Shown piece after piece: positions 1-64,000 of a stretch of DNA of 64,000 nt (the stretch's first letter is position 1; every line of letters begins with the position of its first letter). Both the position numbers and the translations under genes were made by a program. The notes below the pieces were generated by a model that was given only the letters and a program-made list of their open reading frames with translations, did not search any database and was not told the origin of the DNA. The DNA comes from an uncultured Candidatus Actinomarina sp. (GTDB taxonomy: Bacteria > Actinomycetota > Acidimicrobiia > Actinomarinales > Actinomarinaceae), in contig CACAND010000001.1 in NCBI GenBank assembly GCA_902533795.1, positions 74,159-138,158 on the forward strand. Reading direction: 5' to 3'.

Positions 1-471
1 ATGAACTTAAGAGGCCTTTTAATTTCGAATGGACCAGGAGATCCAAGATCATTGCTAACAGTGATAAATACAATAAAAGAACTCATTGGAAAACTTCCAA
101 TATTTGGGATTTGTCTTGGTCATCAGATCCTTGGTTTAGCTTGTGGTCTTAAAGTTAAAAAAATGCAATTTGGTCATCATGGTTCAAATCATCCAGTAGA
201 AATAGATGGAGTAAAGAAAGCCCTGATAACTGCTCAAAATCATGGTTTTTCTATTGAGGAATTTGGAGATAGTTATAAACATAAGAATTTTGGAAATATA
301 AATGTTTTTGCAAAAAACTTGAATGATGGATCAAACGAGGGAATTAGTCTTTGGGACTCTATGGCTTATTCTGTTCAATTTCATCCAGAATCTGGCCCTG
401 GCACAACTGATGGCCTACAAATTTTTAATCCTTTTTTTGAAATGATAGAGAATAACTATGCCAAAAAATAA
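1..471 (+). CDS. carA: Carbamoyl-phosphate synthase small chain, 5'-truncated fragment
   Basis: Only the C-terminal glutamine amidotransferase half is present; the gene begins before the window, so the ATG at base 1 is an internal codon. In this 156-residue fragment the class I amidotransferase triad is visible: nucleophile Cys38 in GICLGHQ and His128/Glu130 in QFHPES. The family hydrolyses glutamine and channels ammonia to CarB for carbamoyl phosphate, the entry to UMP and arginine synthesis in the cytoplasm. The coding end overlaps carB by 14 bp, so the two are translationally coupled. Assignment is secure; only the missing N-terminus is uncertain. Confidence 0.95.
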
Positions 472-3400
472 AGATATCAAAAGCATTTTGATAATTGGAT
501 CAGGGCCAATTGTCATTGGTCAAGCTTGTGAGTTTGATTACTCAGGATCTCAAGCAGCAAAAGCACTTAAAAAAGATGGATATCGAGTGATACTCGTAAA
601 TTCAAATCCTGCAACTATCATGACGGATCCAGAAATGGCGGATGCAACATATATTGAGCCTTTGACCTTTAATTATTTAAAAAGAATAATTGAAATAGAA
701 AAACCGGATGCAGTGCTTCCAACACTTGGAGGACAAACTGCTCTTAACTTATCCATGGAGCTCGAACAAAATGATGTCTTGAAAGAAAATAATGTAGTGC
801 TTTTGGGAGCTTCTGCCAATGCTATAGAGATTGCAGAAAACCGTTGGAAATTCAAAGAAGCAATGGACAGTGTTGGAATCAAAACACTTAAGGCCACTTA
901 TGCTAAAACTTTTGAAGAAGGAATGAATGCAAGCACAGAAATAGGTTTTCCGTTAGTGCTAAGACCATCTTTTATTCTTGGAGGAGGTGGTACAAGCGTT
1001 GTAAATAATGAAGAAGATTTTCAATCAAAACTAAATGACGCGTTTAATGCATCTCCTACTCAGGAAGTTTTAATTGAAGAATCAATATATGGATGGAAAG
1101 AGTTCGAATTAGAAGTAATGAGAGATAGTGATGGTAACGGTGTAATTGTTTGTGGAATAGAAAATTTTGATCCTATGGGTATTCATACCGGAGATTCAAT
1201 TACTGTTGCCCCTATTCAAACCTTATCTGATAAAGAGTATCAAATTATGAGAGATGAGGCGTTGCTTTGTCTAGATACAATTGGAATAGCAACTGGTGGT
1301 AGCAATGTACAATTTGCTGTGAATCCAAAAAATGGTGATCGAAGAATAATTGAAATGAATCCGAGGGTTTCACGATCATCTGCTCTTGCTTCAAAAGCAA
1401 CTGGATTTCCAATAGCAAAGTTCGCTGCTTTATTAGCAGTAGGTTATAACTTAACTGAACTTGAAAATGATATTACTGGAACAACGCCTGCAAGTTTTGA
1501 GCCGGTACAAGATTATGTGGTAGTAAAAATTCCAAGATTTGATTTCCCAAAATTTCCATCAACTGACGATATTTTAGGTACATCAATGCAAAGCGTTGGT
1601 GAAGTAATGTCAATTGCTTCAACTTTTACTGAAAGCTTAACTAAAGCAATTAGGTCCCTTGAAATAGGAAAATCAGGTATAAGAAATATAGATAATAGAT
1701 TTATAGGAATGCCAAAAGAAATTTTACAAGATGAAATTAGAACACCCAGACCCAGAAGAATATTTGCAATTCTTGAATCAATTAGAAGGAACTGGCCACT
1801 TGAAGACATAGCAAAAATATCTTCTGTAGATATATGGTTCTTACAAGAAATTGAAAAAAGCTTTAATGTGGATCCAATAAATACACCCTCCTCTGTATTA
1901 AAGATGCTTGGATGGACTGAAGAAGATCTTGATAATAAAGAATCTAAAAATGAATTAGAAAATAACAGAGTTTATAAGCTAGTTGATACATGTTCAGCTG
2001 AGTTTCAATCAAAAACGCCTTATTTATATTCAACTAATGGTGTAAGTAATGATGACATAACTACTGAGAAAAAGAAGGTAGTAGTTATTGGTTCAGGACC
2101 AAATAGAATTGGCCAGGGAATTGAGTTCGATTATTGCTGTGTCCATGGAATAAGTTCGTTAAAAGAGAATGGATTTGAAGCAATAATGATCAACTCAAAC
2201 CCTGAAACTGTTTCAACAGATTACGATACCGCAGATAAACTTTATTTTGAGCCCCTTACATGGCGAGAAGTCAAATCTGTATTAAACAGGGAAAAACCAG
2301 ATTCTGTAATCATTCAACTTGGAGGACAAACTCCATTGAAATTGGCAGAGAATATATCCAAAGAAGGCTTTAATATTGCTGGTTCATCATTAGATGTAAT
2401 TGATAAAACAGAAGACAGAAATCTGTTTCAAAAATTATGTTTAGGACAAGATATAAGACAGCCAAAATCTAAAATTGCAAAAAATGAGAATGAGTTAGTC
2501 AAGGCTGTAAAAGAAATAGGTTTTCCAGTCTTGTTAAGGCCGAGTTATGTTTTAGGGGGAAGAGCAATGAGGGTTGTCCAAACTAATGAAGAACTAGAAA
2601 ATTATCTTGATATATTAGCAAGTGCAGATGAAGATGGTAATCCATTTAAATCTGGTCCCCTTTTGGTTGATCAATTTTTAACGGACACTATTGAAATTGA
2701 TGTTGATTTAATTTCTGATGGTAAGGAAGTTTATATTGCTGGAATTCTAGAACATCTTGAACCTGCTGGTGTACACAGTGGTGATTCAACTGCAGTCATC
2801 CCACCTTTTAGTATTAATGATGAGATTTTGAGAGAGATCAAAGAAAAAAGTAAAACGCTTGCTTTAGGTTTAAATGTAAAGGGACTGCTTAATATTCAAT
2901 TTGCAATCAAAGATGAGGAGTTGTTTATTTTAGAAGCAAATCCTCGAGCTTCTAGAACAATGCCCTTTGTTGCAAAAGTAACAGGTAACCAAATTATTAA
3001 AGCAGGAACATTATTGATGCTTGGTTATTCAATTGAGGAAGTAAAAAATAAAACAAAATATTTAAGTAGTTCAACTGACAAAATTGCTATAAAAAAAGCT
3101 ATATTTCCCTGGTCCAGGTTTCCAGCTGAAGACACAATGTTAGGTCCAGAAATGAAGGCAACCGGAGAGGTGTTAGGGGTTGGAAAAGAGTTTGGAACCG
3201 CATTAAATAAAGCATATGCAGCTGCAGGTGTCGAAATCAAAGATAAAGAAAAAGGAGTGTTTGTAACTTTGAGTGATGATGAAAAGCCAAACTTTATTAA
3301 GACAATAAATAAATATCTTGAGCTTGGTTTTACGTTATACGCAACTGAGGGAACAGGAAAATTTCTTAAAACTAATGGAATAGATTCTGTGATTGTCGGT

Positions 3401-3640
3401 AAAGCAGATGATTCTGGACAAACTTCATTAACAATAATCAAAGATAAATTGGTTTCTTTAGTAATAAATACACCAACTTATGCAAATGAACTAACAGATG
3501 GTTGGAAAATTAGACGATTATCTCATGAAACTGGTGTAGCGGTTGTCTCTTCTGTAAGAGAAGCTGATGCATTCATTCAAGCATTTTTAAATCAAAATTT
3601 AGTACTAGAAGATATGGAGGTTATTCAAGATGTCAGTTAA
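458..3640 (+). CDS. carB: Carbamoyl-phosphate synthase large chain
   Basis: A 1060-residue protein, normal length for CarB. It makes carbamoyl phosphate from bicarbonate, ammonia delivered by CarA, and two ATP. Two homologous ATP-grasp halves can be seen: the first begins with an [16 protein letters not shown] stretch and the second repeats it near residue 545 as [15 protein letters not shown]. Each half carries a TLGGQT- or QLGGQT-type element and an NPR motif ([20 protein letters not shown]). A C-terminal MGS-like allosteric domain follows from about residue 930. The ATG lies inside carA, and the 3' end overlaps pyrF by 11 bp, which makes a tightly packed pyrimidine operon. Confidence 0.98.
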
Positions 3641-4268
3641 ACCAATTTTCTTTGCACTAGATGGCAAATCACTAAAAGAATTTGAAAAGCAATTAGATAT
3701 CTTAAAAGATAATATTTATGGTGTAAAAGTTGGATTAGAACTTTTTACTTCCGAAGGCCCTTCATGTGTGGAACAACTGAAGAGTGATGGGTGGGTTGTA
3801 TTCTTAGATTTAAAACTACATGACATTCCAAATACTGTAGGTCAAGCTGCTACTTCAGTATCAAATATTGGAGCAGACTATTTAACTTTACATATATCAT
3901 CTGGGCAAGAAGCATTATCAGAAGCTGTAAATAAAAAAAGTAAAGATTTAAATCTTCTTGGAGTCAGTAGTGCTCTAACAAGTAAAGAAGTTGATTCAAG
4001 TACAAGCAAGATTGTAGAAAACGAGTTTCAAATAGCAAAGGACTCAAATTTAGAAGGCGTAATTTGCCCAGCATCTGAAATTGCCAATACAACAAATTTA
4101 TTTGATCTAATTGTTACACCAGGCATTAGATTAGAAAATGATTTACGTGGAGATCAAAAAAATATAACTACTCCTAAAAAAGCTATCGAGCTTGGAGCAA
4201 AATATATTGTTATGGGACGATCAATTAAAAATAATCCTTCAATGGTAATAAATGAATTAGAAGTATGA
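3630..4268 (+). CDS. pyrF: Orotidine 5'-phosphate decarboxylase
   Basis: At 212 residues this matches the short bacterial PyrF type. It decarboxylates OMP to UMP, the last step of de novo pyrimidine synthesis. The catalytic Asp-Lys-Asp array is visible in [10 protein letters not shown] (Asp60, Lys62, Asp65), an N-terminal FALD phosphate-barrel strand precedes it, and the late TPGIR and MGRSI elements bind the phosphate. The start codon lies in the end of carB and the stop overlaps the next gene in an ATGA junction. This places the downstream flavoprotein under the same transcript. Confidence 0.97.
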
Positions 4269-4942
4269 ATAAATTTATTGCAGCACCTTTTGGAAACTAC
4301 ATAAAGACTAGAAATACTATTTCAGTATCTGGAAGTTGGACCGTTGAAAAAAGAACAGGTCGAATTGTTCAAATAGTTAAAACTTTACGATATACAAAAC
4401 GTGGATGGGTTAACAAAATTGGTTTAAGAAATCCTGGTTTAACAATTGGGCTTCCTAAACATAAGACTGGTGAAGTCTTTTCAATTGCAGGAATAGAAAA
4501 AGATGACTGGAGATTATTTGCAGAAAAAATACCAAATGATTTCAATATTGAAGTCAATATGTCATGTCCAAATATAGACGCACATTACATTGACGGAATT
4601 GAAGATTTTGAGCCAGATACAAGAAACTGGTACATAGGAAAAATTTCGCCACTTACTACTTTTCAGGAATTGGATGAGTACATCAACAAATTTAGATTCA
4701 AACAGATTCATGCATGCAATACATTGCCTATAGATAAAGGAGGGCTAAGTGGTAAAGAGTTGATCCCATATACTTCAAAGTTTGTTAAACACATTAAAGA
4801 TTCTTATCCTGATATTGAAGTAATTGCAGGTGGAGGTATTGATTCTGTAAAAGATATAGAGTACTACAAAAATATTGGTGCCGATCATATTAGTTTGGGT
4901 ACTGTTTGTTTCAATCCACTAAAATTAAGGAAGTTAATATGA
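4265..4942 (+). CDS. Short dihydroorotate dehydrogenase-like flavoprotein (PyrD class 1-like)
   Basis: The protein has 225 residues against about 300 for ordinary class 1 PyrD. PyrD-type signatures are clear: GWVNKIGLRNPG (47-58), NMSCPN with the candidate catalytic Cys101, a KISP Lys126 matching the usual KLSP, CNT at 151, GGLSG (159-163), AGGGI (188-192) and a final LGT phosphate-binding element (211-213). Lys39 fits the FMN-contacting lysine. The N-terminal barrel part is compressed and the usual GNxxPR loop is not seen. It overlaps pyrF by 4 bp and the next gene by 4 bp. It may oxidise dihydroorotate in place of PyrD, or act on another pyrimidine; the sequence alone does not decide. Start ATG 4265 is supported by the ATGA overlap. 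Confidence 0.75.
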   Translation: MNKFIAAPFGNYIKTRNTISVSGSWTVEKRTGRIVQIVKTLRYTKRGWVNKIGLRNPGLTIGLPKHKTGEVFSIAGIEKDDWRLFAEKIPNDFNIEVNMSCPNIDAHYIDGIEDFEPDTRNWYIGKISPLTTFQELDEYINKFRFKQIHACNTLPIDKGGLSGKELIPYTSKFVKHIKDSYPDIEVIAGGGIDSVKDIEYYKNIGADHISLGTVCFNPLKLRKLI

Positions 4943-5295
4943 ATTTATTTATTAAAGAAGATTTCATCTCTCATGCTGGCTTACCACTTACATGGAAAGT
5001 GGAATGTGATGCACTAGATGAAAATGACTACGAAGCATTGGCAAAAATAGTTAGTGAGAAAATGACTTTTAGAGATGTCAAAGGTATTCCACGTGGCGGT
5101 ATACCGTTTGAAAAAGCATTAAAACCTTACTGTTCAAATAATGATACAGATCCATTACTAATTTGTGATGATGTATATACAACTGGTACTTCTATGAGAG
5201 AAGTCTATGAAGATGGAGCATTAGGTATTGTTGTATTTGCTAGAAATGAAATTCAAGATGACTGGGTAAAAGCAATTTGGCAGTTATCAATATAA
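4939..5295 (+). CDS. Minimal phosphoribosyltransferase (PRTase fold), possible PyrE analogue
   Basis: A 118-residue protein starting at the ATG that overlaps the previous stop (ATGA) with AAGGAAG just upstream. A 5'-extended reading to 4906 is possible but lacks such a site. The type I PRTase PRPP-binding motif is unmistakable at 75-85 (ICDDVYTTGTS, acidic pair Asp77/Asp78), and PRGG at 51-54 fits the pyrophosphate loop. It is far shorter than orotate PRTases (about 180-210 residues) and the usual N-terminal hood and lysine-rich flexible loop are not apparent. Position right after a PyrD-like gene suggests an orotate or modified-base transferase role (inference). No specific substrate can be read from the sequence. 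Confidence 0.75.
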   Translation: MNLFIKEDFISHAGLPLTWKVECDALDENDYEALAKIVSEKMTFRDVKGIPRGGIPFEKALKPYCSNNDTDPLLICDDVYTTGTSMREVYEDGALGIVVFARNEIQDDWVKAIWQLSI

Positions 5296-5297
5296 GG

Positions 5298-6158
5298 ATG
5301 ATAGAAAATAAGTATGCCTCAGCTTTAGATGGTCTTGAAATAGAAGATCCAGTAGAAAGCTTTTTTGATTTCTGTAAGGAACGAGAAAATATAAGAGTTT
5401 CAAGAGAAAATGGTGAAGATTTCCCATGGAGTAAAGATGAAATTTTTCAAAATGGAAGGTTCTTGAATGTCTTCAGAGAAGATGATCGAGTTAGTAAATC
5501 AATTATTAAATTTGCGGGTAATTTAAATGAAGAGCCATCAAAACTAATTAACGCTGTATTTTTTGCAAGGTGGTGCAATAGGCAAGAAATTTTAGATACT
5601 TTAACGCCCGATGATTTAAATAATCCTGAAAACTTAAAAAATAAATTAGAAAGTATTGATCCATGGTGTAATGAAACTGCATATCCAGTTGAACCAGTTA
5701 CATGGGGAGGTAAACAATACTCAAGAATTGATGCTGCAACTAAATTATTTTATGAGGTGCAAGATTCTTTATTAAATATTCTTGAATCATCAAACAAGAG
5801 TGTGATTAATGCAACCAACAACATAAATAAAGAATTTCAAATGCAGAATGATTTTCCAATTTTCATGGCAGTTATTGATATTGCTTGGTTTAGACCCGAT
5901 ATTATTCCAATTGAAAGTGAGGTTCCTACAGGAATAGGTGCTGTTGCTTATCTGGATAGATTGCAAAATCATCTTGGTTTAAGTTCCCATCAAGAAGTTG
6001 GTGAGAAAATGATTGAACTACAAAAAACATACTGGCCTGAAGCAAAACGTGGTTTTAATCCAATAGATATAGAATATTTAGCCTGTGAATGTAGAAAATA
6101 CTATAGCTATATAAATGGGACGAAGGTTTTTGAAGGTAAAAACAAATTTATACCTTAA
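5298..6158 (+). CDS. 5-hmdU DNA kinase helical-domain-like protein (aGPT-pyrophosphorylase-like)
   Basis: 286 residues from the ATG two bases after the PRTase stop; a TTG at 5277 in the same frame is a weaker alternative. I recognise the pattern of the HMUDK helical domain / alpha-glutamyl-putrescinyl-thymine pyrophosphorylase family from DNA-hypermodifying phages: FPWSKDEIF (42-50), GRFLNVFREDDRVSK (53-67, conserved N-x-x-R-x-x-D), ARWCN (90-94), IAWFRPDI (195-202), a Gly-rich TGIGA (211-215) and a C-terminal ECRKYY (264-269). No P-loop kinase domain is attached. In phages such proteins act on modified thymine in DNA. Here it ends a chromosomal pyrimidine operon, so its job is unknown. The family call is by eye and needs a profile search. 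Confidence 0.6.
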   Translation: MIENKYASALDGLEIEDPVESFFDFCKERENIRVSRENGEDFPWSKDEIFQNGRFLNVFREDDRVSKSIIKFAGNLNEEPSKLINAVFFARWCNRQEILDTLTPDDLNNPENLKNKLESIDPWCNETAYPVEPVTWGGKQYSRIDAATKLFYEVQDSLLNILESSNKSVINATNNINKEFQMQNDFPIFMAVIDIAWFRPDIIPIESEVPTGIGAVAYLDRLQNHLGLSSHQEVGEKMIELQKTYWPEAKRGFNPIDIEYLACECRKYYSYINGTKVFEGKNKFIP

Positions 6159-6590
6159 TTAGCTAATTTTATTAATTCTATTTATGTATCTTTCCTCATT
6201 TAAAAAAGAGGAATTTAAAAATGACTCAGTTATTTCTTTTGCAGCCTCAATATCTAGATTTTCCGAACCGAGACATAGAACATTCACATCATTGTGCTCA
6301 ACAGATTGAATAGCAGTTTTTACATTAGTGACATTAGAAGCTCTTATACCTTTTACTTTATTTGCTGCAATAGACATGCCAACACCTGTCCCACAAATTA
6401 AGACTCCCTTTGTGTCCTCATTATCCAAAACAAAATCAGATACTTTTGTTGCATAATCTGGAAAATCACAAGGTTCCAAACTATCAGTTCCAAAGTCCTC
6501 AATTTCAAGATCAGAAGATAAAGATTCTATTAGTAATTGTTTTAATTCAAAACCTGCATGATCAGAGGCAATAGCGATTTTATTAACCAC
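6159..6590 (-). CDS. rpiB: Ribose-5-phosphate isomerase B
   Basis: 143 residues, standard RpiB length. It interconverts ribose 5-phosphate and ribulose 5-phosphate. The family features are the N-terminal ASDHAGFELK (Asp10/His11) and the active-site Cys66 within ICGTGVGMSIAANK. The start codon overlaps the fumC stop by one base, making rpiB the last gene of the sufB-to-rpiB operon. Its stop abuts the stop of the convergent pyrimidine-operon gene at 6158 with no spacer and no visible terminator. Confidence 0.96.
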   Translation of the reverse strand: MVNKIAIASDHAGFELKQLLIESLSSDLEIEDFGTDSLEPCDFPDYATKVSDFVLDNEDTKGVLICGTGVGMSIAANKVKGIRASNVTNVKTAIQSVEHNDVNVLCLGSENLDIEAAKEITESFLNSSFLNEERYINRINKIS

Positions 6591-7960
6591 TAGATAAGCT
6601 TCTCTATATCCAAAAGATCATCAATATCACCCTCTGACATTAATTCCTTGCTAAGCAATACATCTTTTATTGTTAATCCATTTTCCATAGCTTCTTTAGC
6701 TACTTCAGCAGCAACGTCATACCCAAGCTTTGGTACAAGTGCTGTAACTAGGATTGAGTTTTTTTGAGTATCTTCATTTAGCTTTTCAGTATTTGCTTCT
6801 AAGTCTTTAATTAGTTTTTCCCCAAACACACTTACTCCAGTGGTGAGTAAAGCAATGCTTTCAAGTAGATTGTGAGCCATTACAGGAAGCATTGTGTTGA
6901 GCTCAAAATTGCCATTCGCTGATGAAAACGTAATGGTTGTATCGTTTCCAATAACTTGAGCTGATACCTGCATCATCATTTCAGGTATTACAGGATTTAT
7001 TTTTCCTGGCATTATTGATGATCCTGGTTGCAAAGCAGGGATTTTCAAATCTCCTAATCCAGACACTGGTCCACTACCCATCCATCTAATATCATTTGCA
7101 ATTTTAAAAAGCGATACTGCAAGTGCCTTCAAAGCACTTGATAAATGAACCATTTCTTCTCTTGATCCTTGTCTTGTGAAATGATTTTCAACTTCTTTAA
7201 AAGGTATACCAATTGATGACTGAAGTTCATTTGCAACATCGGCCCCAAAATTATCAGGAGCGTTTATTCCTGTACCGACAGCGGTCCCCCCAATTGCTAA
7301 TTTCTGAACATTATCTAAAGAGGCTTTAATGTCCCCCATTCTTTCATTAATAAGGTCAGCATATCCAGAAAATTCTTGGCCTAAACTAACAGGTGTAGCA
7401 TCCATTAAATGAGTTCTTCCGTTTTTATAGACTTTCTCCCACTGTTTTGCCTTTTCATTAAGTAATGAAATAAGATTACTTAATTCAGGGATGAGCCCTT
7501 CAGTAACATCTATTACAGCAGCTACATTTGTAGCTGTTGGAATAACATCATTTGATGATTGACTCATGTTAACGTGGTCGTTTGGATGTATTGATTCACC
7601 AGTTTTATCAGATGCTATTTTTGCAATAATTTCGTTTGCATTCATATTTGTGGAAGTACCTGATCCTGTCTGAAAAATATCGACTGCAAAATCTTTGTCG
7701 TGATTGCCAGATATTACTTCCTGAGCACCGTCAATAATTGCAGTTGCAATTTTTTTATCTAATAATTGGTTATTTTGATTCACTACAGCACAAGCTTTTT
7801 TAATTTCGCCCAGCGCTCTAATAAATGATCTAGAGAATTTTAAATCTGAAATTGGAAAGTTTTCAATTGCTCTTGCAGTTGAAGCTCCGTACATTGCATC
7901 AATAGGTACTTCAAATTCACCCATTGAGTCTTTTTCTATTCTTGTTTCTTTTTTATTCAA
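6590..7960 (-). CDS. fumC: Fumarate hydratase class II
   Basis: 456 residues, typical of the iron-independent class II fumarases that hydrate fumarate to L-malate in the TCA cycle. The family signature GSSIMPGKINPV is present (mobile Ser loop), with TGSGTSTNMN and GRTHLMDATP substrate-binding regions upstream. It sits directly downstream of sufC with a 4-bp overlap, so it is co-translated with the Fe-S assembly genes although the enzyme itself carries no Fe-S cluster. Aspartase is a paralogous alternative, but the overall pattern favours fumarase. Confidence 0.94.
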   Translation of the reverse strand: MNKKETRIEKDSMGEFEVPIDAMYGASTARAIENFPISDLKFSRSFIRALGEIKKACAVVNQNNQLLDKKIATAIIDGAQEVISGNHDKDFAVDIFQTGSGTSTNMNANEIIAKIASDKTGESIHPNDHVNMSQSSNDVIPTATNVAAVIDVTEGLIPELSNLISLLNEKAKQWEKVYKNGRTHLMDATPVSLGQEFSGYADLINERMGDIKASLDNVQKLAIGGTAVGTGINAPDNFGADVANELQSSIGIPFKEVENHFTRQGSREEMVHLSSALKALAVSLFKIANDIRWMGSGPVSGLGDLKIPALQPGSSIMPGKINPVIPEMMMQVSAQVIGNDTTITFSSANGNFELNTMLPVMAHNLLESIALLTTGVSVFGEKLIKDLEANTEKLNEDTQKNSILVTALVPKLGYDVAAEVAKEAMENGLTIKDVLLSKELMSEGDIDDLLDIEKLI

Positions 7961-8658
7961 TTTTCTTCCTGATATTGAGTGTATCCACCAGAATCAACTT
8001 CTTCAATCAATTCATTTGAACCTGATTTAACGATTTCTCCGTTAACAACAATATGGACTTTATCAACATCAAGATATTTAAGTATTCTGCTGTAGTGAGT
8101 TACAAGAATATATGAAGTATTCTCATCTCTATTCTCATTAATTAATGTTGCAACAGATTTAATTGCATCAATATCTAAACCTGAATCTATTTCATCAAGA
8201 AGAGCAAGAGATGGCTTCATTAAGGACAATTGAAACAGTTCCGATCTTTTTTTCTCCCCACCAGATAGATCAACGTTTACATCGCGATCCAAAAACTCAT
8301 CTAAATTAAATCTTTTAGAAAGCTCTATAAGTTCAGCCTCATCAATATCCTTTAAAAATGATTGAATAAACTCACTAAGAGTTACTCCTGGTAGTCCAAC
8401 AGGATATTGAAATGACTGAAAAATGCCTTTTTGAGCCCTATCGAATTGAGGAATAGATAAAATATCTTCACCATTTAAAGTCACATTACCTTCATTTTTA
8501 TAATCAGTATTACCCATCAACACATGACATAAAGTTGACTTGCCTGAACCATTTGGACCCATTACTGCATGTAATTCTCCATCGCCAATTTCAAGATTAA
8601 TTCCTTTAAGTATTTCTACTTCACCTATGGAAGCTTTTAGATTTTTGACTTTAAGCAT
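7957..8658 (-). CDS. sufC: Fe-S cluster assembly ATPase SufC
   Basis: 233 residues. It is the cytosolic ABC-type ATPase of the SufBCD scaffold. Walker A GPNGSGKST, the SufC-style signature LSGGEKKR, and Walker B LALLDEIDSGLD are all visible. The overlap with the Rieske gene is 8 bp and with fumC 4 bp. No sufS or sufU follows, unlike many actinobacterial suf operons; the cysteine desulfurase must be encoded elsewhere. Confidence 0.97.
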   Translation of the reverse strand: MLKVKNLKASIGEVEILKGINLEIGDGELHAVMGPNGSGKSTLCHVLMGNTDYKNEGNVTLNGEDILSIPQFDRAQKGIFQSFQYPVGLPGVTLSEFIQSFLKDIDEAELIELSKRFNLDEFLDRDVNVDLSGGEKKRSELFQLSLMKPSLALLDEIDSGLDIDAIKSVATLINENRDENTSYILVTHYSRILKYLDVDKVHIVVNGEIVKSGSNELIEEVDSGGYTQYQEEN

Positions 8659-8965
8659 TTTCTTCCATTTCTAAATAAATTGTTTCATCTTCAATTGAGA
8701 TAGCATAAGTTGCAACTGGCCTTGTTGCAGGTAAAGTGACCGCTTCACCTGTTTTTAAATCGAATTCTGCTCCATGAAGTGGACATTCAATTTTGCAGTC
8801 GAAAACTTCTCCTTCTGCTAATGAGGCTTCTGCATGTGAACACATATCATCAATTGCATAAAACTCTCCTTCAACATTAAAAATTGAAATATCTTTATCT
8901 CCTACATTTACTGTTTTTACAGAGTTTTTATTTATTTCTGATATATTTACTGTTTTAACTTTCAT
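8651..8965 (-). CDS. Rieske [2Fe-2S] ferredoxin-like protein of the suf operon
   Basis: 104 residues. A Rieske fold with both cluster-binding boxes: Cys42-x-His44 (MCSHAEASL) and Cys61-x-x-His64 (CPLHGAEFD), binding a [2Fe-2S] cluster by two Cys and two His. It resembles the NirD/biphenyl-dioxygenase ferredoxin type often found between sufD and sufC in actinobacteria. It probably donates electrons during cluster assembly, which is inference from context. It overlaps sufD by 11 bp and sufC by 8 bp. Confidence 0.92.
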   Translation of the reverse strand: MKVKTVNISEINKNSVKTVNVGDKDISIFNVEGEFYAIDDMCSHAEASLAEGEVFDCKIECPLHGAEFDLKTGEAVTLPATRPVATYAISIEDETIYLEMEENA

Positions 8966-10124
8966 TAGATTTTCTCTCTAGAATGTTTTCATATTTTTGG
9001 GATAGAGTATCTGCAACTTCATCATGTATAATTTCCCAGGCATCTTCATTAATTACTTCGTTGAAAAAACCCTTGATTAGTAATTTTTCTGCATTCTCTT
9101 TATTTATCCCACGTGACATTACATAGTGGTAAAGGTCTTCATCAATTGGGCCAACGGAAGATCCATGTCCACAAATTACATCATCACAAAGAATTTCTAA
9201 ATTAGGTACAGATTGAGCTGAAGCTTTTTCAGTTAATATAATATTTCTATTCTCTTGTTGAGATTCTGTTTTTACTGCACCTTCGCCAATATGAATTGTC
9301 CCAGTAAAAATTGAAGAACTTTTGTCACCAAGAACTCCTTTTGTAATCATATTTGACGTTGTGCTTTTTCCTAGATGGTTAACGAATACTCTTGTATCAT
9401 GAATTTGATTATTTTCACCAAAATAGACACCATCAATCTCAAATCCTGAACCATTTCCAAATAAATCAATATCTAGGCGGGATCGAGAGAACAAGCCACC
9501 AGTACTCACCATATGTACAGATAAATTTGCATCATTAAGTAACTTCGCGTAAAGATTATTGATAAGGCTAACTTCATTTTTTGATGTAACATTAAGAATT
9601 ACTTCCAATGAGGAATTTTGTTGTAAGAAAATTTCTATCGTTGGAAAAATATTTCCTTGTACAAGATCACCAAAATTTAAAAGTAACTTTCCTGATATAT
9701 TTTTTTCCATATTTATACCCAAATATGGAACGGCAGTATCTTCAGATTGAAAATTTATTGAGTAATATTCTGAGCAGTCATCTTTAAAATTTAATTGAAA
9801 ACCACCAGTTAATTTCTCAAACTGTTCAATTGAAAATCTATCGAAAGGTCTTTTGATTGATTCATCGATAGTTGATTTTGTAATCTTCTCAACATCTGTA
9901 ACCTCAACACTTTTTTCTTCAGTATTTATAACAAATTCATGACAATTTGAGTCGATGTTAAATTTTTCATTTTTTTGAATTTCTGCTGGTTTTCCTACCT
10001 CGAATCCATTGACTGTAAAAACATTTTTTCCTGTGTATTTCCAATCTTCATTTTTAACAGAAACTTCAGGAAAGTCTTTTGATATTTTTTTTTCTAGATT
10101 TTTTTCAACTAATTTTGTATTCAA
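8955..10124 (-). CDS. sufD: Fe-S cluster assembly protein SufD
   Basis: 389 residues. SufD pairs with SufB to form the beta-helix scaffold on which clusters are built. The C-terminal SufBD core is recognisable: SQQENRNIILTEKASAQSVPNLEI, followed by a conserved CGHGSSVGPID stretch and a SRGI-x-x-x-A helix. The N-terminal 150 residues are poorly conserved, as usual for SufD. It lies 16 bp downstream of sufB. Confidence 0.93.
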   Translation of the reverse strand: MNTKLVEKNLEKKISKDFPEVSVKNEDWKYTGKNVFTVNGFEVGKPAEIQKNEKFNIDSNCHEFVINTEEKSVEVTDVEKITKSTIDESIKRPFDRFSIEQFEKLTGGFQLNFKDDCSEYYSINFQSEDTAVPYLGINMEKNISGKLLLNFGDLVQGNIFPTIEIFLQQNSSLEVILNVTSKNEVSLINNLYAKLLNDANLSVHMVSTGGLFSRSRLDIDLFGNGSGFEIDGVYFGENNQIHDTRVFVNHLGKSTTSNMITKGVLGDKSSSIFTGTIHIGEGAVKTESQQENRNIILTEKASAQSVPNLEILCDDVICGHGSSVGPIDEDLYHYVMSRGINKENAEKLLIKGFFNEVINEDAWEIIHDEVADTLSQKYENILERKSNES

Positions 10125-10140
10125 ATGACTTCCTATGCAA

Positions 10141-11550
10141 TTAACCTACCGCACCGGCCTCAATCATATTGAGCTCGATTAATTTGTTAAATTCCATTGC
10201 ATATTCCATTGGAAGTGTTTTTGTGAACTCTTCAACAAAGCCAGCAACTATCATTGATGTGGCTTCTTCTTCAGAAAGTCCCCTGCTCATTAAGTAAAAA
10301 AGTTGATCTTCTCCAACTTTGGAAACTGTCGCCTCATGCCCTATTTCTGCTGAGGACTCTTCAATCTCCATGTAAGGATATGTGTCTGATCTAGATTCAT
10401 CATCTAAAATTAGTGCGTCACATCTAACAAAGCTTTTCGCTGTTTCAGCTCCATCTTCAACTTTTACAAGTCCTCGATAAGCTCCTCTTCCACCACCTTT
10501 TGAAACTGACTTTGATGTTATCAAAGATGTTGTATCGGGAGCAAGATGAACCATTTTTGCTCCTGTATCTTGATGTTGACCTGAATTTGCAAAGGCTACG
10601 GATAGCACTTCACCATGAGCACCTGGTTCCATTAAATAAACGGAAGGATATTTAACTGTTAATCCTGAACCAAGATTTGCGTCAATCCACTCCATGGTTG
10701 CATTTCCATAAGCTTGTGCTCTCTTTGTTACCAAGTTATAAACATCATTTGACCAGTTTTGAATTGTTGTATACCTACAAGTTCCTGAAGCTTTGACAAC
10801 AATCTCAACAACTGCAGAATGTAATGCGTCAGTTGTGTACACAGGCGCTGAACAGCCCTCGATGTAATGTACAGAAGCTCCCTCATCTACAAGAATTAAG
10901 GTTCTTTCAAATTGACCCATATTTTCAGCATTTATTCTGAAATATGCCTGCAGAGGATCTTCGACATGAACACCTTTTGGAACATATATAAATGAACCGC
11001 CTGACCATACAGCTGAATTTAGTGCAGCAAATTTATTGTCACCCGGAGGAATGACTGTTCCAAAGTATTCTTGAACTAATTCTGGATACTCTCGAACTGC
11101 TGTATCCATATCACAAAACAATACGCCTAATTTTTCCAAATCTTCTCTATTTTTATGATAAACAACTTCACTTTCGTATTGGGCAGTTACTCCAGCAAGG
11201 TAAGTTCTTTCGGCCTCTGGTATTCCAAGTTTTTCATAAGTTTCTTTTATTTCTTCTGGTACTTCATCCCATGAGTCTGCTTGGTTTTCTGTTGGTTTTA
11301 TATAGTAATAAATATCGTCGAAATCTAATTGGCTTAATTTTTCTTTTGCTACCCATTCTGGCATTGGCTTATCAAGAAACCTTTTATAAGCTTTTAATCT
11401 AAATTCCAGCATCCATTCTGGCTCTTCTTTAATTTCAGACATTTTTCTTATAATGTCTTCATTTAAACCTTTTTCAGGCTTAAACACATTTTTTTCAGGG
11501 TCAGACCACCCTAAAGAGTATTTTCCAATATCAATATCTACGTCAGTCAT
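10141..11550 (-). CDS. sufB: Fe-S cluster assembly protein SufB
   Basis: 469 residues, normal for SufB, the scaffold subunit on which nascent Fe-S clusters are assembled with SufC and SufD. Conserved stretches are seen across its length, including [14 protein letters not shown], the VEGCSAP-type segment with its cysteine (here YIEGCSAP), the [10 protein letters not shown] region and a late [10 protein letters not shown] motif. It is the first gene of the operon. The divergent 81-bp gap to 11632 must hold its promoter. No sufR regulator gene precedes it. Confidence 0.97.
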
Positions 11551-11631
11551 AATTTAATTCTAGTAAAGCTTCGTTTCAATAATAAGAGCTATAAATATAG
11601 TTTTCTCATATTGTTAATTAAACTTTAATAG

Positions 11632-12072
11632 ATGCCTGTTATATGTGTAAACCCTTCAAATAGCTCAGACAAGGAAATTGTTGATGGTCTCTCTATGCAA
11701 AACGAAGATTTAAGACTTTTTTTATCAGATAAATTAGAAGATTCATTTAAGTCATCACTTCCAGGTAAAAAAGCAATAGGAGATATATTAGACGATACTC
11801 ACATATCAACGGCCTCAAGCGGTGCATTTTGTGGTGTATTCTTCGAAGATAAGGATTCAAAACTTAGAAATATTTTTATAAATGCTATTGAAGATAGTTC
11901 TTTAAAAAGAATTATCTGGTTATCTCAAAGTGACCCAGATGAAAAGATATTAAATTTAAAAAACTTAGCATACTTACAACATGAAGATTATAAAAATCTT
12001 ATTGAAAATGTACTTGAGTTAGAAAGCCAAGAAGAGATAAATTTTGGCCATAAACAAATAAGCAAGGATTAA
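11632..12072 (+). CDS. Unknown 146-aa acidic protein preceding a DNA methyltransferase
   Basis: I do not recognise this protein. It is soluble-looking, acidic, with no signal peptide or membrane segment. The middle holds a short hydrophobic STASSGAFCGVFF strand and the C-terminal half is helical with many Leu, Glu and Lys residues (about 90-140). It starts right after the divergent sufB promoter region and ends two bases before the methyltransferase start, so the two are almost certainly co-transcribed. It could be an accessory or control protein for the methylase, or unrelated. No catalytic motif supports a nuclease call. Confidence 0.6.
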   Translation: MPVICVNPSNSSDKEIVDGLSMQNEDLRLFLSDKLEDSFKSSLPGKKAIGDILDDTHISTASSGAFCGVFFEDKDSKLRNIFINAIEDSSLKRIIWLSQSDPDEKILNLKNLAYLQHEDYKNLIENVLELESQEEINFGHKQISKD

Positions 12073-12074
12073 AA

Positions 12075-12905
12075 ATGTCAAAAGAATCTGTTTTTAAAGA
12101 AGGGTCGGGATCTAGAAAAGGTTTCGTCTCTAAATTCCAAACAGAAAATAATCTTGATATGCAAACAGAAAATAACATATCAAAAATCCGAAATAAAATA
12201 TTTAATAAAAGTTCAGAAAATATGAGTGAGCTCGTAGACAATTGTATCTCGCTAACCATAACTTCACCTCCATACAATGTAGGTAAATTAAGCGATCTTG
12301 ATCTTGATGATAAAAAATATTGGAAAATGATGAAATCTTGTTTTGAAGAAGTTTACAGAGTAACTGAATCTGGGGGTCGTTTAGTGGTGAATGTTGCAAA
12401 TCTTGGAAGAAAGCCATATATCCCATTTTCTAATCAATTCACAGAACTACTTTTAAATTTGGGTTTCATTATGCGTGGAGAAATTATTTGGCAGAAATCA
12501 AAGGGCGCAAATGCAAATTTTGCATGGGGTAGTTGGCTCTCAGCATCGAACCCGGTAATACGTGATCTTCATGAGTATTGCTTAGTATTTTCTAAAGAGT
12601 CAATGAATAGAAACAAAGAAGGTGAATCAACCATTGAAAAAGAAGAGTTTATGGACTCTACTCTCTCAATATGGAACATTCTTCCTGCTAAAGCTAAAAA
12701 GATTGGTCATCCTGCTCCATTTCCAGAGGAATTGGTTGAAAGGTTTATTAATCTTTATTCTTATAAAAATGAAATTATTCTTGATCCTTTTTTGGGAAGT
12801 GGAACAACAGGCTTAGCAGCAAAAAATTTAGAAAGAGACTACATAGGCTATGAAGTCAATAGCGATTACTGTGATCTTGCAAAAAAAAGAATTAACTCTC
12901 GTTAA
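12075..12905 (+). CDS. Beta-class DNA methyltransferase (m4C/m6A type), apparently orphan
   Basis: 276 residues. Motif order is catalytic motif IV first (TSPPYN, 63-68) and the SAM-binding motif I last (DPFLGSGTTG, about 237-246), the permuted beta-class arrangement. An SPPY box is common in N4-cytosine methyltransferases, but N6-adenine activity cannot be excluded. The region between contains target-recognition sequence around WGSWLSASNPV. No restriction endonuclease gene is next to it, so it may be a solitary epigenetic methylase. The 3' end overlaps the convergent ABC exporter gene by 14 bp. Confidence 0.88.
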   Translation: MSKESVFKEGSGSRKGFVSKFQTENNLDMQTENNISKIRNKIFNKSSENMSELVDNCISLTITSPPYNVGKLSDLDLDDKKYWKMMKSCFEEVYRVTESGGRLVVNVANLGRKPYIPFSNQFTELLLNLGFIMRGEIIWQKSKGANANFAWGSWLSASNPVIRDLHEYCLVFSKESMNRNKEGESTIEKEEFMDSTLSIWNILPAKAKKIGHPAPFPEELVERFINLYSYKNEIILDPFLGSGTTGLAAKNLERDYIGYEVNSDYCDLAKKRINSR

Positions 12906-14619
12906 CTAAATTCCAGGCAGAAAAAAGATCTTTATAGGTCTGATTATCTTTTAACAAATTTTCATGACTATCAAATCCAGTTAGATTACCGTTTTCCATA
13001 ACTATAATTTTTTCAGCATTAAGTACAGTTTCAAGTCTGTGTGCAATAACTATTGATGTCTGAAATGCTAAAAGTTTTTCGGTTGCATCAAGTATCGATG
13101 ATTCAGATTCTATATCTAGATTTGCAGTAGCTTCATCAAAAACAATAATTTTTCTTTTTGCTAAAACTGCTCTTAATAAAGCAACAAATTGTCTTTCGCC
13201 AGCTGATATATTCCCACCTCGTTCACCTACCTCTTGATCTAATTTTTTCTCATATCTATCAAACCAGTCAAGAACACCAATTGAAGCAAGTTCTTCTTCT
13301 AACGAGGTAACATCTGGCTGTGAATAATTTAAATTTTCTCTGATTGTTCCTCTGAATAAAAAGCTCTCTTGTGGAACAAATGCAACATTGTTTCTAACCC
13401 ATTCTTCATCAACTTCTTTAGAGTCAATTCCAAAATATTTCATTGCTCCACCAGTAGGTAAATAAAATCGGAGGATTAATTTAGCAATCGTACTTTTTCC
13501 CGCACCAGTCTCTCCAACTATTGCAATTTTTTCTCCTTTATTAATAGAAAAAGATACTTCATGTAATACGTTTTCTCTTCCATATGAAAATTTAACATTG
13601 TCAAACTCGACAGCATTTTCAGGAGAAGTATCTGGAAATTTTTCCCCTTTCTTACTTAAATTAGGTTGTTCATCAAGAATTGAGAAAACTTTCTTCATAG
13701 ATGAGCCAGCAGATCTTAAAGTATCGTAGTTAAAAGACAATTGAATTAACGGATCAAAAAAGTAGTTTAAATAAAATAAAAGAGCAACCAATTCGCCAAC
13801 AGAGAGTGTTCCCTCAGATATTCTTTGTGAGCCAAACCACAATACAGTAGCAATAGAGGAAACCCTGGTGAATTCAAGAAATGGAAAGTAAACAGCAATA
13901 TTTCTTGCTGATCTCATATTTGCTTTGAAATGTTCTTTATTTACTTTTTTAAATCTTTTTATTTGGGTATCTTCATCTGTATAAGCTTGAATTACTCTTA
14001 CTCCCGATATGCCTTCTTGTAATGAAGAAAGTACCTGTCCTATCCATTCTCTAACTTCCCAATAGGTAGTATCTGCATAATTTCTGAATATTTTTGTAGC
14101 AATAGCCAATATTGGCATAACAACAAAAGCTAATATTGAAAGTTGCACATCGACAATAAATACAGCTATTACAGCACCAAATATTGTTAACAAAGCAGTT
14201 AACACACTACTTGCACCTTCTTTTGCAAATTCAGTCAAGCTTTGCATATCAGATGTTAATCTTGCTACTAAAACTCCAGTCTTATTTTTTTCAAAATAAT
14301 TTATATCAAGAGATGACATATGCCTAAATAATTTCTCCCTCACCCTTTTTACATATGTCTCACCAACCATACCGATATAAAGTAGAGCTTGACTTGTTAC
14401 AAAATACAACAAAACGAGAGTTAGAAAGTAGTAAAGGGATTGTTGTAATACATATCCATAATCTGATTCTATTACACCACCATCTATTCCATTTCTTATC
14501 AAATATGGTCCAACCATTCTTATTGCCGTGGCGAATAAAGCTATTAAAGAACTTATTATGAATTTGTTTCTAACCTCAGGAACAAGTTTCAATGATCGAG
14601 AAAATGTTTTATCTTTCAA
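12892..14619 (-). CDS. ABC exporter half-transporter, subunit with active Walker B
   Basis: 575 residues: an N-terminal six-helix ABC exporter membrane domain (about 20-310) and a C-terminal ATPase. Walker A is GETGAGKST, Walker B ends DEATANLD with the catalytic Glu kept, and the switch His is present (IAHRLET). The signature is NISAGERQ instead of LSGGQ. It overlaps its partner gene by 4 bp. The deviant signature completes the degenerate ATP site of the partner, as expected of heterodimeric exporters such as the TM287/288 type. Substrate is not readable; lipid or drug export are both plausible. Confidence 0.9.
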   Translation of the reverse strand: MKDKTFSRSLKLVPEVRNKFIISSLIALFATAIRMVGPYLIRNGIDGGVIESDYGYVLQQSLYYFLTLVLLYFVTSQALLYIGMVGETYVKRVREKLFRHMSSLDINYFEKNKTGVLVARLTSDMQSLTEFAKEGASSVLTALLTIFGAVIAVFIVDVQLSILAFVVMPILAIATKIFRNYADTTYWEVREWIGQVLSSLQEGISGVRVIQAYTDEDTQIKRFKKVNKEHFKANMRSARNIAVYFPFLEFTRVSSIATVLWFGSQRISEGTLSVGELVALLFYLNYFFDPLIQLSFNYDTLRSAGSSMKKVFSILDEQPNLSKKGEKFPDTSPENAVEFDNVKFSYGRENVLHEVSFSINKGEKIAIVGETGAGKSTIAKLILRFYLPTGGAMKYFGIDSKEVDEEWVRNNVAFVPQESFLFRGTIRENLNYSQPDVTSLEEELASIGVLDWFDRYEKKLDQEVGERGGNISAGERQFVALLRAVLAKRKIIVFDEATANLDIESESSILDATEKLLAFQTSIVIAHRLETVLNAEKIIVMENGNLTGFDSHENLLKDNQTYKDLFSAWNLVNES

Positions 14620-16376
14620 TTTAGTTTTGATGCTTTCTCTTGTTCTAGAAATAAGCTTCTATAAGACTTAACTTCAATAAGAATATCTTCATGTTTACCT
14701 TGCGCTCTAATTTTTCCACCTTCAATAAATAAGACCTCATCACAAAGCTCAATTGTGGGTACACGATTAGTAATAATTAAAGTTGTCATTTTATTCATGA
14801 CTTTTTGTAGTTCATTTCTTATTTCTTCTTCTGTAGATGCATCAACTGCTGAGAGGGCATCATCAAGTATTAATATTTTAGGATTTCTAACAATTGCTCT
14901 AGCAAGTGCAATTCTTTGTCTTTGCCCTCCAGATAAACCATAACCTCTCTCACCTACTTTGGTTTCGTAGGTTTCAGGTAATTGAGAAATGAATTCATGA
15001 GCTTTTGCAATGATTGCAGCCTCTTCGACTTCTTGCTGAGATGCTTCAATTGATCCAATTGCAATGTTGTCTTTGGCAGAATTTGAAAATAAAAAACTTT
15101 CTTCAAAAGCTAAACTTACATGATTTCTTAAATCATCAAGTTTAATTTTTTTAATATCAACATTATCAATTTTTATTGTTCCAGATTTGACATCATAGAG
15201 CCTTGGAAGAAGATATGACAAAGTTGATTTTCCAGATCCAGTTGCTCCAACAATAGCAATAGTTTTTTGCCCTTCTACTTTGAACGAAAGTTCATTGAAA
15301 ATCGTATCATTTCCGTAACTAAAATCAACATTTTCAAATTCTATTGTTCCATTTCCATCAGTAGGAAATTCTACTAGGTCATTATTATTTATAATCGATG
15401 GTTGTTCATCTAATAATTCTAAAATTCTATTTCCTGCTGAGACACTTGATGGAATTTCTGATAAAAACCATGCTGTAATTCTGAGGGGCCAAATTAATAA
15501 AATTACATATTGTGTAAAAGCTATAAAATCTCCTAAAGTTATAAATTCATTTATTGCTAAATAACCACCCAATAAAAGAACAACTAATGTGATAATCATT
15601 GGTATTAATTCAAACAATGGGACAAATCTTGTTCTTAAATGTAAGAAATTTACAGATGTTTCATAAATCTTTTCAATAGATCTCTCTACCTTTATAGAAG
15701 CTTCATCTTCATTTCCAAAAGCTTTAACAACTCTGATGCCCCCAAGTTGTTCTTCAACTTCAGTCGTCATTTCTGCCTCAGCCTCTTTGACCTTCAAAGA
15801 AACTTCCATTGCTCTTGATGCAAAGTTTCCGGCTATATAAAGAACTAAAGGAATCGACAGTAGGACTATTAATCCTAAAATAAAGTCAATAGAAACAAGT
15901 GTGACACTGAGTAATAATAAAAGAAAAACATTTGCTGTTGCTAAAGGAGCAATTGCAAAAGCAAGTCTAACTTGAGATGCATCGCTTGATGCTCTTGCCA
16001 TTAACTCGCCTGTTGGAACTTTGTCATGATATTTAAAAGCTAATCTTTGCATGTGTCCAAAAATAGTATTTCTGATTTCAGCTTCAACATTAAACGAGAC
16101 TGACATACTAAAATATCTTCTTACCCCAATAGATGCAGCTCTTACATAACCAATTGCTATTAAGAAGGAAAGAAAAACAATTATAACTTGTTGATTGCTT
16201 GCAACAATTCCATCATCAACAATTCGTTTAATTAAATATGGATGAAGTATTACTAAAAAACACCAAATGATTGCTGAAAACATAGATATAAGAAAATGCT
16301 TTCTGTTATTTTTTACCTCTTCAATATAAAATCTTAAAGCTTTCTTAAATTCAGGAGTTTTAAACACATCAAACAT
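14616..16376 (-). CDS. ABC exporter half-transporter, degenerate-site subunit
   Basis: 586 residues from ATG 16376; a TTG nine bases upstream is an alternative. Six-helix ABC exporter domain followed by an ATPase with Walker A GATGSGKST and a canonical LSGGQRQR signature. Walker B reads ILDDALSAVD, with Asp in place of the catalytic Glu, and the switch histidine is Asn (IITNRVPT). Its own Walker site is therefore doubly degenerate, while its good signature serves the partner's active site. It is first in a two-gene operon and diverges from the MenA fusion gene across a short gap. Confidence 0.9.
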   Translation of the reverse strand: MFDVFKTPEFKKALRFYIEEVKNNRKHFLISMFSAIIWCFLVILHPYLIKRIVDDGIVASNQQVIIVFLSFLIAIGYVRAASIGVRRYFSMSVSFNVEAEIRNTIFGHMQRLAFKYHDKVPTGELMARASSDASQVRLAFAIAPLATANVFLLLLLSVTLVSIDFILGLIVLLSIPLVLYIAGNFASRAMEVSLKVKEAEAEMTTEVEEQLGGIRVVKAFGNEDEASIKVERSIEKIYETSVNFLHLRTRFVPLFELIPMIITLVVLLLGGYLAINEFITLGDFIAFTQYVILLIWPLRITAWFLSEIPSSVSAGNRILELLDEQPSIINNNDLVEFPTDGNGTIEFENVDFSYGNDTIFNELSFKVEGQKTIAIVGATGSGKSTLSYLLPRLYDVKSGTIKIDNVDIKKIKLDDLRNHVSLAFEESFLFSNSAKDNIAIGSIEASQQEVEEAAIIAKAHEFISQLPETYETKVGERGYGLSGGQRQRIALARAIVRNPKILILDDALSAVDASTEEEIRNELQKVMNKMTTLIITNRVPTIELCDEVLFIEGGKIRAQGKHEDILIEVKSYRSLFLEQEKASKLN

Positions 16377-16455
16377 ACTTAACAATATTAAATGGATAAC
16401 AAATAAACAGTAAGGACTTTGTGCATTATTTCACAAGCATATTAGTCTTTGAACA

Positions 16456-17973
16456 ATGAATGATGTACTTGATAAAAAAATTGAAGATGTCTTAGATTCT
16501 GCAGACAGAATGTTTATAGCAACAAGTGTTGGTGGAAATTCCTCTGGTGCATCAGTTTTCTATGCCCGTGATGGTGAGGATCTTGTATTTTTTACCTTTA
16601 ACCCAACAAGAAAAGCAGAGCAAATTCGTTTGAATCCAAGAGTTCACGTAGTTATATGGCCAAAAGGACAAGAAGGAATTAAAGGCCTTCAGATTGATGG
16701 TGAGTGTTACAAAATAAAAGATGAACAAGAAAAAGAAAAAGCGTACGAAATGGTTTTATCTACAACTGAGGCATTCAAAGAATATATGGAAGATGACTTT
16801 TTAAAGGAAAATGACGTTGTTGGTTATTACCGCATCAAACCAACAACAATAAAATATGTAGATTTTTATCAAGAAGAACAATTTGAGTGGAGAACATACC
16901 CAGGTAATAAAACTTCAGCTGTAAAATTTACCTTTAAACTAGCGTTGAAAAGAGTTGGTCTGTGGTTACGTACTGTAAGAGCCCCCTTTCTTACTGCAAC
17001 TATTGCACCAATATTAATTGGTGCTTCCGTTGCCTGGAATGATCTAAAATCAGAAAATTTAAACAGTGCGTGGTCATGGAATATGTTTTGGCTTGTTCTT
17101 GGTGGGGCATGTTTGGCACAGATAGCAACGAACGCCTCAAATGATTATTTTGACCATACATCTAGTGCTGATGAAATAAATAAAGTTGCTAGTCCATTCA
17201 ATGGAGGTAGTAGAGTAATTCAAGTTGGTTTAATGACTCCTGGACAAGTATTAATTACAGCATTAGTAAGTATTCTTGGAACGATCGGCATAGGACTATA
17301 TATTAATCAGCAGATAAGCGGTTATATATTCGGAAATACACCTATATTATGGACGGGAATTCTTGGAACTTTTCTTGCACTAGGGTATACAGGAGATCCT
17401 GTGAGGCTTGGTTATAAAGGTTTTGGAGAAATTGCGATAGCACTCGGATTTGGTCCTGTGATGGTAATGGGAGCACACTATGTACTTACATTTCCAATGC
17501 ACAATAATGATTTATCCCTATGGAACTGGGCTGAAGCATTACTTGCTTCAATACCTATTGCACTATTAGTAATGCTTATAGTTTGGATAAATCAGTTTCA
17601 AGATGCACCCTCAGATGCAGCAGTTGGTAAAAATACCTGGGTAGTTAGAACGGCCATAAATGATGGTTGGATGAGACTTGAAAAACCATTATCTTTATAC
17701 AAACAGTTTATGGTCGAAGCCTTTCTCTCTGTTGCATTAATTGGTCTCCTAAGCTTTTTCACTGAGTTTGGAACTGTTTATGCTTTCATTGCTTTGCTGC
17801 CTTTGGCATTAGTTTGGAAAGCGTTCAAAATGGCCGATGAGTGGATGATTAAATGGAACGATCCAGATGCTGATAGGCAAAAAGTTCCTTATGAATTATT
17901 ACTTGTAAACGTTTCAACTATTGGCATACACTTTTTAACTGGATTATTACTTGCTGTTGCATATCTAATTTAA
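16456..17973 (+). CDS. Fusion: PNPOx-like FMN domain plus UbiA/MenA prenyltransferase
   Basis: 505 residues. Residues 1 to about 140 look like a pyridoxamine-phosphate-oxidase-like split-barrel FMN domain (ATS-x-GG, then a TFNPTRKAEQIRLNPRV stretch). From about 165 on is a polytopic UbiA prenyltransferase with both Asp-rich prenyl-diphosphate motifs: NDYFDHTSSAD (229-239) and NQFQDAPSDAAVGK (379-392). The MenA family prenylates 1,4-dihydroxy-2-naphthoate in the membrane to give demethylmenaquinone. The next gene, starting directly after the stop, is a MenG-like methyltransferase, which supports the quinone assignment. The attached FMN-type domain is unusual; a naphthoquinol redox role is inference only. 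Confidence 0.8.
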   Translation: MNDVLDKKIEDVLDSADRMFIATSVGGNSSGASVFYARDGEDLVFFTFNPTRKAEQIRLNPRVHVVIWPKGQEGIKGLQIDGECYKIKDEQEKEKAYEMVLSTTEAFKEYMEDDFLKENDVVGYYRIKPTTIKYVDFYQEEQFEWRTYPGNKTSAVKFTFKLALKRVGLWLRTVRAPFLTATIAPILIGASVAWNDLKSENLNSAWSWNMFWLVLGGACLAQIATNASNDYFDHTSSADEINKVASPFNGGSRVIQVGLMTPGQVLITALVSILGTIGIGLYINQQISGYIFGNTPILWTGILGTFLALGYTGDPVRLGYKGFGEIAIALGFGPVMVMGAHYVLTFPMHNNDLSLWNWAEALLASIPIALLVMLIVWINQFQDAPSDAAVGKNTWVVRTAINDGWMRLEKPLSLYKQFMVEAFLSVALIGLLSFFTEFGTVYAFIALLPLALVWKAFKMADEWMIKWNDPDADRQKVPYELLLVNVSTIGIHFLTGLLLAVAYLI

Positions 17974-18615
17974 TTGAACAAATCTGCAAACTTTTCAAAC
18001 ATTCACAAATTTTACGATCTTATCAATTCATTGTTAACATTTGGATTAGATAAATCATGGCGTCGTCAAGCTGCCGCAAATCTTAAACCTGGAAATGTAC
18101 TCGATCTTGGTAGTGGTACTGGAGCATCTTATGAAGATCTTAAAAGATTTGATGTTGTTGCTCTTGATCCTGATAAAAATATGCTGTCGTTAAATAAATT
18201 TGAAAACAAAGTAGTAGGTATGAGCGAAAATCTACCATTTGACAATAACTACTTTGACAATATTTTTTGTTGTTTCGTATTAAGAAATGTTGACAATATT
18301 GAAAAGACTTTTAATGAAGTTTCAAGAGTTTTAAAAAAAGATGGAAAATTTATATTGCTAGATATGTCAAGACCTCGTAATAATATTTTGAAACAAGTTC
18401 ATAAAATCGGAACTTACATCGTTTTGCATTTGATTGGACTAATAACATTTAATTTGAAAGAATATAGATTTTTACACTTTTCTTTGGATAAGCTTCCCCC
18501 TCCTGAAGAATTATTAGTTGGTATAAATTTAGAAAAAAAGATGTTAAAAAGAATTGGTCTTTTTGGATTTGTTTACTTAGGAGTTTTTGAAAATCAGAGT
18601 TTAATTACTGATTAG
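17974..18615 (+). CDS. menG: Demethylmenaquinone methyltransferase-like SAM enzyme (MenG/UbiE family)
   Basis: 213 residues from a TTG codon immediately after the MenA-fusion stop. The class I SAM motif VLDLGSGTGASYEDL and the post-motif ALDPD are visible, preceded by the family's typical KFYDLINSLLTFGLDKSWR start. The MenG/UbiE family C-methylates demethylmenaquinone to menaquinone. The gene is a bit shorter than usual (about 230 aa). Its end overlaps the convergent DsbA-like gene by 11 bp. No separate SD is obvious; translation is probably coupled to the upstream gene. Confidence 0.82.
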   Translation: MNKSANFSNIHKFYDLINSLLTFGLDKSWRRQAAANLKPGNVLDLGSGTGASYEDLKRFDVVALDPDKNMLSLNKFENKVVGMSENLPFDNNYFDNIFCCFVLRNVDNIEKTFNEVSRVLKKDGKFILLDMSRPRNNILKQVHKIGTYIVLHLIGLITFNLKEYRFLHFSLDKLPPPEELLVGINLEKKMLKRIGLFGFVYLGVFENQSLITD

Positions 18616-19207
18616 CAAGCTGAATAAGAAGAGCTCCAACCATATCCTCTGGTAGATTTCCTGTTCTTCTGGCAAGCACATTTAGATCTTTATCTAAAAA
18701 AACCCAATAAGGAAATGCGTTAAGCCCATAAGCTTCTCCAATTTCACGATCTAAATCATAAATTTGAGTTTCACTCCACCCCTCGCGTTGTAACCATTCT
18801 TGAGGTGGATAATTATCTCTACCTCTATCAATAGATGTAGCTACTGCAATAACATCAATTCCAGGAGGAACTCCATTGGAATCAATAAATCGTTGAACTA
18901 CTGGAACTTCTCTTTGACAATGAGGACACCAATGAGCTAAAAACAGCAATGCTTTGGAGTTTCCATTTTTTTCTAATTGAAAAATCTCTGAATTTTGATC
19001 TGGTGCAGAAAATGTTGGTGCTGCGAGTCCAAGTGCTACATTGTCATCATTTTCTCCAGCATATTGAGGAAGAAAATCTCCAACAACACTGATTTCACCT
19101 TCAGGAAGTCCAGCGGCTACTGGTTCAGAACTTAAAGTAACACCAATTGCAATAGCAAGGCCTAGAACAAGAACAACAGCTCCAGCGATAATGAAATTTT
19201 TATTCAA
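18605..19207 (-). CDS. Membrane-anchored DsbA/TlpA-like thiol-disulfide oxidoreductase
   Basis: 200 residues. One N-terminal membrane segment (about 4-25) leaves the thioredoxin domain outside the membrane. The active site is Cys94-Pro-His-Cys97 (HWCPHCQRE), the CPHC dipeptide typical of oxidising DsbA rather than the CGPC of thioredoxin. A cis-Pro element follows in NAFPYWVFLD. Redoxin/TlpA-like insertion sequence is also present. It overlaps the DsbB-like gene by 8 bp, so the two probably work as donor and quinone-linked reoxidiser for extracytoplasmic proteins. Confidence 0.85.
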   Translation of the reverse strand: MNKNFIIAGAVVLVLGLAIAIGVTLSSEPVAAGLPEGEISVVGDFLPQYAGENDDNVALGLAAPTFSAPDQNSEIFQLEKNGNSKALLFLAHWCPHCQREVPVVQRFIDSNGVPPGIDVIAVATSIDRGRDNYPPQEWLQREGWSETQIYDLDREIGEAYGLNAFPYWVFLDKDLNVLARRTGNLPEDMVGALLIQLANQ

Positions 19208-19727
19208 CTAATTCCTTTCTTGCAAAATCATAGTACAGCAAAGATACAAATATCGTTAAAAATCCTGTTCCAGCCATTACGGGGATACTTATAAATCCAA
19301 AAATATCAACATATTTTAAATCACAGGGAACATCTACAGCGCAGGTTCCACCGCCTCCCCCACCATTCTGTAAAAAAATGTGATAAATGCTAACAGCTAC
19401 ACCAATTATACTTATATATCCAACTCTAAAAAATGGTCGCTTCACAAGTGATATGAGTAATGCAATTGCAATTGGATACATTAGGTATCTCTGATACCAA
19501 CAAAATCTACATGGTATAAAACCGACTACTTCTGAATAGACGATGCTTCCAATTGAAGAAAAGATAGCAACAGAAATTGCAAAATTTAGAAACTGGTCAG
19601 TAACAATTTTTGTAAAGGTCTTTTTAGAAAAATAAAGATAAAGTATTGCTGCAGATGATACCCACGCCACAAACGTAAGGAATCCAAAAAAAGTATTTAG
19701 TAAAATTGTAAGATTCATTAAATCCAT
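19200..19727 (-). CDS. DsbB/BdbC-like disulfide bond formation protein
   Basis: 175 residues with four to five membrane helices. The first Cys pair is Cys73-Arg-Phe-Cys76 in PCRFCWYQR, which matches the DsbB-type CxxCWYQR motif. A second pair, Cys129 and Cys135, lies in an extracytoplasmic loop after a run of six Gly. DsbB oxidises its DsbA partner and passes electrons to quinone; in actinobacteria this is menaquinone. The MenA/MenG-like genes end just across the convergent junction at 18615. Start ATG at 19727; the only gap upstream contains the rhodopsin terminator. Confidence 0.88.
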   Translation of the reverse strand: MDLMNLTILLNTFFGFLTFVAWVSSAAILYLYFSKKTFTKIVTDQFLNFAISVAIFSSIGSIVYSEVVGFIPCRFCWYQRYLMYPIAIALLISLVKRPFFRVGYISIIGVAVSIYHIFLQNGGGGGGTCAVDVPCDLKYVDIFGFISIPVMAGTGFLTIFVSLLYYDFARKELVE

Positions 19728-19749
19728 ATAGAAATTTTACCCCACAAAA

Positions 19750-19779
19750 AATGATAGGCGACATTCGTCGCCTATCATT
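19750..19779 (-). terminator. Rho-independent terminator of the rhodopsin gene
   Basis: A perfect 13-bp stem (AATGATAGGCGAC with its complement) closes a 4-base loop, followed on the minus strand by a run of Ts into TTTTTTGT. It lies 20 bp past the rhodopsin stop and 23 bp before the DsbB-like start. It separates these two same-strand units. This is one of the strongest hairpins in the window. Confidence 0.92.
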
Positions 19780-19798
19780 AAAATTTTATTCGAAAAAG

Positions 19799-20461
19799 TT
19801 ACGAAACTTTTTCTCCTGACTGAACTCGAGCCATTTGTAGTACTAATACACCAAGACCGACTTTGTTAATTATGTCAGCAATTGTGTATAGAACTTCACG
19901 AATAGCATCGAAGTCTCCAACTACAGGTGCAATATATCCTAACGGATAGATTATCCAACCTACAAGGATTAAGTTCTTAATGTTTTCAAAAGCTACTGCT
20001 TGATCACCTTTAAGACCTTCTCCTTCAGCTTGAAGATTTCTCATTAGCCAGACGTAAGTTGCCATAGCAATTACAAATCCTGTCCAATATTCGTTGCTTC
20101 CTGCTGCTGATGTTTCTCCGTAGTATCCTGCACCAATCATTACTGTTGCTGCAATTCCCCAGTTACGGACTGCCTCATTATATGCGGCACCCTTTCTTGT
20201 AACGGCTAGGACCTCTACGAACATCAAAGGAACAGTTAAGACCCAGTCAACGTATCTTAACCCTGTATCATATGATCCACTTTCCCAAGATGCTCCCATC
20301 TTCTGATAGTGATACCATGCAATACCACAGACAAGTGCAGAAATATATACACCACGTCTATGTTCTGGTTTTACCTCTCTTGATGAAGCAAGTAAAAATA
20401 CTGTTCCTGCAAGCATTCCTACAGTTGCTACCATAAAGAGACGATATGTTAGTTCTTCCAT
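19799..20461 (-). CDS. Proton-pumping microbial rhodopsin (actinobacterial marine type)
   Basis: 220 residues, seven membrane helices, shorter than proteorhodopsin (about 250) and without signal peptide. Key residues aligned by eye to proteorhodopsin: Arg69, Asp72 (acceptor), Thr76, Glu83 (donor), His51 (acceptor partner), Asp196 (counterion) and Lys200 (retinal Schiff base, in ADIINKVG). The DTE set predicts an outward proton pump. Met80 occupies the spectral tuning position (Leu/Met type: green; Gln: blue). Phe129 fills the site where antenna-binding rhodopsins have Gly, so no carotenoid fenestration is expected. SD AAGGAG sits about 9 bases before the ATG. Retinal synthesis genes are not in the window. 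Confidence 0.96.
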   Translation of the reverse strand: MEELTYRLFMVATVGMLAGTVFLLASSREVKPEHRRGVYISALVCGIAWYHYQKMGASWESGSYDTGLRYVDWVLTVPLMFVEVLAVTRKGAAYNEAVRNWGIAATVMIGAGYYGETSAAGSNEYWTGFVIAMATYVWLMRNLQAEGEGLKGDQAVAFENIKNLILVGWIIYPLGYIAPVVGDFDAIREVLYTIADIINKVGLGVLVLQMARVQSGEKVS

Positions 20462-20487
20462 TTAGAAGTACTCCTTTTTTTATTTAT

Positions 20488-20502
20488 TGTGAAACGTTCA
20501 CA
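20488..20502. promoter_or_regulatory. 15-bp palindrome upstream of rhodopsin (candidate operator)
   Basis: TGTGAA-ACG-TTCACA, a perfect inverted repeat 27-41 bases upstream of the rhodopsin ATG in a 129-bp gap that otherwise holds no gene. On the minus strand, TTGTGA and TAAATA with a 16-base spacer could be a promoter that the palindrome overlaps. A dimeric helix-turn-helix repressor or activator site is the simplest reading; the protein is unknown. Confidence 0.5.
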
Positions 20503-20590
20503 TCACAAATGTACCATCCTTGTGCAATAATTTAAAATTTAAAAAAATTTTTTAGATTATTTTTGTAACTTTATTTGTAAAAAATAGTAG

Positions 20591-22066
20591 TTATGCTTTT
20601 ACTTCTTGATTCCATTTTTCTAAATAAGGTTTTAGATTAAATTTAGTGGCTGTTGATTTTGATGTCATATAACGAATTTTCCCATATATTGGCCTTTCTG
20701 GGCCCCAAGCTCTGTCATATCTTCCCAGAATCCAAAATACACCAGAATAAGAATTTGGGTCTCTTCCATCAAGAGCAAAACGATCATTTAGTTCAATTAA
20801 ATAAGAAAGTGCAATTTGTGGGTTGGGAGTCCATTCAAGAATTTTTTTTCCCCACAACATTCTCAAATAATTATGTATCCTTCCTTCAATTCTGAGTTGA
20901 TTTTGTGCAGCATTCCAAATTTCATCATGAGTTTCTCCATTTGTAAGCTCTGATAAATCATAGACATATTCTCTTTTATCTTTTTCATGTTCGTCTAATG
21001 TTTTTATTGCCCACTCAGGAAGAGACTGATATTGATCATAATTAGCACGCTTTACACATGTATGATATCCAAGTTCTCGCCAAGTAATTAATTCATCAAA
21101 GAAACTTTCAAGATTTGATGAGCCACCCCACCAACCCTCTCTTCTACCAACAAAATTAGGATCAATATTTTCTACCGACCATGATTCATTGCTTATAATT
21201 TTTTCAAATACTTCAAAAGTTGAGATGTGTCCAAAATGAAAATACGGAGATAGTTGACTACTAGCATCCTCTGATGGATGACTTCTTCTCTTGGCATAAT
21301 CATTGAAACCTTTTTTTGTAAAATAATCTAATCGTGATTTTGCTGCATCATAGCCACCAACTATTTCACTAATTTCGACGGATTTATCAACACTTAAGTT
21401 GTCTAAAAATTTCTGAATGTTTATTTCATTAAAATCTTCTAATTTATATTTTTGTGTCAAGGATTTCAATATTTTTGGATCAAATTGAATATTTAAATAA
21501 TCCAAAGGGTTCTCAACAGGAAATTCAACTAAAAAGTCTTCAATATTTTTATGCATGAACCTTCTAAAATCATGGGCTCGAACATATTCTTTTTCTGCAA
21601 TCCTAATTGGTAATATCCCATTTGAATCTACAAGTTCATAGGTTGTTTTAATATTACCTTTTGCTTCAGCGGTCATTTGAGGGACGAAATAGGTTGGGTA
21701 ATCATCAGTTATCACAACAGCTGCATCCTTGGCTAAATCAAATAACAATTTATCTCCAACTCCTTTGGATTCCTCGACATATGGAAAATAAAAAGCTTTA
21801 GAATCTTTAATTTGTTTTTGAATATCCCTCATACCCTCAATTGCAAATTTATGAAATCTAATACTTGCCATTGGATAATCAATTGCAATTGGTTCAAAGA
21901 TAAGAAGGGGTTTTGATAATTTATTTGCCCATTCAATTGCGCGCTGAAGTGAAAAATTATAATTTACTCTTCTGAATGCAATCATCCAATATAAAACATA
22001 AGGAGCCTCCATATTTGGTTGCTCATCATTTAATGTAGTTATTCTCGTAATTGGAACTTCAAGCAT
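20591..22066 (-). CDS. phr: Deoxyribodipyrimidine photolyase, class II-like
   Basis: 491 residues. It repairs UV-induced cyclobutane pyrimidine dimers with FADH- and blue light. The N-terminal photolyase domain starts YVLYWMIAFRRVNYN (class II style W-M-x-R). The FAD domain shows SPYFHFGHIS, ITWRELGYHTC, and IHNYLRMLWGKKILEW followed by GRDPNSYSGVFWILGRYDRAW, all characteristic of class II enzymes. It lies upstream of rhodopsin on the same strand with a 129-bp gap, so separate transcription is likely. Light exposure of the host fits both genes. Confidence 0.93.
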   Translation of the reverse strand: MLEVPITRITTLNDEQPNMEAPYVLYWMIAFRRVNYNFSLQRAIEWANKLSKPLLIFEPIAIDYPMASIRFHKFAIEGMRDIQKQIKDSKAFYFPYVEESKGVGDKLLFDLAKDAAVVITDDYPTYFVPQMTAEAKGNIKTTYELVDSNGILPIRIAEKEYVRAHDFRRFMHKNIEDFLVEFPVENPLDYLNIQFDPKILKSLTQKYKLEDFNEINIQKFLDNLSVDKSVEISEIVGGYDAAKSRLDYFTKKGFNDYAKRRSHPSEDASSQLSPYFHFGHISTFEVFEKIISNESWSVENIDPNFVGRREGWWGGSSNLESFFDELITWRELGYHTCVKRANYDQYQSLPEWAIKTLDEHEKDKREYVYDLSELTNGETHDEIWNAAQNQLRIEGRIHNYLRMLWGKKILEWTPNPQIALSYLIELNDRFALDGRDPNSYSGVFWILGRYDRAWGPERPIYGKIRYMTSKSTATKFNLKPYLEKWNQEVKA

Positions 22067-22129
22067 AGAAATATTATAAGATTGAATTCATTTTTAAATT
22101 AAATAATATATGGTTAAAATTACCTCTAT

Positions 22130-23305
22130 ATGGGAGCGATTGATATTAAATCAGCTGGGAAAATATACCCAAATGGCACTAGAGCTTTAGAAGATGTAAG
22201 TATAACAATTAATGACGGTGAATTTGTAGTTCTTGTGGGTCCTTCAGGCTGTGGAAAAACTACATTACTTAGAATGGTTGCTGGCTTAGAAGACATAACA
22301 GAAGGTGAAATTGCAATTGGGGACAAAACAGTAAACGAAGTTGCCCCTAAAGATCGAGACATCGCAATGGTTTTCCAGAATTATGCTTTGTATCCTCATA
22401 TGTCAGTTTATGACAATATGGCTTTTTCTTTAAAGCTTAGAAAATTGCCAAAAGATGAAATTGAACAAAAAGTTAAAGATGCTGCAAAAACTTTAGAAAT
22501 AAGTGAACTTTTAGAAAGGAAGCCAAAAGCTTTATCTGGTGGCCAAAGACAAAGAGTAGCAATGGGAAGAGCAATTGTAAGAAACCCCCAGGCATTCTTA
22601 ATGGACGAGCCTCTCTCTAATTTAGATGCAAAATTAAGAGTTCAAATGAGAGCTGAGCTAGGGCAACTCCACACTCAACTACAAACAACAACCTTATATG
22701 TTACTCATGATCAAGTTGAAGCAATGACAATGGGTGATAGAGTTGCAGTAATTAGAAAAGGTGAGCTGCAACAAATAGATACACCCCGGGAAATTTATTC
22801 AAATCCAAAAAATATATTTGTAGCAGGATTTATTGGAAGTCCGTCAATGAATTTTGTATACGCAAAAATAAAATCAAAAGACGAAGTAATGGAATTAACT
22901 TTTGGAGACAATCAAATTACATATAAAGATGAAAAAAAAGACAAACTACAGTCATTTGAAAATAAAGAGATAATCCTTGGAATTAGGCCTGAAGCTTTTG
23001 AAGATGGTTATTTTGCAAATGAAGCTGACTATTCTGAAAGTATAAAAGTTAAAGTATCTTTACTAGAACAACTTGGATCAGACTCATATATTCACTTTTA
23101 TAAAGATATAAAACCTGTTCAAACTGAAGCTATTGAAGAAATATTAGCTGATGAGGGGGAAGATATCACTGTACTTGGAGATAATACAAAATTTATAGCT
23201 AGGATAAATCCAAACTCTACTGTTGCTGAAGGTGAAGAAGTTGAACTTAGGATTAATCCCTCAAAGCTTCATTTTTTTGATCCTGAATCTGGAGATGTAA
23301 TCTAA
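22130..23305 (+). CDS. Carbohydrate ABC importer ATPase (MsmK/UgpC/MalK type)
   Basis: 391 residues: ATPase domain with Walker A GPSGCGKTT, signature LSGGQRQR, Walker B FLMDEPLSNLD, H-loop YVTHDQ, then a C-terminal TOBE/OB regulatory part from about 240. This MalK-like layout serves CUT1 sugar importers. It is convergent with, and presumably energises, the permease pair and binding protein at 24815-28365. It may also serve other CUT1 systems, as MsmK does in some bacteria. Confidence 0.93.
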   Translation: MGAIDIKSAGKIYPNGTRALEDVSITINDGEFVVLVGPSGCGKTTLLRMVAGLEDITEGEIAIGDKTVNEVAPKDRDIAMVFQNYALYPHMSVYDNMAFSLKLRKLPKDEIEQKVKDAAKTLEISELLERKPKALSGGQRQRVAMGRAIVRNPQAFLMDEPLSNLDAKLRVQMRAELGQLHTQLQTTTLYVTHDQVEAMTMGDRVAVIRKGELQQIDTPREIYSNPKNIFVAGFIGSPSMNFVYAKIKSKDEVMELTFGDNQITYKDEKKDKLQSFENKEIILGIRPEAFEDGYFANEADYSESIKVKVSLLEQLGSDSYIHFYKDIKPVQTEAIEEILADEGEDITVLGDNTKFIARINPNSTVAEGEEVELRINPSKLHFFDPESGDVI

Positions 23306-23338
23306 ATTATTAAATTAATAAAATTATATATTAATTAC

Positions 23339-24232
23339 TCAACTCCATAAATGTGCAGCTCCTCTTACTCCACTAGAAGAGCCATGCTTTGCTCTAACTA
23401 TTGGTGTTAGAAAATAATTTGACGCTATATAAGGAATTATTCGTTTTGGAATTTCTTCATAAATAGCATCAACTTCGGACATTCCACCGCCACATACAAT
23501 AACATCAGGATCCAATATATTAACAAAAGTGCTGAATGATCTTGCTATTCTTTCAAAGTAAATATCCATTACTTTTTCAGCATTGGAATCTCCCTCTTTA
23601 AATAAAGAAATGATATCTCTTGAGCTTTTCTTCAAATTTGTAACAAAATTATAATGATTTTCTAAGCCTGGACCAGAAATAAACACCTCAATAGCACCAA
23701 CTCTTCCACAATGTCGTTTTACACTTTTTTCATACTCATCCATTGGTCCAGGAATCGGATTTTGTCCCCACTCTCCGGTTAATCTGTTTGGTCCAATAAC
23801 TATTTCTTTGTCAAGCGAATATCCTGCACCAACACCTGTTCCAAGTATTACAGCAAATACACTTTTATATTCGGATCCTGCTCCATCAATTGCTTCTGAT
23901 AAGGCTAAACAATCAGCATCATTTGCAATTTTTATCTCGTAACCTAATTTATTTTCTAAATCCTTTTTTACTGATTGGTTTTCAAGAGCTTTTGTGTTAG
24001 ATACTTGAACTAAATTTGTTTGAGGATGGATTGAACCAGGCATTCCAATACCAACTGTAAAACTAGAACTACCATTTGAAATTTTTTTTATTAAACTAAC
24101 GACCTCTAAAATAATATTTTCGTAATTATCTTTTGGTGATTGGACACGGATTCTATTTAGTTCTTTCCCACTTTTTGGATCAATGGCAATGGCTTCGATT
24201 TTTGTTCCACCCCAATCAATACCAATTTTCAT
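23339..24232 (-). CDS. ROK-family sugar kinase with a degenerate zinc site
   Basis: 297 residues. ROK kinases phosphorylate glucose, fructose, mannose or amino sugars. DWGGTK near residue 6 binds phosphate, ANDAD holds the catalytic Asp, and the ADP element GTGVGAGY is present. The usual zinc ligands are mostly missing: GEWGH is GEWGQ, and the CxCGxxGCxE box reads RHCGRVGAIE, so only one of four ligands remains. The gene is last in the glucoside importer operon, one base after the lipoprotein gene, so it probably phosphorylates the released hexose. Exact sugar is unknown. Confidence 0.88.
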   Translation of the reverse strand: MKIGIDWGGTKIEAIAIDPKSGKELNRIRVQSPKDNYENIILEVVSLIKKISNGSSSFTVGIGMPGSIHPQTNLVQVSNTKALENQSVKKDLENKLGYEIKIANDADCLALSEAIDGAGSEYKSVFAVILGTGVGAGYSLDKEIVIGPNRLTGEWGQNPIPGPMDEYEKSVKRHCGRVGAIEVFISGPGLENHYNFVTNLKKSSRDIISLFKEGDSNAEKVMDIYFERIARSFSTFVNILDPDVIVCGGGMSEVDAIYEEIPKRIIPYIASNYFLTPIVRAKHGSSSGVRGAAHLWS

Positions 24233-24233
24233 T

Positions 24234-24818
24234 TTATCTACTCAATTCAAAATATAGACTATATTTACTAATGTTAGTACTTCCATTTTTATCAATAATA
24301 TTTTTTTCTATCTGCCAAAAGTAAGGAGCATCCGGATATTCTTCTGCGTAATCAGTTGCAACACCTGTGAGAATTTTATCTCCATTTTTTAAATTGATTA
24401 CAAAATATCTAAGATAATAGAAATATTTAATACACTCATCTATTTGTGCTTGTTTCTCAAAAGATCCCTTGATATTATTTTTAAAATTATTATCTTCATT
24501 AAGTTGAATAAGAAACTCTCCTGGCCCAAATTCATGCCATACTGGTCCAATGCAAAGGGTCGAATCAGAATTATAATCTTCACGAAATTTCATATCGAAT
24601 ATGATTTCATAATTTTTTATATTGTTTTTACTTTTTGGAAAACTCTGAACATTAATTGTTACCTGATCCCTAATTAGTTCTTTTCTTACATCTATAACTA
24701 GTTTTGTATCTATATTTTTATTTCCATCATTTGAAAAAATTTCATATTCATATGATTTAGTAGTAGTGCAGGTTGAAATAAATAAAGTAAGAATTAAAAA
24801 GTAAAAACTAAACTTCAA
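24234..24818 (-). CDS. Putative lipoprotein of unknown function in the glucoside importer operon
   Basis: 194 residues. A hydrophobic N-terminus runs into ISTC at residues 14-17, a lipobox-like site with an atypical Thr before the Cys, followed by a Thr/Lys-rich stretch. The rest looks like a beta-rich extracytoplasmic domain with two further cysteines in LCIGP and DECIKYFYYL. I do not recognise the family. It overlaps the permease gene by 4 bp and precedes the ROK kinase by one base, so it belongs to the operon and may handle substrate on the outer face of the membrane (inference). Confidence 0.7.
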   Translation of the reverse strand: MKFSFYFLILTLFISTCTTTKSYEYEIFSNDGNKNIDTKLVIDVRKELIRDQVTINVQSFPKSKNNIKNYEIIFDMKFREDYNSDSTLCIGPVWHEFGPGEFLIQLNEDNNFKNNIKGSFEKQAQIDECIKYFYYLRYFVINLKNGDKILTGVATDYAEEYPDAPYFWQIEKNIIDKNGSTNISKYSLYFELSR

Positions 24819-25714
24819 CCCTTAACTGCTCCTCCAATTAATCCTTTTATAAAAAATCTTTGCAAGCTAAAAAATACAATTAAAGGAACAATCATTGATA
24901 TTACTGCGCCAGATGTTCTTAAATGCCATGCTTCACCATAATTACCAACAGTTAATTGAGCCACATGAGATGTGATAACCATATTTCGTGGATTTATTCC
25001 TAAAAAAACATTGGCAACAAGGAAATCATTGTATACCCACAAAAACTGAAAAGTTGCGAATGCTGCAATGCCGGCAATCGATAAGGGTAGTGCTAGGCGA
25101 AAAAATGTAGTCAGGTGTGATGCTCCATCCATTTTAGCTGATTCAATAACACTTCTTGGAAGACTCATCATAAAATCTCGAAGTAAAAATGTTGCAAGTG
25201 GTAATCCAAATCCAGTATGTGCAAACCACACAGCAACAAACGTTCCATTTATGTTCAATTCAGGAATAAGAGGAATTCCAAAAAGTATGGCTCCACTTTT
25301 CATAAGTTTGAGCAAGGGAATTAATGACATTTGTAAAGGAACAATCATCATTGCTACTACAAAAAGAAATGCAATATCTTTACCCCGAAAATCAATGAAT
25401 GCAAATGCGTATGCGGCAAATGCAGCAATCGTAATTGGAATAATGGTAGATGGAATAGTCACTGCAAAAGAATTAAAAAATGATCTACTTAAATTTTCTG
25501 CAAATAGTATTTCTGAATAATTTTGTAATGTAAGTTCGTCTAAAATTGTTCCACTCGAAATTGAATTCCACCAAGCGTATCTTTTTACAGCTTGTTCGTC
25601 TCTGAAGGAACTGAGAACAAAACCAATATATGGGATCATCCATGTTAAGGAAATAGTAATGAGAATTATTTTTGTTACTGGTTTGTCATACCATTTTTGA
25701 TTATCTAAGTTCAT
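24815..25714 (-). CDS. Carbohydrate ABC importer permease, AglG/MalG type
   Basis: 299 residues, six membrane helices. The EAA loop that couples to the ATPase reads ESAKMDGASHLTTFFRLALPLS. Sequence flavour resembles AglG-like alpha-glucoside permeases (VAQLTVGNYGEAWHLRTSG near the end). It overlaps the MalF-type permease by 4 bp upstream and the lipoprotein by 4 bp downstream. Confidence 0.92.
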   Translation of the reverse strand: MNLDNQKWYDKPVTKIILITISLTWMIPYIGFVLSSFRDEQAVKRYAWWNSISSGTILDELTLQNYSEILFAENLSRSFFNSFAVTIPSTIIPITIAAFAAYAFAFIDFRGKDIAFLFVVAMMIVPLQMSLIPLLKLMKSGAILFGIPLIPELNINGTFVAVWFAHTGFGLPLATFLLRDFMMSLPRSVIESAKMDGASHLTTFFRLALPLSIAGIAAFATFQFLWVYNDFLVANVFLGINPRNMVITSHVAQLTVGNYGEAWHLRTSGAVISMIVPLIVFFSLQRFFIKGLIGGAVKG

Positions 25715-26952
25715 ATCGTATTTTCAGCCTTATTTCTAAATACGTTCAGTAATATTATTGGAATCACACAAATAAAAATTATGACCGCAACTGCCGCTGA
25801 TCTTCCTTGATTTAAAAATTTAAAATATTCGTCAAGCATTTTGACAGCTAATAAATTTGACTCAAAGTCACCCCTTGTTGTAACAAAAACGATATCAAAT
25901 GCTTTTAAAACAGATATTGTAAGATAAGTAGCTACAACAATTATGGTTGATCTAATATATGGCATTACTACAGATAGAAAAATTCTTCCTTCTGAAGCTC
26001 CATCAATCCTTCCAGCTTCTACAATTTCTTCAGGAATTGCTTTAATAGCAGCTGAAAATACAACCATTGCAAAACCTGTAAACATCCAAACCATGATTAT
26101 CATCAACAAGATTGTGTTGAGTGGTAGGTTTGATAATAGATTTAAAAAGGTATTTCCAGGATCAAGATTTTCAAACAATGGGAAATTCTGTAAATCTCTT
26201 TGTTGAAGCCAGCCAACAGGTACCTCACAACCGTCCGATGTGTACCCAATTTTTTCTCCATTGTCTGTAAATGTATTATTTCCACATTTTGATCCATCAT
26301 CTGCAAACCCTCTACTTACTCTTAATCCGTTGATAAGACCTATTTGAGTTAAAGGAGGAGGTCGATATTCATAAATAAATTTATACATTGCACTTGAGCC
26401 AACTGCAGATATAGCCATGGGCATAAATATTATTGATTTAAAAAAGGCCTCCCCTCTTTTTAGTCTGTCTGATAAATAAGCTACAACTAGACCAAATAGA
26501 ATAACTAAAAGTACAACTCCAACTAACCAAAAAATTTGATTTCTGATAGTTATTAACATCGATGGATCAGTTATCGACCATCTGTAATTTTCAAAACCTA
26601 TAAAATTTTCACCCCTATTGTCAAAAAAACTTAAATATATTGTTCTTATTGCTGGATAAAAAAGAAATAAACTAAGTAAAAATATTGCTGGGCCGACAAA
26701 CATTGCCCCAAACAAAGCCTCTTGGTATTGGTTAGGTGCATAACTAATTAATTTATTCATACCTAGATAAAGTATGAATATAAATGAGGACCCAACAAGT
26801 ATGGCAAGAGTTATTAATAACCAACGATCTGCAGTTTTACTAAGCTCTCTAAAAAGAATAGCTTGAGTCATAAACCAAATTAAAGGAAATAAAGCAAATG
26901 CAATTATTCTTATACCTGTTGAAAAGAGTCTATTTTTTAAATTATTTTCCAT
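25711..26952 (-). CDS. Carbohydrate ABC importer permease, AglF/MalF type, with extracellular insertion
   Basis: 413 residues. Eight-helix MalF-like layout with an EAA loop EEIVEAGRIDGASEGRIF. Between helices, about residues 195-270, there is a hydrophilic extracellular insertion holding Cys223 and Cys242, which could form a disulfide. The insertion and the NTILLMIIMVWMFTGFAM helix resemble AglF-type alpha-glucoside permeases. It lies about 100 bp downstream of the binding protein, after a stem-loop. Confidence 0.92.
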   Translation of the reverse strand: MENNLKNRLFSTGIRIIAFALFPLIWFMTQAILFRELSKTADRWLLITLAILVGSSFIFILYLGMNKLISYAPNQYQEALFGAMFVGPAIFLLSLFLFYPAIRTIYLSFFDNRGENFIGFENYRWSITDPSMLITIRNQIFWLVGVVLLVILFGLVVAYLSDRLKRGEAFFKSIIFMPMAISAVGSSAMYKFIYEYRPPPLTQIGLINGLRVSRGFADDGSKCGNNTFTDNGEKIGYTSDGCEVPVGWLQQRDLQNFPLFENLDPGNTFLNLLSNLPLNTILLMIIMVWMFTGFAMVVFSAAIKAIPEEIVEAGRIDGASEGRIFLSVVMPYIRSTIIVVATYLTISVLKAFDIVFVTTRGDFESNLLAVKMLDEYFKFLNQGRSAAVAVIIFICVIPIILLNVFRNKAENTI

Positions 26953-27005
26953 GAAATTTTAGAATACCAGACTTTCCTTCATCAAACATTTTTGAATTTT
27001 AATAA

Positions 27006-27035
27006 AATATAGCCACTCTTGCGAGTGGCTATATT
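27006..27035 (-). terminator. Stem-loop between the binding protein and permease genes
   Basis: A perfect 13-bp stem AATATAGCCACTC and complement around a TTGC loop, followed on the minus strand by TTTATT. It sits 20 bp past the binding-protein stop. It can act as a partial terminator or 3' stabiliser, letting the binding protein be made in excess over the permeases, as in other CUT1 operons (inference). Confidence 0.8.
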
Positions 27036-27054
27036 CAAATTTTTCACGCCTTGT

Positions 27055-28365
27055 TTACGGCCATGAATTTTCGATGTTGTCTAATGCAGTATCAATGTAG
27101 CTTGGTCCATTTACGGCCAATTCTGTCATTTCAACCCAGAAACTTCCTGCACCAACGGCTGGTGGCATATTATCAGATCCATCAAATCTGAATGAGTTTG
27201 CAGCTAGTGCATCACTCAAAACAGCAGCTTGTGCTTGAACAACAGGGCTCCAATACAATGAAGTATCAAATCCTGTATGTGCACTAATTCTTGTTGAACC
27301 TGCATCATTAACATTTGTAGCAATTGCTGTAAAGTAATCAGGTGAAAGCATGTATTCAACTACTGCTTTCGTAGCATCTCTATCATTAAAGACGCCCCAC
27401 ATATCTCCAGCACCAAGTGCTGCAGGTGGAAGTCCTGATTCTATTGCTGGGAATGGGAACGATGTGGTTTCAGTTCCTAATCCTTCTTTTGCTTCTTCAG
27501 GCCAGAATCCTGGAATGAAAGATGCTTGTCTATGCATGAAACAACCTGGGTTGCCATTAGCATCTCTCTCAAACATTGGATCTTGAGCATTTCCGAAGAA
27601 GGTAGATACAATTGCATCTGTTCCTCCAACTACGTATCCATCAGTATGCATTATTTGGCTAAGCAAAGTTGCTGCATTTTTTACTATTGGATCGTTGAAT
27701 GGAATATCATGATTTACCCACTGGTCATATGAAGCTGTTCCTTCACCTGTTCGAAGCATAATATCTTCCATCCAGTCAGTTGCAAGCCAACCTGTAGCAC
27801 CATTAGAGTACATTCCAAAACAGAATGGAGTCATTCCTTCTGCAAGAATTTGGTCAGCAAGAGCAATCATTTCATCCCATGTAGCTGGAATAGCGTAACC
27901 TCTCTTTTCGAATTCAGCAGGTTGGTACCAAACGATACTCTTTAGGTTTACAGCATGAGCGCCACCATAAGCAACACCATCTACTTCACCTAGACCTACT
28001 AAATATGATGAGAAATTTGTCCTGTAAGCATCCATGTCCACATCTAGATCCGCCATTGGAATCAAGAAACCTCTTTCAGCTGCATCTCTAACAGCTCCAG
28101 GTTGTGGCCATAATGCTATATCAGGTGGATTACCAGCTTCCATTTGAGCCTGAACTTCAGATTCAAAGTTTTCTGAACCGACATAAGTAACAATTATTCC
28201 AGTTTCTTCCTCGAATGCATCAAATGATGCTTGAATTGCTTTACCATCAGGTCCGTCTGTAGCTGGAGCACCAAACATAAGAACTTCTTCACCTTCGAGG
28301 CCACCACCACAAGCTATTGCGACCATTGAAAGGATTAGAAGCAGTCCAAAAATAGACTTTCTCAT
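27055..28365 (-). CDS. Alpha-glucoside-type ABC substrate-binding lipoprotein (AglE-like)
   Basis: 436 residues. The N-terminal signal ends in a lipobox, MVAIAC (Cys19), for lipid anchoring outside the membrane. The mature part is a family 1 extracellular solute-binding protein: FEEETGIIVTYVGSENFE, PPDIALWPQPG, YGGAHAVNLKSIVWYQP and a TWDEMIALADQI hinge. These resemble AglE-type alpha-glucoside binding proteins. It is first in the operon SBP-permease-permease-lipoprotein-kinase. SD AGGGAG precedes the ATG, with a palindrome just upstream. Confidence 0.92.
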   Translation of the reverse strand: MRKSIFGLLLILSMVAIACGGGLEGEEVLMFGAPATDGPDGKAIQASFDAFEEETGIIVTYVGSENFESEVQAQMEAGNPPDIALWPQPGAVRDAAERGFLIPMADLDVDMDAYRTNFSSYLVGLGEVDGVAYGGAHAVNLKSIVWYQPAEFEKRGYAIPATWDEMIALADQILAEGMTPFCFGMYSNGATGWLATDWMEDIMLRTGEGTASYDQWVNHDIPFNDPIVKNAATLLSQIMHTDGYVVGGTDAIVSTFFGNAQDPMFERDANGNPGCFMHRQASFIPGFWPEEAKEGLGTETTSFPFPAIESGLPPAALGAGDMWGVFNDRDATKAVVEYMLSPDYFTAIATNVNDAGSTRISAHTGFDTSLYWSPVVQAQAAVLSDALAANSFRFDGSDNMPPAVGAGSFWVEMTELAVNGPSYIDTALDNIENSWP

Positions 28366-28382
28366 TATTTTTCTCCCTTTTT

Positions 28383-28394
28383 ATACGTACGTAT
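28383..28394. promoter_or_regulatory. Perfect 12-bp palindrome upstream of the binding-protein gene
   Basis: ATACGTACGTAT, 18-29 bases upstream of the binding-protein ATG and next to the SD region. It is a strong candidate operator for a sugar-responsive repressor. No regulator gene is adjacent, so the cognate protein is unknown. Confidence 0.5.
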
Positions 28395-28418
28395 GCTAAA
28401 AATCGGATAATTTTTAGC
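28395..28418. promoter_or_regulatory. 9-bp stem-loop next to the glucoside operon palindrome
   Basis: GCTAAAAAT-CGGATA-ATTTTTAGC, directly adjoining the 12-bp palindrome. On the minus strand it lies between tRNA-Leu and the importer operon. It has no following T-run, so a second operator or a leader hairpin is as likely as a terminator. The rest of 28419-28515 is AT-rich with nothing recognised. Confidence 0.4.
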
Positions 28419-28515
28419 TACAAGTTAGAATATTGAATTTATTGTTATTTTCTAGCTTATTAACAAAACTTTTTGAATCTAAGTTGATTTTTTTATTGAG
28501 ATTATGTAAGAAAAG

Positions 28516-28599
28516 TGCCCGAGGGGGGACTCGAACCCCCACATCCTTTCGAATAACGGATTTTAAGTCCGTCGCGTCTACCAATTCCGCCACCCGGGC
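28516..28599 (-). tRNA. tRNA-Leu (anticodon UAA)
   Basis: 84 nt including discriminator A. Acceptor stem GCCCGGG pairs with CTCGGGC with one G-U. The D-arm GGCGGAATTGGTAGACGC, anticodon loop ACTTAAAATC region with TAA, a class II variable arm and a GGTTCGAGTCC T-loop are all visible. CCA is not encoded. Short reading frames across this locus on both strands are not genes. Confidence 0.97.
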
Positions 28600-28606
28600 T
28601 ACCAAA

Positions 28607-29503
28607 TTAAAAATATTTTAGGATGAGTCCTTCCAAAATATCACTTTTTGAAACTTTTAGTTGATTAATTTCATATTTTTTTAGTAAATTTATTACTAGA
28701 AAAAGCCCAGAAGTTATTGTTGCTGCCCGTTTTGGATCAAGACTTGGATAAGAATTAATAATTTGAGGAATTGTTTGTAATTTTAGATTTTCATAAAGAT
28801 TATGTATTGATTCGTAAGATATATCGATTCTATCAATTTCATCCTCATTGTATTTAGTTTGATTTAGATACATTGAACCAATCGAAGTGAAAGTGCCTGA
28901 AACACCTATGAAATTTCTATCTGAAAAATCACTGGTATAAAATATTTCATCGAAAAATTGAATTGCATTATCTTCGTCAACTAATGAGATGGGGTTTTGA
29001 TTTAAGAAATTTTCATTCATCATTACCACTCCTATTTCTTTTGAATCAACATTTACTCTTTTATCAATGTCGTAAATTAACTCGGTGCTTTGGCCGCCAA
29101 TATCAACAATTAAATAGTTTTCTAAATCTTCAAATGAAGATTGCACACCTAACCCTGTAAGATAGCCCTCCTCTTCTCCAGAAATTACTTTCAAATCTAA
29201 CTTAAATTTGCTTTTCACATCATCAATAATTTCATCAGAATTTCTAGAATTTCTAAATGCTGCTGTTCCAATACAAAGAACTTCTTCAACTTTATTATTC
29301 TCAATAATTTTCAAGTATTTTCTTAAAACTTTATAAAATCTTTTTTTTGAGTCATCACCAATTTCTTTTGCTTGTATTAAATTTTCACTTAATTTAGTAA
29401 CTTCATGTTGTTTTAAAAGATTCTGCAATCTTCCATTTTCAACATTTGAAATAAGCAATCTAGTAGAGTTTGAGCCACAATCAATTGCTGCAACTCTTAC
29501 CAT
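28607..29503 (-). CDS. ppx: Ppx/GppA-family exopolyphosphatase / pppGpp phosphohydrolase
   Basis: 298 residues, the short actinobacterial Ppx form. Actin-like ATPase fold motifs: AIDCGSNSTRLLI at the N-terminus, GEEEGYLTGLG in the middle and DIGGQSTELI. The family cleaves polyphosphate or pppGpp. It overlaps the DUF501 gene by 7 bp and belongs to the block eno-ftsB-DUF501-ppx that is conserved in actinobacteria. Short actinobacterial homologues can have low activity, so substrate is uncertain. Confidence 0.92.
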   Translation of the reverse strand: MVRVAAIDCGSNSTRLLISNVENGRLQNLLKQHEVTKLSENLIQAKEIGDDSKKRFYKVLRKYLKIIENNKVEEVLCIGTAAFRNSRNSDEIIDDVKSKFKLDLKVISGEEEGYLTGLGVQSSFEDLENYLIVDIGGQSTELIYDIDKRVNVDSKEIGVVMMNENFLNQNPISLVDEDNAIQFFDEIFYTSDFSDRNFIGVSGTFTSIGSMYLNQTKYNEDEIDRIDISYESIHNLYENLKLQTIPQIINSYPSLDPKRAATITSGLFLVINLLKKYEINQLKVSKSDILEGLILKYF

Positions 29504-30027
29504 TCAATTCGCCATTTATCATTCTTAGAACCATTAATTATGCAGGGTTCATTACAATTGCATCCACCTACGCTTTCAAGAACAATCTTTCCTATAACAT
29601 TTTTTCCACTAACTAATTCGTCTGCAAGATGTGAATGTAAACATTTTATTGACTTTGTTGTCCCTCCAACTCCGCCAATAGGGGAAATTGTATTCAAAAG
29701 ACTTTTATATTTTTTATTTCTTTCATTTTCATAAGATTTTTGCCTTTTACGCCATAATTTATTTAATTTTTTATTACTTTCTAATTGCTTATCGAGATCT
29801 TTTACCATTCCATTTGACTCTAATGTACTGACTTTTTTCACATACATTGGGCACGTAAGCCAATACATAGTTGGAAATGGTGTCCCATCATCTAAGTTTT
29901 TTGGAACATCTACAACAATTGGTAAGTCAAAATGGCATTTTGCAACTATATCTATACTGCTTCGAATTTTTCTATCTAACTGAATTTCTACAGTTTGTTT
30001 TTCATTAGTCACTGTTTGTACCGACAA
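29497..30027 (-). CDS. DUF501 family protein
   Basis: 176 residues from TTG 30027 (a GTG at 30012 is an equally reasonable start). The hallmark PTMYWLTCP segment and a C-terminal cluster of cysteines (GGCNCNEPC) are visible. There is also a charged helical stretch about 85-110. The family is of unknown function and typical of actinobacteria, where it sits between the FtsB-like gene and ppx, exactly as here. It overlaps ftsB by up to 23 bp. Confidence 0.9.
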   Translation of the reverse strand: MSVQTVTNEKQTVEIQLDRKIRSSIDIVAKCHFDLPIVVDVPKNLDDGTPFPTMYWLTCPMYVKKVSTLESNGMVKDLDKQLESNKKLNKLWRKRQKSYENERNKKYKSLLNTISPIGGVGGTTKSIKCLHSHLADELVSGKNVIGKIVLESVGGCNCNEPCIINGSKNDKWRIEW

Positions 30028-30382
30028 TAAACTCTACAACAAACTCCAAGAGACCTTTACTTCTTTCACGTTGAAGAGTTTCTTCAAGAGGAGTAACAGG
30101 CTCTGGAACTTTAAATCGGTATATGTTTTCCCCAGGCAATCCATACCCGTGTTGGCGTAAAATAATATCCAATTTATCTGGATCTTCAAGATCCTCTATC
30201 TTTTCTTGAATAAAGTTGATTTCACTTCTAAGTTCATCGGCTTTTTGTATACGGCTCTCGAGTTGTGATTCTAAAGATTGATAATCTTTAAAACTCAATT
30301 CCCATGTATCAAAAATAAAGAATACAAAAATAAATGATGTAATTAAAAATATAACTTTAGAAAATAAATTTTGTCTCAACAT
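30005..30382 (-). CDS. ftsB: FtsB/DivIC-like septum formation initiator
   Basis: 125 residues from ATG 30382, which has a GGGGGAAA SD two bases past the eno stop. One membrane helix (about 8-25) is followed by a coiled coil (YQSLESQLESRIQKADELRSE region) and the end of the family domain with GYGLPGE. FtsB-like proteins join FtsL and FtsQ at the division septum. The call rests on layout plus the conserved eno-ftsB-DUF501 order. Confidence 0.85.
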   Translation of the reverse strand: MLRQNLFSKVIFLITSFIFVFFIFDTWELSFKDYQSLESQLESRIQKADELRSEINFIQEKIEDLEDPDKLDIILRQHGYGLPGENIYRFKVPEPVTPLEETLQRERSKGLLEFVVEFIVGTNSD

Positions 30383-30384
30383 AT

Positions 30385-31653
30385 TTATTTCCCCCAATTG
30401 CCTGTATTGAACGAATCAAAACCAACTACCTCACCTATACGAAGTAGCTCATTATATTTTGCAGTTCTTTCAGATCGTGCTGGAGCACCTGTCTTAATTT
30501 GACCACTTGATGTACCTACACATAGATGACTTATAAAAGTATCTTCTGTTTCTCCTGATCGATGTGATACTAAAGAGCTATAGTTATTTTTTTCTGCAAG
30601 CTTCATGGTTTCTATAGTTTCAGTAACACTTCCTACCTGATTAACCTTTACAAGAATTGAATTTGCACATCTATCATCAATTCCTCTTTGAAGAATCTTT
30701 TCCTGAGTCACAAATAAGTCATCTCCTACAAGTTGAATTTTTTCTCCAAGTTTATCAGTAAGATACTTCCATCCTTCCCAGTCATCTTCACCTAATCCAT
30801 CTTCGATGGAGAGGATCGGATAATTCTCAGTTAGGTTAACCAAATAATCAGCCATCTCAATATTGGTTAGCTTTTCACCTTCAATGTTGTAATAGTTATT
30901 TTCATAGAATTCTGAGGATGCAACATCTAATGCAAGTGAAATATTTTCACCTGGTGCATAACCCGCTTCTGAAATAGAAAGCATTATTTCATCTAAAATT
31001 TCGATTGAAGATTTAAAATCTGGAGCAAAACCTCCCTCGTCGCCAACATTTGTTGCTAGTTTTTTTCCTTTTAATCTTTTTTTTAAAACGTGATAGGTTT
31101 CAACACCTGCTCTAAGTGACCTGTCAAAAGTATCAAATCCATATGGAACAATCATAAATTCTTGTATGTCAACAGAATTGTCCGCATGAGCGCCACCATT
31201 AAGAATGTTCATAAAGGGTATTGGCAAGGATGGGGCATTGTAAATATTTGGAAAGAGTTCAAATGGTTGTTTTTTTTGTAAGTTTGCATTTGCTTTAAAA
31301 GCAGCCATTGAGGCTCCTAAGATTGCATTTGCACCCAAATTATTTTTATTTTCTGTTCCATCTAATTGAATCAACTTCTTATCAATAGCTTCTTGGTCGG
31401 TAATATCTAGCCCTATCAACTCTTTAGCAATTATTGTTTCAACATTTTCAATTGCTTGATTTACGCCTTTTCCACTGTAAGCATCATCGTTATCTCTTAG
31501 TTCATGGGCTTCAAGTGCGCCTGTAGATGCCCCTGATGGAACTGCTGCGCGTCCGAAAATTTCGTCATTTAAGTATATTTCAACTTCAATTGTTGGATTT
31601 GCTCTGGAATCTAATATATGTCGAGCTTTTATAGTTTTTATTTTATTATTCAT
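30385..31653 (-). CDS. eno: Enolase
   Basis: 422 residues, normal length. Converts 2-phosphoglycerate to phosphoenolpyruvate. Signature LVKVNQVGSVTET, the SHRSGETEDTFI element, metal-binding Asp/Glu in SIEDGLGEDDWEGW and GDDLFVT are all present. It is directly upstream of ftsB and downstream of mazG on the same strand. A weak inverted repeat (CTGTTA/TAACAG) lies in the mazG-eno gap. Confidence 0.98.
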   Translation of the reverse strand: MNNKIKTIKARHILDSRANPTIEVEIYLNDEIFGRAAVPSGASTGALEAHELRDNDDAYSGKGVNQAIENVETIIAKELIGLDITDQEAIDKKLIQLDGTENKNNLGANAILGASMAAFKANANLQKKQPFELFPNIYNAPSLPIPFMNILNGGAHADNSVDIQEFMIVPYGFDTFDRSLRAGVETYHVLKKRLKGKKLATNVGDEGGFAPDFKSSIEILDEIMLSISEAGYAPGENISLALDVASSEFYENNYYNIEGEKLTNIEMADYLVNLTENYPILSIEDGLGEDDWEGWKYLTDKLGEKIQLVGDDLFVTQEKILQRGIDDRCANSILVKVNQVGSVTETIETMKLAEKNNYSSLVSHRSGETEDTFISHLCVGTSSGQIKTGAPARSERTAKYNELLRIGEVVGFDSFNTGNWGK

Positions 31654-31690
31654 AACCCTGTTATTAAAAATCTAACAGAAAAAATGATCT

Positions 31691-32431
31691 TTACGAATCT
31701 ATTTGATTTTTCTTTGCCAGAGACCAAAGCTCATTTATATCTGAATTTTCATCTAGATTGTCCTCAACATATTTTGCACGACCAATGAAGGTTTGGATTG
31801 ACTTTTTTAACTGAATTTCTGGATCAGCTTCTAAAAATCTTGATACGTTAATCAAGGAAAAATAAACATCACCTAGTTCAGATTTTTTTTCTTCAAGAGT
31901 TTTGGCTTCTTTTAATTCATTAATTTCTGAAATTAAGTCATCTAAAGCTTCATCATAATTTTTATAACTTAAATTAATTGTTTTTGCTTTTCGTTGAACC
32001 TTGAAAGCAGTATTCACTGGAGGTAAATTAGGATTAATATCATCAAAAATTGAATTGTTATTCTCTTTTTTTATTTCTTCCCATTGCTTCTCAACTTCAT
32101 CAGATGATTTCAAGTTTTTGTTTTCAAATACATGAGGGTGTCTTTTTATCAATTTTTTTTGTAATGAATTTATAACTTCAATAATGGAGAAATAATTTTT
32201 CTCTGATGCTATTTCGGCATGAAGTAATATCTGTAGAAGCAAATCTCCTAGTTCATCTTTAAATTCATCAAAGGTTTTTTTTGAATCATCTAGTCTCGCT
32301 AAAACATCTAGTAGTTCATATGATTCCTCTATCAAATGCTTTGCAAGGCTTTCATGAGTTTGTTCTTTATCCCATGGACAATCTTTTCTTAGTTGAGAGA
32401 CAATATCTAATAAATTATCAAATTCATTCAT
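31691..32431 (-). CDS. mazG: Nucleoside triphosphate pyrophosphohydrolase MazG
   Basis: 246 residues. All-alpha NTP-PPase with two repeats. The first has the CPWDKEQTHESL start, an EESYELLD box and ELGDLLLQ (E-x-x-E plus E/D metal ligands). KRHPHVFEN ends the first domain, and a degraded second repeat has KKSELGDVYFSL. It hydrolyses non-canonical NTPs and lowers (p)ppGpp-linked stress responses. It overlaps the epimerase gene by 8 bp. Confidence 0.94.
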   Translation of the reverse strand: MNEFDNLLDIVSQLRKDCPWDKEQTHESLAKHLIEESYELLDVLARLDDSKKTFDEFKDELGDLLLQILLHAEIASEKNYFSIIEVINSLQKKLIKRHPHVFENKNLKSSDEVEKQWEEIKKENNNSIFDDINPNLPPVNTAFKVQRKAKTINLSYKNYDEALDDLISEINELKEAKTLEEKKSELGDVYFSLINVSRFLEADPEIQLKKSIQTFIGRAKYVEDNLDENSDINELWSLAKKNQIDS

Positions 32432-33428
32432 GCGAATTTACATTTACATTTGCTAAGTTTTCTTTATTTAGCCATGAAATAGTTTTTGATATGAATTCAT
32501 CAACTGTTGTATATTCAAGACCTAATTCTCTATTTGCTTTTGACCCATCATAAAGATGTCCATGAGTCAAAACTTTAATTGTTTCACCACAAATAATTCC
32601 TCCAAGAGAAGAAAATTTACCAAAGATATCAAAAACAGGACCCAGGCCACTAAGAAAACTTTTTGGAATATATACTGGAGAGCCTTTCCAAGTTGTAAGA
32701 TTTTTTAAATGTTCAATTAAAGTTTCAACATTTAATCGAAAACTATTTAAAACATATTTTTCATTATTTTTGCCTTTAATTAATCCTAGGTAATGACCTT
32801 CTGTACAGTCCTCAATATCAACTACGGAAACAGAACTTTTTATAAGAGGAGGAAATTTTTTATTTAGGGTAGATATCAATAATTTTGCTGTTCCAGATAT
32901 TCTTCCGGGTCCTTGAACTGATGAGGGATTAATAGATACAAATTCAAAGTTTTTATTGAATGCAAAAGCTACTTGCTCTGCAAGAAATTTTGATTCTTCA
33001 TAATCACTTAAAAATGAGCCTCTATGATCTGATTTCTCATTTCCAATTTTTCCTTTTTGCTCACCAAGTGTTACTGCCGAAGAAGTGTAAATAAATTTTT
33101 TTATTTGTAAATTATTTCCAAGTTCTAAGATTTTCTTTGTACCCTCAATATTTGTTTTATGCATTGAAGAGGGATCTTTTTGACATTTTTGATTTGCTCC
33201 AGCTACATGAAATATTGCATCAATCGATTTACCCTTAAGTTGGGAATAAATATTTTCACTAAAGAGATCTCCGTTTACAACCTCAGCTTTATTGGTTCTA
33301 ATAAAATCCTCGTTTTTAGTATTTCTTGACAAAGCAAAAACATTATGACCTTGATTTATCAATTTAAGGAAAATGGGCTTACCAACAACTCCGGTAGATC
33401 CCGTTATGAAAATATTTTTAAATTTCAT
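32424..33428 (-). CDS. NAD-dependent epimerase/dehydratase (extended SDR)
   Basis: 334 residues. Rossmann motif TGSTGVVGKP at the N-terminus and the catalytic YEESK (Tyr-x-x-x-Lys) at about 145, with an upstream SSAVTLG Ser. Extended SDRs of this kind include sugar epimerases, dihydroflavonol-like reductases and hydroxysteroid dehydrogenases. The pattern here is nearest to the dihydroflavonol-reductase-like/sugar epimerase branch. It overlaps mazG and pgsA, so it is part of the operon, but no substrate can be read. Confidence 0.85.
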   Translation of the reverse strand: MKFKNIFITGSTGVVGKPIFLKLINQGHNVFALSRNTKNEDFIRTNKAEVVNGDLFSENIYSQLKGKSIDAIFHVAGANQKCQKDPSSMHKTNIEGTKKILELGNNLQIKKFIYTSSAVTLGEQKGKIGNEKSDHRGSFLSDYEESKFLAEQVAFAFNKNFEFVSINPSSVQGPGRISGTAKLLISTLNKKFPPLIKSSVSVVDIEDCTEGHYLGLIKGKNNEKYVLNSFRLNVETLIEHLKNLTTWKGSPVYIPKSFLSGLGPVFDIFGKFSSLGGIICGETIKVLTHGHLYDGSKANRELGLEYTTVDEFISKTISWLNKENLANVNVNSHE

Positions 33429-33966
33429 TCTTTGATTGAAAATAAGATATTACATATTGGTATGCAGAGATGTATGAAAATATGAGCGCATGCATGACGA
33501 ATAATTCTGCAATAGTCAGGCTAAATATCGTAAATGATAAATCTATCATTACAAAACCTATAGCCCAAAATTGTAGACTAGCTTTTGCTTTTCCAAATCT
33601 ACTTGGAGGAATCATTATTCCGTCATTTCCTGCCAAACCACGAAGGCCCATAATCATGAATTCTCTAGCAATTAGTAATACAGTTATCCAAATACTTACT
33701 CTGCCAATAATGGAGAATCCGGCAAATACGAAGGTTACAAAAATTTTATCAGCAATAGTATCTAAAAATGCGCCTAACTTACTACTTACATCCCACTTTC
33801 TTGCAAGATAACCATCAAAATAATCTGACCATGCTGCAATAAAAGCAAGTATTGCAGGATATAACATTAATCCTGTATCAGAGCCATCATCTAGTATTAG
33901 AAATAATAAAACTGGAGAAGATAAAAGCCTAAACCATGCGAGTAAATCAGGTAATTTATTTTTCAT
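33418..33966 (-). CDS. pgsA: CDP-alcohol phosphatidyltransferase (PgsA-type)
   Basis: 182 residues, four or more membrane helices. The CDP-alcohol phosphatidyltransferase signature is complete: D-Y-F-D-G-Y-L-A-R, eight residues, G, then D-T-I-A-D. PgsA transfers a phosphatidyl group from CDP-diacylglycerol to glycerol 3-phosphate for phosphatidylglycerol. A PgsA/PgsA2-type or phosphatidylinositol-type role cannot be told apart here, but the sequence is most PgsA-like. It overlaps pth by one base. Confidence 0.9.
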   Translation of the reverse strand: MKNKLPDLLAWFRLLSSPVLLFLILDDGSDTGLMLYPAILAFIAAWSDYFDGYLARKWDVSSKLGAFLDTIADKIFVTFVFAGFSIIGRVSIWITVLLIAREFMIMGLRGLAGNDGIMIPPSRFGKAKASLQFWAIGFVMIDLSFTIFSLTIAELFVMHALIFSYISAYQYVISYFQSKNEI

Positions 33967-34562
33967 CAGACCACATCAATAATTCTTCTTTCAGATGCTT
34001 TCTTAATTGCAAATTTAATGTCCTTAAAAAATAAGTCAATTATCTCCATGCTGTCCTCAATTATAAACTCAACTTCCTCGGTCTGATCATTATTAAATTT
34101 CGACAATACATAATCTGCCGGATCTTGACTTGTAGGCGGTCTTCCCAAACCAATTTTTAATCTCCAATAATCATTAGTTCCAAGAGCACTGTCTAAAGAC
34201 TTAATGCCATTATGTCCTCCATCTGAAATACCTTTTTTTAAACGAAATCTACCAAATGCTAAATCAATATCATCGTGTATTACCAAAAGATTAAAGTCCT
34301 TAATGTTTTGGTCTATTAAAAAGGATTTGAGGCCCTGTCCTGAATTATTCATAGACGTCATTGGAATAACTAATAATATTTCGTGATTCATGATTTCAAA
34401 CTTTCCAAATTGGAACTGGCCTGAATTATCTAAATCTATTTTTAAGTTATTTTTTTGACTGTACGAAAAAAGAATATCTGCACCAATGTTATGACGAGTA
34501 TTGATATATTTTGGTTGAGGATTCCAAAGACCAACTAAAATAGTTTTTGGTTTATTCTCCAC
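33966..34562 (-). CDS. pth: Peptidyl-tRNA hydrolase
   Basis: 198 residues from GTG 34562, chosen because homology begins there (LVGLWNPQPKYINTRHNIG). The reading frame is open 123 bases further upstream, but that part only overlaps rplY out of frame. Active-site elements are NTRHN, VIHDDIDL and GGHNGIKS. The enzyme frees tRNA from stalled peptidyl-tRNA. It overlaps the rplY end by 11 bp; the rplY-pth pair is widespread. Confidence 0.95.
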   Translation of the reverse strand: MENKPKTILVGLWNPQPKYINTRHNIGADILFSYSQKNNLKIDLDNSGQFQFGKFEIMNHEILLVIPMTSMNNSGQGLKSFLIDQNIKDFNLLVIHDDIDLAFGRFRLKKGISDGGHNGIKSLDSALGTNDYWRLKIGLGRPPTSQDPADYVLSKFNNDQTEEVEFIIEDSMEIIDLFFKDIKFAIKKASERRIIDVV

Positions 34563-35244
34563 TTTCCTCTGCTGATTCAGTATCTTCTGAAGCATCTTCA
34601 CCAGATTCCTCATCTCCTTCACCAGCCTCTTCATCGCCTTCTTCTCCTTCAAGGTCTTCATCCAAGACCTCTTCCTCTTCAACAACAGCTCTTGGAATAG
34701 TTATTGTCACAAGAATAGATTCATCATCTTCAGAAGTAAGTTCTACACCGTCAGGCAAGTCTATATCTGCTGCAGTAACATTATCACCAACATTTAATTC
34801 TGATATGTCAATGTCTATAGATGAGGGAATGCTTGTAGGAAGTGCAGTAATTGATATTGTGTTGTTAACAGTTTGCACAACCCCACCCTCTTCTTTTACA
34901 CCTAGAGGCGTGCCAAGAAAGTTAACTTGAACATCAGCTTCAACAGTTTGTGACAGATCAATTCTTATTAAATCAACATGTACGATTTCATCTTTGAATG
35001 CGTGACGTTGAATTTCTCTTGCTAAAGCTGGGATGCTGTCTTTACCAACATTTACATTTAATATTACGTTAGAGCCAGCTTCTGTCTTTAATGCATTATT
35101 AAATTCTCTTGCATTTATCAGTAATGACTCTGGTTCTGAACCTAAGCCATACATAACAGCAGGTATGAAGCCTGTTGATCGTAATCTTCTCGATTCAGCT
35201 GATCCTGTTTTGTCTCTATTTGTAGCTTCTAATGTAATTTCCAT
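34552..35244 (-). CDS. rplY: 50S ribosomal protein L25/general stress protein Ctc with acidic tail
   Basis: 230 residues. The L25 5S-rRNA-binding domain is N-terminal (to about 95, GFIPAVMYGLG), then the TL5/Ctc C-terminal beta domain. From about 185 on the protein turns into an almost purely acidic tail of Glu, Asp, Gly, Ser and Ala. Such tails are seen in several actinobacterial Ctc proteins. It is followed by pth with an 11-bp overlap. Confidence 0.95.
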   Translation of the reverse strand: MEITLEATNRDKTGSAESRRLRSTGFIPAVMYGLGSEPESLLINAREFNNALKTEAGSNVILNVNVGKDSIPALAREIQRHAFKDEIVHVDLIRIDLSQTVEADVQVNFLGTPLGVKEEGGVVQTVNNTISITALPTSIPSSIDIDISELNVGDNVTAADIDLPDGVELTSEDDESILVTITIPRAVVEEEEVLDEDLEGEEGDEEAGEGDEESGEDASEDTESAEESGE

Positions 35245-35301
35245 ATTTTCCTTACGAAGTATATAGATTATTAGGTTTTAATAATTAATTAAAGTCTTTA
35301 T

Positions 35302-36102
35302 TTATCCTTTTTCATTTACTTTCTTTGCTGATGAAACAGCGTAAGCAAGTGTAATAAGAGCAAATATTCCACCGACTATTAATCCAGGTAAAATCACATT
35401 AAAAACCCATCCTTCAATTAAAATTCCTCTGATAGCCTCTATAACGTAAGTAGTCGGGTTAAATGCTGCTGCAGTAGACAACCATCCTTTTAACGCTTCT
35501 CTAGGAACAAAAGTTGGAGCTATAAACAAAGCTGGAAAAAAGAAAAAAGAAGCAGCCTGAGCCCCTTGAGATGATCCTGATTTTACACTCGCAGCAACAG
35601 AGTAGCCTGCAAATCCAAGTCCCCACAAAAAACCAAAACCAAGCACAGCTAAGTAGCCACTAAAGCCTGTTGCGGGATCTGCCCCAATGAAACTTCCTAT
35701 AAGAAGAATTAAACTTGCTTGAATTAATACTCTGATTGCACCTATGACCATGGGAGCAAGTATTATTGACCATTTTGATATTGGCATTCCCTGATATCTC
35801 TTAAAAACTCCCGATTCAATATCTTCAATAATATAGAAACCCGATGCAGAGCCACTTAAAGATGCAGAAACAATTGATACGGGAAGGATGAAGTTTACAA
35901 AATTTCCTTGAGCAAAATCCAAAGAAGTTCCTACAGCGCTTGCTCCAAATACTCTTCCTAAAGCCCCGTCATATATAAAAAGAAAGAATGCAGAAATAAT
36001 TAAATTTGGAAGCTCACTTAGAGGACGCCTAACGACTCTTAGAAGTAATCTTTTTGTTAATATTCCCAATTGGGTAAAAAATGGAGCTTGGTGATCAGAC
36101 AT
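35302..36102 (-). CDS. ABC-2 type exporter permease (DrrB-like)
   Basis: 266 residues with six predicted membrane helices and a conserved FNPTTYVIEAIRG near the C-terminus, typical of ABC-2 permeases of the DrrB/NodJ type. It starts directly after the ATPase gene stop, so the two form an export pair. Substrate unknown: such systems export hydrophobic compounds or glycolipids. Confidence 0.9.
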   Translation of the reverse strand: MSDHQAPFFTQLGILTKRLLLRVVRRPLSELPNLIISAFFLFIYDGALGRVFGASAVGTSLDFAQGNFVNFILPVSIVSASLSGSASGFYIIEDIESGVFKRYQGMPISKWSIILAPMVIGAIRVLIQASLILLIGSFIGADPATGFSGYLAVLGFGFLWGLGFAGYSVAASVKSGSSQGAQAASFFFFPALFIAPTFVPREALKGWLSTAAAFNPTTYVIEAIRGILIEGWVFNVILPGLIVGGIFALITLAYAVSSAKKVNEKG

Positions 36103-37104
36103 TTATCTTCTAATTCTCCTTCCTCTTTTTTCATAGTTAGATTTTTTACTTTGTTTTTTTTCTGATTGATTATCATTTTCCATGCTGAATCCTGTGACTT
36201 TTAGAAATACATCATCCAAAGTAGGCTTATTAGCCGAAACAGATTTAACATTTAACTTATTTTCTGTAAATGTTTTCATAAATATTGGGATATGCTCTGC
36301 CCCATTCTCAACAGTTATACGAAGCTGCTTCTGATTAACTTTTGCATTATCAATTAATCTTTTTGCCACTTCCACATTTTCTTCTTTTTCGAAATCAAAA
36401 GTTACGACGTCGCCACCTACACTTGCTTTGAGCTCATCAGATGTTCCCTCTGTGGCCACTACACCTTTGTCTATTATCAATAACCTATCGGAAAGTTCAT
36501 CTGCCTCTTCAAGATATTGTGTTGTTAGGATGACAGTGACTCCATTATTGTTTAGTCTTTTAATTTCATCCCAAATTACTCTTCTTGATGCTGGATCAAG
36601 ACCCGTTGTGGGTTCGTCTAAAAATAATACTTCAGGTTCATTTACAAGACTAAGACCTAAATCGAGTCTTCTTTTCATTCCCCCAGAGTATGTTTTGACT
36701 CTTCTATCTGCTGATTCTGTTAACCCTACTAGTTGAAGAAGCTCTTCAGTTCTTAAATTTGATTCTTTTTTGTTCAGACCCCAAAGCCTTCCAGTGGTAT
36801 AAAGCAATTCTCTTGCTGTTAGTAATAAATCAATGCCAGTATCTTGTAAAGCTACACCTATCTTTGTTCTTACTTCTTTATCTTGTTTCTCAACATCTAA
36901 ACCCATAATTGAAGCAGTCCCTTTACTGATGCCCAATAAAGTTGTAAGCATTAAAATTGTTGTACTTTTTCCAGCTCCATTTGGACCTAGAATACTAAAT
37001 ACCTCACCTTGTTCGACTGAAAACGAGACGCCTTTGACAGCTTCTACTGATTCTTTTTTTGAAGTAAAAGTTTTATGAAGATCATTAGCTTCGACAGCTT
37101 TCAA
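36103..37104 (-). CDS. ABC-2 exporter ATPase (DrrA-like)
   Basis: 333 residues. Walker A GPNGAGKST, signature TYSGGMKRR, Walker B VLFLDEPTTGLDP, and an H-loop written as LTTQYLEEAD (Gln rather than His, normal in DrrA-like proteins). After the ATPase, a C-terminal DrrA-type domain follows, then a very basic tail from about 310. It pairs with the permease just downstream. Confidence 0.92.
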   Translation of the reverse strand: MKAVEANDLHKTFTSKKESVEAVKGVSFSVEQGEVFSILGPNGAGKSTTILMLTTLLGISKGTASIMGLDVEKQDKEVRTKIGVALQDTGIDLLLTARELLYTTGRLWGLNKKESNLRTEELLQLVGLTESADRRVKTYSGGMKRRLDLGLSLVNEPEVLFLDEPTTGLDPASRRVIWDEIKRLNNNGVTVILTTQYLEEADELSDRLLIIDKGVVATEGTSDELKASVGGDVVTFDFEKEENVEVAKRLIDNAKVNQKQLRITVENGAEHIPIFMKTFTENKLNVKSVSANKPTLDDVFLKVTGFSMENDNQSEKKQSKKSNYEKRGRRIRR

Positions 37105-37159
37105 CTTTTAACTTTCATAGAATTCATTATATGAAATAATACTTAAGTCTGCTATTAAT

Positions 37160-37232
37160 GGCCGCGTAGCTCAGGGGATAGAGCACAGGTTTCCTAAACC
37201 TGGTGTCGCAGGTTCGAATCCTGCCGTGGCCG
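37160..37232 (+). tRNA. tRNA-Arg (anticodon CCU)
   Basis: 73 nt including discriminator G, without encoded CCA. Acceptor stem GGCCGCG pairs with CGTGGCC with one G-U. D-arm GCTC-AGGGGATA-GAGC, anticodon arm CAGGT-TTCCTAA-ACCTG and T-arm GCAGG-TTCGAAT-CCTGC are all perfect. It lies in the gap between the divergent ABC ATPase and the cold shock gene. Confidence 0.98.
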
Positions 37233-37240
37233 CAAGAAAG

Positions 37241-37438
37241 CTACTTTAGATTTTCTGCTGAACTTTTACCGTTATTTTCAACAATTTCAAATTCAAGTTC
37301 TTGACCTTCATCAAGATCTTCCATTCCTGAATCTTTTACTGCTGAAATGTGTACGAAGACATCTTTATCGCCTTCTTCAGGTTCAATAAAACCATAACCT
37401 TTAGTTTTGTTAAACCATTTAACTTTACCTTTTGGCAT
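37241..37438 (-). CDS. Cold shock protein (CspA family)
   Basis: 65 residues, a single cold-shock domain with RNP1-like KGYGFIEP and RNP2-like DVFVHISAV. Such proteins bind single-stranded nucleic acid and act as RNA chaperones. SD AAAAGGAAGC precedes the ATG. The 71-bp gap upstream is too short for a long cold-shock 5' UTR unless it lies in the neighbouring gene. It is convergent with tRNA-Arg, 8 bp apart. Confidence 0.96.
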
Positions 37439-37509
37439 TTGCTTCCTTTTCTTATCTATCTTTACGACACAGTAACAGTAACGTTGTTATTTTTTTAGTG
37501 TGATTATTT

Positions 37510-39603
37510 TTAAAAAATACTTTTTTGAGAACCTGAATTCAAATAATTTTGTGCATATATGCCTGCTAGAGATACTGACTTTATTTCAAGCCAAGTAAAT
37601 GGGTTAGGGACTTCATTTCTAACATAACGTAAGAAAGTTTCAATGGCCTGTTTATGGCCTTTACCATCAGAAAATACTTTACTTTTATCGTCTGAACCAA
37701 TTAAATATCTCATGAGTTGAAAATCTTCAACAATAAAGGAATTATCACTTCCATGAATCTCCAATCTTTCTTTAGATAAATTGTTATTGGTATCTGAAAA
37801 GTATTGAACAGCAGCATGTGCACCATTTGCATAATTTATATTGATAAAAACTTGGTTATCGTGAGCCTCATCTAATTCTTTATCAATTGGAGAATGAGAA
37901 GATATGTTCTGTGGTAATGAATCAAAAAAATAAGTTCCGAGATCAATAGCATGGATAGCTTCACCTACAATTCTTCCTCCTCCAATTTCCTTAATGTTTG
38001 TCCAGTGGTCTCTTTCAAGTTTTGGGACACTAAATCTAAAATTTAATGCGTTGGCTGGTGAACCATTTAATTTTTCTTTTATAAACTGAGATGCGTTGCT
38101 GAATCTTCTATTAAAACCAAGAAAAATTTTGGGATCTTCCGCGTTGTACATTGCTTCTTCAATTCTGGTTATATCGTCAACTTTTAAGGCAAGTGGTTTC
38201 TCTACATAAACAGCTTTGCCAGAGTTTATTGATTTGATCACTAAATCGGCATGATTGAAATGTTGGGTCAAAACAAATACAGCATCTATTTCATCAGATT
38301 CAAATATCTCATCTTCAGTTTGGTATTTGTTTTTAATTTTGAAGTTTTTTGCTAATGCTTCAGAACTTAATCCACCTGATGAGGCAACCCCTAAGATCTG
38401 ACAAGATTTTTTTAAATCTTTCAAAATAGGAATTATTGTTGTAGATGCAAAATTTCCTGCACCAATTAGCCCAATTTTTATTTTTTTATTATTTTCAGGG
38501 ATGAGTTCATTTTTCTCAAATTGAATTTTCGGTTGAGTTTTAATATCATATCTGAGCAAAACTGACAGGGGTTTTTCTTCAGAATTAAATGAACTGTAAA
38601 TATCTGGAGATTCTGTAAATTCAACTTCCTTCGTAATTAAATCTTGAATACTGATTTGATCCTGTGACAAGAGTTTTAAAAATGCTTCGAAATTTCTATT
38701 TTCTGTCCACCTAACATACTCTATAGGGTAATCATTGCCAAGGACCTCATACTGCTTATCATATCTTCCAGGCCCATAGGACTTTGATACAACAAGCTCA
38801 AGTTCTTTGTAATAAAACTCATTTCTAGAAATATTTAATGGAATATCGCCCACAACTACAATTTTTGCCTTATTCCTCGCAATTTTTGTTGCGGCCTCGA
38901 TTGGTTCGTTACTGTCTGAAGCAGCAGTAATAATTACCGAATCTACTTCATCAATTGGTAAATCATTAATTGAGGCAAAATAGTTTTTATTATCTCCTCT
39001 CCTCAGTTGGTCAGGATCTATACCAAAAACTTCTGACCCTTGTGCTTCACCTAGCCTGCAAACTAATTGACCAACAATACCCAAGCCTACAACTACAATT
39101 CTTGAACCTAATGATGTTTCTGACAAGCGCAAACCATGTAAAGCGATACTTCCTAAAACTGTATAAGCTGCTTCTTTATCGCTCGTTGCAGAAGGTATTC
39201 TTGAACATAAGTTTTGATTTACAACAACATATTCTGCATGATTGCCATTCGATACAACCATGTCGCCTACATGGAAATTTTTTACACCTTCGCCAATTTC
39301 AACAACTTTTCCACATGAACTATAGCCAAGCTGAATTGGAAGAATATTTTTGGGAAATACAGCATTCCATACAGCCCTAACACCCTCTTTTTCAAGGAGC
39401 TCAAGTCCTTTTTCAATATTTGATGAATTTTGTATTTTTTTTGCTACAGACTTATTTGCAGACTCAATTGTTGCAGTCTCAGTTCCTGTTGAAACAACTG
39501 AATAATGATTTTGAATTAATACCTCACCAGGTCCCGGCTTTGGTACAGGAGTTTCCCATAAGATTGGTTCAGGATTATTTTTTTCAACAACTAACTGTTT
39601 CAT
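37510..39603 (-). CDS. Two-domain oxidoreductase: zinc-type alcohol dehydrogenase plus Gfo/Idh/MocA
   Basis: 697 residues. The N-terminal half (1 to about 350) is an MDR alcohol-dehydrogenase fold: PGPGEVLI, GYSSCGKVVEIGEGV, and Rossmann VVGLGIVGQL. The second half (about 370-697) is a Gfo/Idh/MocA oxidoreductase with GLIGAGNFA and the YVEKPLAL motif carrying the conserved Lys. Bi-domain proteins like this occur in surface-polysaccharide gene clusters elsewhere. Here it stands alone between csp and birA. The MDR half keeps few clear zinc ligands. The substrate is probably a nucleotide-linked sugar (inference). Confidence 0.88.
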   Translation of the reverse strand: MKQLVVEKNNPEPILWETPVPKPGPGEVLIQNHYSVVSTGTETATIESANKSVAKKIQNSSNIEKGLELLEKEGVRAVWNAVFPKNILPIQLGYSSCGKVVEIGEGVKNFHVGDMVVSNGNHAEYVVVNQNLCSRIPSATSDKEAAYTVLGSIALHGLRLSETSLGSRIVVVGLGIVGQLVCRLGEAQGSEVFGIDPDQLRRGDNKNYFASINDLPIDEVDSVIITAASDSNEPIEAATKIARNKAKIVVVGDIPLNISRNEFYYKELELVVSKSYGPGRYDKQYEVLGNDYPIEYVRWTENRNFEAFLKLLSQDQISIQDLITKEVEFTESPDIYSSFNSEEKPLSVLLRYDIKTQPKIQFEKNELIPENNKKIKIGLIGAGNFASTTIIPILKDLKKSCQILGVASSGGLSSEALAKNFKIKNKYQTEDEIFESDEIDAVFVLTQHFNHADLVIKSINSGKAVYVEKPLALKVDDITRIEEAMYNAEDPKIFLGFNRRFSNASQFIKEKLNGSPANALNFRFSVPKLERDHWTNIKEIGGGRIVGEAIHAIDLGTYFFDSLPQNISSHSPIDKELDEAHDNQVFININYANGAHAAVQYFSDTNNNLSKERLEIHGSDNSFIVEDFQLMRYLIGSDDKSKVFSDGKGHKQAIETFLRYVRNEVPNPFTWLEIKSVSLAGIYAQNYLNSGSQKSIF

Positions 39604-39628
39604 TTAACCTCTCAAGAATTAATGATAA

Positions 39629-40285
39629 CTATATTATCTCGCTTATTAGGGGTGAGGTTAGATTTAATAATTCACCTGAAGGTGTTTCTATTTTCAATGA
39701 TCCATCATCATTTATATCTTTAGCCCAACCCCTTCCGTCTGGGTATTCAACAAGCTTTCCTAAAGTAGTAAGTTTTAATTTATAATTTTCAAGACTGAAG
39801 TCTTCTTTTGTTATATAGTCCATTACTTTTTTTGCCCATTCTTCAGCATCAAGAAAAATTTGCTGTTCATCTTGTTTTTCTTCATACAAGCTTCCTGCGC
39901 CTGGGATTAGAGGATTGTTCCAAAAATAATTAATTCCTAAACCTATACAAATCAAATCATTGTTTTCTTCTACAAGCACTCCTCCAACCTTATCTTCATT
40001 TAAAGTTATATCGTTTGGCCACTTTAATTTTAGGTCTTCAATTTGATGTAGGGAAACAAATGAATAACCTGCTAATAAAGGGACCAGAGTCTTTTTAAAA
40101 TTAACAATTTCTTTGTTAAAAGCTAATGAAGCAGCCAAACTTTGATCTGCATTTTCCCATTTATTTTTATTTGTACCCCGACCTGCGGTTTGAGCTTTAC
40201 TAACAATAAGCAAAGGTTCATCTTTAAACTCATTTATTGCATAATCTTGAGTATTTTCAATTTCATCAAAAAAAATAGACTTCAT
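39629..40285 (-). CDS. birA: Biotin-[acetyl-CoA carboxylase] ligase, class I (no DNA-binding domain)
   Basis: 218 residues. It forms biotinyl-AMP and attaches biotin to BCCP. The ligase motif GRGTNKNKW (GRGxx type) and KWPNDI with the catalytic Lys are visible. There is no N-terminal helix-turn-helix, so it is not a repressor. It diverges from the carboxylase/BioY operon whose BCCP domain is the evident target. Confidence 0.93.
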   Translation of the reverse strand: MKSIFFDEIENTQDYAINEFKDEPLLIVSKAQTAGRGTNKNKWENADQSLAASLAFNKEIVNFKKTLVPLLAGYSFVSLHQIEDLKLKWPNDITLNEDKVGGVLVEENNDLICIGLGINYFWNNPLIPGAGSLYEEKQDEQQIFLDAEEWAKKVMDYITKEDFSLENYKLKLTTLGKLVEYPDGRGWAKDINDDGSLKIETPSGELLNLTSPLISEII

Positions 40286-40350
40286 AGTGTTACTTCTTTA
40301 CATATACATAGGTCAAATATATAGGTTTAATAATAATAAGAAAGTTGGGC

Positions 40351-41838
40351 ATGTCGGAAGAAAATTTAGCTAGCTTACGTAATGAGAAAGCAAAAAAAAT
40401 TCAGCATCCTAAAGGCAAATTAACTGCATATGAAAGGATTCATCTTCTATTAGATGAGGGTTCATTTTCTGAAATTGATGAAAATGTTGTATCAGAAGAA
40501 AATCCCGAGGGCGAAGCGGTAGTAACAGGATCTGGAACAATTCATGGGAGACCTGTTTTTGTTTTCTCAGAAGACTTTTCTGTAATGGGTGGAAGCCTTG
40601 GGGAAATAGTTGCAAAAAAAATTCTAAGAATAATGGATTTAGCTCTTGAAGCAAAGGCTCCAGTAATTGGAATCAAAGATTCAGGTGGTGCAAGAATTCA
40701 AGAAGGTATTTCATCTCTATACGGTTATGCTCAGATTTTCAGAAAAAATGTCGAAGCATCTGGAAAAATTCCTCAAATATCTGTAATTGTTGGTCCGTCA
40801 GCTGGCGGAGCCGTTTACAGTCCAGCCTTAACGGATTTTATTTTTCAGGTAAAAGATATAGGACAACTATACGTAACTGGTCCTAATGTTGTAAAAACAG
40901 TGACCGGAGAAGAAGTAAGTTATGAAGAACTTGGAGGTGTCGAAGCACATGGGACCCAATCCGGAGTAAGTCATCAGGTATGTGAAACAGAAGAACAAGC
41001 TTTTGAAGAAGTAAGATACCTTCTTAGTTTTTTTCCACAGTCATCAGACCAAAAGCCCCCAACTTTCATAACTGAAGATGACCCATTAAGAAATGTAGAC
41101 TCTTTAGAAACCTTAATTCCAGAACACAGAAACCAACCGTACGATATGAATGAAGTAATTAATTCTATTGTTGATGATGGAGAACAGTACCCAGTACATG
41201 CAAACTATGCACTAAATATCATTACTTCATTTGTAAGAATAAATGGAAATACTATTGGCGTCATTGCAAATCAACCTATGGAGCTTGCAGGAGTATTAGA
41301 TATTAATTCATCTATAAAGGCCTCAAGATTTGTTAGATTCTGTGATGCATTTAATATTCCTCTTTTAACACTCGTTGATGTACCAGGATTCTTGCCTGGT
41401 GTTGAGCAAGAACATGGAGGAATTATTAGAAGCGGGGCAAAACTTCTTTATGCTTATTCAGAAGCCACTGTTCCAAGAGTTTGTGTAGTTATACGTAAAG
41501 CATATGGAGGTGCTTACATTGTTATGGATTCGATGGGTTTAGGGGCAGATAAACTTTTTGCCTGGCCTACTGCAGAGATTGCTGTAATGGGTGCTGAGGG
41601 TGCTGTAGATGTCATTCATAGAAAAGAATTAAAAGACAGTAATAACCCTGAAGAGCTTAAGAAGAAATTTGTTCATGAATACAATGAGAAATTTAGCAAT
41701 CCTGACAGTGCAGCAAAACTTGGATTAGTAGATAAAATAATAAAACCCAATGAAACAAGAAAAATTGTTAGTGAAGCATTCAAAGAATTAGTTAATAAAA
41801 CAAACGTAGGAGATAAACATGGAAACATTCCCCTCTAA
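40351..41838 (+). CDS. Acyl-CoA carboxylase carboxyltransferase subunit (AccD/PccB type)
   Basis: 495 residues from ATG 40351; a TTG six bases upstream is in frame. Carboxyltransferase of the fused alpha-beta type: GGSLGE, KDSGGARIQEG, GPSAGGAVYSPALTDF, and in the C-terminal half GFLPGVEQEHGG and GGAYIVM. It transfers carboxyl from biotin to acetyl-CoA and perhaps propionyl-CoA, giving malonyl-CoA for the FAS genes downstream. Overlaps bioY by 20 bp. Confidence 0.94.
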   Translation: MSEENLASLRNEKAKKIQHPKGKLTAYERIHLLLDEGSFSEIDENVVSEENPEGEAVVTGSGTIHGRPVFVFSEDFSVMGGSLGEIVAKKILRIMDLALEAKAPVIGIKDSGGARIQEGISSLYGYAQIFRKNVEASGKIPQISVIVGPSAGGAVYSPALTDFIFQVKDIGQLYVTGPNVVKTVTGEEVSYEELGGVEAHGTQSGVSHQVCETEEQAFEEVRYLLSFFPQSSDQKPPTFITEDDPLRNVDSLETLIPEHRNQPYDMNEVINSIVDDGEQYPVHANYALNIITSFVRINGNTIGVIANQPMELAGVLDINSSIKASRFVRFCDAFNIPLLTLVDVPGFLPGVEQEHGGIIRSGAKLLYAYSEATVPRVCVVIRKAYGGAYIVMDSMGLGADKLFAWPTAEIAVMGAEGAVDVIHRKELKDSNNPEELKKKFVHEYNEKFSNPDSAAKLGLVDKIIKPNETRKIVSEAFKELVNKTNVGDKHGNIPL

Positions 41839-42358
41839 AAATATATCTATTTCTTGGGTTGAAAAAGGCTCTTTGCTTAGAAACCTATCATTATCTTTTG
41901 GCTTTGCAATATTAACTGCTTTAAGTGCACAAATAAGATTTGAGCTTCCATTTACTCCTGTTCCAATAACAGCTCAGACATTTGTAGTTATTTTGTCAGG
42001 CTTGCTTCTTGGAAGTAAATTTGGTTCATTAAGTATGATTTTTTATTTATTTACAGGTCTTGCAGGTTTTCCTTTTTTCTCAGGCAGTGTTGCTGGATTA
42101 GCTATTTTAAAAAGTCCAACAATTGGTTATATTATTGGTTTCTTTATTGCTGCCCAAATAATAGGAAGTATGTCGCAAAAACCAACAATAGGTATAGCAG
42201 CAGGAACACTCGCAATATATACGTGTGGTGTAATTGGTTTAATGATTACATTAAATATATCGCCAATTGAAGCAATTGGAATTGGTGTTTATCCATTTAT
42301 TATTGGAGATCTGATTAAAGCAAGTCTGGCAATAGGAATTGCACAAAAATTAAAATAA
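41819..42358 (+). CDS. bioY: Biotin ECF transporter S component BioY
   Basis: 179 residues, six membrane helices. The family pattern FTPVPITAQTF after helix 1, GLLLGSKFG and a late GxxP-F-I-GDLIKA element identify BioY. It captures biotin for import, with or without an energising ECF module; no ECF ATPase or EcfT gene is nearby. Embedded between the two carboxylase subunits, it ties biotin uptake to demand by the BCCP domain. Confidence 0.92.
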   Translation: METFPSKNISISWVEKGSLLRNLSLSFGFAILTALSAQIRFELPFTPVPITAQTFVVILSGLLLGSKFGSLSMIFYLFTGLAGFPFFSGSVAGLAILKSPTIGYIIGFFIAAQIIGSMSQKPTIGIAAGTLAIYTCGVIGLMITLNISPIEAIGIGVYPFIIGDLIKASLAIGIAQKLK

Positions 42359-42365
42359 ATTATTT

Positions 42366-44054
42366 ATGACAAAAAAAAGAGTACTAATTGCTAATCGTGG
42401 TGAAATTGCACTAAGAATTATCCGATCAGTAAAAGAAATGGACATGCATGCGATTGCTGTTTACTCAGATATTGATAGTGACTCTTTGCATGTAAAACGA
42501 GCTGATGAATCATTTTATTTAGGCGGATCTCTTCCAGCTGACAGTTATAGGAACTTAAAAAATTTGATGAAGGCTGTTGTAGAAACAAAAGCAGATATGG
42601 TTCATCCAGGATATGGCTTTTTGGCAGAAAATGCAGATTTTGCAAAAGCAGTTCAAAAAAAAGATGTAATTTGGATTGGACCCAACCCAGAAACAATAAA
42701 ATCAATGGGAGACAAAATAGAATCTAGAAAATTAATCTCAAAGGTTGGTTTAATGCCTGTTCCAGGACAATTGAAACCATCACGAACTAAAAGAGAAGCC
42801 TTGAAAGATGCAAATAGTTTTGGCTATCCAGTTGCCCTGAAAGCTGCTCACGGAGGTGGTGGGAAGGGGTTAAGAATTGTCAGCAATGAAAAAGAATTAA
42901 ATGAAAATTTTGAAATTGTAAAACGTGAAAGTGAAGCATATTTTGGATCAGATCAAATTTACGTCGAAAAGTTTATAAAACCAGCAAGACATGTAGAGAC
43001 ACAAATATTAAGTGATAAGTACGGAAATCATATCTATTTAGGTGAAAGAGATTGTTCTCTACAGAGAAGGAATCAAAAACTTATCGAAGAAAGTCCTCCT
43101 ATATGGTTGTCTGACTTCGGCCGAGAGGAATTAAAAAAAGCAACGATTAAGATTGCTGAGTCATCAAATTATATTAACGCAGGAACTGTAGAATTTTTAG
43201 CTGATAATGACGAAAATTTTTATTTTTTAGAAATGAATACAAGATTACAAGTTGAGCATACTGTTACAGAAATGAGATATGGTATTGATCTGGTCAAAGA
43301 GCAAATTAAAGTGGCGCTTGGTAATTCTTTAGAAGATTTCAAAACTGAAGCTAGGGGTCACAGCATAGAATTTAGAATAAATGCAGAAGATCCGACCAAT
43401 AATTTTATGCCAACTCCAGGAACCATTACTGAATATAGAGAACCTATGGGGAACGGTGTAAGAGTCGATGGTTGGGTAAAGACTGGTACATCAATATCAC
43501 ATTTTTATGACAATCTAATTTCAAAATTAGTTGTATGGGGAGTTTCTAGAGAAGAAGCAATTTCAAAAGGTAAGAGATGTTTAGATGAATATATAATTGG
43601 AGGGATACCAACAACAATATCTCTGCTTTCCGATGTTATATCTACTAAAGAATTCAAAGAAAGCCAGATTCATGTTAAATTTTTGGAAGAAAATTTTGAA
43701 ATTAAAGATGTTTCTGAAGATGAGATATTTACTGATAGACCAAGCAAGGTCAATATATCTCTTAACGATAATGACAGTCCATCATTAGCTCCACAAAGAC
43801 CAAAGAAAATCGGTATGGATCTAACTGGAAATATAAGAAATCCTGGAATCATAAAAGCAGATATGCAAGGAACAATTATGGACACCATGACAAAGAAAGG
43901 TAAAAAGGTTAAAAAAGGTGATTCATTGTTCGTTCTTGAAGCTATGAAAATGGAAAATGTAGTAACTGCCCCTATTGGTGGTGTTATCAAAGAATTCAAT
44001 ATAAAAAAAGGACAGCCTGTAAATAAGGGCGATATATTGGTTGAAATAGGATAG
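42366..44054 (+). CDS. Biotin carboxylase-BCCP fusion (acyl-CoA carboxylase alpha chain)
   Basis: 562 residues. N-terminal biotin carboxylase with RILIANRGEIALR-like start, ATP-grasp GGGGKGLR and EMNTRLQVEHTVTE. C-terminal biotinyl domain (about 490-562) carries the biotin-accepting Lys in LEAMKMEN. The linker between is shorter than in larger AccA3 proteins. It carboxylates biotin with bicarbonate and ATP for the AccD-type subunit encoded two genes upstream. Confidence 0.96.
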   Translation: MTKKRVLIANRGEIALRIIRSVKEMDMHAIAVYSDIDSDSLHVKRADESFYLGGSLPADSYRNLKNLMKAVVETKADMVHPGYGFLAENADFAKAVQKKDVIWIGPNPETIKSMGDKIESRKLISKVGLMPVPGQLKPSRTKREALKDANSFGYPVALKAAHGGGGKGLRIVSNEKELNENFEIVKRESEAYFGSDQIYVEKFIKPARHVETQILSDKYGNHIYLGERDCSLQRRNQKLIEESPPIWLSDFGREELKKATIKIAESSNYINAGTVEFLADNDENFYFLEMNTRLQVEHTVTEMRYGIDLVKEQIKVALGNSLEDFKTEARGHSIEFRINAEDPTNNFMPTPGTITEYREPMGNGVRVDGWVKTGTSISHFYDNLISKLVVWGVSREEAISKGKRCLDEYIIGGIPTTISLLSDVISTKEFKESQIHVKFLEENFEIKDVSEDEIFTDRPSKVNISLNDNDSPSLAPQRPKKIGMDLTGNIRNPGIIKADMQGTIMDTMTKKGKKVKKGDSLFVLEAMKMENVVTAPIGGVIKEFNIKKGQPVNKGDILVEIG

Positions 44055-44056
44055 AT

Positions 44057-44434
44057 ATGAGTATTTATGGAATTGGAGTAGACCAAGTTGATCTTAAAAG
44101 GGTAAAAAGATTGTTAAATAAGTCTGAAGATAAATTCTTAAAAAGATGTTTTACTGAACAAGAAATTAAGTATGCTAAAAGATTTTCAGATCCATCAAAA
44201 AGATTAGGAGCAAGATTCGCAGCAAAAGAAGCGGTAATGAAATCTCTAGGAAAAGGATGGAGAGAAATAAGTTGGAAAGATATAGAAGTTACGGGCGGAG
44301 GTAAGCCAACAATTAATACTTTTGGTAGAGCGTCAGCTACTGTAAAGGAAAAGAATATAACAAATATTCATATATCACTATCACATGAAAATGAAAATGC
44401 AATTGCATTTGCCATCTCCGAAAAAGAGAATTAA
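44057..44434 (+). CDS. acpS: Holo-ACP synthase
   Basis: 125 residues. 4'-Phosphopantetheinyl transferase of the AcpS type: GIGVDQVDLKRV with the Mg-binding Asp, and RFAAKEAVMKSLG with the Glu and Lys. It moves phosphopantetheine from CoA to ACP, encoded at 47183. It starts two bases after the carboxylase stop. Confidence 0.96.
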   Translation: MSIYGIGVDQVDLKRVKRLLNKSEDKFLKRCFTEQEIKYAKRFSDPSKRLGARFAAKEAVMKSLGKGWREISWKDIEVTGGGKPTINTFGRASATVKEKNITNIHISLSHENENAIAFAISEKEN

Positions 44435-44436
44435 TT

Positions 44437-45342
44437 ATGCGGTGGGTGGGAATGTTTCCAGGTCAAGGCTCTCAAGAAATAGGAATGGGTAATGAGCTTC
44501 TTGAAAAGTATGATGAACTATTAATAAATACTTTCGAAGAAACGTTGGGATGGAGCCTAAAAGATATCATAAATTCTGAAGAGCCTGAGCTCATTAAAAA
44601 AACAAATATTGCTCAACCTTACATATTCTCAGTCTCTTATTGTTACGGAATTGAAACAATAAATAATTTAGGCAATCCAGCTGCACTAATTGGACATTCT
44701 CTTGGTGAATATACAGCTTTATGCCTATCAGGATATTTAGATTTTAAAGATACATTAAAAGTTATTGCAGTAAGAGGGGAAGAGATGCAGAAAGCAGTAG
44801 AAAACTCTAATACAACAATGGCAGCTGTTTTAACAAGTGACCTGGAAACAACAATTGAAGAAATAGAAAAATTAAATAATCAAGGAATAAAAATATGGAT
44901 ATCAAATTTTAATGATCCTTCACAAATAGTTATTAGTTCATACATTGATGATATGAACTACCTAAAGTCAAACCCCAAAGCACTTGGTGCAAAAAGAGTA
45001 ATTCCGCTCGAAGTAGCAGGTGCATTTCATACTGAAATTGTAAGCTCTGCAAAAAAACCACTTGAAGATACTTTAAATGAAATTGATATCTCCAAAGGAA
45101 ACATCCCTGTTTATATGAACGTTGATGCAAAAAAGGTTGAAGTATCAACTTTGAAAGAAAATCTTGTGAATCAAATAGATAGTTCTGTCTTATTTAACCA
45201 ACAAATTGAGTATGTAAACAAGGATATAGATCCAGATTTGTGGTGTCATATTGGGCCCGGAAATGTAACTGCTGGAATGGTCAGAAAGTCTATATCATAT
45301 AAGGATTTAAAGGTAATAAACTCTTTAGAATCATCAAAGTAA
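44437..45342 (+). CDS. fabD: Malonyl-CoA:ACP transacylase
   Basis: 301 residues. FPGQGSQ at the N-terminus, nucleophile Ser in GHSLGEY and catalytic His in AGAFHT. It loads malonyl groups on ACP. The TFEETLGW and SISYKDL context is ordinary. It follows acpS by two bases in the FAS operon. Confidence 0.96.
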   Translation: MRWVGMFPGQGSQEIGMGNELLEKYDELLINTFEETLGWSLKDIINSEEPELIKKTNIAQPYIFSVSYCYGIETINNLGNPAALIGHSLGEYTALCLSGYLDFKDTLKVIAVRGEEMQKAVENSNTTMAAVLTSDLETTIEEIEKLNNQGIKIWISNFNDPSQIVISSYIDDMNYLKSNPKALGAKRVIPLEVAGAFHTEIVSSAKKPLEDTLNEIDISKGNIPVYMNVDAKKVEVSTLKENLVNQIDSSVLFNQQIEYVNKDIDPDLWCHIGPGNVTAGMVRKSISYKDLKVINSLESSK

Positions 45343-45351
45343 GGGGAAATT

Positions 45352-46446
45352 TTGAAATCAGCAATAACAGGTTGGGGTAAATGTACGCCCGATAACATTA
45401 TGACTAATGATGATTTGTCAAAATTTGTTGATACTTCTGATGAATGGATTCAACAAAGAACAGGGGTAAAAGAACGAAGATTTAGCCATGTAAACACATC
45501 AGATATGGCAGAAATTGCCGGTAAACATGCAATAGCCTGTGCTGGTTTAAATCCAGAAGATATTGATGTTGTAATCTTGGCTACATGTACTCCTGACAGT
45601 ATTGTTCCCTCTGCAGCAGCACACGTTCAAAAAAAACTTGGTGCTGTAAATGCCTCAGTTTATGACGTAAATGCGGCTTGTGCAGGTTTTCTATATGCAC
45701 TTGAACAAGGAAAAGCATTCGTTGAAAGTAATCTTTATAAAAGAGCTTTGGTAATAGGGGCAGAGCATATTACTTGGTTACTTGATTGGTCTGATAGAAA
45801 TACCGCGGTGCTTTTTGGTGATGGTGCAGGTGCAGTAGTTATTGAAGAAAGTAAAAGTGAATCAGATGGTGAAATTTATTCGTTCTCAAATGGCCTAAGT
45901 TCAGACAATTTAGAAATCTTAGAAATTCCTAATTTTGGTTCAGCAATGGATCGATTTAAAACTGATGAAGCAGCTAGAGTACGGTGGACTTTTGATGGAC
46001 AGGAAATATTTAAATCTGGTGTTAGAGCTATGGCACAAGCGTCTGCAGAAGCTATTGAAAAATCAGGATTATCAAAAGACGATGTAGACATTTTTATTCC
46101 ACATCAAGCAAATATCAGGATCGTTGAAGCACTTGAAAAAAAACTTGGACTTCCTAATGCAACTACAATCAAAAAAGTTCATCGATACGGAAATACCTCG
46201 GCAGCATCAATACCAACAGCATTTGTAGATGCTCTTGAGGAAGGTGAGATAAAAGGTGGAGAAATTGCAGTATTTACGGCCGTCGGCGCTGGTCTTGCTT
46301 GGGGAGCTTGTGCGGTTCGACTAGGAGATCGTGTAACTCCAATAAATAAATCAGATGCAAAACTTCCAGATTTTGATGGAACTGCAACCGACACAATTAA
46401 AAAAGCAATCGAGTATCAAGTTCCAGACAAATTAGACAAAATATGA
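45352..46446 (+). CDS. fabH: 3-oxoacyl-ACP synthase III
   Basis: 364 residues from TTG 45352, with AAGGGGAA ahead of it. The Cys nucleophile lies in NAACAGFL, and the His and Asn are in FIPHQANIR and YGNTSAAS. It condenses acyl-CoA with malonyl-ACP to start chains. A C-terminal extension of about 30 residues past the usual end (from ITPINKSD) is not recognised. Confidence 0.95.
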   Translation: MKSAITGWGKCTPDNIMTNDDLSKFVDTSDEWIQQRTGVKERRFSHVNTSDMAEIAGKHAIACAGLNPEDIDVVILATCTPDSIVPSAAAHVQKKLGAVNASVYDVNAACAGFLYALEQGKAFVESNLYKRALVIGAEHITWLLDWSDRNTAVLFGDGAGAVVIEESKSESDGEIYSFSNGLSSDNLEILEIPNFGSAMDRFKTDEAARVRWTFDGQEIFKSGVRAMAQASAEAIEKSGLSKDDVDIFIPHQANIRIVEALEKKLGLPNATTIKKVHRYGNTSAASIPTAFVDALEEGEIKGGEIAVFTAVGAGLAWGACAVRLGDRVTPINKSDAKLPDFDGTATDTIKKAIEYQVPDKLDKI

Positions 46447-47171
46447 AAACAGTTTTTGTAACAGGTGCTTCAAGAGGTATTGGAAAATCTATAGCTTTAG
46501 AGCTTGGAAAAAATTATCAAGTTGCTGTAGGTTTCTCAAATTCTCAAGATAAGGCTGACGAAGTTGTAGAAGAAATAAAAAAATTAGGTGGAGAAAGTCT
46601 TTCTGTTCAATTAAATATTGAAGATAGAAATTCAGTTGATAAGGCATTTAATTTAATTGAAGAAGCATATAAACATGTCGACATTTTGGTAAACAATGCA
46701 GGAATTACAAAAGACAATATTTTACCAAGAATGAAGGATGATGAGTGGAATGATGTTATTCAAACAAACCTAACTGGAAATTTCTATACATCTCAAAGAG
46801 CCATAAAAAAGATGATTAAAAATAAATGGGGAAGGTTAATTTTTATATCCTCGGTTGTAGGCATATCTGGTAATCAAGGCCAGGCAAATTATGCTGCATC
46901 AAAGGCAGGTTTGATAGGATTATCAAAATCAATTAGTAAAGAAGTAGGCAGCAGAAATATTACGTCTAATGTCGTAGCCCCAGGTTATATAGAAACAGAC
47001 ATGACATCATTTATTGATGATGAAAATAAAGAAAATATTATAGAACAACTTTCAATAAAACGCATGGGTATGCCAGAAGATATTGCAAACATGGTATCTT
47101 TTTTATGCAAAGATGAGTCAGAATATATAACAGGACAAGTAATACCTATTGATGGTGGTCTAACAACTTAG
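46443..47171 (+). CDS. fabG: 3-oxoacyl-ACP reductase
   Basis: 242 residues. SDR with NADPH-binding TGASRGIGK, NNAGITKDN, and catalytic Ser-Tyr-Lys (ISSVVG, NYAASKAG). C-terminal IPIDGGLT is the family end. It reduces ketoacyl-ACP. Overlaps fabH by 4 bp. Confidence 0.95.
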   Translation: MKTVFVTGASRGIGKSIALELGKNYQVAVGFSNSQDKADEVVEEIKKLGGESLSVQLNIEDRNSVDKAFNLIEEAYKHVDILVNNAGITKDNILPRMKDDEWNDVIQTNLTGNFYTSQRAIKKMIKNKWGRLIFISSVVGISGNQGQANYAASKAGLIGLSKSISKEVGSRNITSNVVAPGYIETDMTSFIDDENKENIIEQLSIKRMGMPEDIANMVSFLCKDESEYITGQVIPIDGGLTT

Positions 47172-47182
47172 TGGGAGTAATT

Positions 47183-47422
47183 ATGGAAGTAAATGAAGTT
47201 TTTGAAAAGGTTAAAGGTCTTTTTGAAGAAGAATTAGGTATTGAATCTGAAAAAATAACTATGGAAGCAAAACTAGAAGAAGATCTCGAAATCGACTCAT
47301 TAGGAATTGTTGAAGTAGTAATGGCATTTGAAGATGAGTTTGAGATAGAAATAGATGATGAAGAACTCACAGATGTTGGAACAGTTGGTCAAGCTGTAAA
47401 CTTGCTGCACTCAAAACTTTAA
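47183..47422 (+). CDS. acpP: Acyl carrier protein
   Basis: 79 residues from ATG 47183, preferred because GTGGGAG is a good SD for it; a GTG at 47171 in frame would use the fabG stop region. Acidic helical protein with the phosphopantetheine Ser39 in EIDSLGIVE. It carries the growing acyl chain in the FAS II cycle. Confidence 0.96.
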   Translation: MEVNEVFEKVKGLFEEELGIESEKITMEAKLEEDLEIDSLGIVEVVMAFEDEFEIEIDDEELTDVGTVGQAVNLLHSKL

Positions 47423-47425
47423 GCC

Positions 47426-48664
47426 ATGACTAAACAACGTGTAGTTGTAACAGGTTTAGGAACAATAAATCCACTCGGAAATAATGTAATAACTACATGG
47501 AAAAATCTAATAAATGGAGTTTCAGGCGTTGATAATATTACTTTATTTGATGCATCAGATTTGCCTGTGACGTTTGCAGGAGAAGTAAAAGATTTTGATC
47601 CAAATGATTACATGGGAAAACAAAATGCAAGAAAGTTAGATCGATCTGGTCAATTATCTATTTTTGCAGCAGAGGAAGCTTTAAGAGATGCTGGATTTGA
47701 CATTGACCAACCATTAGGAGAAGAATTTGGAATAGTATTTGGAACTGGGATAGGAGGAATTGGAGCTACTGAAGATGCAGTTCGAATATATGATGAAAGA
47801 GGTTCAAATAGAATAAGTCCACTTGCAATTACACAATTAATGCCTAATTCAAGTACAGGTCAAGTTGCAATAAAGTATGGAATACAAGGCCCATCGTTAA
47901 CAATTACAACTGCTTGCGCAGCATCGGCGAATGCAATTGGTGAAGCAAAAAAAATGATTGAGCAAAATATAGTTGATAAGGTCCTTGTTGGAGGTACTGA
48001 ATCAGGAACGACCTCAATGACAATTGGAGCCTTTGCACAAATAAAAGCACTATCCAAACAAAATGAAGAGCCTCAAAGAGCCTGTAAGCCTTTTGATAAA
48101 AATAGAGATGGATTCGTGATGGCTGAAGGCTCTACAGTATTGATACTTGAAAGTGAAAAGTCTGCTAATGAAAGAAATGGAAAAATTTATGGTTTTGTTG
48201 AAGGTTATGGATCTTCCACAGATGCTTATCATATTACCGCACCATCAGAAGGTGGAGTTGGTGCTTTACGAGCGATGGAGCAAGCAATTACTAATGCAGA
48301 TATAAATGTAGAAGAGATTGACTATATTAATGCTCATGGAACCTCAACTATAGCTAATGATGTTAATGAAACATTAGCAATTAAGTCTCTTATGAAAGAC
48401 TATGCATATAAAGTTAATATTTCTTCTACTAAATCTATGACTGGACATTTGCTTGGTGGAGGTGGAGCTTTTGAGGCTATGGCATCACTGTTATCTCTAA
48501 AAAATAATCAAATACCACCAACAATTAATTTAAATGATCCCGATGAAGAGTGTGATTTAAACTATACAGCAAACAATTCAATAGAAAAAAACATTGAGTA
48601 TGTAATGTCTAATTCATTTGGGTTTGGTGGACACAATGCTGTGTTAGTGTTTAGCAAGCAATAA
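47426..48664 (+). CDS. fabF: 3-oxoacyl-ACP synthase II
   Basis: 412 residues. KAS-type condensing enzyme with the Cys in TTACAASANA and two His in NAHGTSTIAND and KSMTGHLLG. It elongates acyl-ACP. It is the last gene of the forward operon and ends four bases before the convergent fabI stop. Confidence 0.96.
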   Translation: MTKQRVVVTGLGTINPLGNNVITTWKNLINGVSGVDNITLFDASDLPVTFAGEVKDFDPNDYMGKQNARKLDRSGQLSIFAAEEALRDAGFDIDQPLGEEFGIVFGTGIGGIGATEDAVRIYDERGSNRISPLAITQLMPNSSTGQVAIKYGIQGPSLTITTACAASANAIGEAKKMIEQNIVDKVLVGGTESGTTSMTIGAFAQIKALSKQNEEPQRACKPFDKNRDGFVMAEGSTVLILESEKSANERNGKIYGFVEGYGSSTDAYHITAPSEGGVGALRAMEQAITNADINVEEIDYINAHGTSTIANDVNETLAIKSLMKDYAYKVNISSTKSMTGHLLGGGGAFEAMASLLSLKNNQIPPTINLNDPDEECDLNYTANNSIEKNIEYVMSNSFGFGGHNAVLVFSKQ

Positions 48665-48668
48665 TAAA

Positions 48669-49448
48669 TTAATTACCTAGCATACTTCCACCAATTGCAT
48701 GAGCTCCACCATCTACATGGATTATCTCACCAGTTATGGCTTCTGAGTAATCAGATAACAAAAAATTTATGGCTTTAGCGACTGGTTGAGAATTTTTTGT
48801 ATCCCATCCTAAAGGTGCTTTATCATTCCATTCTGAATTCATTGTAGAAAAACCAGGAATATTTTTAGCAGCTGTTGTAGCTAAGGGTCCAGAAGCAACA
48901 GCATTTACTCTTATGTTATTTTTTCCAACATAAAAAGCCAAGTATCTCACAATAGATTGCAATGAAGATTTCGCAACACCTTGCCAATCATATCCTGGCC
49001 AAGCTTGAGAATTATCAAAATCTACAGCAACAATTGAGGACCCTTCGTTCAACACTGATAAAAATTCATTTGTAATCGTTTTTAAAGAAAAAGCAGATAC
49101 TTCAAAAGATTTTGTTGCATCTTCAACTTTTGTATTTAAAAAGTTACCACCCATTGCCTCTGTTGGTGAAAAAGCTATTGCATGTAGAATTCCATCAATT
49201 TTTCCATAATTATCTTTTACAAATTTGGCTACATCTTGAACTTGTTCAGTGTCTTGAATATCCATTTCTAATACTTCAATTTCACCATCAAGACGTTTTA
49301 CAGCCCTCTGAGTTATGCGAAATCCATCTCCAAATCCTGTGGCGATAATGCTTGCTCCATTTTCTAATGCAATTTTTGCAGCAGAGAAGGCAATGCTTTT
49401 GTCAGTAAGTATGCCGGTGATTAAAAAAGTTTTATCTTTTAAATTCAT
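48669..49448 (-). CDS. fabI: Enoyl-ACP reductase, FabI/InhA type
   Basis: 259 residues. The divergent SDR enoyl reductase start, LITGILTDKSIAFSAA, and the Tyr-x6-Lys active site in YDWQGVAKSSL are visible. A SNSQAWPGY-like InhA stretch (DFDNSQAWPGYD) points to the InhA branch. It completes the FAS II cycle, convergent with the operon and thus separately controlled. Confidence 0.94.
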   Translation of the reverse strand: MNLKDKTFLITGILTDKSIAFSAAKIALENGASIIATGFGDGFRITQRAVKRLDGEIEVLEMDIQDTEQVQDVAKFVKDNYGKIDGILHAIAFSPTEAMGGNFLNTKVEDATKSFEVSAFSLKTITNEFLSVLNEGSSIVAVDFDNSQAWPGYDWQGVAKSSLQSIVRYLAFYVGKNNIRVNAVASGPLATTAAKNIPGFSTMNSEWNDKAPLGWDTKNSQPVAKAINFLLSDYSEAITGEIIHVDGGAHAIGGSMLGN

Positions 49449-49490
49449 AATTTAATGTTACTTATTGAAAAATTACTTAGAATATATTTT

Positions 49491-49886
49491 TTAATCTTCG
49501 GTGTTTGGTGTGTAACTCTCACTACCAGTTGATGGTCTTAATTGTCTTCCAGTATAAAGAGCAAGTGCAATTTCAGTAACACCAAAAATCAAAAATCCAT
49601 TAAAGTTTGTAAATACTGCAAATCCAATTAATAATAATCCGCCAACATAACGTACTATATTTATTTGTCTAGCATTTTCTTCCTCGCCACCAAGCAAAAC
49701 AATTAAAAGTGCAGCGAATGTCACGCCGACACCATTAGCCCTTGCCAAAGTTGCTTCAGTAGAAGATAAGACTGCATCAGGATTAAGTAGAAATAGTTTA
49801 TAAACTTGTTCTGGAACAATAAACCCAACAACAGATAAAGCTAGATAAAGAATTGGATCAACTTTATTTATTATTTTATAACTCAT
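49491..49886 (-). CDS. Small four-helix membrane protein of unknown function
   Basis: 131 residues, four hydrophobic helices, with a polar C-terminal tail (RPSTGSESYTPNTED). General layout recalls DUF4345-type integral membrane proteins but I cannot confirm it. It lies downstream of ppdK on the same strand, 46 bp away, and may share its transcript. Confidence 0.6.
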   Translation of the reverse strand: MSYKIINKVDPILYLALSVVGFIVPEQVYKLFLLNPDAVLSSTEATLARANGVGVTFAALLIVLLGGEEENARQINIVRYVGGLLLIGFAVFTNFNGFLIFGVTEIALALYTGRQLRPSTGSESYTPNTED

Positions 49887-49932
49887 AAATGCAATTATAT
49901 CCTAAGAAAATTTTGTTTGTAATCAATAAAAA

Positions 49933-52578
49933 CTAAGATATTTCTGCTTGTGCAGCAGCTAATTTAGCAGTTGGGATTCTAAATGGGGAGCAAGAAATAT
50001 AATCAATATCTAAAGTGTTTAAAAATTTGATTGATTTTGGATCACCCGCATGTTCACCACAAACACCAATTTTTATATCTTTATTTATTTTTTTTCCATC
50101 AGCTGCTGAAGAAGCAACTAATTTTCCGACAGTATTTTCGTCAATTGAAACAAAAGGATCAACATCAAAAATATTTTTATCTACATATTCGTTTAAGAAT
50201 TTAGATGCGTCATCTCGTGATAAACCAAGGGTTGTTTGAGTTAAATCATTTGTTCCATATGAAAAGAAATCGGCATATTCTCCAATTTTTGATGAATTCA
50301 AGGCGGCACTTGGTAGCTCGATCATAGTTCCTATCTGGTAATCAAAATTGAAATCTGTTTCTTTCTTCAAGCTTTCAATTTTTTTGGTGATGATCTTTTT
50401 CATTTTTGTAAATTCATTTGCATTCATTATTAAAGGAATCATTATTTCAGGTTTAATTAATATCTTTTCTTTTTGTTGAATTTCATAACTAGCTTTAAAA
50501 ATTGCCTCAACTTGCATTTCATAAATTTCTGGATAACTTAAACCTAAACGCACACCTCGATGTCCTAACATTGGGTTACTTTCGCTAATCTTCGACAAAA
50601 CTTCAGTAACATATGCCGACGAAACTCTTAAAGAACTAGCTAACTCAGAAATTTCAATATCACTTTTTGGTAAGAATTCATGCATTGGTGGATCAAGTAG
50701 CCTAACAGTTATTGGTTTGTCTTTTAAAAGCTTAAATATTTCAACAAAATCATTTATTTGAAAATCAATAATTTTATCTAATGCTCTTTTTCTGCCTTGC
50801 TTATTGTTAGCCATAATCATCTCTCTCATAGGAAGTATTCTTTCACCTTCAAAAAACATATGTTCTGTTCTGCATAAACCAATTCCATCAGCACCAAACT
50901 CTAAAGACTTAGCTGTGTCATTCATTGTTTCTGCATTGGCTCTAATTGAAAGTTTTTTAAAATCATCGCACCATGCCATCAAAGTATTAAATTCATCAGT
51001 TAATTTTGCAGACTCTAACTCGACTTCCCCAAGAAAAATCTCACCCGTAGATCCGTCTAATGAAATTAAATCACCTTCTTCAATAGTTATTTGACCATTA
51101 GATATTTTTCTTTCACCTTTATCAATTTTGAGATTTTCTGCTCCAACTATACAAGGTTTGCCCATTCCTCTTGCAACAACAGCAGCATGGCTTGTCATGC
51201 CACCTTTTGTTGTCAATATTCCTACTGATGTAAACATTCCACTTATGTCCTCTGGGCTTGTTTCATCTCTAACTAAAATGACTTTCTTTCCCCTTGCCGC
51301 TTCGATCTCCGCTTTTTCTGGGTCAAAAACTATTTCACCTACAGCAGCTCCAGGTGAGGCATTTAAACCTTTTTCAAACAATTTTTTACTAGCTGAGTCA
51401 ACAAACTGTGGGTGTAGAACTGAAGTAATCTGATCTGCATTAATCATATTGATTGCTTCTTTTTTGCTTAGTATTTTTTCATTATGCATATCAACCGCAA
51501 TCTTTACACTCGCTTGGGCTGTTCTTTTTGCATTTCTAGTTTGAAGAATGAATAATTCTCCATCTTCAATCGTAAACTCAATATCTTGTGCATCTTTATA
51601 GTGAGTTTCTAATTTATCTCCAATAGATTTTATCTCGTTAAATAGAACCGGGTTTTCTTCCTCGAGAGAAGGTTGAGTGTTCTTTTCATGTTTTCCTATC
51701 GGATATGGTGTCCTTGTTCCTGCAACAACATCTTCTCCTTGAGCATTCATTAAATACTCCCCATACAATTTGTTTTTTCCTGTAGATGGAAACCTTGTAA
51801 AGGCAACACCCGTTCCTGAAGATTCATTTAAATTTCCAAAAACCATAGATTGAATAGTTGTTCCAGTACCCCAATTGTTAGGTATATTATTTATTTTTCG
51901 ATAAGTAACAGCTCGTTTGTTTAGCCAGCTTTTAAATACTGCCTCAATTGCCCCTTTGAGTTGAATAATAGGATCTTGTGGAAAAGGATTTCCATAAAAC
52001 CTTTCAACAGTGGTTTTAAAAGCATCAATGATCCAACTCAATTGTTCAGAATCAAAATCGTTATCTTTTTCGACTCCATCGATCCTTTTTTTATTATCAA
52101 TAATTGCTTCAAACCTGTCCATTTCAATTTCTAGAACAACATTTCCATACATTTGAATTAAACGACGATACGAATCAAGAGCAAATCTTTCATCATTAAA
52201 ATTAGATGCTAAAGCATCTACATTATTGTCATTAATTCCAATATTTAAAATAGAATCCATCATTCCAGGCATTGATACTTTTCCTCCCGATCTAACAGAT
52301 AATAAGAGAGGTGTTTTATCGTCATTAAATTTCTTTTTTGTTATTTTTTCTAAGTCAGAAAGTGCTGTTTCTAATTCTTTATCAAATTTATCTGGAAAAG
52401 ATTTGTTCTCTATGAAATAATTACAAACCTCTGTTGTTACTGTAAACCCAGGAGGGACATTAATTCCAAGGGTTGACATCTCTGCTAAATTTGCCCCTTT
52501 ACCTCCAAGTAAATCCAACATAGATTTATCACCTTCAGTTTTGGTGGAGGAAAATTGGTAAATGAGTTTTTTATTCAT
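49933..52578 (-). CDS. ppdK: Pyruvate, phosphate dikinase
   Basis: 881 residues, the usual length. It interconverts pyruvate, ATP and Pi with phosphoenolpyruvate, AMP and PPi. N-terminal ATP-grasp starts with LGGKGANLAEMS; the swivelling phosphohistidine domain has GGMTSHAAVVARGMGKP (phospho-His); the C-terminal PEP domain ends with CGEHAGDP near the catalytic Cys. It allows gluconeogenic flux or PPi-linked glycolysis. It diverges from the archaeal-type GAPDH gene across 30 bp. Confidence 0.97.
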   Translation of the reverse strand: MNKKLIYQFSSTKTEGDKSMLDLLGGKGANLAEMSTLGINVPPGFTVTTEVCNYFIENKSFPDKFDKELETALSDLEKITKKKFNDDKTPLLLSVRSGGKVSMPGMMDSILNIGINDNNVDALASNFNDERFALDSYRRLIQMYGNVVLEIEMDRFEAIIDNKKRIDGVEKDNDFDSEQLSWIIDAFKTTVERFYGNPFPQDPIIQLKGAIEAVFKSWLNKRAVTYRKINNIPNNWGTGTTIQSMVFGNLNESSGTGVAFTRFPSTGKNKLYGEYLMNAQGEDVVAGTRTPYPIGKHEKNTQPSLEEENPVLFNEIKSIGDKLETHYKDAQDIEFTIEDGELFILQTRNAKRTAQASVKIAVDMHNEKILSKKEAINMINADQITSVLHPQFVDSASKKLFEKGLNASPGAAVGEIVFDPEKAEIEAARGKKVILVRDETSPEDISGMFTSVGILTTKGGMTSHAAVVARGMGKPCIVGAENLKIDKGERKISNGQITIEEGDLISLDGSTGEIFLGEVELESAKLTDEFNTLMAWCDDFKKLSIRANAETMNDTAKSLEFGADGIGLCRTEHMFFEGERILPMREMIMANNKQGRKRALDKIIDFQINDFVEIFKLLKDKPITVRLLDPPMHEFLPKSDIEISELASSLRVSSAYVTEVLSKISESNPMLGHRGVRLGLSYPEIYEMQVEAIFKASYEIQQKEKILIKPEIMIPLIMNANEFTKMKKIITKKIESLKKETDFNFDYQIGTMIELPSAALNSSKIGEYADFFSYGTNDLTQTTLGLSRDDASKFLNEYVDKNIFDVDPFVSIDENTVGKLVASSAADGKKINKDIKIGVCGEHAGDPKSIKFLNTLDIDYISCSPFRIPTAKLAAAQAEIS

Positions 52579-52608
52579 GAGGTTTGATATTCTTATCTTA
52601 ATATAGTG

Positions 52609-53649
52609 ATGAAAAATATATTAATCGTTGGTACAGGAACAATTGGGGAACCACTAATTGGTCTTCTTGCACAGCATAAAGAAAAACTGGGAATTGACAA
52701 CATCTCGTTTTTTAAAAGAACTCCACTTTCAGATGAAAAAGGGAAAGTAGAAGCTTTGATTAGAAAAGGTGCAAAGCTTGTTGCTAATTCAGACGCAAAA
52801 AATGATTTTGAATCTATGGGTTTTGATGTTGAAGATTTAGAGAAAAGCTACGAAGAAAACCAAGTAATTATTGACTGCACTCCATCTGGCAACAAAAACT
52901 GGGATGAAATTTATTCAAATTTAGATAAAGATAAACGTTTTTTAGCTCAGGGTTCCGAACACGGGTTTGGTCCATTTTTTGCATGGGGTATAAATAACAA
53001 TGTCTTAACAAATGATCAAAACAAATATCTAATAGCCTCATGTAATACTCATAATATTGCCTCTATCCTTAAAACTTTCGTTCTTGACACAGACAAAAAT
53101 TTGAATGAAGGTCGTTTTGTATGCTTAAGAAGAGCAAATGATGTTTCTCAGAATGATTCATTCTCACCCTCCCCAACAATTACAAAACATGATAATCAAG
53201 AATTTGGGACTCATCATGCACGAGATGTCTTTGAATTATTTAAACAGGAAGGAAAAGAATTAAATTTATTTTCTTCAGCTATAAAGTTACCAACTCAATA
53301 CATGCATACCTTATGGTTTAATCTATCTTTTGAGAAAAACACTGAACTAAAAGAAGTATTAAATTCTTTAGAAAATAGTGAATTTTTGATGTCTACCGAG
53401 AAATTATCTTCAAATAAGGTATTTTCCTTTGGGCGGGATCATGGTTATCACGGTAGATTACTTTCCCATGGAATTATTGCAAAAGATTCACTTCACGTAA
53501 AGGAAAATAATCTAACAGGATATTGCTTTACCCCACAAGATGGAAATGCATTATTATCTTCTGTTGCAGCATCTGTAAATTATTTTTATGAAGAGAGTTG
53601 GATTGAAAAAATGACTGTTTTTAATAAGTACATATTTAAGAATATTTAG
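52609..53649 (+). CDS. Archaeal-type (type II) glyceraldehyde-3-phosphate dehydrogenase-like protein
   Basis: 346 residues from ATG 52609 (a GTG three bases upstream is in frame). The Rossmann start LIVGTGTIGEP, KRTP, IIDCTPSG, AQGSEHG and catalytic ASCNTHN (Cys145), then LRRAND, THHARDV and LPTQYMHT line up by eye with archaeal type II GAPDH. It is not like the common bacterial GapA. The family oxidises glyceraldehyde 3-phosphate with NAD(P). Lying beside ppdK it suggests a modified lower glycolysis. A different 'semialdehyde' dehydrogenase is the alternative. Confidence 0.7.
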   Translation: MKNILIVGTGTIGEPLIGLLAQHKEKLGIDNISFFKRTPLSDEKGKVEALIRKGAKLVANSDAKNDFESMGFDVEDLEKSYEENQVIIDCTPSGNKNWDEIYSNLDKDKRFLAQGSEHGFGPFFAWGINNNVLTNDQNKYLIASCNTHNIASILKTFVLDTDKNLNEGRFVCLRRANDVSQNDSFSPSPTITKHDNQEFGTHHARDVFELFKQEGKELNLFSSAIKLPTQYMHTLWFNLSFEKNTELKEVLNSLENSEFLMSTEKLSSNKVFSFGRDHGYHGRLLSHGIIAKDSLHVKENNLTGYCFTPQDGNALLSSVAASVNYFYEESWIEKMTVFNKYIFKNI

Positions 53650-53653
53650 AATA

Positions 53654-54169
53654 ATGGAAGAAACAATATGGTCTGGAATGGGAATAATACTTTTTGTAGT
53701 TGCAATAATTTGGCTAATTGTAACTTTGAGCAGAAAAATTAATAAAGCACTAAAAAAATCTGCAGAAATATTAAATTTCCAAACTGATATTCCAAGAAAT
53801 ATATTAAGAAAGAAAAAAATCTTTGGTGAACTAGACGGTTATAAATGTGAAGTTGAAGTTTATACAAGAAGTCATGGCAGATCTTCTACAACCTATGTTT
53901 CTTTCTATGCTTATTTTCCTAATAGCTTAGATATGGGTATAAAAATAAATTGGAAAGGTGAAATTGATGGTGACGATGAGCATCTAACAGACTTATTTGT
54001 TCAAAGAAATGATCGAATAGTTGAAGAAGCTCAAAAAACTTTGAGAAAATTGAGGATATCCGATACTGTTGTAAATTCCAGAAAAATATTATTTATAAAG
54101 TATTACAAACCTGATGAAATTGTTAAAACTATGAAAGATGTAGTGAGCTTGGCAAAAAGTCTAAAATAG
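53654..54169 (+). CDS. Membrane-anchored protein of unknown function
   Basis: 171 residues. One N-terminal membrane helix (about 8-24) is followed by a basic stretch and then a mixed alpha/beta domain with a GRSSTTYVSFYAYF strand region. I do not recognise the domain. It starts four bases after the GAPDH-like stop, so it is co-transcribed. It converges on the b561 gene. Confidence 0.6.
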   Translation: MEETIWSGMGIILFVVAIIWLIVTLSRKINKALKKSAEILNFQTDIPRNILRKKKIFGELDGYKCEVEVYTRSHGRSSTTYVSFYAYFPNSLDMGIKINWKGEIDGDDEHLTDLFVQRNDRIVEEAQKTLRKLRISDTVVNSRKILFIKYYKPDEIVKTMKDVVSLAKSLK

Positions 54170-54173
54170 ATAA

Positions 54174-54737
54174 TTAAATTTTAAGAATTTGTTCAAGTTT
54201 GTCGTATGCACGATTTTCAATGTTTTTAATTTTGGTTAAAAGTTCAGAATCATATTTTTTTGTTTCTTTCCAAACTGGAACCATGCCGTTCCATACTCCC
54301 TCACCTTTTAGTTTAGAATAGAAAGCTGCTCCAATGTGCATAGCAATTAATACATAACTAAGTAATGCAGAGAATTCATGTAATGCGACAGCGAAATCAA
54401 TCCCTCCAATTCCTAAATTAAATAAAGCTGCAATCAAAAGGCCTGTGGTTGGCAACATTATCAAAACAGAGTAGATGAGTCTATGCATAGCCTTCGCAAG
54501 AAATAAATGGCCTGGCCTTACCTCTTGGGTCGCCCCAAGAAGTGTTGGTGCATCTTTCATAAAGAAATACCTTATTAAAACAATAATCAAGAAAATTATT
54601 GCAAATGTTATTTCAAGATTAAGTAGTGAGGGATCTTCAAGCTCACTCAAGTCGTCAACTTGCTTAAATATGCCATAAGAATACAACAAAGTAAACGTCC
54701 AGTGAATAATTTTTGAAGTTTTACTATGTGACATCAT
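54174..54737 (-). CDS. Cytochrome b561 (CybB-like)
   Basis: 187 residues, four membrane helices. Candidate haem His residues are His12 (IIHWT), His85 (AMHR), His120 (LHEF) and His134 (AMHIG), plus a WNGMVP stretch typical of prokaryotic b561. It moves electrons across the membrane, often between quinol and an acceptor. It is the last gene after pntB with a 45-bp gap; a shared transcript is possible. Confidence 0.85.
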   Translation of the reverse strand: MMSHSKTSKIIHWTFTLLYSYGIFKQVDDLSELEDPSLLNLEITFAIIFLIIVLIRYFFMKDAPTLLGATQEVRPGHLFLAKAMHRLIYSVLIMLPTTGLLIAALFNLGIGGIDFAVALHEFSALLSYVLIAMHIGAAFYSKLKGEGVWNGMVPVWKETKKYDSELLTKIKNIENRAYDKLEQILKI

Positions 54738-54782
54738 AAAATACTTTAAATTTTTTTGGGATTATTTGTTGTTAAGTTTTTG

Positions 54783-56114
54783 TTAAACAAGTTCAAATGA
54801 CTTAATAATATTTTCTAAGCCCTCTTTTGCATCTGCAAACAACATCTTTGCATTATCGTTAATAAATAAAGGGTTTGCAATCCCTGCATAGCCTGGCGAC
54901 ATTGACCTTTTAAGAACTACGACTTGTTTAGCTAAATCTACATCTAAAATTGGCATTCCATAAATTGGAGATTCTTCATCAGTTCTAGCTAGCGGATTAA
55001 CTACATCATTTGCACCTAAAACTAATACAACATCTGTTGAGGAAAACTCAGAATTTATATCTTCTAAGGTAAACATATCTTCATAGTCAATATCTACTTC
55101 AGCTAAAAGTACATTCATATGTCCTGGCATTCTTCCTGCAACTGGATGAATAGCAAATTTCACTTCAATATTTTTATCTTTTAACGTATTTGTTAATTCT
55201 TTTACTGCTGCCTGCGCTTGAGCTACCGCCATTCCGTATCCAGGAACAATGACTACAGATTCTGCATAACTCAACTGTATTGCAACATCTTCTGGTGAAG
55301 TGCTTATTGGATCTTTTGCGTACTCATTGTTAATATTTGTTGTTCCAAAACCACCTTTAAGAACATCTAGAAGTGTTCGGTTCATTGCAGCACACATAAG
55401 TAGTGTAAGAATAATTCCAGAAGCACCTACTAAAGCTCCAGCCACGATCAAAATAATGCTATTTACAATAAACCCTGCTGACATAGCGGCAATTCCAGAT
55501 AGCGAGTTTAAGAATGCTATGACAACTGGCATATCTGCTCCACCAATAACAGCAACTCGTATGACTCCAGCAATTAATGCAACCAAGATAATGAATTCAT
55601 TTAGAAAGGTGTCCATTTCTAAAACTGCTGGAATTATTAGAATCGTAGGTAGAAATACTGAAAATATGTTGCCTAATTTTGTACTGAAGTTATTTAATTT
55701 GCCACGGAGTTTCAATACAGCAATAAGACTTCCCGAAAAAGTGAATATTCCAATAGCCATCGAGAAGATTGCTACGAAAACATCAGAAATTGGTAAGGAA
55801 GTATTAGATAACTCAACATATGCAATTGCACCAGATGCTCCTCCCCCAAAGCCATTAAATAATCCAACCAATTCAGGCATCTGTGTCATCTGAACTCGTT
55901 TTGATATTAAAACTCCAAGAAGTCCAGAAACAACAATTGTGATGTAAAAAGCAGAATCATATTTAGAAAAATCAAAATTAAAAGCACTAAATACAGCTAG
56001 TGCCATGGCCAGCATCGCAAAAGAATTTGCTCTATGTGCAGTTGACGGTCTTCCAAAGAGTTTTAAAGCAAATATAAATAAAACAGCAGAGATCAATAAT
56101 ATTGTTTCAATCAT
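54783..56114 (-). CDS. pntB: NAD(P) transhydrogenase beta subunit
   Basis: 443 residues. N-terminal helices form part of the proton channel and the C-terminal domain III binds NADP (PGYGMAVAQAQAAV). Also PVAGRMPGHMNVLLAE and VLGANDVVNP are hallmark PntB segments. With PntAA/PntAB it uses the proton gradient to reduce NADP with NADH. It overlaps pntAB by 8 bp. Confidence 0.97.
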   Translation of the reverse strand: MIETILLISAVLFIFALKLFGRPSTAHRANSFAMLAMALAVFSAFNFDFSKYDSAFYITIVVSGLLGVLISKRVQMTQMPELVGLFNGFGGGASGAIAYVELSNTSLPISDVFVAIFSMAIGIFTFSGSLIAVLKLRGKLNNFSTKLGNIFSVFLPTILIIPAVLEMDTFLNEFIILVALIAGVIRVAVIGGADMPVVIAFLNSLSGIAAMSAGFIVNSIILIVAGALVGASGIILTLLMCAAMNRTLLDVLKGGFGTTNINNEYAKDPISTSPEDVAIQLSYAESVVIVPGYGMAVAQAQAAVKELTNTLKDKNIEVKFAIHPVAGRMPGHMNVLLAEVDIDYEDMFTLEDINSEFSSTDVVLVLGANDVVNPLARTDEESPIYGMPILDVDLAKQVVVLKRSMSPGYAGIANPLFINDNAKMLFADAKEGLENIIKSFELV

Positions 56115-56394
56115 TTTTCTTGAACATTCCTAATATTCGACCAGTAACTGAAAACCCACCAACAATGTTGAGAGTTGCAAATGCAATGGCAATTAATACA
56201 ATAATTTGAAGTATTTGAGAGTCTCCTACTTCTGGATATATAAGAATTGCTGCAATTAATGTAATTCCAGAAATAGCATTTGAACCAGACATTAGAGGAG
56301 TATGTAATGTCTGAGGAATTTTAGAAATAAGTTCGTATCCAATGAAGCTTGCTAGAAAAGTTATTAACAATGTAAGTAAAAAAGTTGTTTCCAT
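56107..56394 (-). CDS. pntAB: NAD(P) transhydrogenase alpha subunit, membrane part
   Basis: 95 residues with three membrane helices and the PQTLHTPLMSGSNAISG motif of the PntA C-terminal part. In this organism PntA is split in two genes, as in Rhodospirillum-type enzymes. Overlaps pntAA by one base. Confidence 0.95.
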   Translation of the reverse strand: METTFLLTLLITFLASFIGYELISKIPQTLHTPLMSGSNAISGITLIAAILIYPEVGDSQILQIIVLIAIAFATLNIVGGFSVTGRILGMFKKND

Positions 56395-57407
56395 TATGAA
56401 CTCATTTCTACAAAAATCTCATCATCACTATTTTCTATAAATAATTCTATTAAATTTCTGACATTCTCTGAATACAATTTTGTAGCCGCATGTTTTACAG
56501 TGTTTAGAATATCTGTTTCACCAACTATCTTTACATTATTAATTTGAACAACTTTGTTTACCTCTGTCCCTTCACAGTTTCCGCCTGTTCCAGCTGCTAA
56601 GTCAATAATCACAGAATTTTCTCTCATATTTTTAATGGTTGATTTTTCAATTAATACAGGTGCTTTTTTTCCAGGTATTTGAGCAAATGTTAAAACAATA
56701 TCACTATCGAGAACTTGTTTCTTTAATGCTTCTTGAATTTTCTGATTTTCTTCTTCTGAGACCTCTTGCGCGTATACGCTATCTTGAGCTTCTGTATTTG
56801 CTTCTACAAATTTAGCACCTAAAGATTCAACTTGATCCTTAGCTTCTTTTCTAATATCAAAAGCCCAAACTCTGGCACCAAGTCTTTTTGCAGTTGCAAT
56901 CGCTTGAAGGCCTGCAACTCCAACTCCAAGAATTAACACTTTGGTCGGTTGGATGTTTCCTGCAGCAGTTGTCATCATTGGTACTACGTCGGATGTCTCT
57001 TTTGCTGCTCTCAAAACTGAAGCATATCCAAGCAAGTTGGCTTGGGAAGAGAGAGCATCTAAATTTTGAGCTCTTGAAATTCTAGGAAGTTTAAAGAAAC
57101 TTAGTACTTTGATATCAGGCCTTAAGTTTTTAATTTCTTCAATCTTTTCAAAATCAAATATTCCAATGAGCACTGCTCCTTTTTTAAGATCCTTTATTGT
57201 TTTACTTTCAATATTTTCTACACAAGCAACAATATCTAAATCACTTATTTTAGAAATAATTTTCACATTTTCTTGATTAGATTCTTTGTAGTTTAGAGAA
57301 TTAAATATATCTTTTTCTAAATACACATCAGATAGATATTTCTCGAAAGATTCGGGGTGTATTGGAGCCCTATATCCATAGACATCTGTTAAAAATCCAA
57401 TATTCAT
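56394..57407 (-). CDS. pntAA: NAD(P) transhydrogenase alpha subunit, NAD-binding part
   Basis: 337 residues, the soluble NAD-binding domain I. Rossmann motif LILGVGVAGLQAIATAKRLGA is seen in parts as GVGVAGLQA, with VIDLAAGTGGNCE further on. It resembles alanine dehydrogenase but lacks the latter's usual length and is adjacent to pntAB/pntB. First gene in pntAA-pntAB-pntB; diverges from glycerate kinase over 48 bp. Confidence 0.94.
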   Translation of the reverse strand: MNIGFLTDVYGYRAPIHPESFEKYLSDVYLEKDIFNSLNYKESNQENVKIISKISDLDIVACVENIESKTIKDLKKGAVLIGIFDFEKIEEIKNLRPDIKVLSFFKLPRISRAQNLDALSSQANLLGYASVLRAAKETSDVVPMMTTAAGNIQPTKVLILGVGVAGLQAIATAKRLGARVWAFDIRKEAKDQVESLGAKFVEANTEAQDSVYAQEVSEEENQKIQEALKKQVLDSDIVLTFAQIPGKKAPVLIEKSTIKNMRENSVIIDLAAGTGGNCEGTEVNKVVQINNVKIVGETDILNTVKHAATKLYSENVRNLIELFIENSDDEIFVEMSS

Positions 57408-57455
57408 TATTTTATTTTATTCCTATTAAGAGTTATATATAAATAAAATTAAAGG

Positions 57456-58496
57456 ATGGGAATTGCTGTATTTGCTGATAAATTTTCTGGAACTCTTTCC
57501 TCTAATGAGGTCATTAATGAAGTTAATAAAATATTTAAATATAACAATATAAAAGCTTCTTTTTTCCCTGTTACGGATGGGGGCGAAGGTTCAACTGAAA
57601 TATTTAAACAATATGGTTTTAAAACAAATGAAAATCTTATGCTGCAAGATTTTACTGGTAAGTGGATCCCTATCGAAACTTTGACAATTAACAAACATAT
57701 TTATCTTGAAACATCGCAATTAATTGGTATAAACAATTCTGAAATTAATACTTTAGATCTAAATTCATCCTGCATCGCAAAAATAATTGATAATGTAGAT
57801 GTTTTATCTATGGGTGGATCAAAAACAAATGATGCAGGTATTGGGCTGCTTAGCAAAATGGGTATTGATTTTTTAAAAAATGATGAAATAATTAAGGATC
57901 CAAAACCAAGAGATTTTGAATTAATTAATAACGTCAATGTAAATGAAGATTTTAAAACACTTAATAAAAAAATTCTTATTGATACGACCATTCCATTGTT
58001 GGGAGAAAAAAATGCTTTTAAGATATTTGGTCCTCAAAAAGGACTTAAAAAAAGTGAAATAAAAAGTATAGAAAAAAATATTGAAAGAATTTTTGACTTA
58101 CTTGAAAAAGAGCTTGAGGTAAAAATTAATCCTTACAAAGAAGGAACTGGTGCCTCTGGTGGCCTTAGCTTTGCACTCAGCGAAGTATTGGGTTGCGAAA
58201 TAGTATCTGGTTCTGATTTCTTTCTAAATGAAACGAAAGTAAACAAAAAAATAAAAAAATTTGAAAATCTGATCCTGTGTGAAGGTAAGTTTGATTTTTC
58301 ATCAATGAATGGAAAAGTTTTAGGTGAAATCTTAAAATTACATACCGGAAGCGCTTATTTCTTAGGTGGAAAGTTTGATTACAATGATGAGAGTGTTTTT
58401 AAAGATGTTTTTGAATTAGGAAACAAGGGTATGAAAGACTCTAAAAAAGAATTAAGAAATGCTACTTATAAATTGGCTAAAAAAATGAAGAGTTAG
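57456..58496 (+). CDS. Glycerate kinase (GlxK family)
   Basis: 346 residues. DKFSGTLSSNEV and TDGGEGSTE at the N-terminus and a GASGGLSFAL stretch at about 230 identify the type I glycerate kinase family. It phosphorylates D-glycerate to 2- or 3-phosphoglycerate, feeding enolase/PPDK. No other glyoxylate-pathway gene is adjacent. ATG with AAAGG upstream. Confidence 0.92.
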   Translation: MGIAVFADKFSGTLSSNEVINEVNKIFKYNNIKASFFPVTDGGEGSTEIFKQYGFKTNENLMLQDFTGKWIPIETLTINKHIYLETSQLIGINNSEINTLDLNSSCIAKIIDNVDVLSMGGSKTNDAGIGLLSKMGIDFLKNDEIIKDPKPRDFELINNVNVNEDFKTLNKKILIDTTIPLLGEKNAFKIFGPQKGLKKSEIKSIEKNIERIFDLLEKELEVKINPYKEGTGASGGLSFALSEVLGCEIVSGSDFFLNETKVNKKIKKFENLILCEGKFDFSSMNGKVLGEILKLHTGSAYFLGGKFDYNDESVFKDVFELGNKGMKDSKKELRNATYKLAKKMKS

Positions 58497-58497
58497 T

Positions 58498-58746
58498 ATG
58501 AGTATTGTCTCTCCTTGTATTAATGTTTGTGTCAGTGATCCAGAAACTGATTTATGTTATGGATGCTCAAGAACCACAAAAGAAATTAAAGAATGGTCAA
58601 AATACAGTGATCAGGAGCAATTAGAAGTAATCAGAATAAGTCGAAGCAGAATGGATGGATGGCAACAAAAATCTTTTGATAAAGCTTACAAAGAAAAAGT
58701 AGAAACTGGTACAAGTCCAATAAAAAAACAAAAACTCCAGGATTAA
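58498..58746 (+). CDS. DUF1289 family protein
   Basis: 82 residues. The SPCINVC start and CYGCSRT zinc-finger-like Cys set are the DUF1289 signature (Fe-S or zinc binding is suspected in the family). It follows the glycerate kinase by one base and overlaps the convergent GH57 gene by 4 bp. Confidence 0.9.
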
Positions 58747-60452
58747 AAATTCGGTTGTTCTAATCCAAGGCTTAGATAAACCATATTTAATAAATCTTTA
58801 AAAGCCTGATCGAAGTAATAATCAACTGTAGAATCTTGATCTAATCCGTACCACCAAAACCAATCTGAACCTTCAGCAAGTAATATATATTCATAAGCTT
58901 GATCAAGTTGTTCTTGCGAAAAATTTCCAGATTTCTTGGCTTCTTCAAAATCTGATCTTGTTCTGTATAGATTGTCCCAAGCTTGATTTTCATCAGATTC
59001 GCCAATCCAGGTTGCGTAGTTTGGTTGGAACCATGAGGCTGGATAAAGTTGGTCAATAGTATCTAAATTATTTCCATACAGTTCAAGATATTCAGAGGGA
59101 GTAATTGTTTCTAGCCATTCATATTTGGTAAGTACTGAATACATTCCGTTCAGAAAATCAATTCCATCATTTGAATAGTATTCCCAAAAGTTTTCTCCAT
59201 CAGCAATGATTGATACGATGGGTACGAAATCTAGGTCAGATGTTTTTTCACGTAATTTTAGAATTGTATTTTCAAATTCATCAATTGAAAGATCTGTTCT
59301 TTTTTCTGAATAACCAAACATCTTGTCAGATAAATAATTGTCTCTAAAAAATATAGGAACTGTCTCACCATTAGGAAGGATTGTATCCCATGGTCTGTAA
59401 AGTAGCTCTGGTTTGGACGCAACTCCCCCAACCCATCGCTGGATTCTTACGTCTAATGATTTCTCAAGAGGGTTTTGCCCAGTTGCTATCCACGAAATTC
59501 CTTCATCATTAAAGTAAGGTAAAATTTCTTGCGCAACAGCACCCTCGGCTGGCCACATTCCATTAGGGTAAAAGCCAAAATTTTCAAAAAAGACATCTTT
59601 TCCTTTTCTAACATGTGCTTTTGCATCATCCTCAAAACTGAAGGTGTTGTCAGGAAAATTTGATGTGATATCGCCTATTTTTCCTAAATTTGTATTGTGA
59701 ATCAACGGAAGAATAGGATGGGCATACGGTGTTGTGATTAATTCAATATTGTTATTTCTATATGCTTTGAGATGTTCTGGAAGGACTTTATCAATTATTT
59801 CTTTATGGACTTCTAAAATTATTTGCTTATCCTCTTCAGAAAAATTATTTTCTTTTTTAACAATTGAAATTAATGGCTCAGATGCCAAATAGCTTGGGTC
59901 GGTCCATCCTAAATTAAAGAGAACTTGAAGATCTATATAATCTTGTGTGTTCCATTGATCTGGATTTTGTCTGAGATTTCTAAGTTCAACATAACGAGGA
60001 TATGTATTAATAATTCTTGAATTAATATCAAAAAATCTATCTCTAAGAAACTTTTTTTCATTGTCATTTAGTTCGTCACCTTTTATCTCGGTATGAACCC
60101 AGTAAGTATCTTTTAATCCACCTGATAGTTCATTTAATTGCTTCATTAACGTTGGTGTTAAATTAAAAGTAACCCTCAGATCCTCATACTTTTGAACCAT
60201 CTCAACCATATCAAGATAATCTTTTGTTGCATGTAGCCTAACCCAGGGTTTCGAAAAATTTCCATCAATATCTTTTGGATAATATGGCTGATGTTGATGC
60301 CATAATAACATTACATATAATTCTGGTTCTTCTAAAGGTGTTTCAACAATTGGCGCAACCGTAGTTGTTGTCTCTTCCTCTAAAACTTCGATATTAGAAT
60401 TTTGTGAACAAAAAGTAACAAACGTTAATAAAAATATTGCGTACTTTTTCAT
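58743..60452 (-). CDS. Exported glycoside hydrolase family 57 protein
   Basis: 569 residues. N-terminal signal ends in a possible lipobox (LTFVTFC; Phe before the Cys is atypical). GH57 motifs: WHQHQPYY, a GMWPAEGAV region with the candidate Glu nucleophile, WIATGQ, and [10 protein letters not shown] with the acid/base Asp. GH57 enzymes act on alpha-glucans (amylase, branching enzyme, 4-alpha-glucanotransferase). Location outside the membrane suggests it prepares oligosaccharides for the glucoside importer elsewhere in the window (inference). Confidence 0.85.
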
Positions 60453-60479
60453 TTAGCAATTATAAATAATTTCTAAGAG

Positions 60480-61856
60480 TTATAAAGGCCTTAATTTTGC
60501 AGTGAAGTGTCTTAGCTGTTTTGGTTGCTCAATTATTTCATATCCTTTGAGTTTTTCTTTATTTTCAGCTAATTTTTCAAGAACCTCAGCAACATAATCA
60601 AAATGACTTTGTGTATAAGTTCTCCTAGGTGCAGCAAGCCTGACTAGTTCATGAGTAGAAGGTTCGTCTGGCTTTCCATTTTCACCAGCTACTCCAAAAG
60701 CAAGAGTACCTAGTTCAACTGTTCTTACTCCACCAATAAGATATATCTCACATGCAACTGAATGCCCCGGGTACTCATGAGAGGGAATATGAGGTACAAA
60801 TGTTTTTGCATCAATATACAATGCATGTCCACCTGCTGGCTGGACTATAGGGATACCAAAACTTAGAGCCTTTTCTCCTAAGTATGAAATAGATCTTGCT
60901 CTATATTCAAGATAGTTTTTATCTGTTATTTCTTTTAGGCCTTGAGCCAATGCATCCAGATCTCTACCTGCCAGTCCCCCATAAGTTGGAAATCCCTCAG
61001 TTAAAATCAGTAAGTTTCTTGCCTGTTCAGCTAAATCATCATCATTGAAGGCTAAAATTCCTCCAATGTTTCCAAAACCATCCTTTTTGAGACTGATTGT
61101 GCAGCCATCTGCAAGTCTAAATGCCTCCTTTGTAATATCTCTTATTTCAACATCTTTGTATTCATCTTCCCTTTGTGAAACAAACCATGCATTTTCAGCA
61201 AAACGACAAGCGTCAAGTAAAAACATTTTATTATATTTACCACAAAGCTCTTTTACTTTTTTTAGATTTTCCATAGAAACTGGTTGTCCTCCACCTGTAT
61301 TGTTTGTTATGGTCATAAGTACAAATGGAATTTTTTCATTTTTCTCTTTAAGTATTTTTTCAAGTTTATCAAGGTCTATATTCCCTTTAAATGGAGATGG
61401 CGATAATAAATCTAATCCCTCCTTGCAGAGCAGGTCTAGTGCTTCTGCTTTAACAAATTCAAAATTTGCTCTTGTTGTATCAAAATGACTGTTGCTGGGA
61501 ATAATATCTCCTTCTTTAACAGTTATCGTTGCTAAAATTTTCTCGCTTGCTCTTCCTTGATGAGTGGGAATTATATGCTTATAACCTGTAAGATCTGAGA
61601 CTACATCATGAAATCTCTGCCAAGAATGGGAGCCAGCATATGACTCATCTCCACGCATGATCGCTGCCCATTGTTCAGAAGACATTGAACCGGTTCCTGA
61701 ATCAGTCAGTAAGTCTACAGTTACTTCCTGTGATTTGAGACCAAAAACATTCCAATGTTCACGTTTTAAATATCCTTCTCTTTCTTCAGGTGTCGTTATA
61801 GGGAGAGATTCAACAGATTTTATTTTAAATGGTTCAATTATTGTCTTGAACTTCAT
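60480..61856 (-). CDS. tnaA: Tryptophanase (beta-eliminating lyase)
   Basis: 458 residues from ATG 61856, chosen because homology (KFKTIIEPFKIK) begins there; the frame stays open 51 codons further upstream in the divergent gene. PLP-Lys is in GCTISLKKDG (Lys257/258). GVRTVELGTL, YTQSH and LRHFTAKL match tryptophanase rather than tyrosine phenol-lyase, whose versions read VRSMERG and LRFFTAR. It cleaves L-Trp to indole, pyruvate and ammonia. No tnaC leader or tnaB permease gene is adjacent. Confidence 0.88.
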   Translation of the reverse strand: MKFKTIIEPFKIKSVESLPITTPEEREGYLKREHWNVFGLKSQEVTVDLLTDSGTGSMSSEQWAAIMRGDESYAGSHSWQRFHDVVSDLTGYKHIIPTHQGRASEKILATITVKEGDIIPSNSHFDTTRANFEFVKAEALDLLCKEGLDLLSPSPFKGNIDLDKLEKILKEKNEKIPFVLMTITNNTGGGQPVSMENLKKVKELCGKYNKMFLLDACRFAENAWFVSQREDEYKDVEIRDITKEAFRLADGCTISLKKDGFGNIGGILAFNDDDLAEQARNLLILTEGFPTYGGLAGRDLDALAQGLKEITDKNYLEYRARSISYLGEKALSFGIPIVQPAGGHALYIDAKTFVPHIPSHEYPGHSVACEIYLIGGVRTVELGTLAFGVAGENGKPDEPSTHELVRLAAPRRTYTQSHFDYVAEVLEKLAENKEKLKGYEIIEQPKQLRHFTAKLRPL

Positions 61857-61898
61857 ACAGGGATTGTAACTGACTTTAATCACGATATCATTATCTTT

Positions 61899-62390
61899 AT
61901 GGTTGAAATACATCAAAATATTGCAAATATTTATGAAGAAAACATTGATGAGCTTGAAGCTTTTGAGTGTGAGGATCAATTTTCTGATACACAAAGTTTT
62001 TGTGATCATTATGGTTTTAAAATTGAAGATTCATGTAACGCAATATTATTAAAATCTAAAAAACCTGACGAATTCTTTGCTTTATTTTGTGTACTGGGCT
62101 CCAACAGATTGGATGTAAATCACAAAGTAAAAAGTTTGTTAAATGCAAAAAAAATTAGTTTCGCATCTAAAGAAGAAGCTGAATCAATAACGAATCAGAT
62201 ATATGGTGGAATAAGTCCCCTCGGACTACCAAGCGAAATCAATGTATTTATTGATAAGAATGTTATGGAAAGGGAGAAAGTCTTTATTGGTGGTGGAAAT
62301 AGAGTTAGTAAGTTCTTTCTAAAGCCAGAGATACTAAAAAGCTTGACAAATGCAACAGTAGAAGACTTAACTCAATCCATCTCTACATAA
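61899..62390 (+). CDS. YbaK/EbsC-type aminoacyl-tRNA deacylase
   Basis: 163 residues. The YbaK/prolyl-tRNA editing domain is shown by YGGISPLGLP, the NVFIDKNVMEREKVFIGGG stretch and a final KFFLKPEIL. The family hydrolyses mischarged tRNA such as Cys- or Ala-tRNA(Pro). The LLKSKK region carries the conserved Lys. Diverges from tnaA over 42 bp and overlaps the next convergent gene by 24 bp. Confidence 0.85.
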   Translation: MVEIHQNIANIYEENIDELEAFECEDQFSDTQSFCDHYGFKIEDSCNAILLKSKKPDEFFALFCVLGSNRLDVNHKVKSLLNAKKISFASKEEAESITNQIYGGISPLGLPSEINVFIDKNVMEREKVFIGGGNRVSKFFLKPEILKSLTNATVEDLTQSIST

Positions 62391-62804
62391 ACTTGCAGCC
62401 TGTGGTGAAAACGCCTTTCCATTTAAGCCTGGAAATCTGCCAGCCTGTAGATAATACTTAAGAAATGTTCTCACATTTTTAAAGTCTTCATTAGAAATTT
62501 CTTGAGGGGTTGTTAAGACATTTAATGGATTTGGTAAATTTCTTTCTAAAAATGATTGTTGATCACTGTCTAGTTTTTCAATATATTCAGAAAGGAGAGA
62601 TATTGTAATCTCATAATCTTCAATAGTATTAGTACAGTTTTCATACTCGTTTACGGAAAGAGGGCTTACGTCTACTTCATAATCAGTCCTGTACTGAAAA
62701 ATTAAGACAATTATTAAAAATAATAAAACGGTGTAGAAAAAGATTTTAATTGGAAAAAAAATAACTTTTCTAATAGGCCATAATATTGCTTTAATTATCC
62801 TCAC
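62367..62804 (-). CDS. Single-pass membrane protein of unknown function
   Basis: 145 residues. A basic N-terminus and one long membrane helix (about 17-42) precede an acidic extracytoplasmic domain with Cys residues at about 57 and near the C-terminus (SLCRDG). I do not recognise it. It is 4 bp downstream of the amidinotransferase, so is likely co-transcribed. Confidence 0.6.
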   Translation of the reverse strand: MRIIKAILWPIRKVIFFPIKIFFYTVLLFLIIVLIFQYRTDYEVDVSPLSVNEYENCTNTIEDYEITISLLSEYIEKLDSDQQSFLERNLPNPLNVLTTPQEISNEDFKNVRTFLKYYLQAGRFPGLNGKAFSPQAASLCRDGLS

Positions 62805-62808
62805 AAAT

Positions 62809-63609
62809 TTATTGTAATGTAATCACAAGACACTGACAGGCTCCTCCGGATTTCATAAATTCTGAAACATTTGAAATTTCAATATTACAACCTAATTGTG
62901 CAACAGTTTCGATAATTTCAATGTTTTCAGAGGGAAATATAACTGATTCATTAATTACTACAGCATTGCATGCAAGTTGATTCGCATCATCCTCATGGAT
63001 TGGAATCAAATTAAATAAATCGGAAAATTCAGAAAGGGATTGATCTTCAAATGCAGGAGGGTAAAAAATAGCATCATTGTTTTTTGTAGGAAGCTGTTGG
63101 AAACAGGTATCAAGGTGATAGAATTTTTCATCAACTAACTTTGCAATTTTTGGAATCAATTGAAAATGATCAGCTATCAACAAAAGCGCTTCTTTATCAC
63201 TTCTAATTCCATATGAGCCTATTAAGTATTCCCCATAAACAAAAGCATCGCCGCGTCCTTCAAATTTATGTTCAGATGGAATTCGAGCAACATCATACCC
63301 ATTCTTGCGAAACCAATTCTCATAGATAACTTCCTCGCCCTGTCTTTCTTGATATTTGAAATTAGATATAAGAACAGATTTATCTTTTATTATTCCAGAA
63401 TTAGCGGTGAATACGAGATCTGGATAAACCGTATTCCCAGGAATTACATTTACTTCAGCACCACATTTTTCTATAGTAGATTTGAGTCCTCCCCATTGAT
63501 CTTTCGCTAACTCTAAATTGATCTCTACACCCTCAGTCATCCAAGGATTAATTGAATATTCAATTCGAAAATATTCTGGAGAACTCATTAAAACGGAAGT
63601 GTTTTGCAT
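62809..63609 (-). CDS. Amidinotransferase / dimethylargininase-type hydrolase
   Basis: 266 residues. The amidinotransferase fold is shown by LMSSPEYF and INPWM at the N-terminus, FEGRGDAF, YHLDTCF with the catalytic His and a C-terminal Cys in GGACQCL. The family includes dimethylarginine dimethylaminohydrolases and arginine deiminase-like enzymes; substrate is not certain. It diverges from the GNAT gene with 44 bp between. Confidence 0.85.
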   Translation of the reverse strand: MQNTSVLMSSPEYFRIEYSINPWMTEGVEINLELAKDQWGGLKSTIEKCGAEVNVIPGNTVYPDLVFTANSGIIKDKSVLISNFKYQERQGEEVIYENWFRKNGYDVARIPSEHKFEGRGDAFVYGEYLIGSYGIRSDKEALLLIADHFQLIPKIAKLVDEKFYHLDTCFQQLPTKNNDAIFYPPAFEDQSLSEFSDLFNLIPIHEDDANQLACNAVVINESVIFPSENIEIIETVAQLGCNIEISNVSEFMKSGGACQCLVITLQ

Positions 63610-63627
63610 GTTTATATTTTACATTTT

Positions 63628-63655
63628 TATACATTAAATGTATATTTTCATACAT
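63628..63655. promoter_or_regulatory. Overlapping ATACAT/ATGTAT inverted repeats in a divergent promoter
   Basis: TATACATTAAATGTATA is a 17-bp palindrome at 63628-63644, and its right arm forms a second inverted repeat with ATACAT after six bases (63638-63655), which runs into the GNAT start codon. Three half-sites in 28 bp between two divergent genes suggest an operator for both, though AT-rich chance palindromes are common. Confidence 0.4.
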
Positions 63656-64000
63656 GGATAACATTATATTTTCAAAAATTGATGAAACAAATATTGAAGG
63701 CTGTTTTAATTTAAATGAAGATAATGTTCCAGAAGTAGGGTCAACATCTATTGAAGAATTTAATAATTTGGTTCAAAATTCAGATTTCAATCTATGTGCT
63801 ACTTTCGATGAAAAGATAGTAGGTTTTTTAATCTGTTTCCAAGATACTTCTAAAACAAAATCTTTCATGTACAAAATAAAACATAAGAATTTTAATGAAT
63901 TCAAAAATAGAATAAACAATTTTATGTACATTGATAGGATTGCAATTGATGTTAATTACAGAAATAATGGGCTTGCAACAATATTCTATGAGCATTTATT
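63654..64000 (+). CDS. GNAT-family acetyltransferase, 3'-truncated
   Basis: The first 115 residues are in the window and the gene runs off the end. The GNAT core is recognisable: a beta-4 strand YIDRIAIDVNYR followed by the acetyl-CoA pyrophosphate-binding RNNGLA (R-x-x-G-x-A). The start ATG at 63654 falls at the edge of the inverted repeats. Substrate unknown. Confidence 0.75.
   Translation, partial: MDNIIFSKIDETNIEGCFNLNEDNVPEVGSTSIEEFNNLVQNSDFNLCATFDEKIVGFLICFQDTSKTKSFMYKIKHKNFNEFKNRINNFMYIDRIAIDVNYRNNGLATIFYEHL

Follow-up and report, generated by a model that had tools for sequence, protein, structure and literature searches.

How did a gene for a GAPDH of seemingly archaeal type come to stand next to pyruvate phosphate dikinase (PPDK) in an Actinomarina genome, and what would its product do there? 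We addressed this in a stretch of 64,000 nucleotides, here called the window, whose features of interest are collected in Table 1. The source genome is 0.98 Mb in size, lies on 13 contigs, and is 90.3% complete. The gene, which we call GAP2, is a frame with zero internal stops and two adjacent candidate starts, GTG at 52606 and then ATG at 52609; the two are equally possible, and residue numbers are counted from the GTG. An uninterrupted GAP2 was present in 30 of 34 sampled congeners, not counting its own genome, at 72 to 100% identity, and this conservation together with a match to the type II GAPDH profile NF003251 (E=1.5e-25) indicates that the reading frame is not there by chance. Beyond the genus, GAP2 was found in 5 of the 24 sampled genomes of the class Acidimicrobiia.

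Table 1. Features around GAP2, in positions of the window
Feature	Coordinates	Strand	Remarks
PPDK (pyruvate phosphate dikinase)	49933-52578	-	TIGR01828, 1246.6 bits against a cut-off of 843.45; head to head with GAP2
Intergenic spacer of the divergent PPDK-GAP2 pair	52579-52605		27 bases
GAP2, type II GAPDH-like dehydrogenase	52606-53649	+	347 aa; predicted catalytic Cys 146 and His 234; ORF call, profiles, PDB, AlphaFold2 model
171-aa ORF, no family match, hydrophobic near the N-terminus	53654-54169	+	Directly 3' of GAP2; not constant among relatives
NAD(P) transhydrogenase genes: beta, alpha 4TM part, alpha catalytic part	54783-57407	-	ORF call, profiles
Glycerate kinase family protein	57456-58496	+	PF02595 over cut-off; TIGR00045, 132.6 bits, under the cut-off of 168.45

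Family and fold of the GAP2 protein

The NCBIfam model NF003251 is the best profile family for GAP2 and covers residues 2 to 308, but the score of 90 bits lies below the curated cut-off of 185, which was exceeded in none of 23 genomes with GAP2. The match to TIGR01546 (61 bits, E=1.1e-16) is likewise below its curated cut-off of 232.9. Pfam gives sub-threshold matches only; of the type I GAPDH families, PF02800 reached 16.1 bits (E=0.0088) under a gathering score of 24.4, and PF00044 was unlisted. An identity as aspartate-semialdehyde dehydrogenase was rejected, with scores far under the cut-offs (14.4 against 324.2 bits for TIGR01296 and 11.8 against 301.2 bits for TIGR00978); placement in another semialdehyde dehydrogenase family, an outcome that the first-pass annotation had allowed for, is not supported by these scores.

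The sole clear sequence matches of GAP2 in the PDB are the archaeal GAPDHs 2yyy, 1b7g, 1cf2 and, when a profile is used, 2czc. An AlphaFold2 model built on an alignment of 25 sequences (pLDDT 85.7) superimposed on these same four entries with Z scores of 31.7 to 32.7 over 314 to 322 residues, at an rmsd of 2.6 to 2.9 and 20 to 23% identity, and the next fold match was a bacterial entry with a Z score of 25.3. All of the best 50 fold matches listed are GAPDHs or erythrose-4-phosphate dehydrogenases, apart from one titled merely "bacterial dehydrogenase." The predicted model thus has the type II fold over the whole length of GAP2. The six motifs that the first-pass annotation had taken as diagnostic (GTIG, KRTP, DCTPSG, QGSEHG, SCNT, and THHARDV) are all present and in that order.

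The catalytic residues point the same way. In an alignment with the PDB sequences, C146 and H234 of GAP2 fall on residues 140 and 219 of 1cf2, so that both residues sit where type II enzymes have their Cys and His; we take these two positions to be the catalytic Cys140 and His219 of the enzyme from Methanothermus fervidus, residue names for which our literature search gave no match. Together with R175, R176, H203, H204, D207, and K37, these two residues are invariant in 65 of 65 distinct full-length GAP2 rows including that of the window, drawn from 124 loci with a match after duplicates and rows shorter than 330 amino acids were dropped. The agreement of sequence, predicted fold, and catalytic residues assigns GAP2 to the type II part of the GAPDH superfamily, as a homologue of archaeal type II GAPDH. 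To this extent the earlier reading of the gene as the archaeal type II enzyme, not the bacterial type, is upheld, but the protein misses the type II cut-offs and does not group with the archaeal rows of the tree described below.

Other conserved positions concern cofactor and substrate. K37 aligns with the lysine of the archaeal K-x-x-P stretch in the 1cf2 alignment, while MAFFT puts that stretch elsewhere; the stretch presumably binds NADP, and by analogy the use of NADP by GAP2 may be guessed at. The stretches QGSE, TQYMH, GRD-G, and PQD hold throughout GAP2 and differ in the archaeal and plasmid rows (the archaeal rows stop before PQD), so the substrate may differ as well. In the model, the GRD-G stretch has a pLDDT below 50 at residues 275 to 278 and 280 to 283.

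Gene neighborhood and origin

The profiles confirm that PPDK and glycerate kinase genes lie nearby, as the first-pass annotation had noted (TIGR01828 and PF02595, respectively). The PPDK of the window is divergent. Its head-to-head arrangement with GAP2 recurs in 34 of 35 Actinomarina-type loci, with spacers of 24 to 56 bases when the starts in relatives are extrapolated from tblastn alignments. At the 35th locus, L058, PPDK has shrunk to a 31-residue C-terminal match (5791-5883) between a 131-aa ORF and an intact GAP2, which shows that the pair can separate. The transhydrogenase gene pntB was found in 26 of the 35 loci, some of which end early. A PPDK match was seen at none of the 19 other loci (L068 to L086) and in none of four Acidimicrobiia flanks (L175 to L178), and among the lineages examined, the link to PPDK is seen only in Actinomarina-type loci.

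The interval between GAP2 and pntB (53650-54780 in the window; also L038, L053, L054, L057, L062, L065, and L066) varies among relatives. It gains up to more than 3 kb before the 171-aa ORF or, in L038, before pntB, and has the look of a hotspot for insertions within a streamlined genome.

The neighbors of GAP2 outside Actinomarina were considered as a guide to function and set aside, as they vary by lineage and indicate no substrate. The families found there include smpB, an acetyl-CoA carboxylase carboxyl transferase, lpxC, a Mur ligase, and guanylate kinase, as well as meaB, pdxS/pdxT, a BamB-like protein, a zinc alcohol dehydrogenase, and sufB. The scan covered 30 ORFs of six loci, plus two, plus four, from many more that were called, and these lists are rough because the ORF caller favors shadow ORFs in GC-rich loci (GAP2 itself was hidden in L068 and L085). 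A separate observation concerns the sufB gene of the Acidimicrobiia relative G035 (L175, 8328-10955), where TIGR01445 and TIGR01443 domains lie between two SufB halves; this SufB seems to carry an intein.

Relatives of GAP2 were collected by scanning genome contigs for peptide patterns of the query, an approach by which other relatives can be missed. It gave 54 loci, of which 35 are Actinomarina-type and the others, 19 in number, are titled Acidobacteriota, Acidobacteria or Thermoanaerobaculia, Planctomycetota, "Deltaproteobacteria" (Myxococcota in the tree), and Acetothermia (Bipolaricaulota in the tree); archaeal titles were absent from the 54 loci of this pattern-limited scan. Two Planctomycetota genomes, G059 and G074, have two GAP2 copies each (L139 and L142 in one, L137 and L141 in the other), all 46 to 47% identical to the window protein.

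In a tree of 42 rows, the 35 GAP2 rows were separated from seven archaeal and bacterial plasmid type II rows by a split with support of 100/100, and GAP2 did not group with archaeal or archaeal-like sequences there. The branches on either side of the midpoint root measure 4.19 and 4.2 changes per site, or 8.4 between the two clades, a distance to be read with the program's long-branch warning and with an archaeal sample of only three rows that have no C-terminal parts. The GAP2 clade spans Actinomycetota, Acidobacteriota, Planctomycetota, Myxococcota, and Bipolaricaulota. Within it, the five other Acidimicrobiia rows cluster with the remaining phyla in a 28-row clade (96/97) that excludes the Actinomarina rows, so plain vertical descent within Acidimicrobiia does not follow from the tree.

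These results bear on the suggestion that the gene was an old or horizontal acquisition. That Actinomarina gained an archaeal type II GAPDH gene horizontally, as the first reading had it, would agree with the archaeal motif order and with the archaeal best structural matches. We nevertheless regard such a gain as very improbable, since GAP2 has so low an identity to the archaeal structures and misses the curated cut-offs, while archaeal-like copies on bacterial plasmids reach 32 to 41% identity with the Sulfolobus enzyme; the GAP2 rows of five bacterial phyla, moreover, form a single clade apart from the archaeal and plasmid rows. Both the tree and the levels of identity disfavor a horizontal gain from archaea, a source that is left unsupported. 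An old lineage within bacteria, whether or not the gene was anciently transferred between phyla, fits better. The label "archaeal-type, horizontally acquired" can mislead when a family is merely distant.

Companion enzymes and the role of GAP2

The possibility that gapA is absent from the rest of the genome, raised in the first-pass annotation as a point to check, was rejected, as gapA is present on contig C2 in the form of two tandem ORFs with PF02800 and PF00044 matches. The genome also has pgk and pyruvate kinase, and pyruvate kinase was found in 11 of 12 other Actinomarina genomes. With pyruvate kinase present, the modified lower glycolysis that had been proposed is unnecessary in Actinomarina.

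The member of the tandem directly upstream of gapA (L002, 1033-2043) is a GapA paralogue with both PF00044 and PF02800 over cut-off, in which the catalytic Cys is replaced by Asn (GSNTAN for ASCTTN). The pattern GSN[ST][AS]N recurs in all eight aligned Acidimicrobiia tandem loci (L002, L089, L090, L096, L101, L113, L115, and L116); the TVH motif retains its His in seven of the eight and has Lys in its place in L089. This Cys-less protein is perhaps a conserved pseudoenzyme or an altered GAPDH, possibly acting as a partner of GapA.

The best functional hint comes from five genomes in two phyla that have GAP2 and PGK but no detectable PF00044: G068, G070, and G076, of the order of the Acidobacteriota locus L079, and G072 and G166, of the order of the Bipolaricaulota locus L081. 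In these few bacteria, GAP2 is the only GAPDH-like gene found, and it would probably do the job of a GAPDH there. Tests of association at the level of the orders are weak. In the order of G070, PF00044 was detected in 71 of 77 genomes and GAP2 in 28, of which 25 also have PF00044; GAP2 is not enriched among the genomes without GapA (3/6 versus 25/71; Fisher p=0.38, ignoring kinship). In the order of G072, where PF00044 was detected in 15 of 19 genomes and GAP2 in 5, there is a weak enrichment (3/4 versus 2/15; p=0.037, again ignoring kinship).

Assembly gaps matter for calls of absence, as seen from one genome with GAP2 that lacks both GapA and PGK (G167) and four with PGK that lack GapA and GAP2 (G155, G101, G141, and G147). 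In G068, G070, and G076, the pgk stretch is unbroken, has a shared gene order, and holds no gapA; the gene two places downstream of pgk in G070 encodes DAHP synthase, and the same row presumably contains tpiA and secG, to judge from the starts of their sequences. GAP2 of G076 is truncated by a contig end. A search for a candidate ferredoxin GAPDH of the AOR family (PF02730) found none in 10 of 10 genomes. Pyruvate kinase is present in G072 and was found in none of G068, G070, and G076, which would suit an anabolic role of GAP2 in the latter three. These three genomes are small (0.9 to 1.2 Mb), with neither GapA nor pyruvate kinase detected, which would make their lower glycolysis unusual.

On balance, and with confidence only a little above even, we favor the reading that GAP2 is a phosphorylating G3P dehydrogenase with Cys/His catalysis, belonging to a separate and long-diverged bacterial branch of the type II fold, which in Actinomarina would act anabolically and perhaps with NADPH. 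What the analysis shows is homology, a predicted fold, conserved catalytic residues, the pairing with PPDK in one lineage, and the existence of genomes that have GAP2 and PGK but no detectable GapA; the substrate, the cofactor, the direction, and each catalytic step are inferred. C146 would attack the aldehyde of G3P, a hydride would pass to NAD(P) bound in the N-terminal Rossmann domain, H234 would serve as the base, and phosphate would release 1,3-bisphosphoglycerate, which PGK would take or supply. In Actinomarina, which has GapA and pyruvate kinase as well, GAP2 would most likely run from 1,3-bisphosphoglycerate to G3P, perhaps with NADPH, and the possible gluconeogenic use raised in the first-pass annotation thereby forms part of the reading that we favor. 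This direction is in line with the transhydrogenase genes nearby and with the ability of PPDK to form PEP from pyruvate; a review describes PPDK as able to run in either direction, in the section consulted (PMC8100219).

The main rival keeps the fold and the chemistry, phosphorylating or nonphosphorylating, and supposes another aldehyde or phosphoaldehyde in place of G3P. Points in its favor are the branch of 8.4 changes per site that separates GAP2 from the other type II rows and the conserved loops of GAP2, GRD-G among them, which differ from the loops in the archaeal and plasmid sequences; GapA is also present in most carriers examined, and neighbors that differ between lineages name no substrate. 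We consider another substrate possible but doubtful, given that the catalytic residues and the RR and HH residues of type II enzymes are all kept and that five genomes combine GAP2 and PGK with no detectable GapA. A catalytically weak or moonlighting GAPDH homologue appears improbable to us, because C146 and H234 are identical in all 65 distinct rows and GAP2 has been retained by 30 of 34 sampled congeners, whose genomes measure about 1 Mb. What speaks for it is the Cys-less GapA-like protein of the same genome, where nonclassical homologues may thus persist, and the lack of activity in the sole assay we found of a type II GAPDH from bacteria, according to the portion of the report available (PMC6543838).

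If GAP2 is a phosphorylating G3P dehydrogenase, a broader and more tentative picture can be drawn. GAP2 could be an unrecognized third bacterial lineage of phosphorylating GAPDH, at least as old as the divergence seen within the archaeal type II enzymes, that replaced GapA entirely at least two times (in small-genome Acidobacteriota and in some Bipolaricaulota) and elsewhere became the dedicated anabolic partner of GapA; we think this less probable than not. GAP2, a bacterial branch that has diverged within a known fold and is probably a GAPDH, offers a testable case of GapA replacement in two phyla. It is a defined bacterial family that includes genomes with GAP2 as the only GAPDH-like gene found, which lets the question of archaeal-class GAPDH in bacteria be put to complementation.

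Comparison with known GAPDH systems

Our literature searches found no paper on the GAP2 family. The text consulted in two articles describes archaeal and bacterial GAPDHs as strongly different (PMC5610209 and PMC8615399). In the portion available of a paper on the sister order UBA5794, the word "glyceraldehyde" appears once, in connection with inositol breakdown (PMC12008989). The available part of a 2019 study reports that CDQ83_07070 of P. thermosuccinogenes, a bacterial "class II (archaeal)" GAPDH that is likened to GAP2 by class name only, gave no detected activity with either NAD or NADP; according to the authors, functional evidence for archaeal-class GAPDH in bacteria is lacking (PMC6543838).

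The bacterial plasmid proteins called type II GAPDH (from Pontibacter, Phenylobacterium, Indioceanicola, Rhizobium, Rhodococcus, and others) share the superfamily and the bacterial hosts with GAP2. A Sulfolobus query matched 37 plasmid records, of which 35 aligned over 80% or more of the query with 32 to 41% identity, and nearly all of the copies are annotated as type II GAPDH in the PLSDB tables. They are, in contrast, 22 to 25% identical to GAP2, and the four that entered the tree cluster with the archaeal enzymes; by sequence comparison, the window gene is different from these archaeal-like GAPDHs. The four plasmid regions examined have glgP, pyruvate:ferredoxin oxidoreductase, or a metal/P-type ATPase within a few genes.

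Type I GAPDH, or GapA (PF00044 and PF02800), resembles GAP2 in a distant fold (Z of about 25) and in Cys chemistry and is present elsewhere in the same genome, but GAP2 has no PF00044 and a sub-threshold PF02800 match. The closest known system is archaeal type II GAPDH (NF003251 and TIGR01546; 1b7g, 1cf2, 2yyy, and 2czc), with which GAP2 shares the two-domain fold over nearly the full length (Z of about 32), the Cys and His, the RR and HH stretches, a similar length and, in the 1cf2 alignment, the K-x-x-P stretch. GAP2 differs from it in an identity of 20 to 23%, scores under the curated cut-offs, the four stretches of its own (QGSE, TQYMH, GRD-G, and PQD), and its position in a separate clade.
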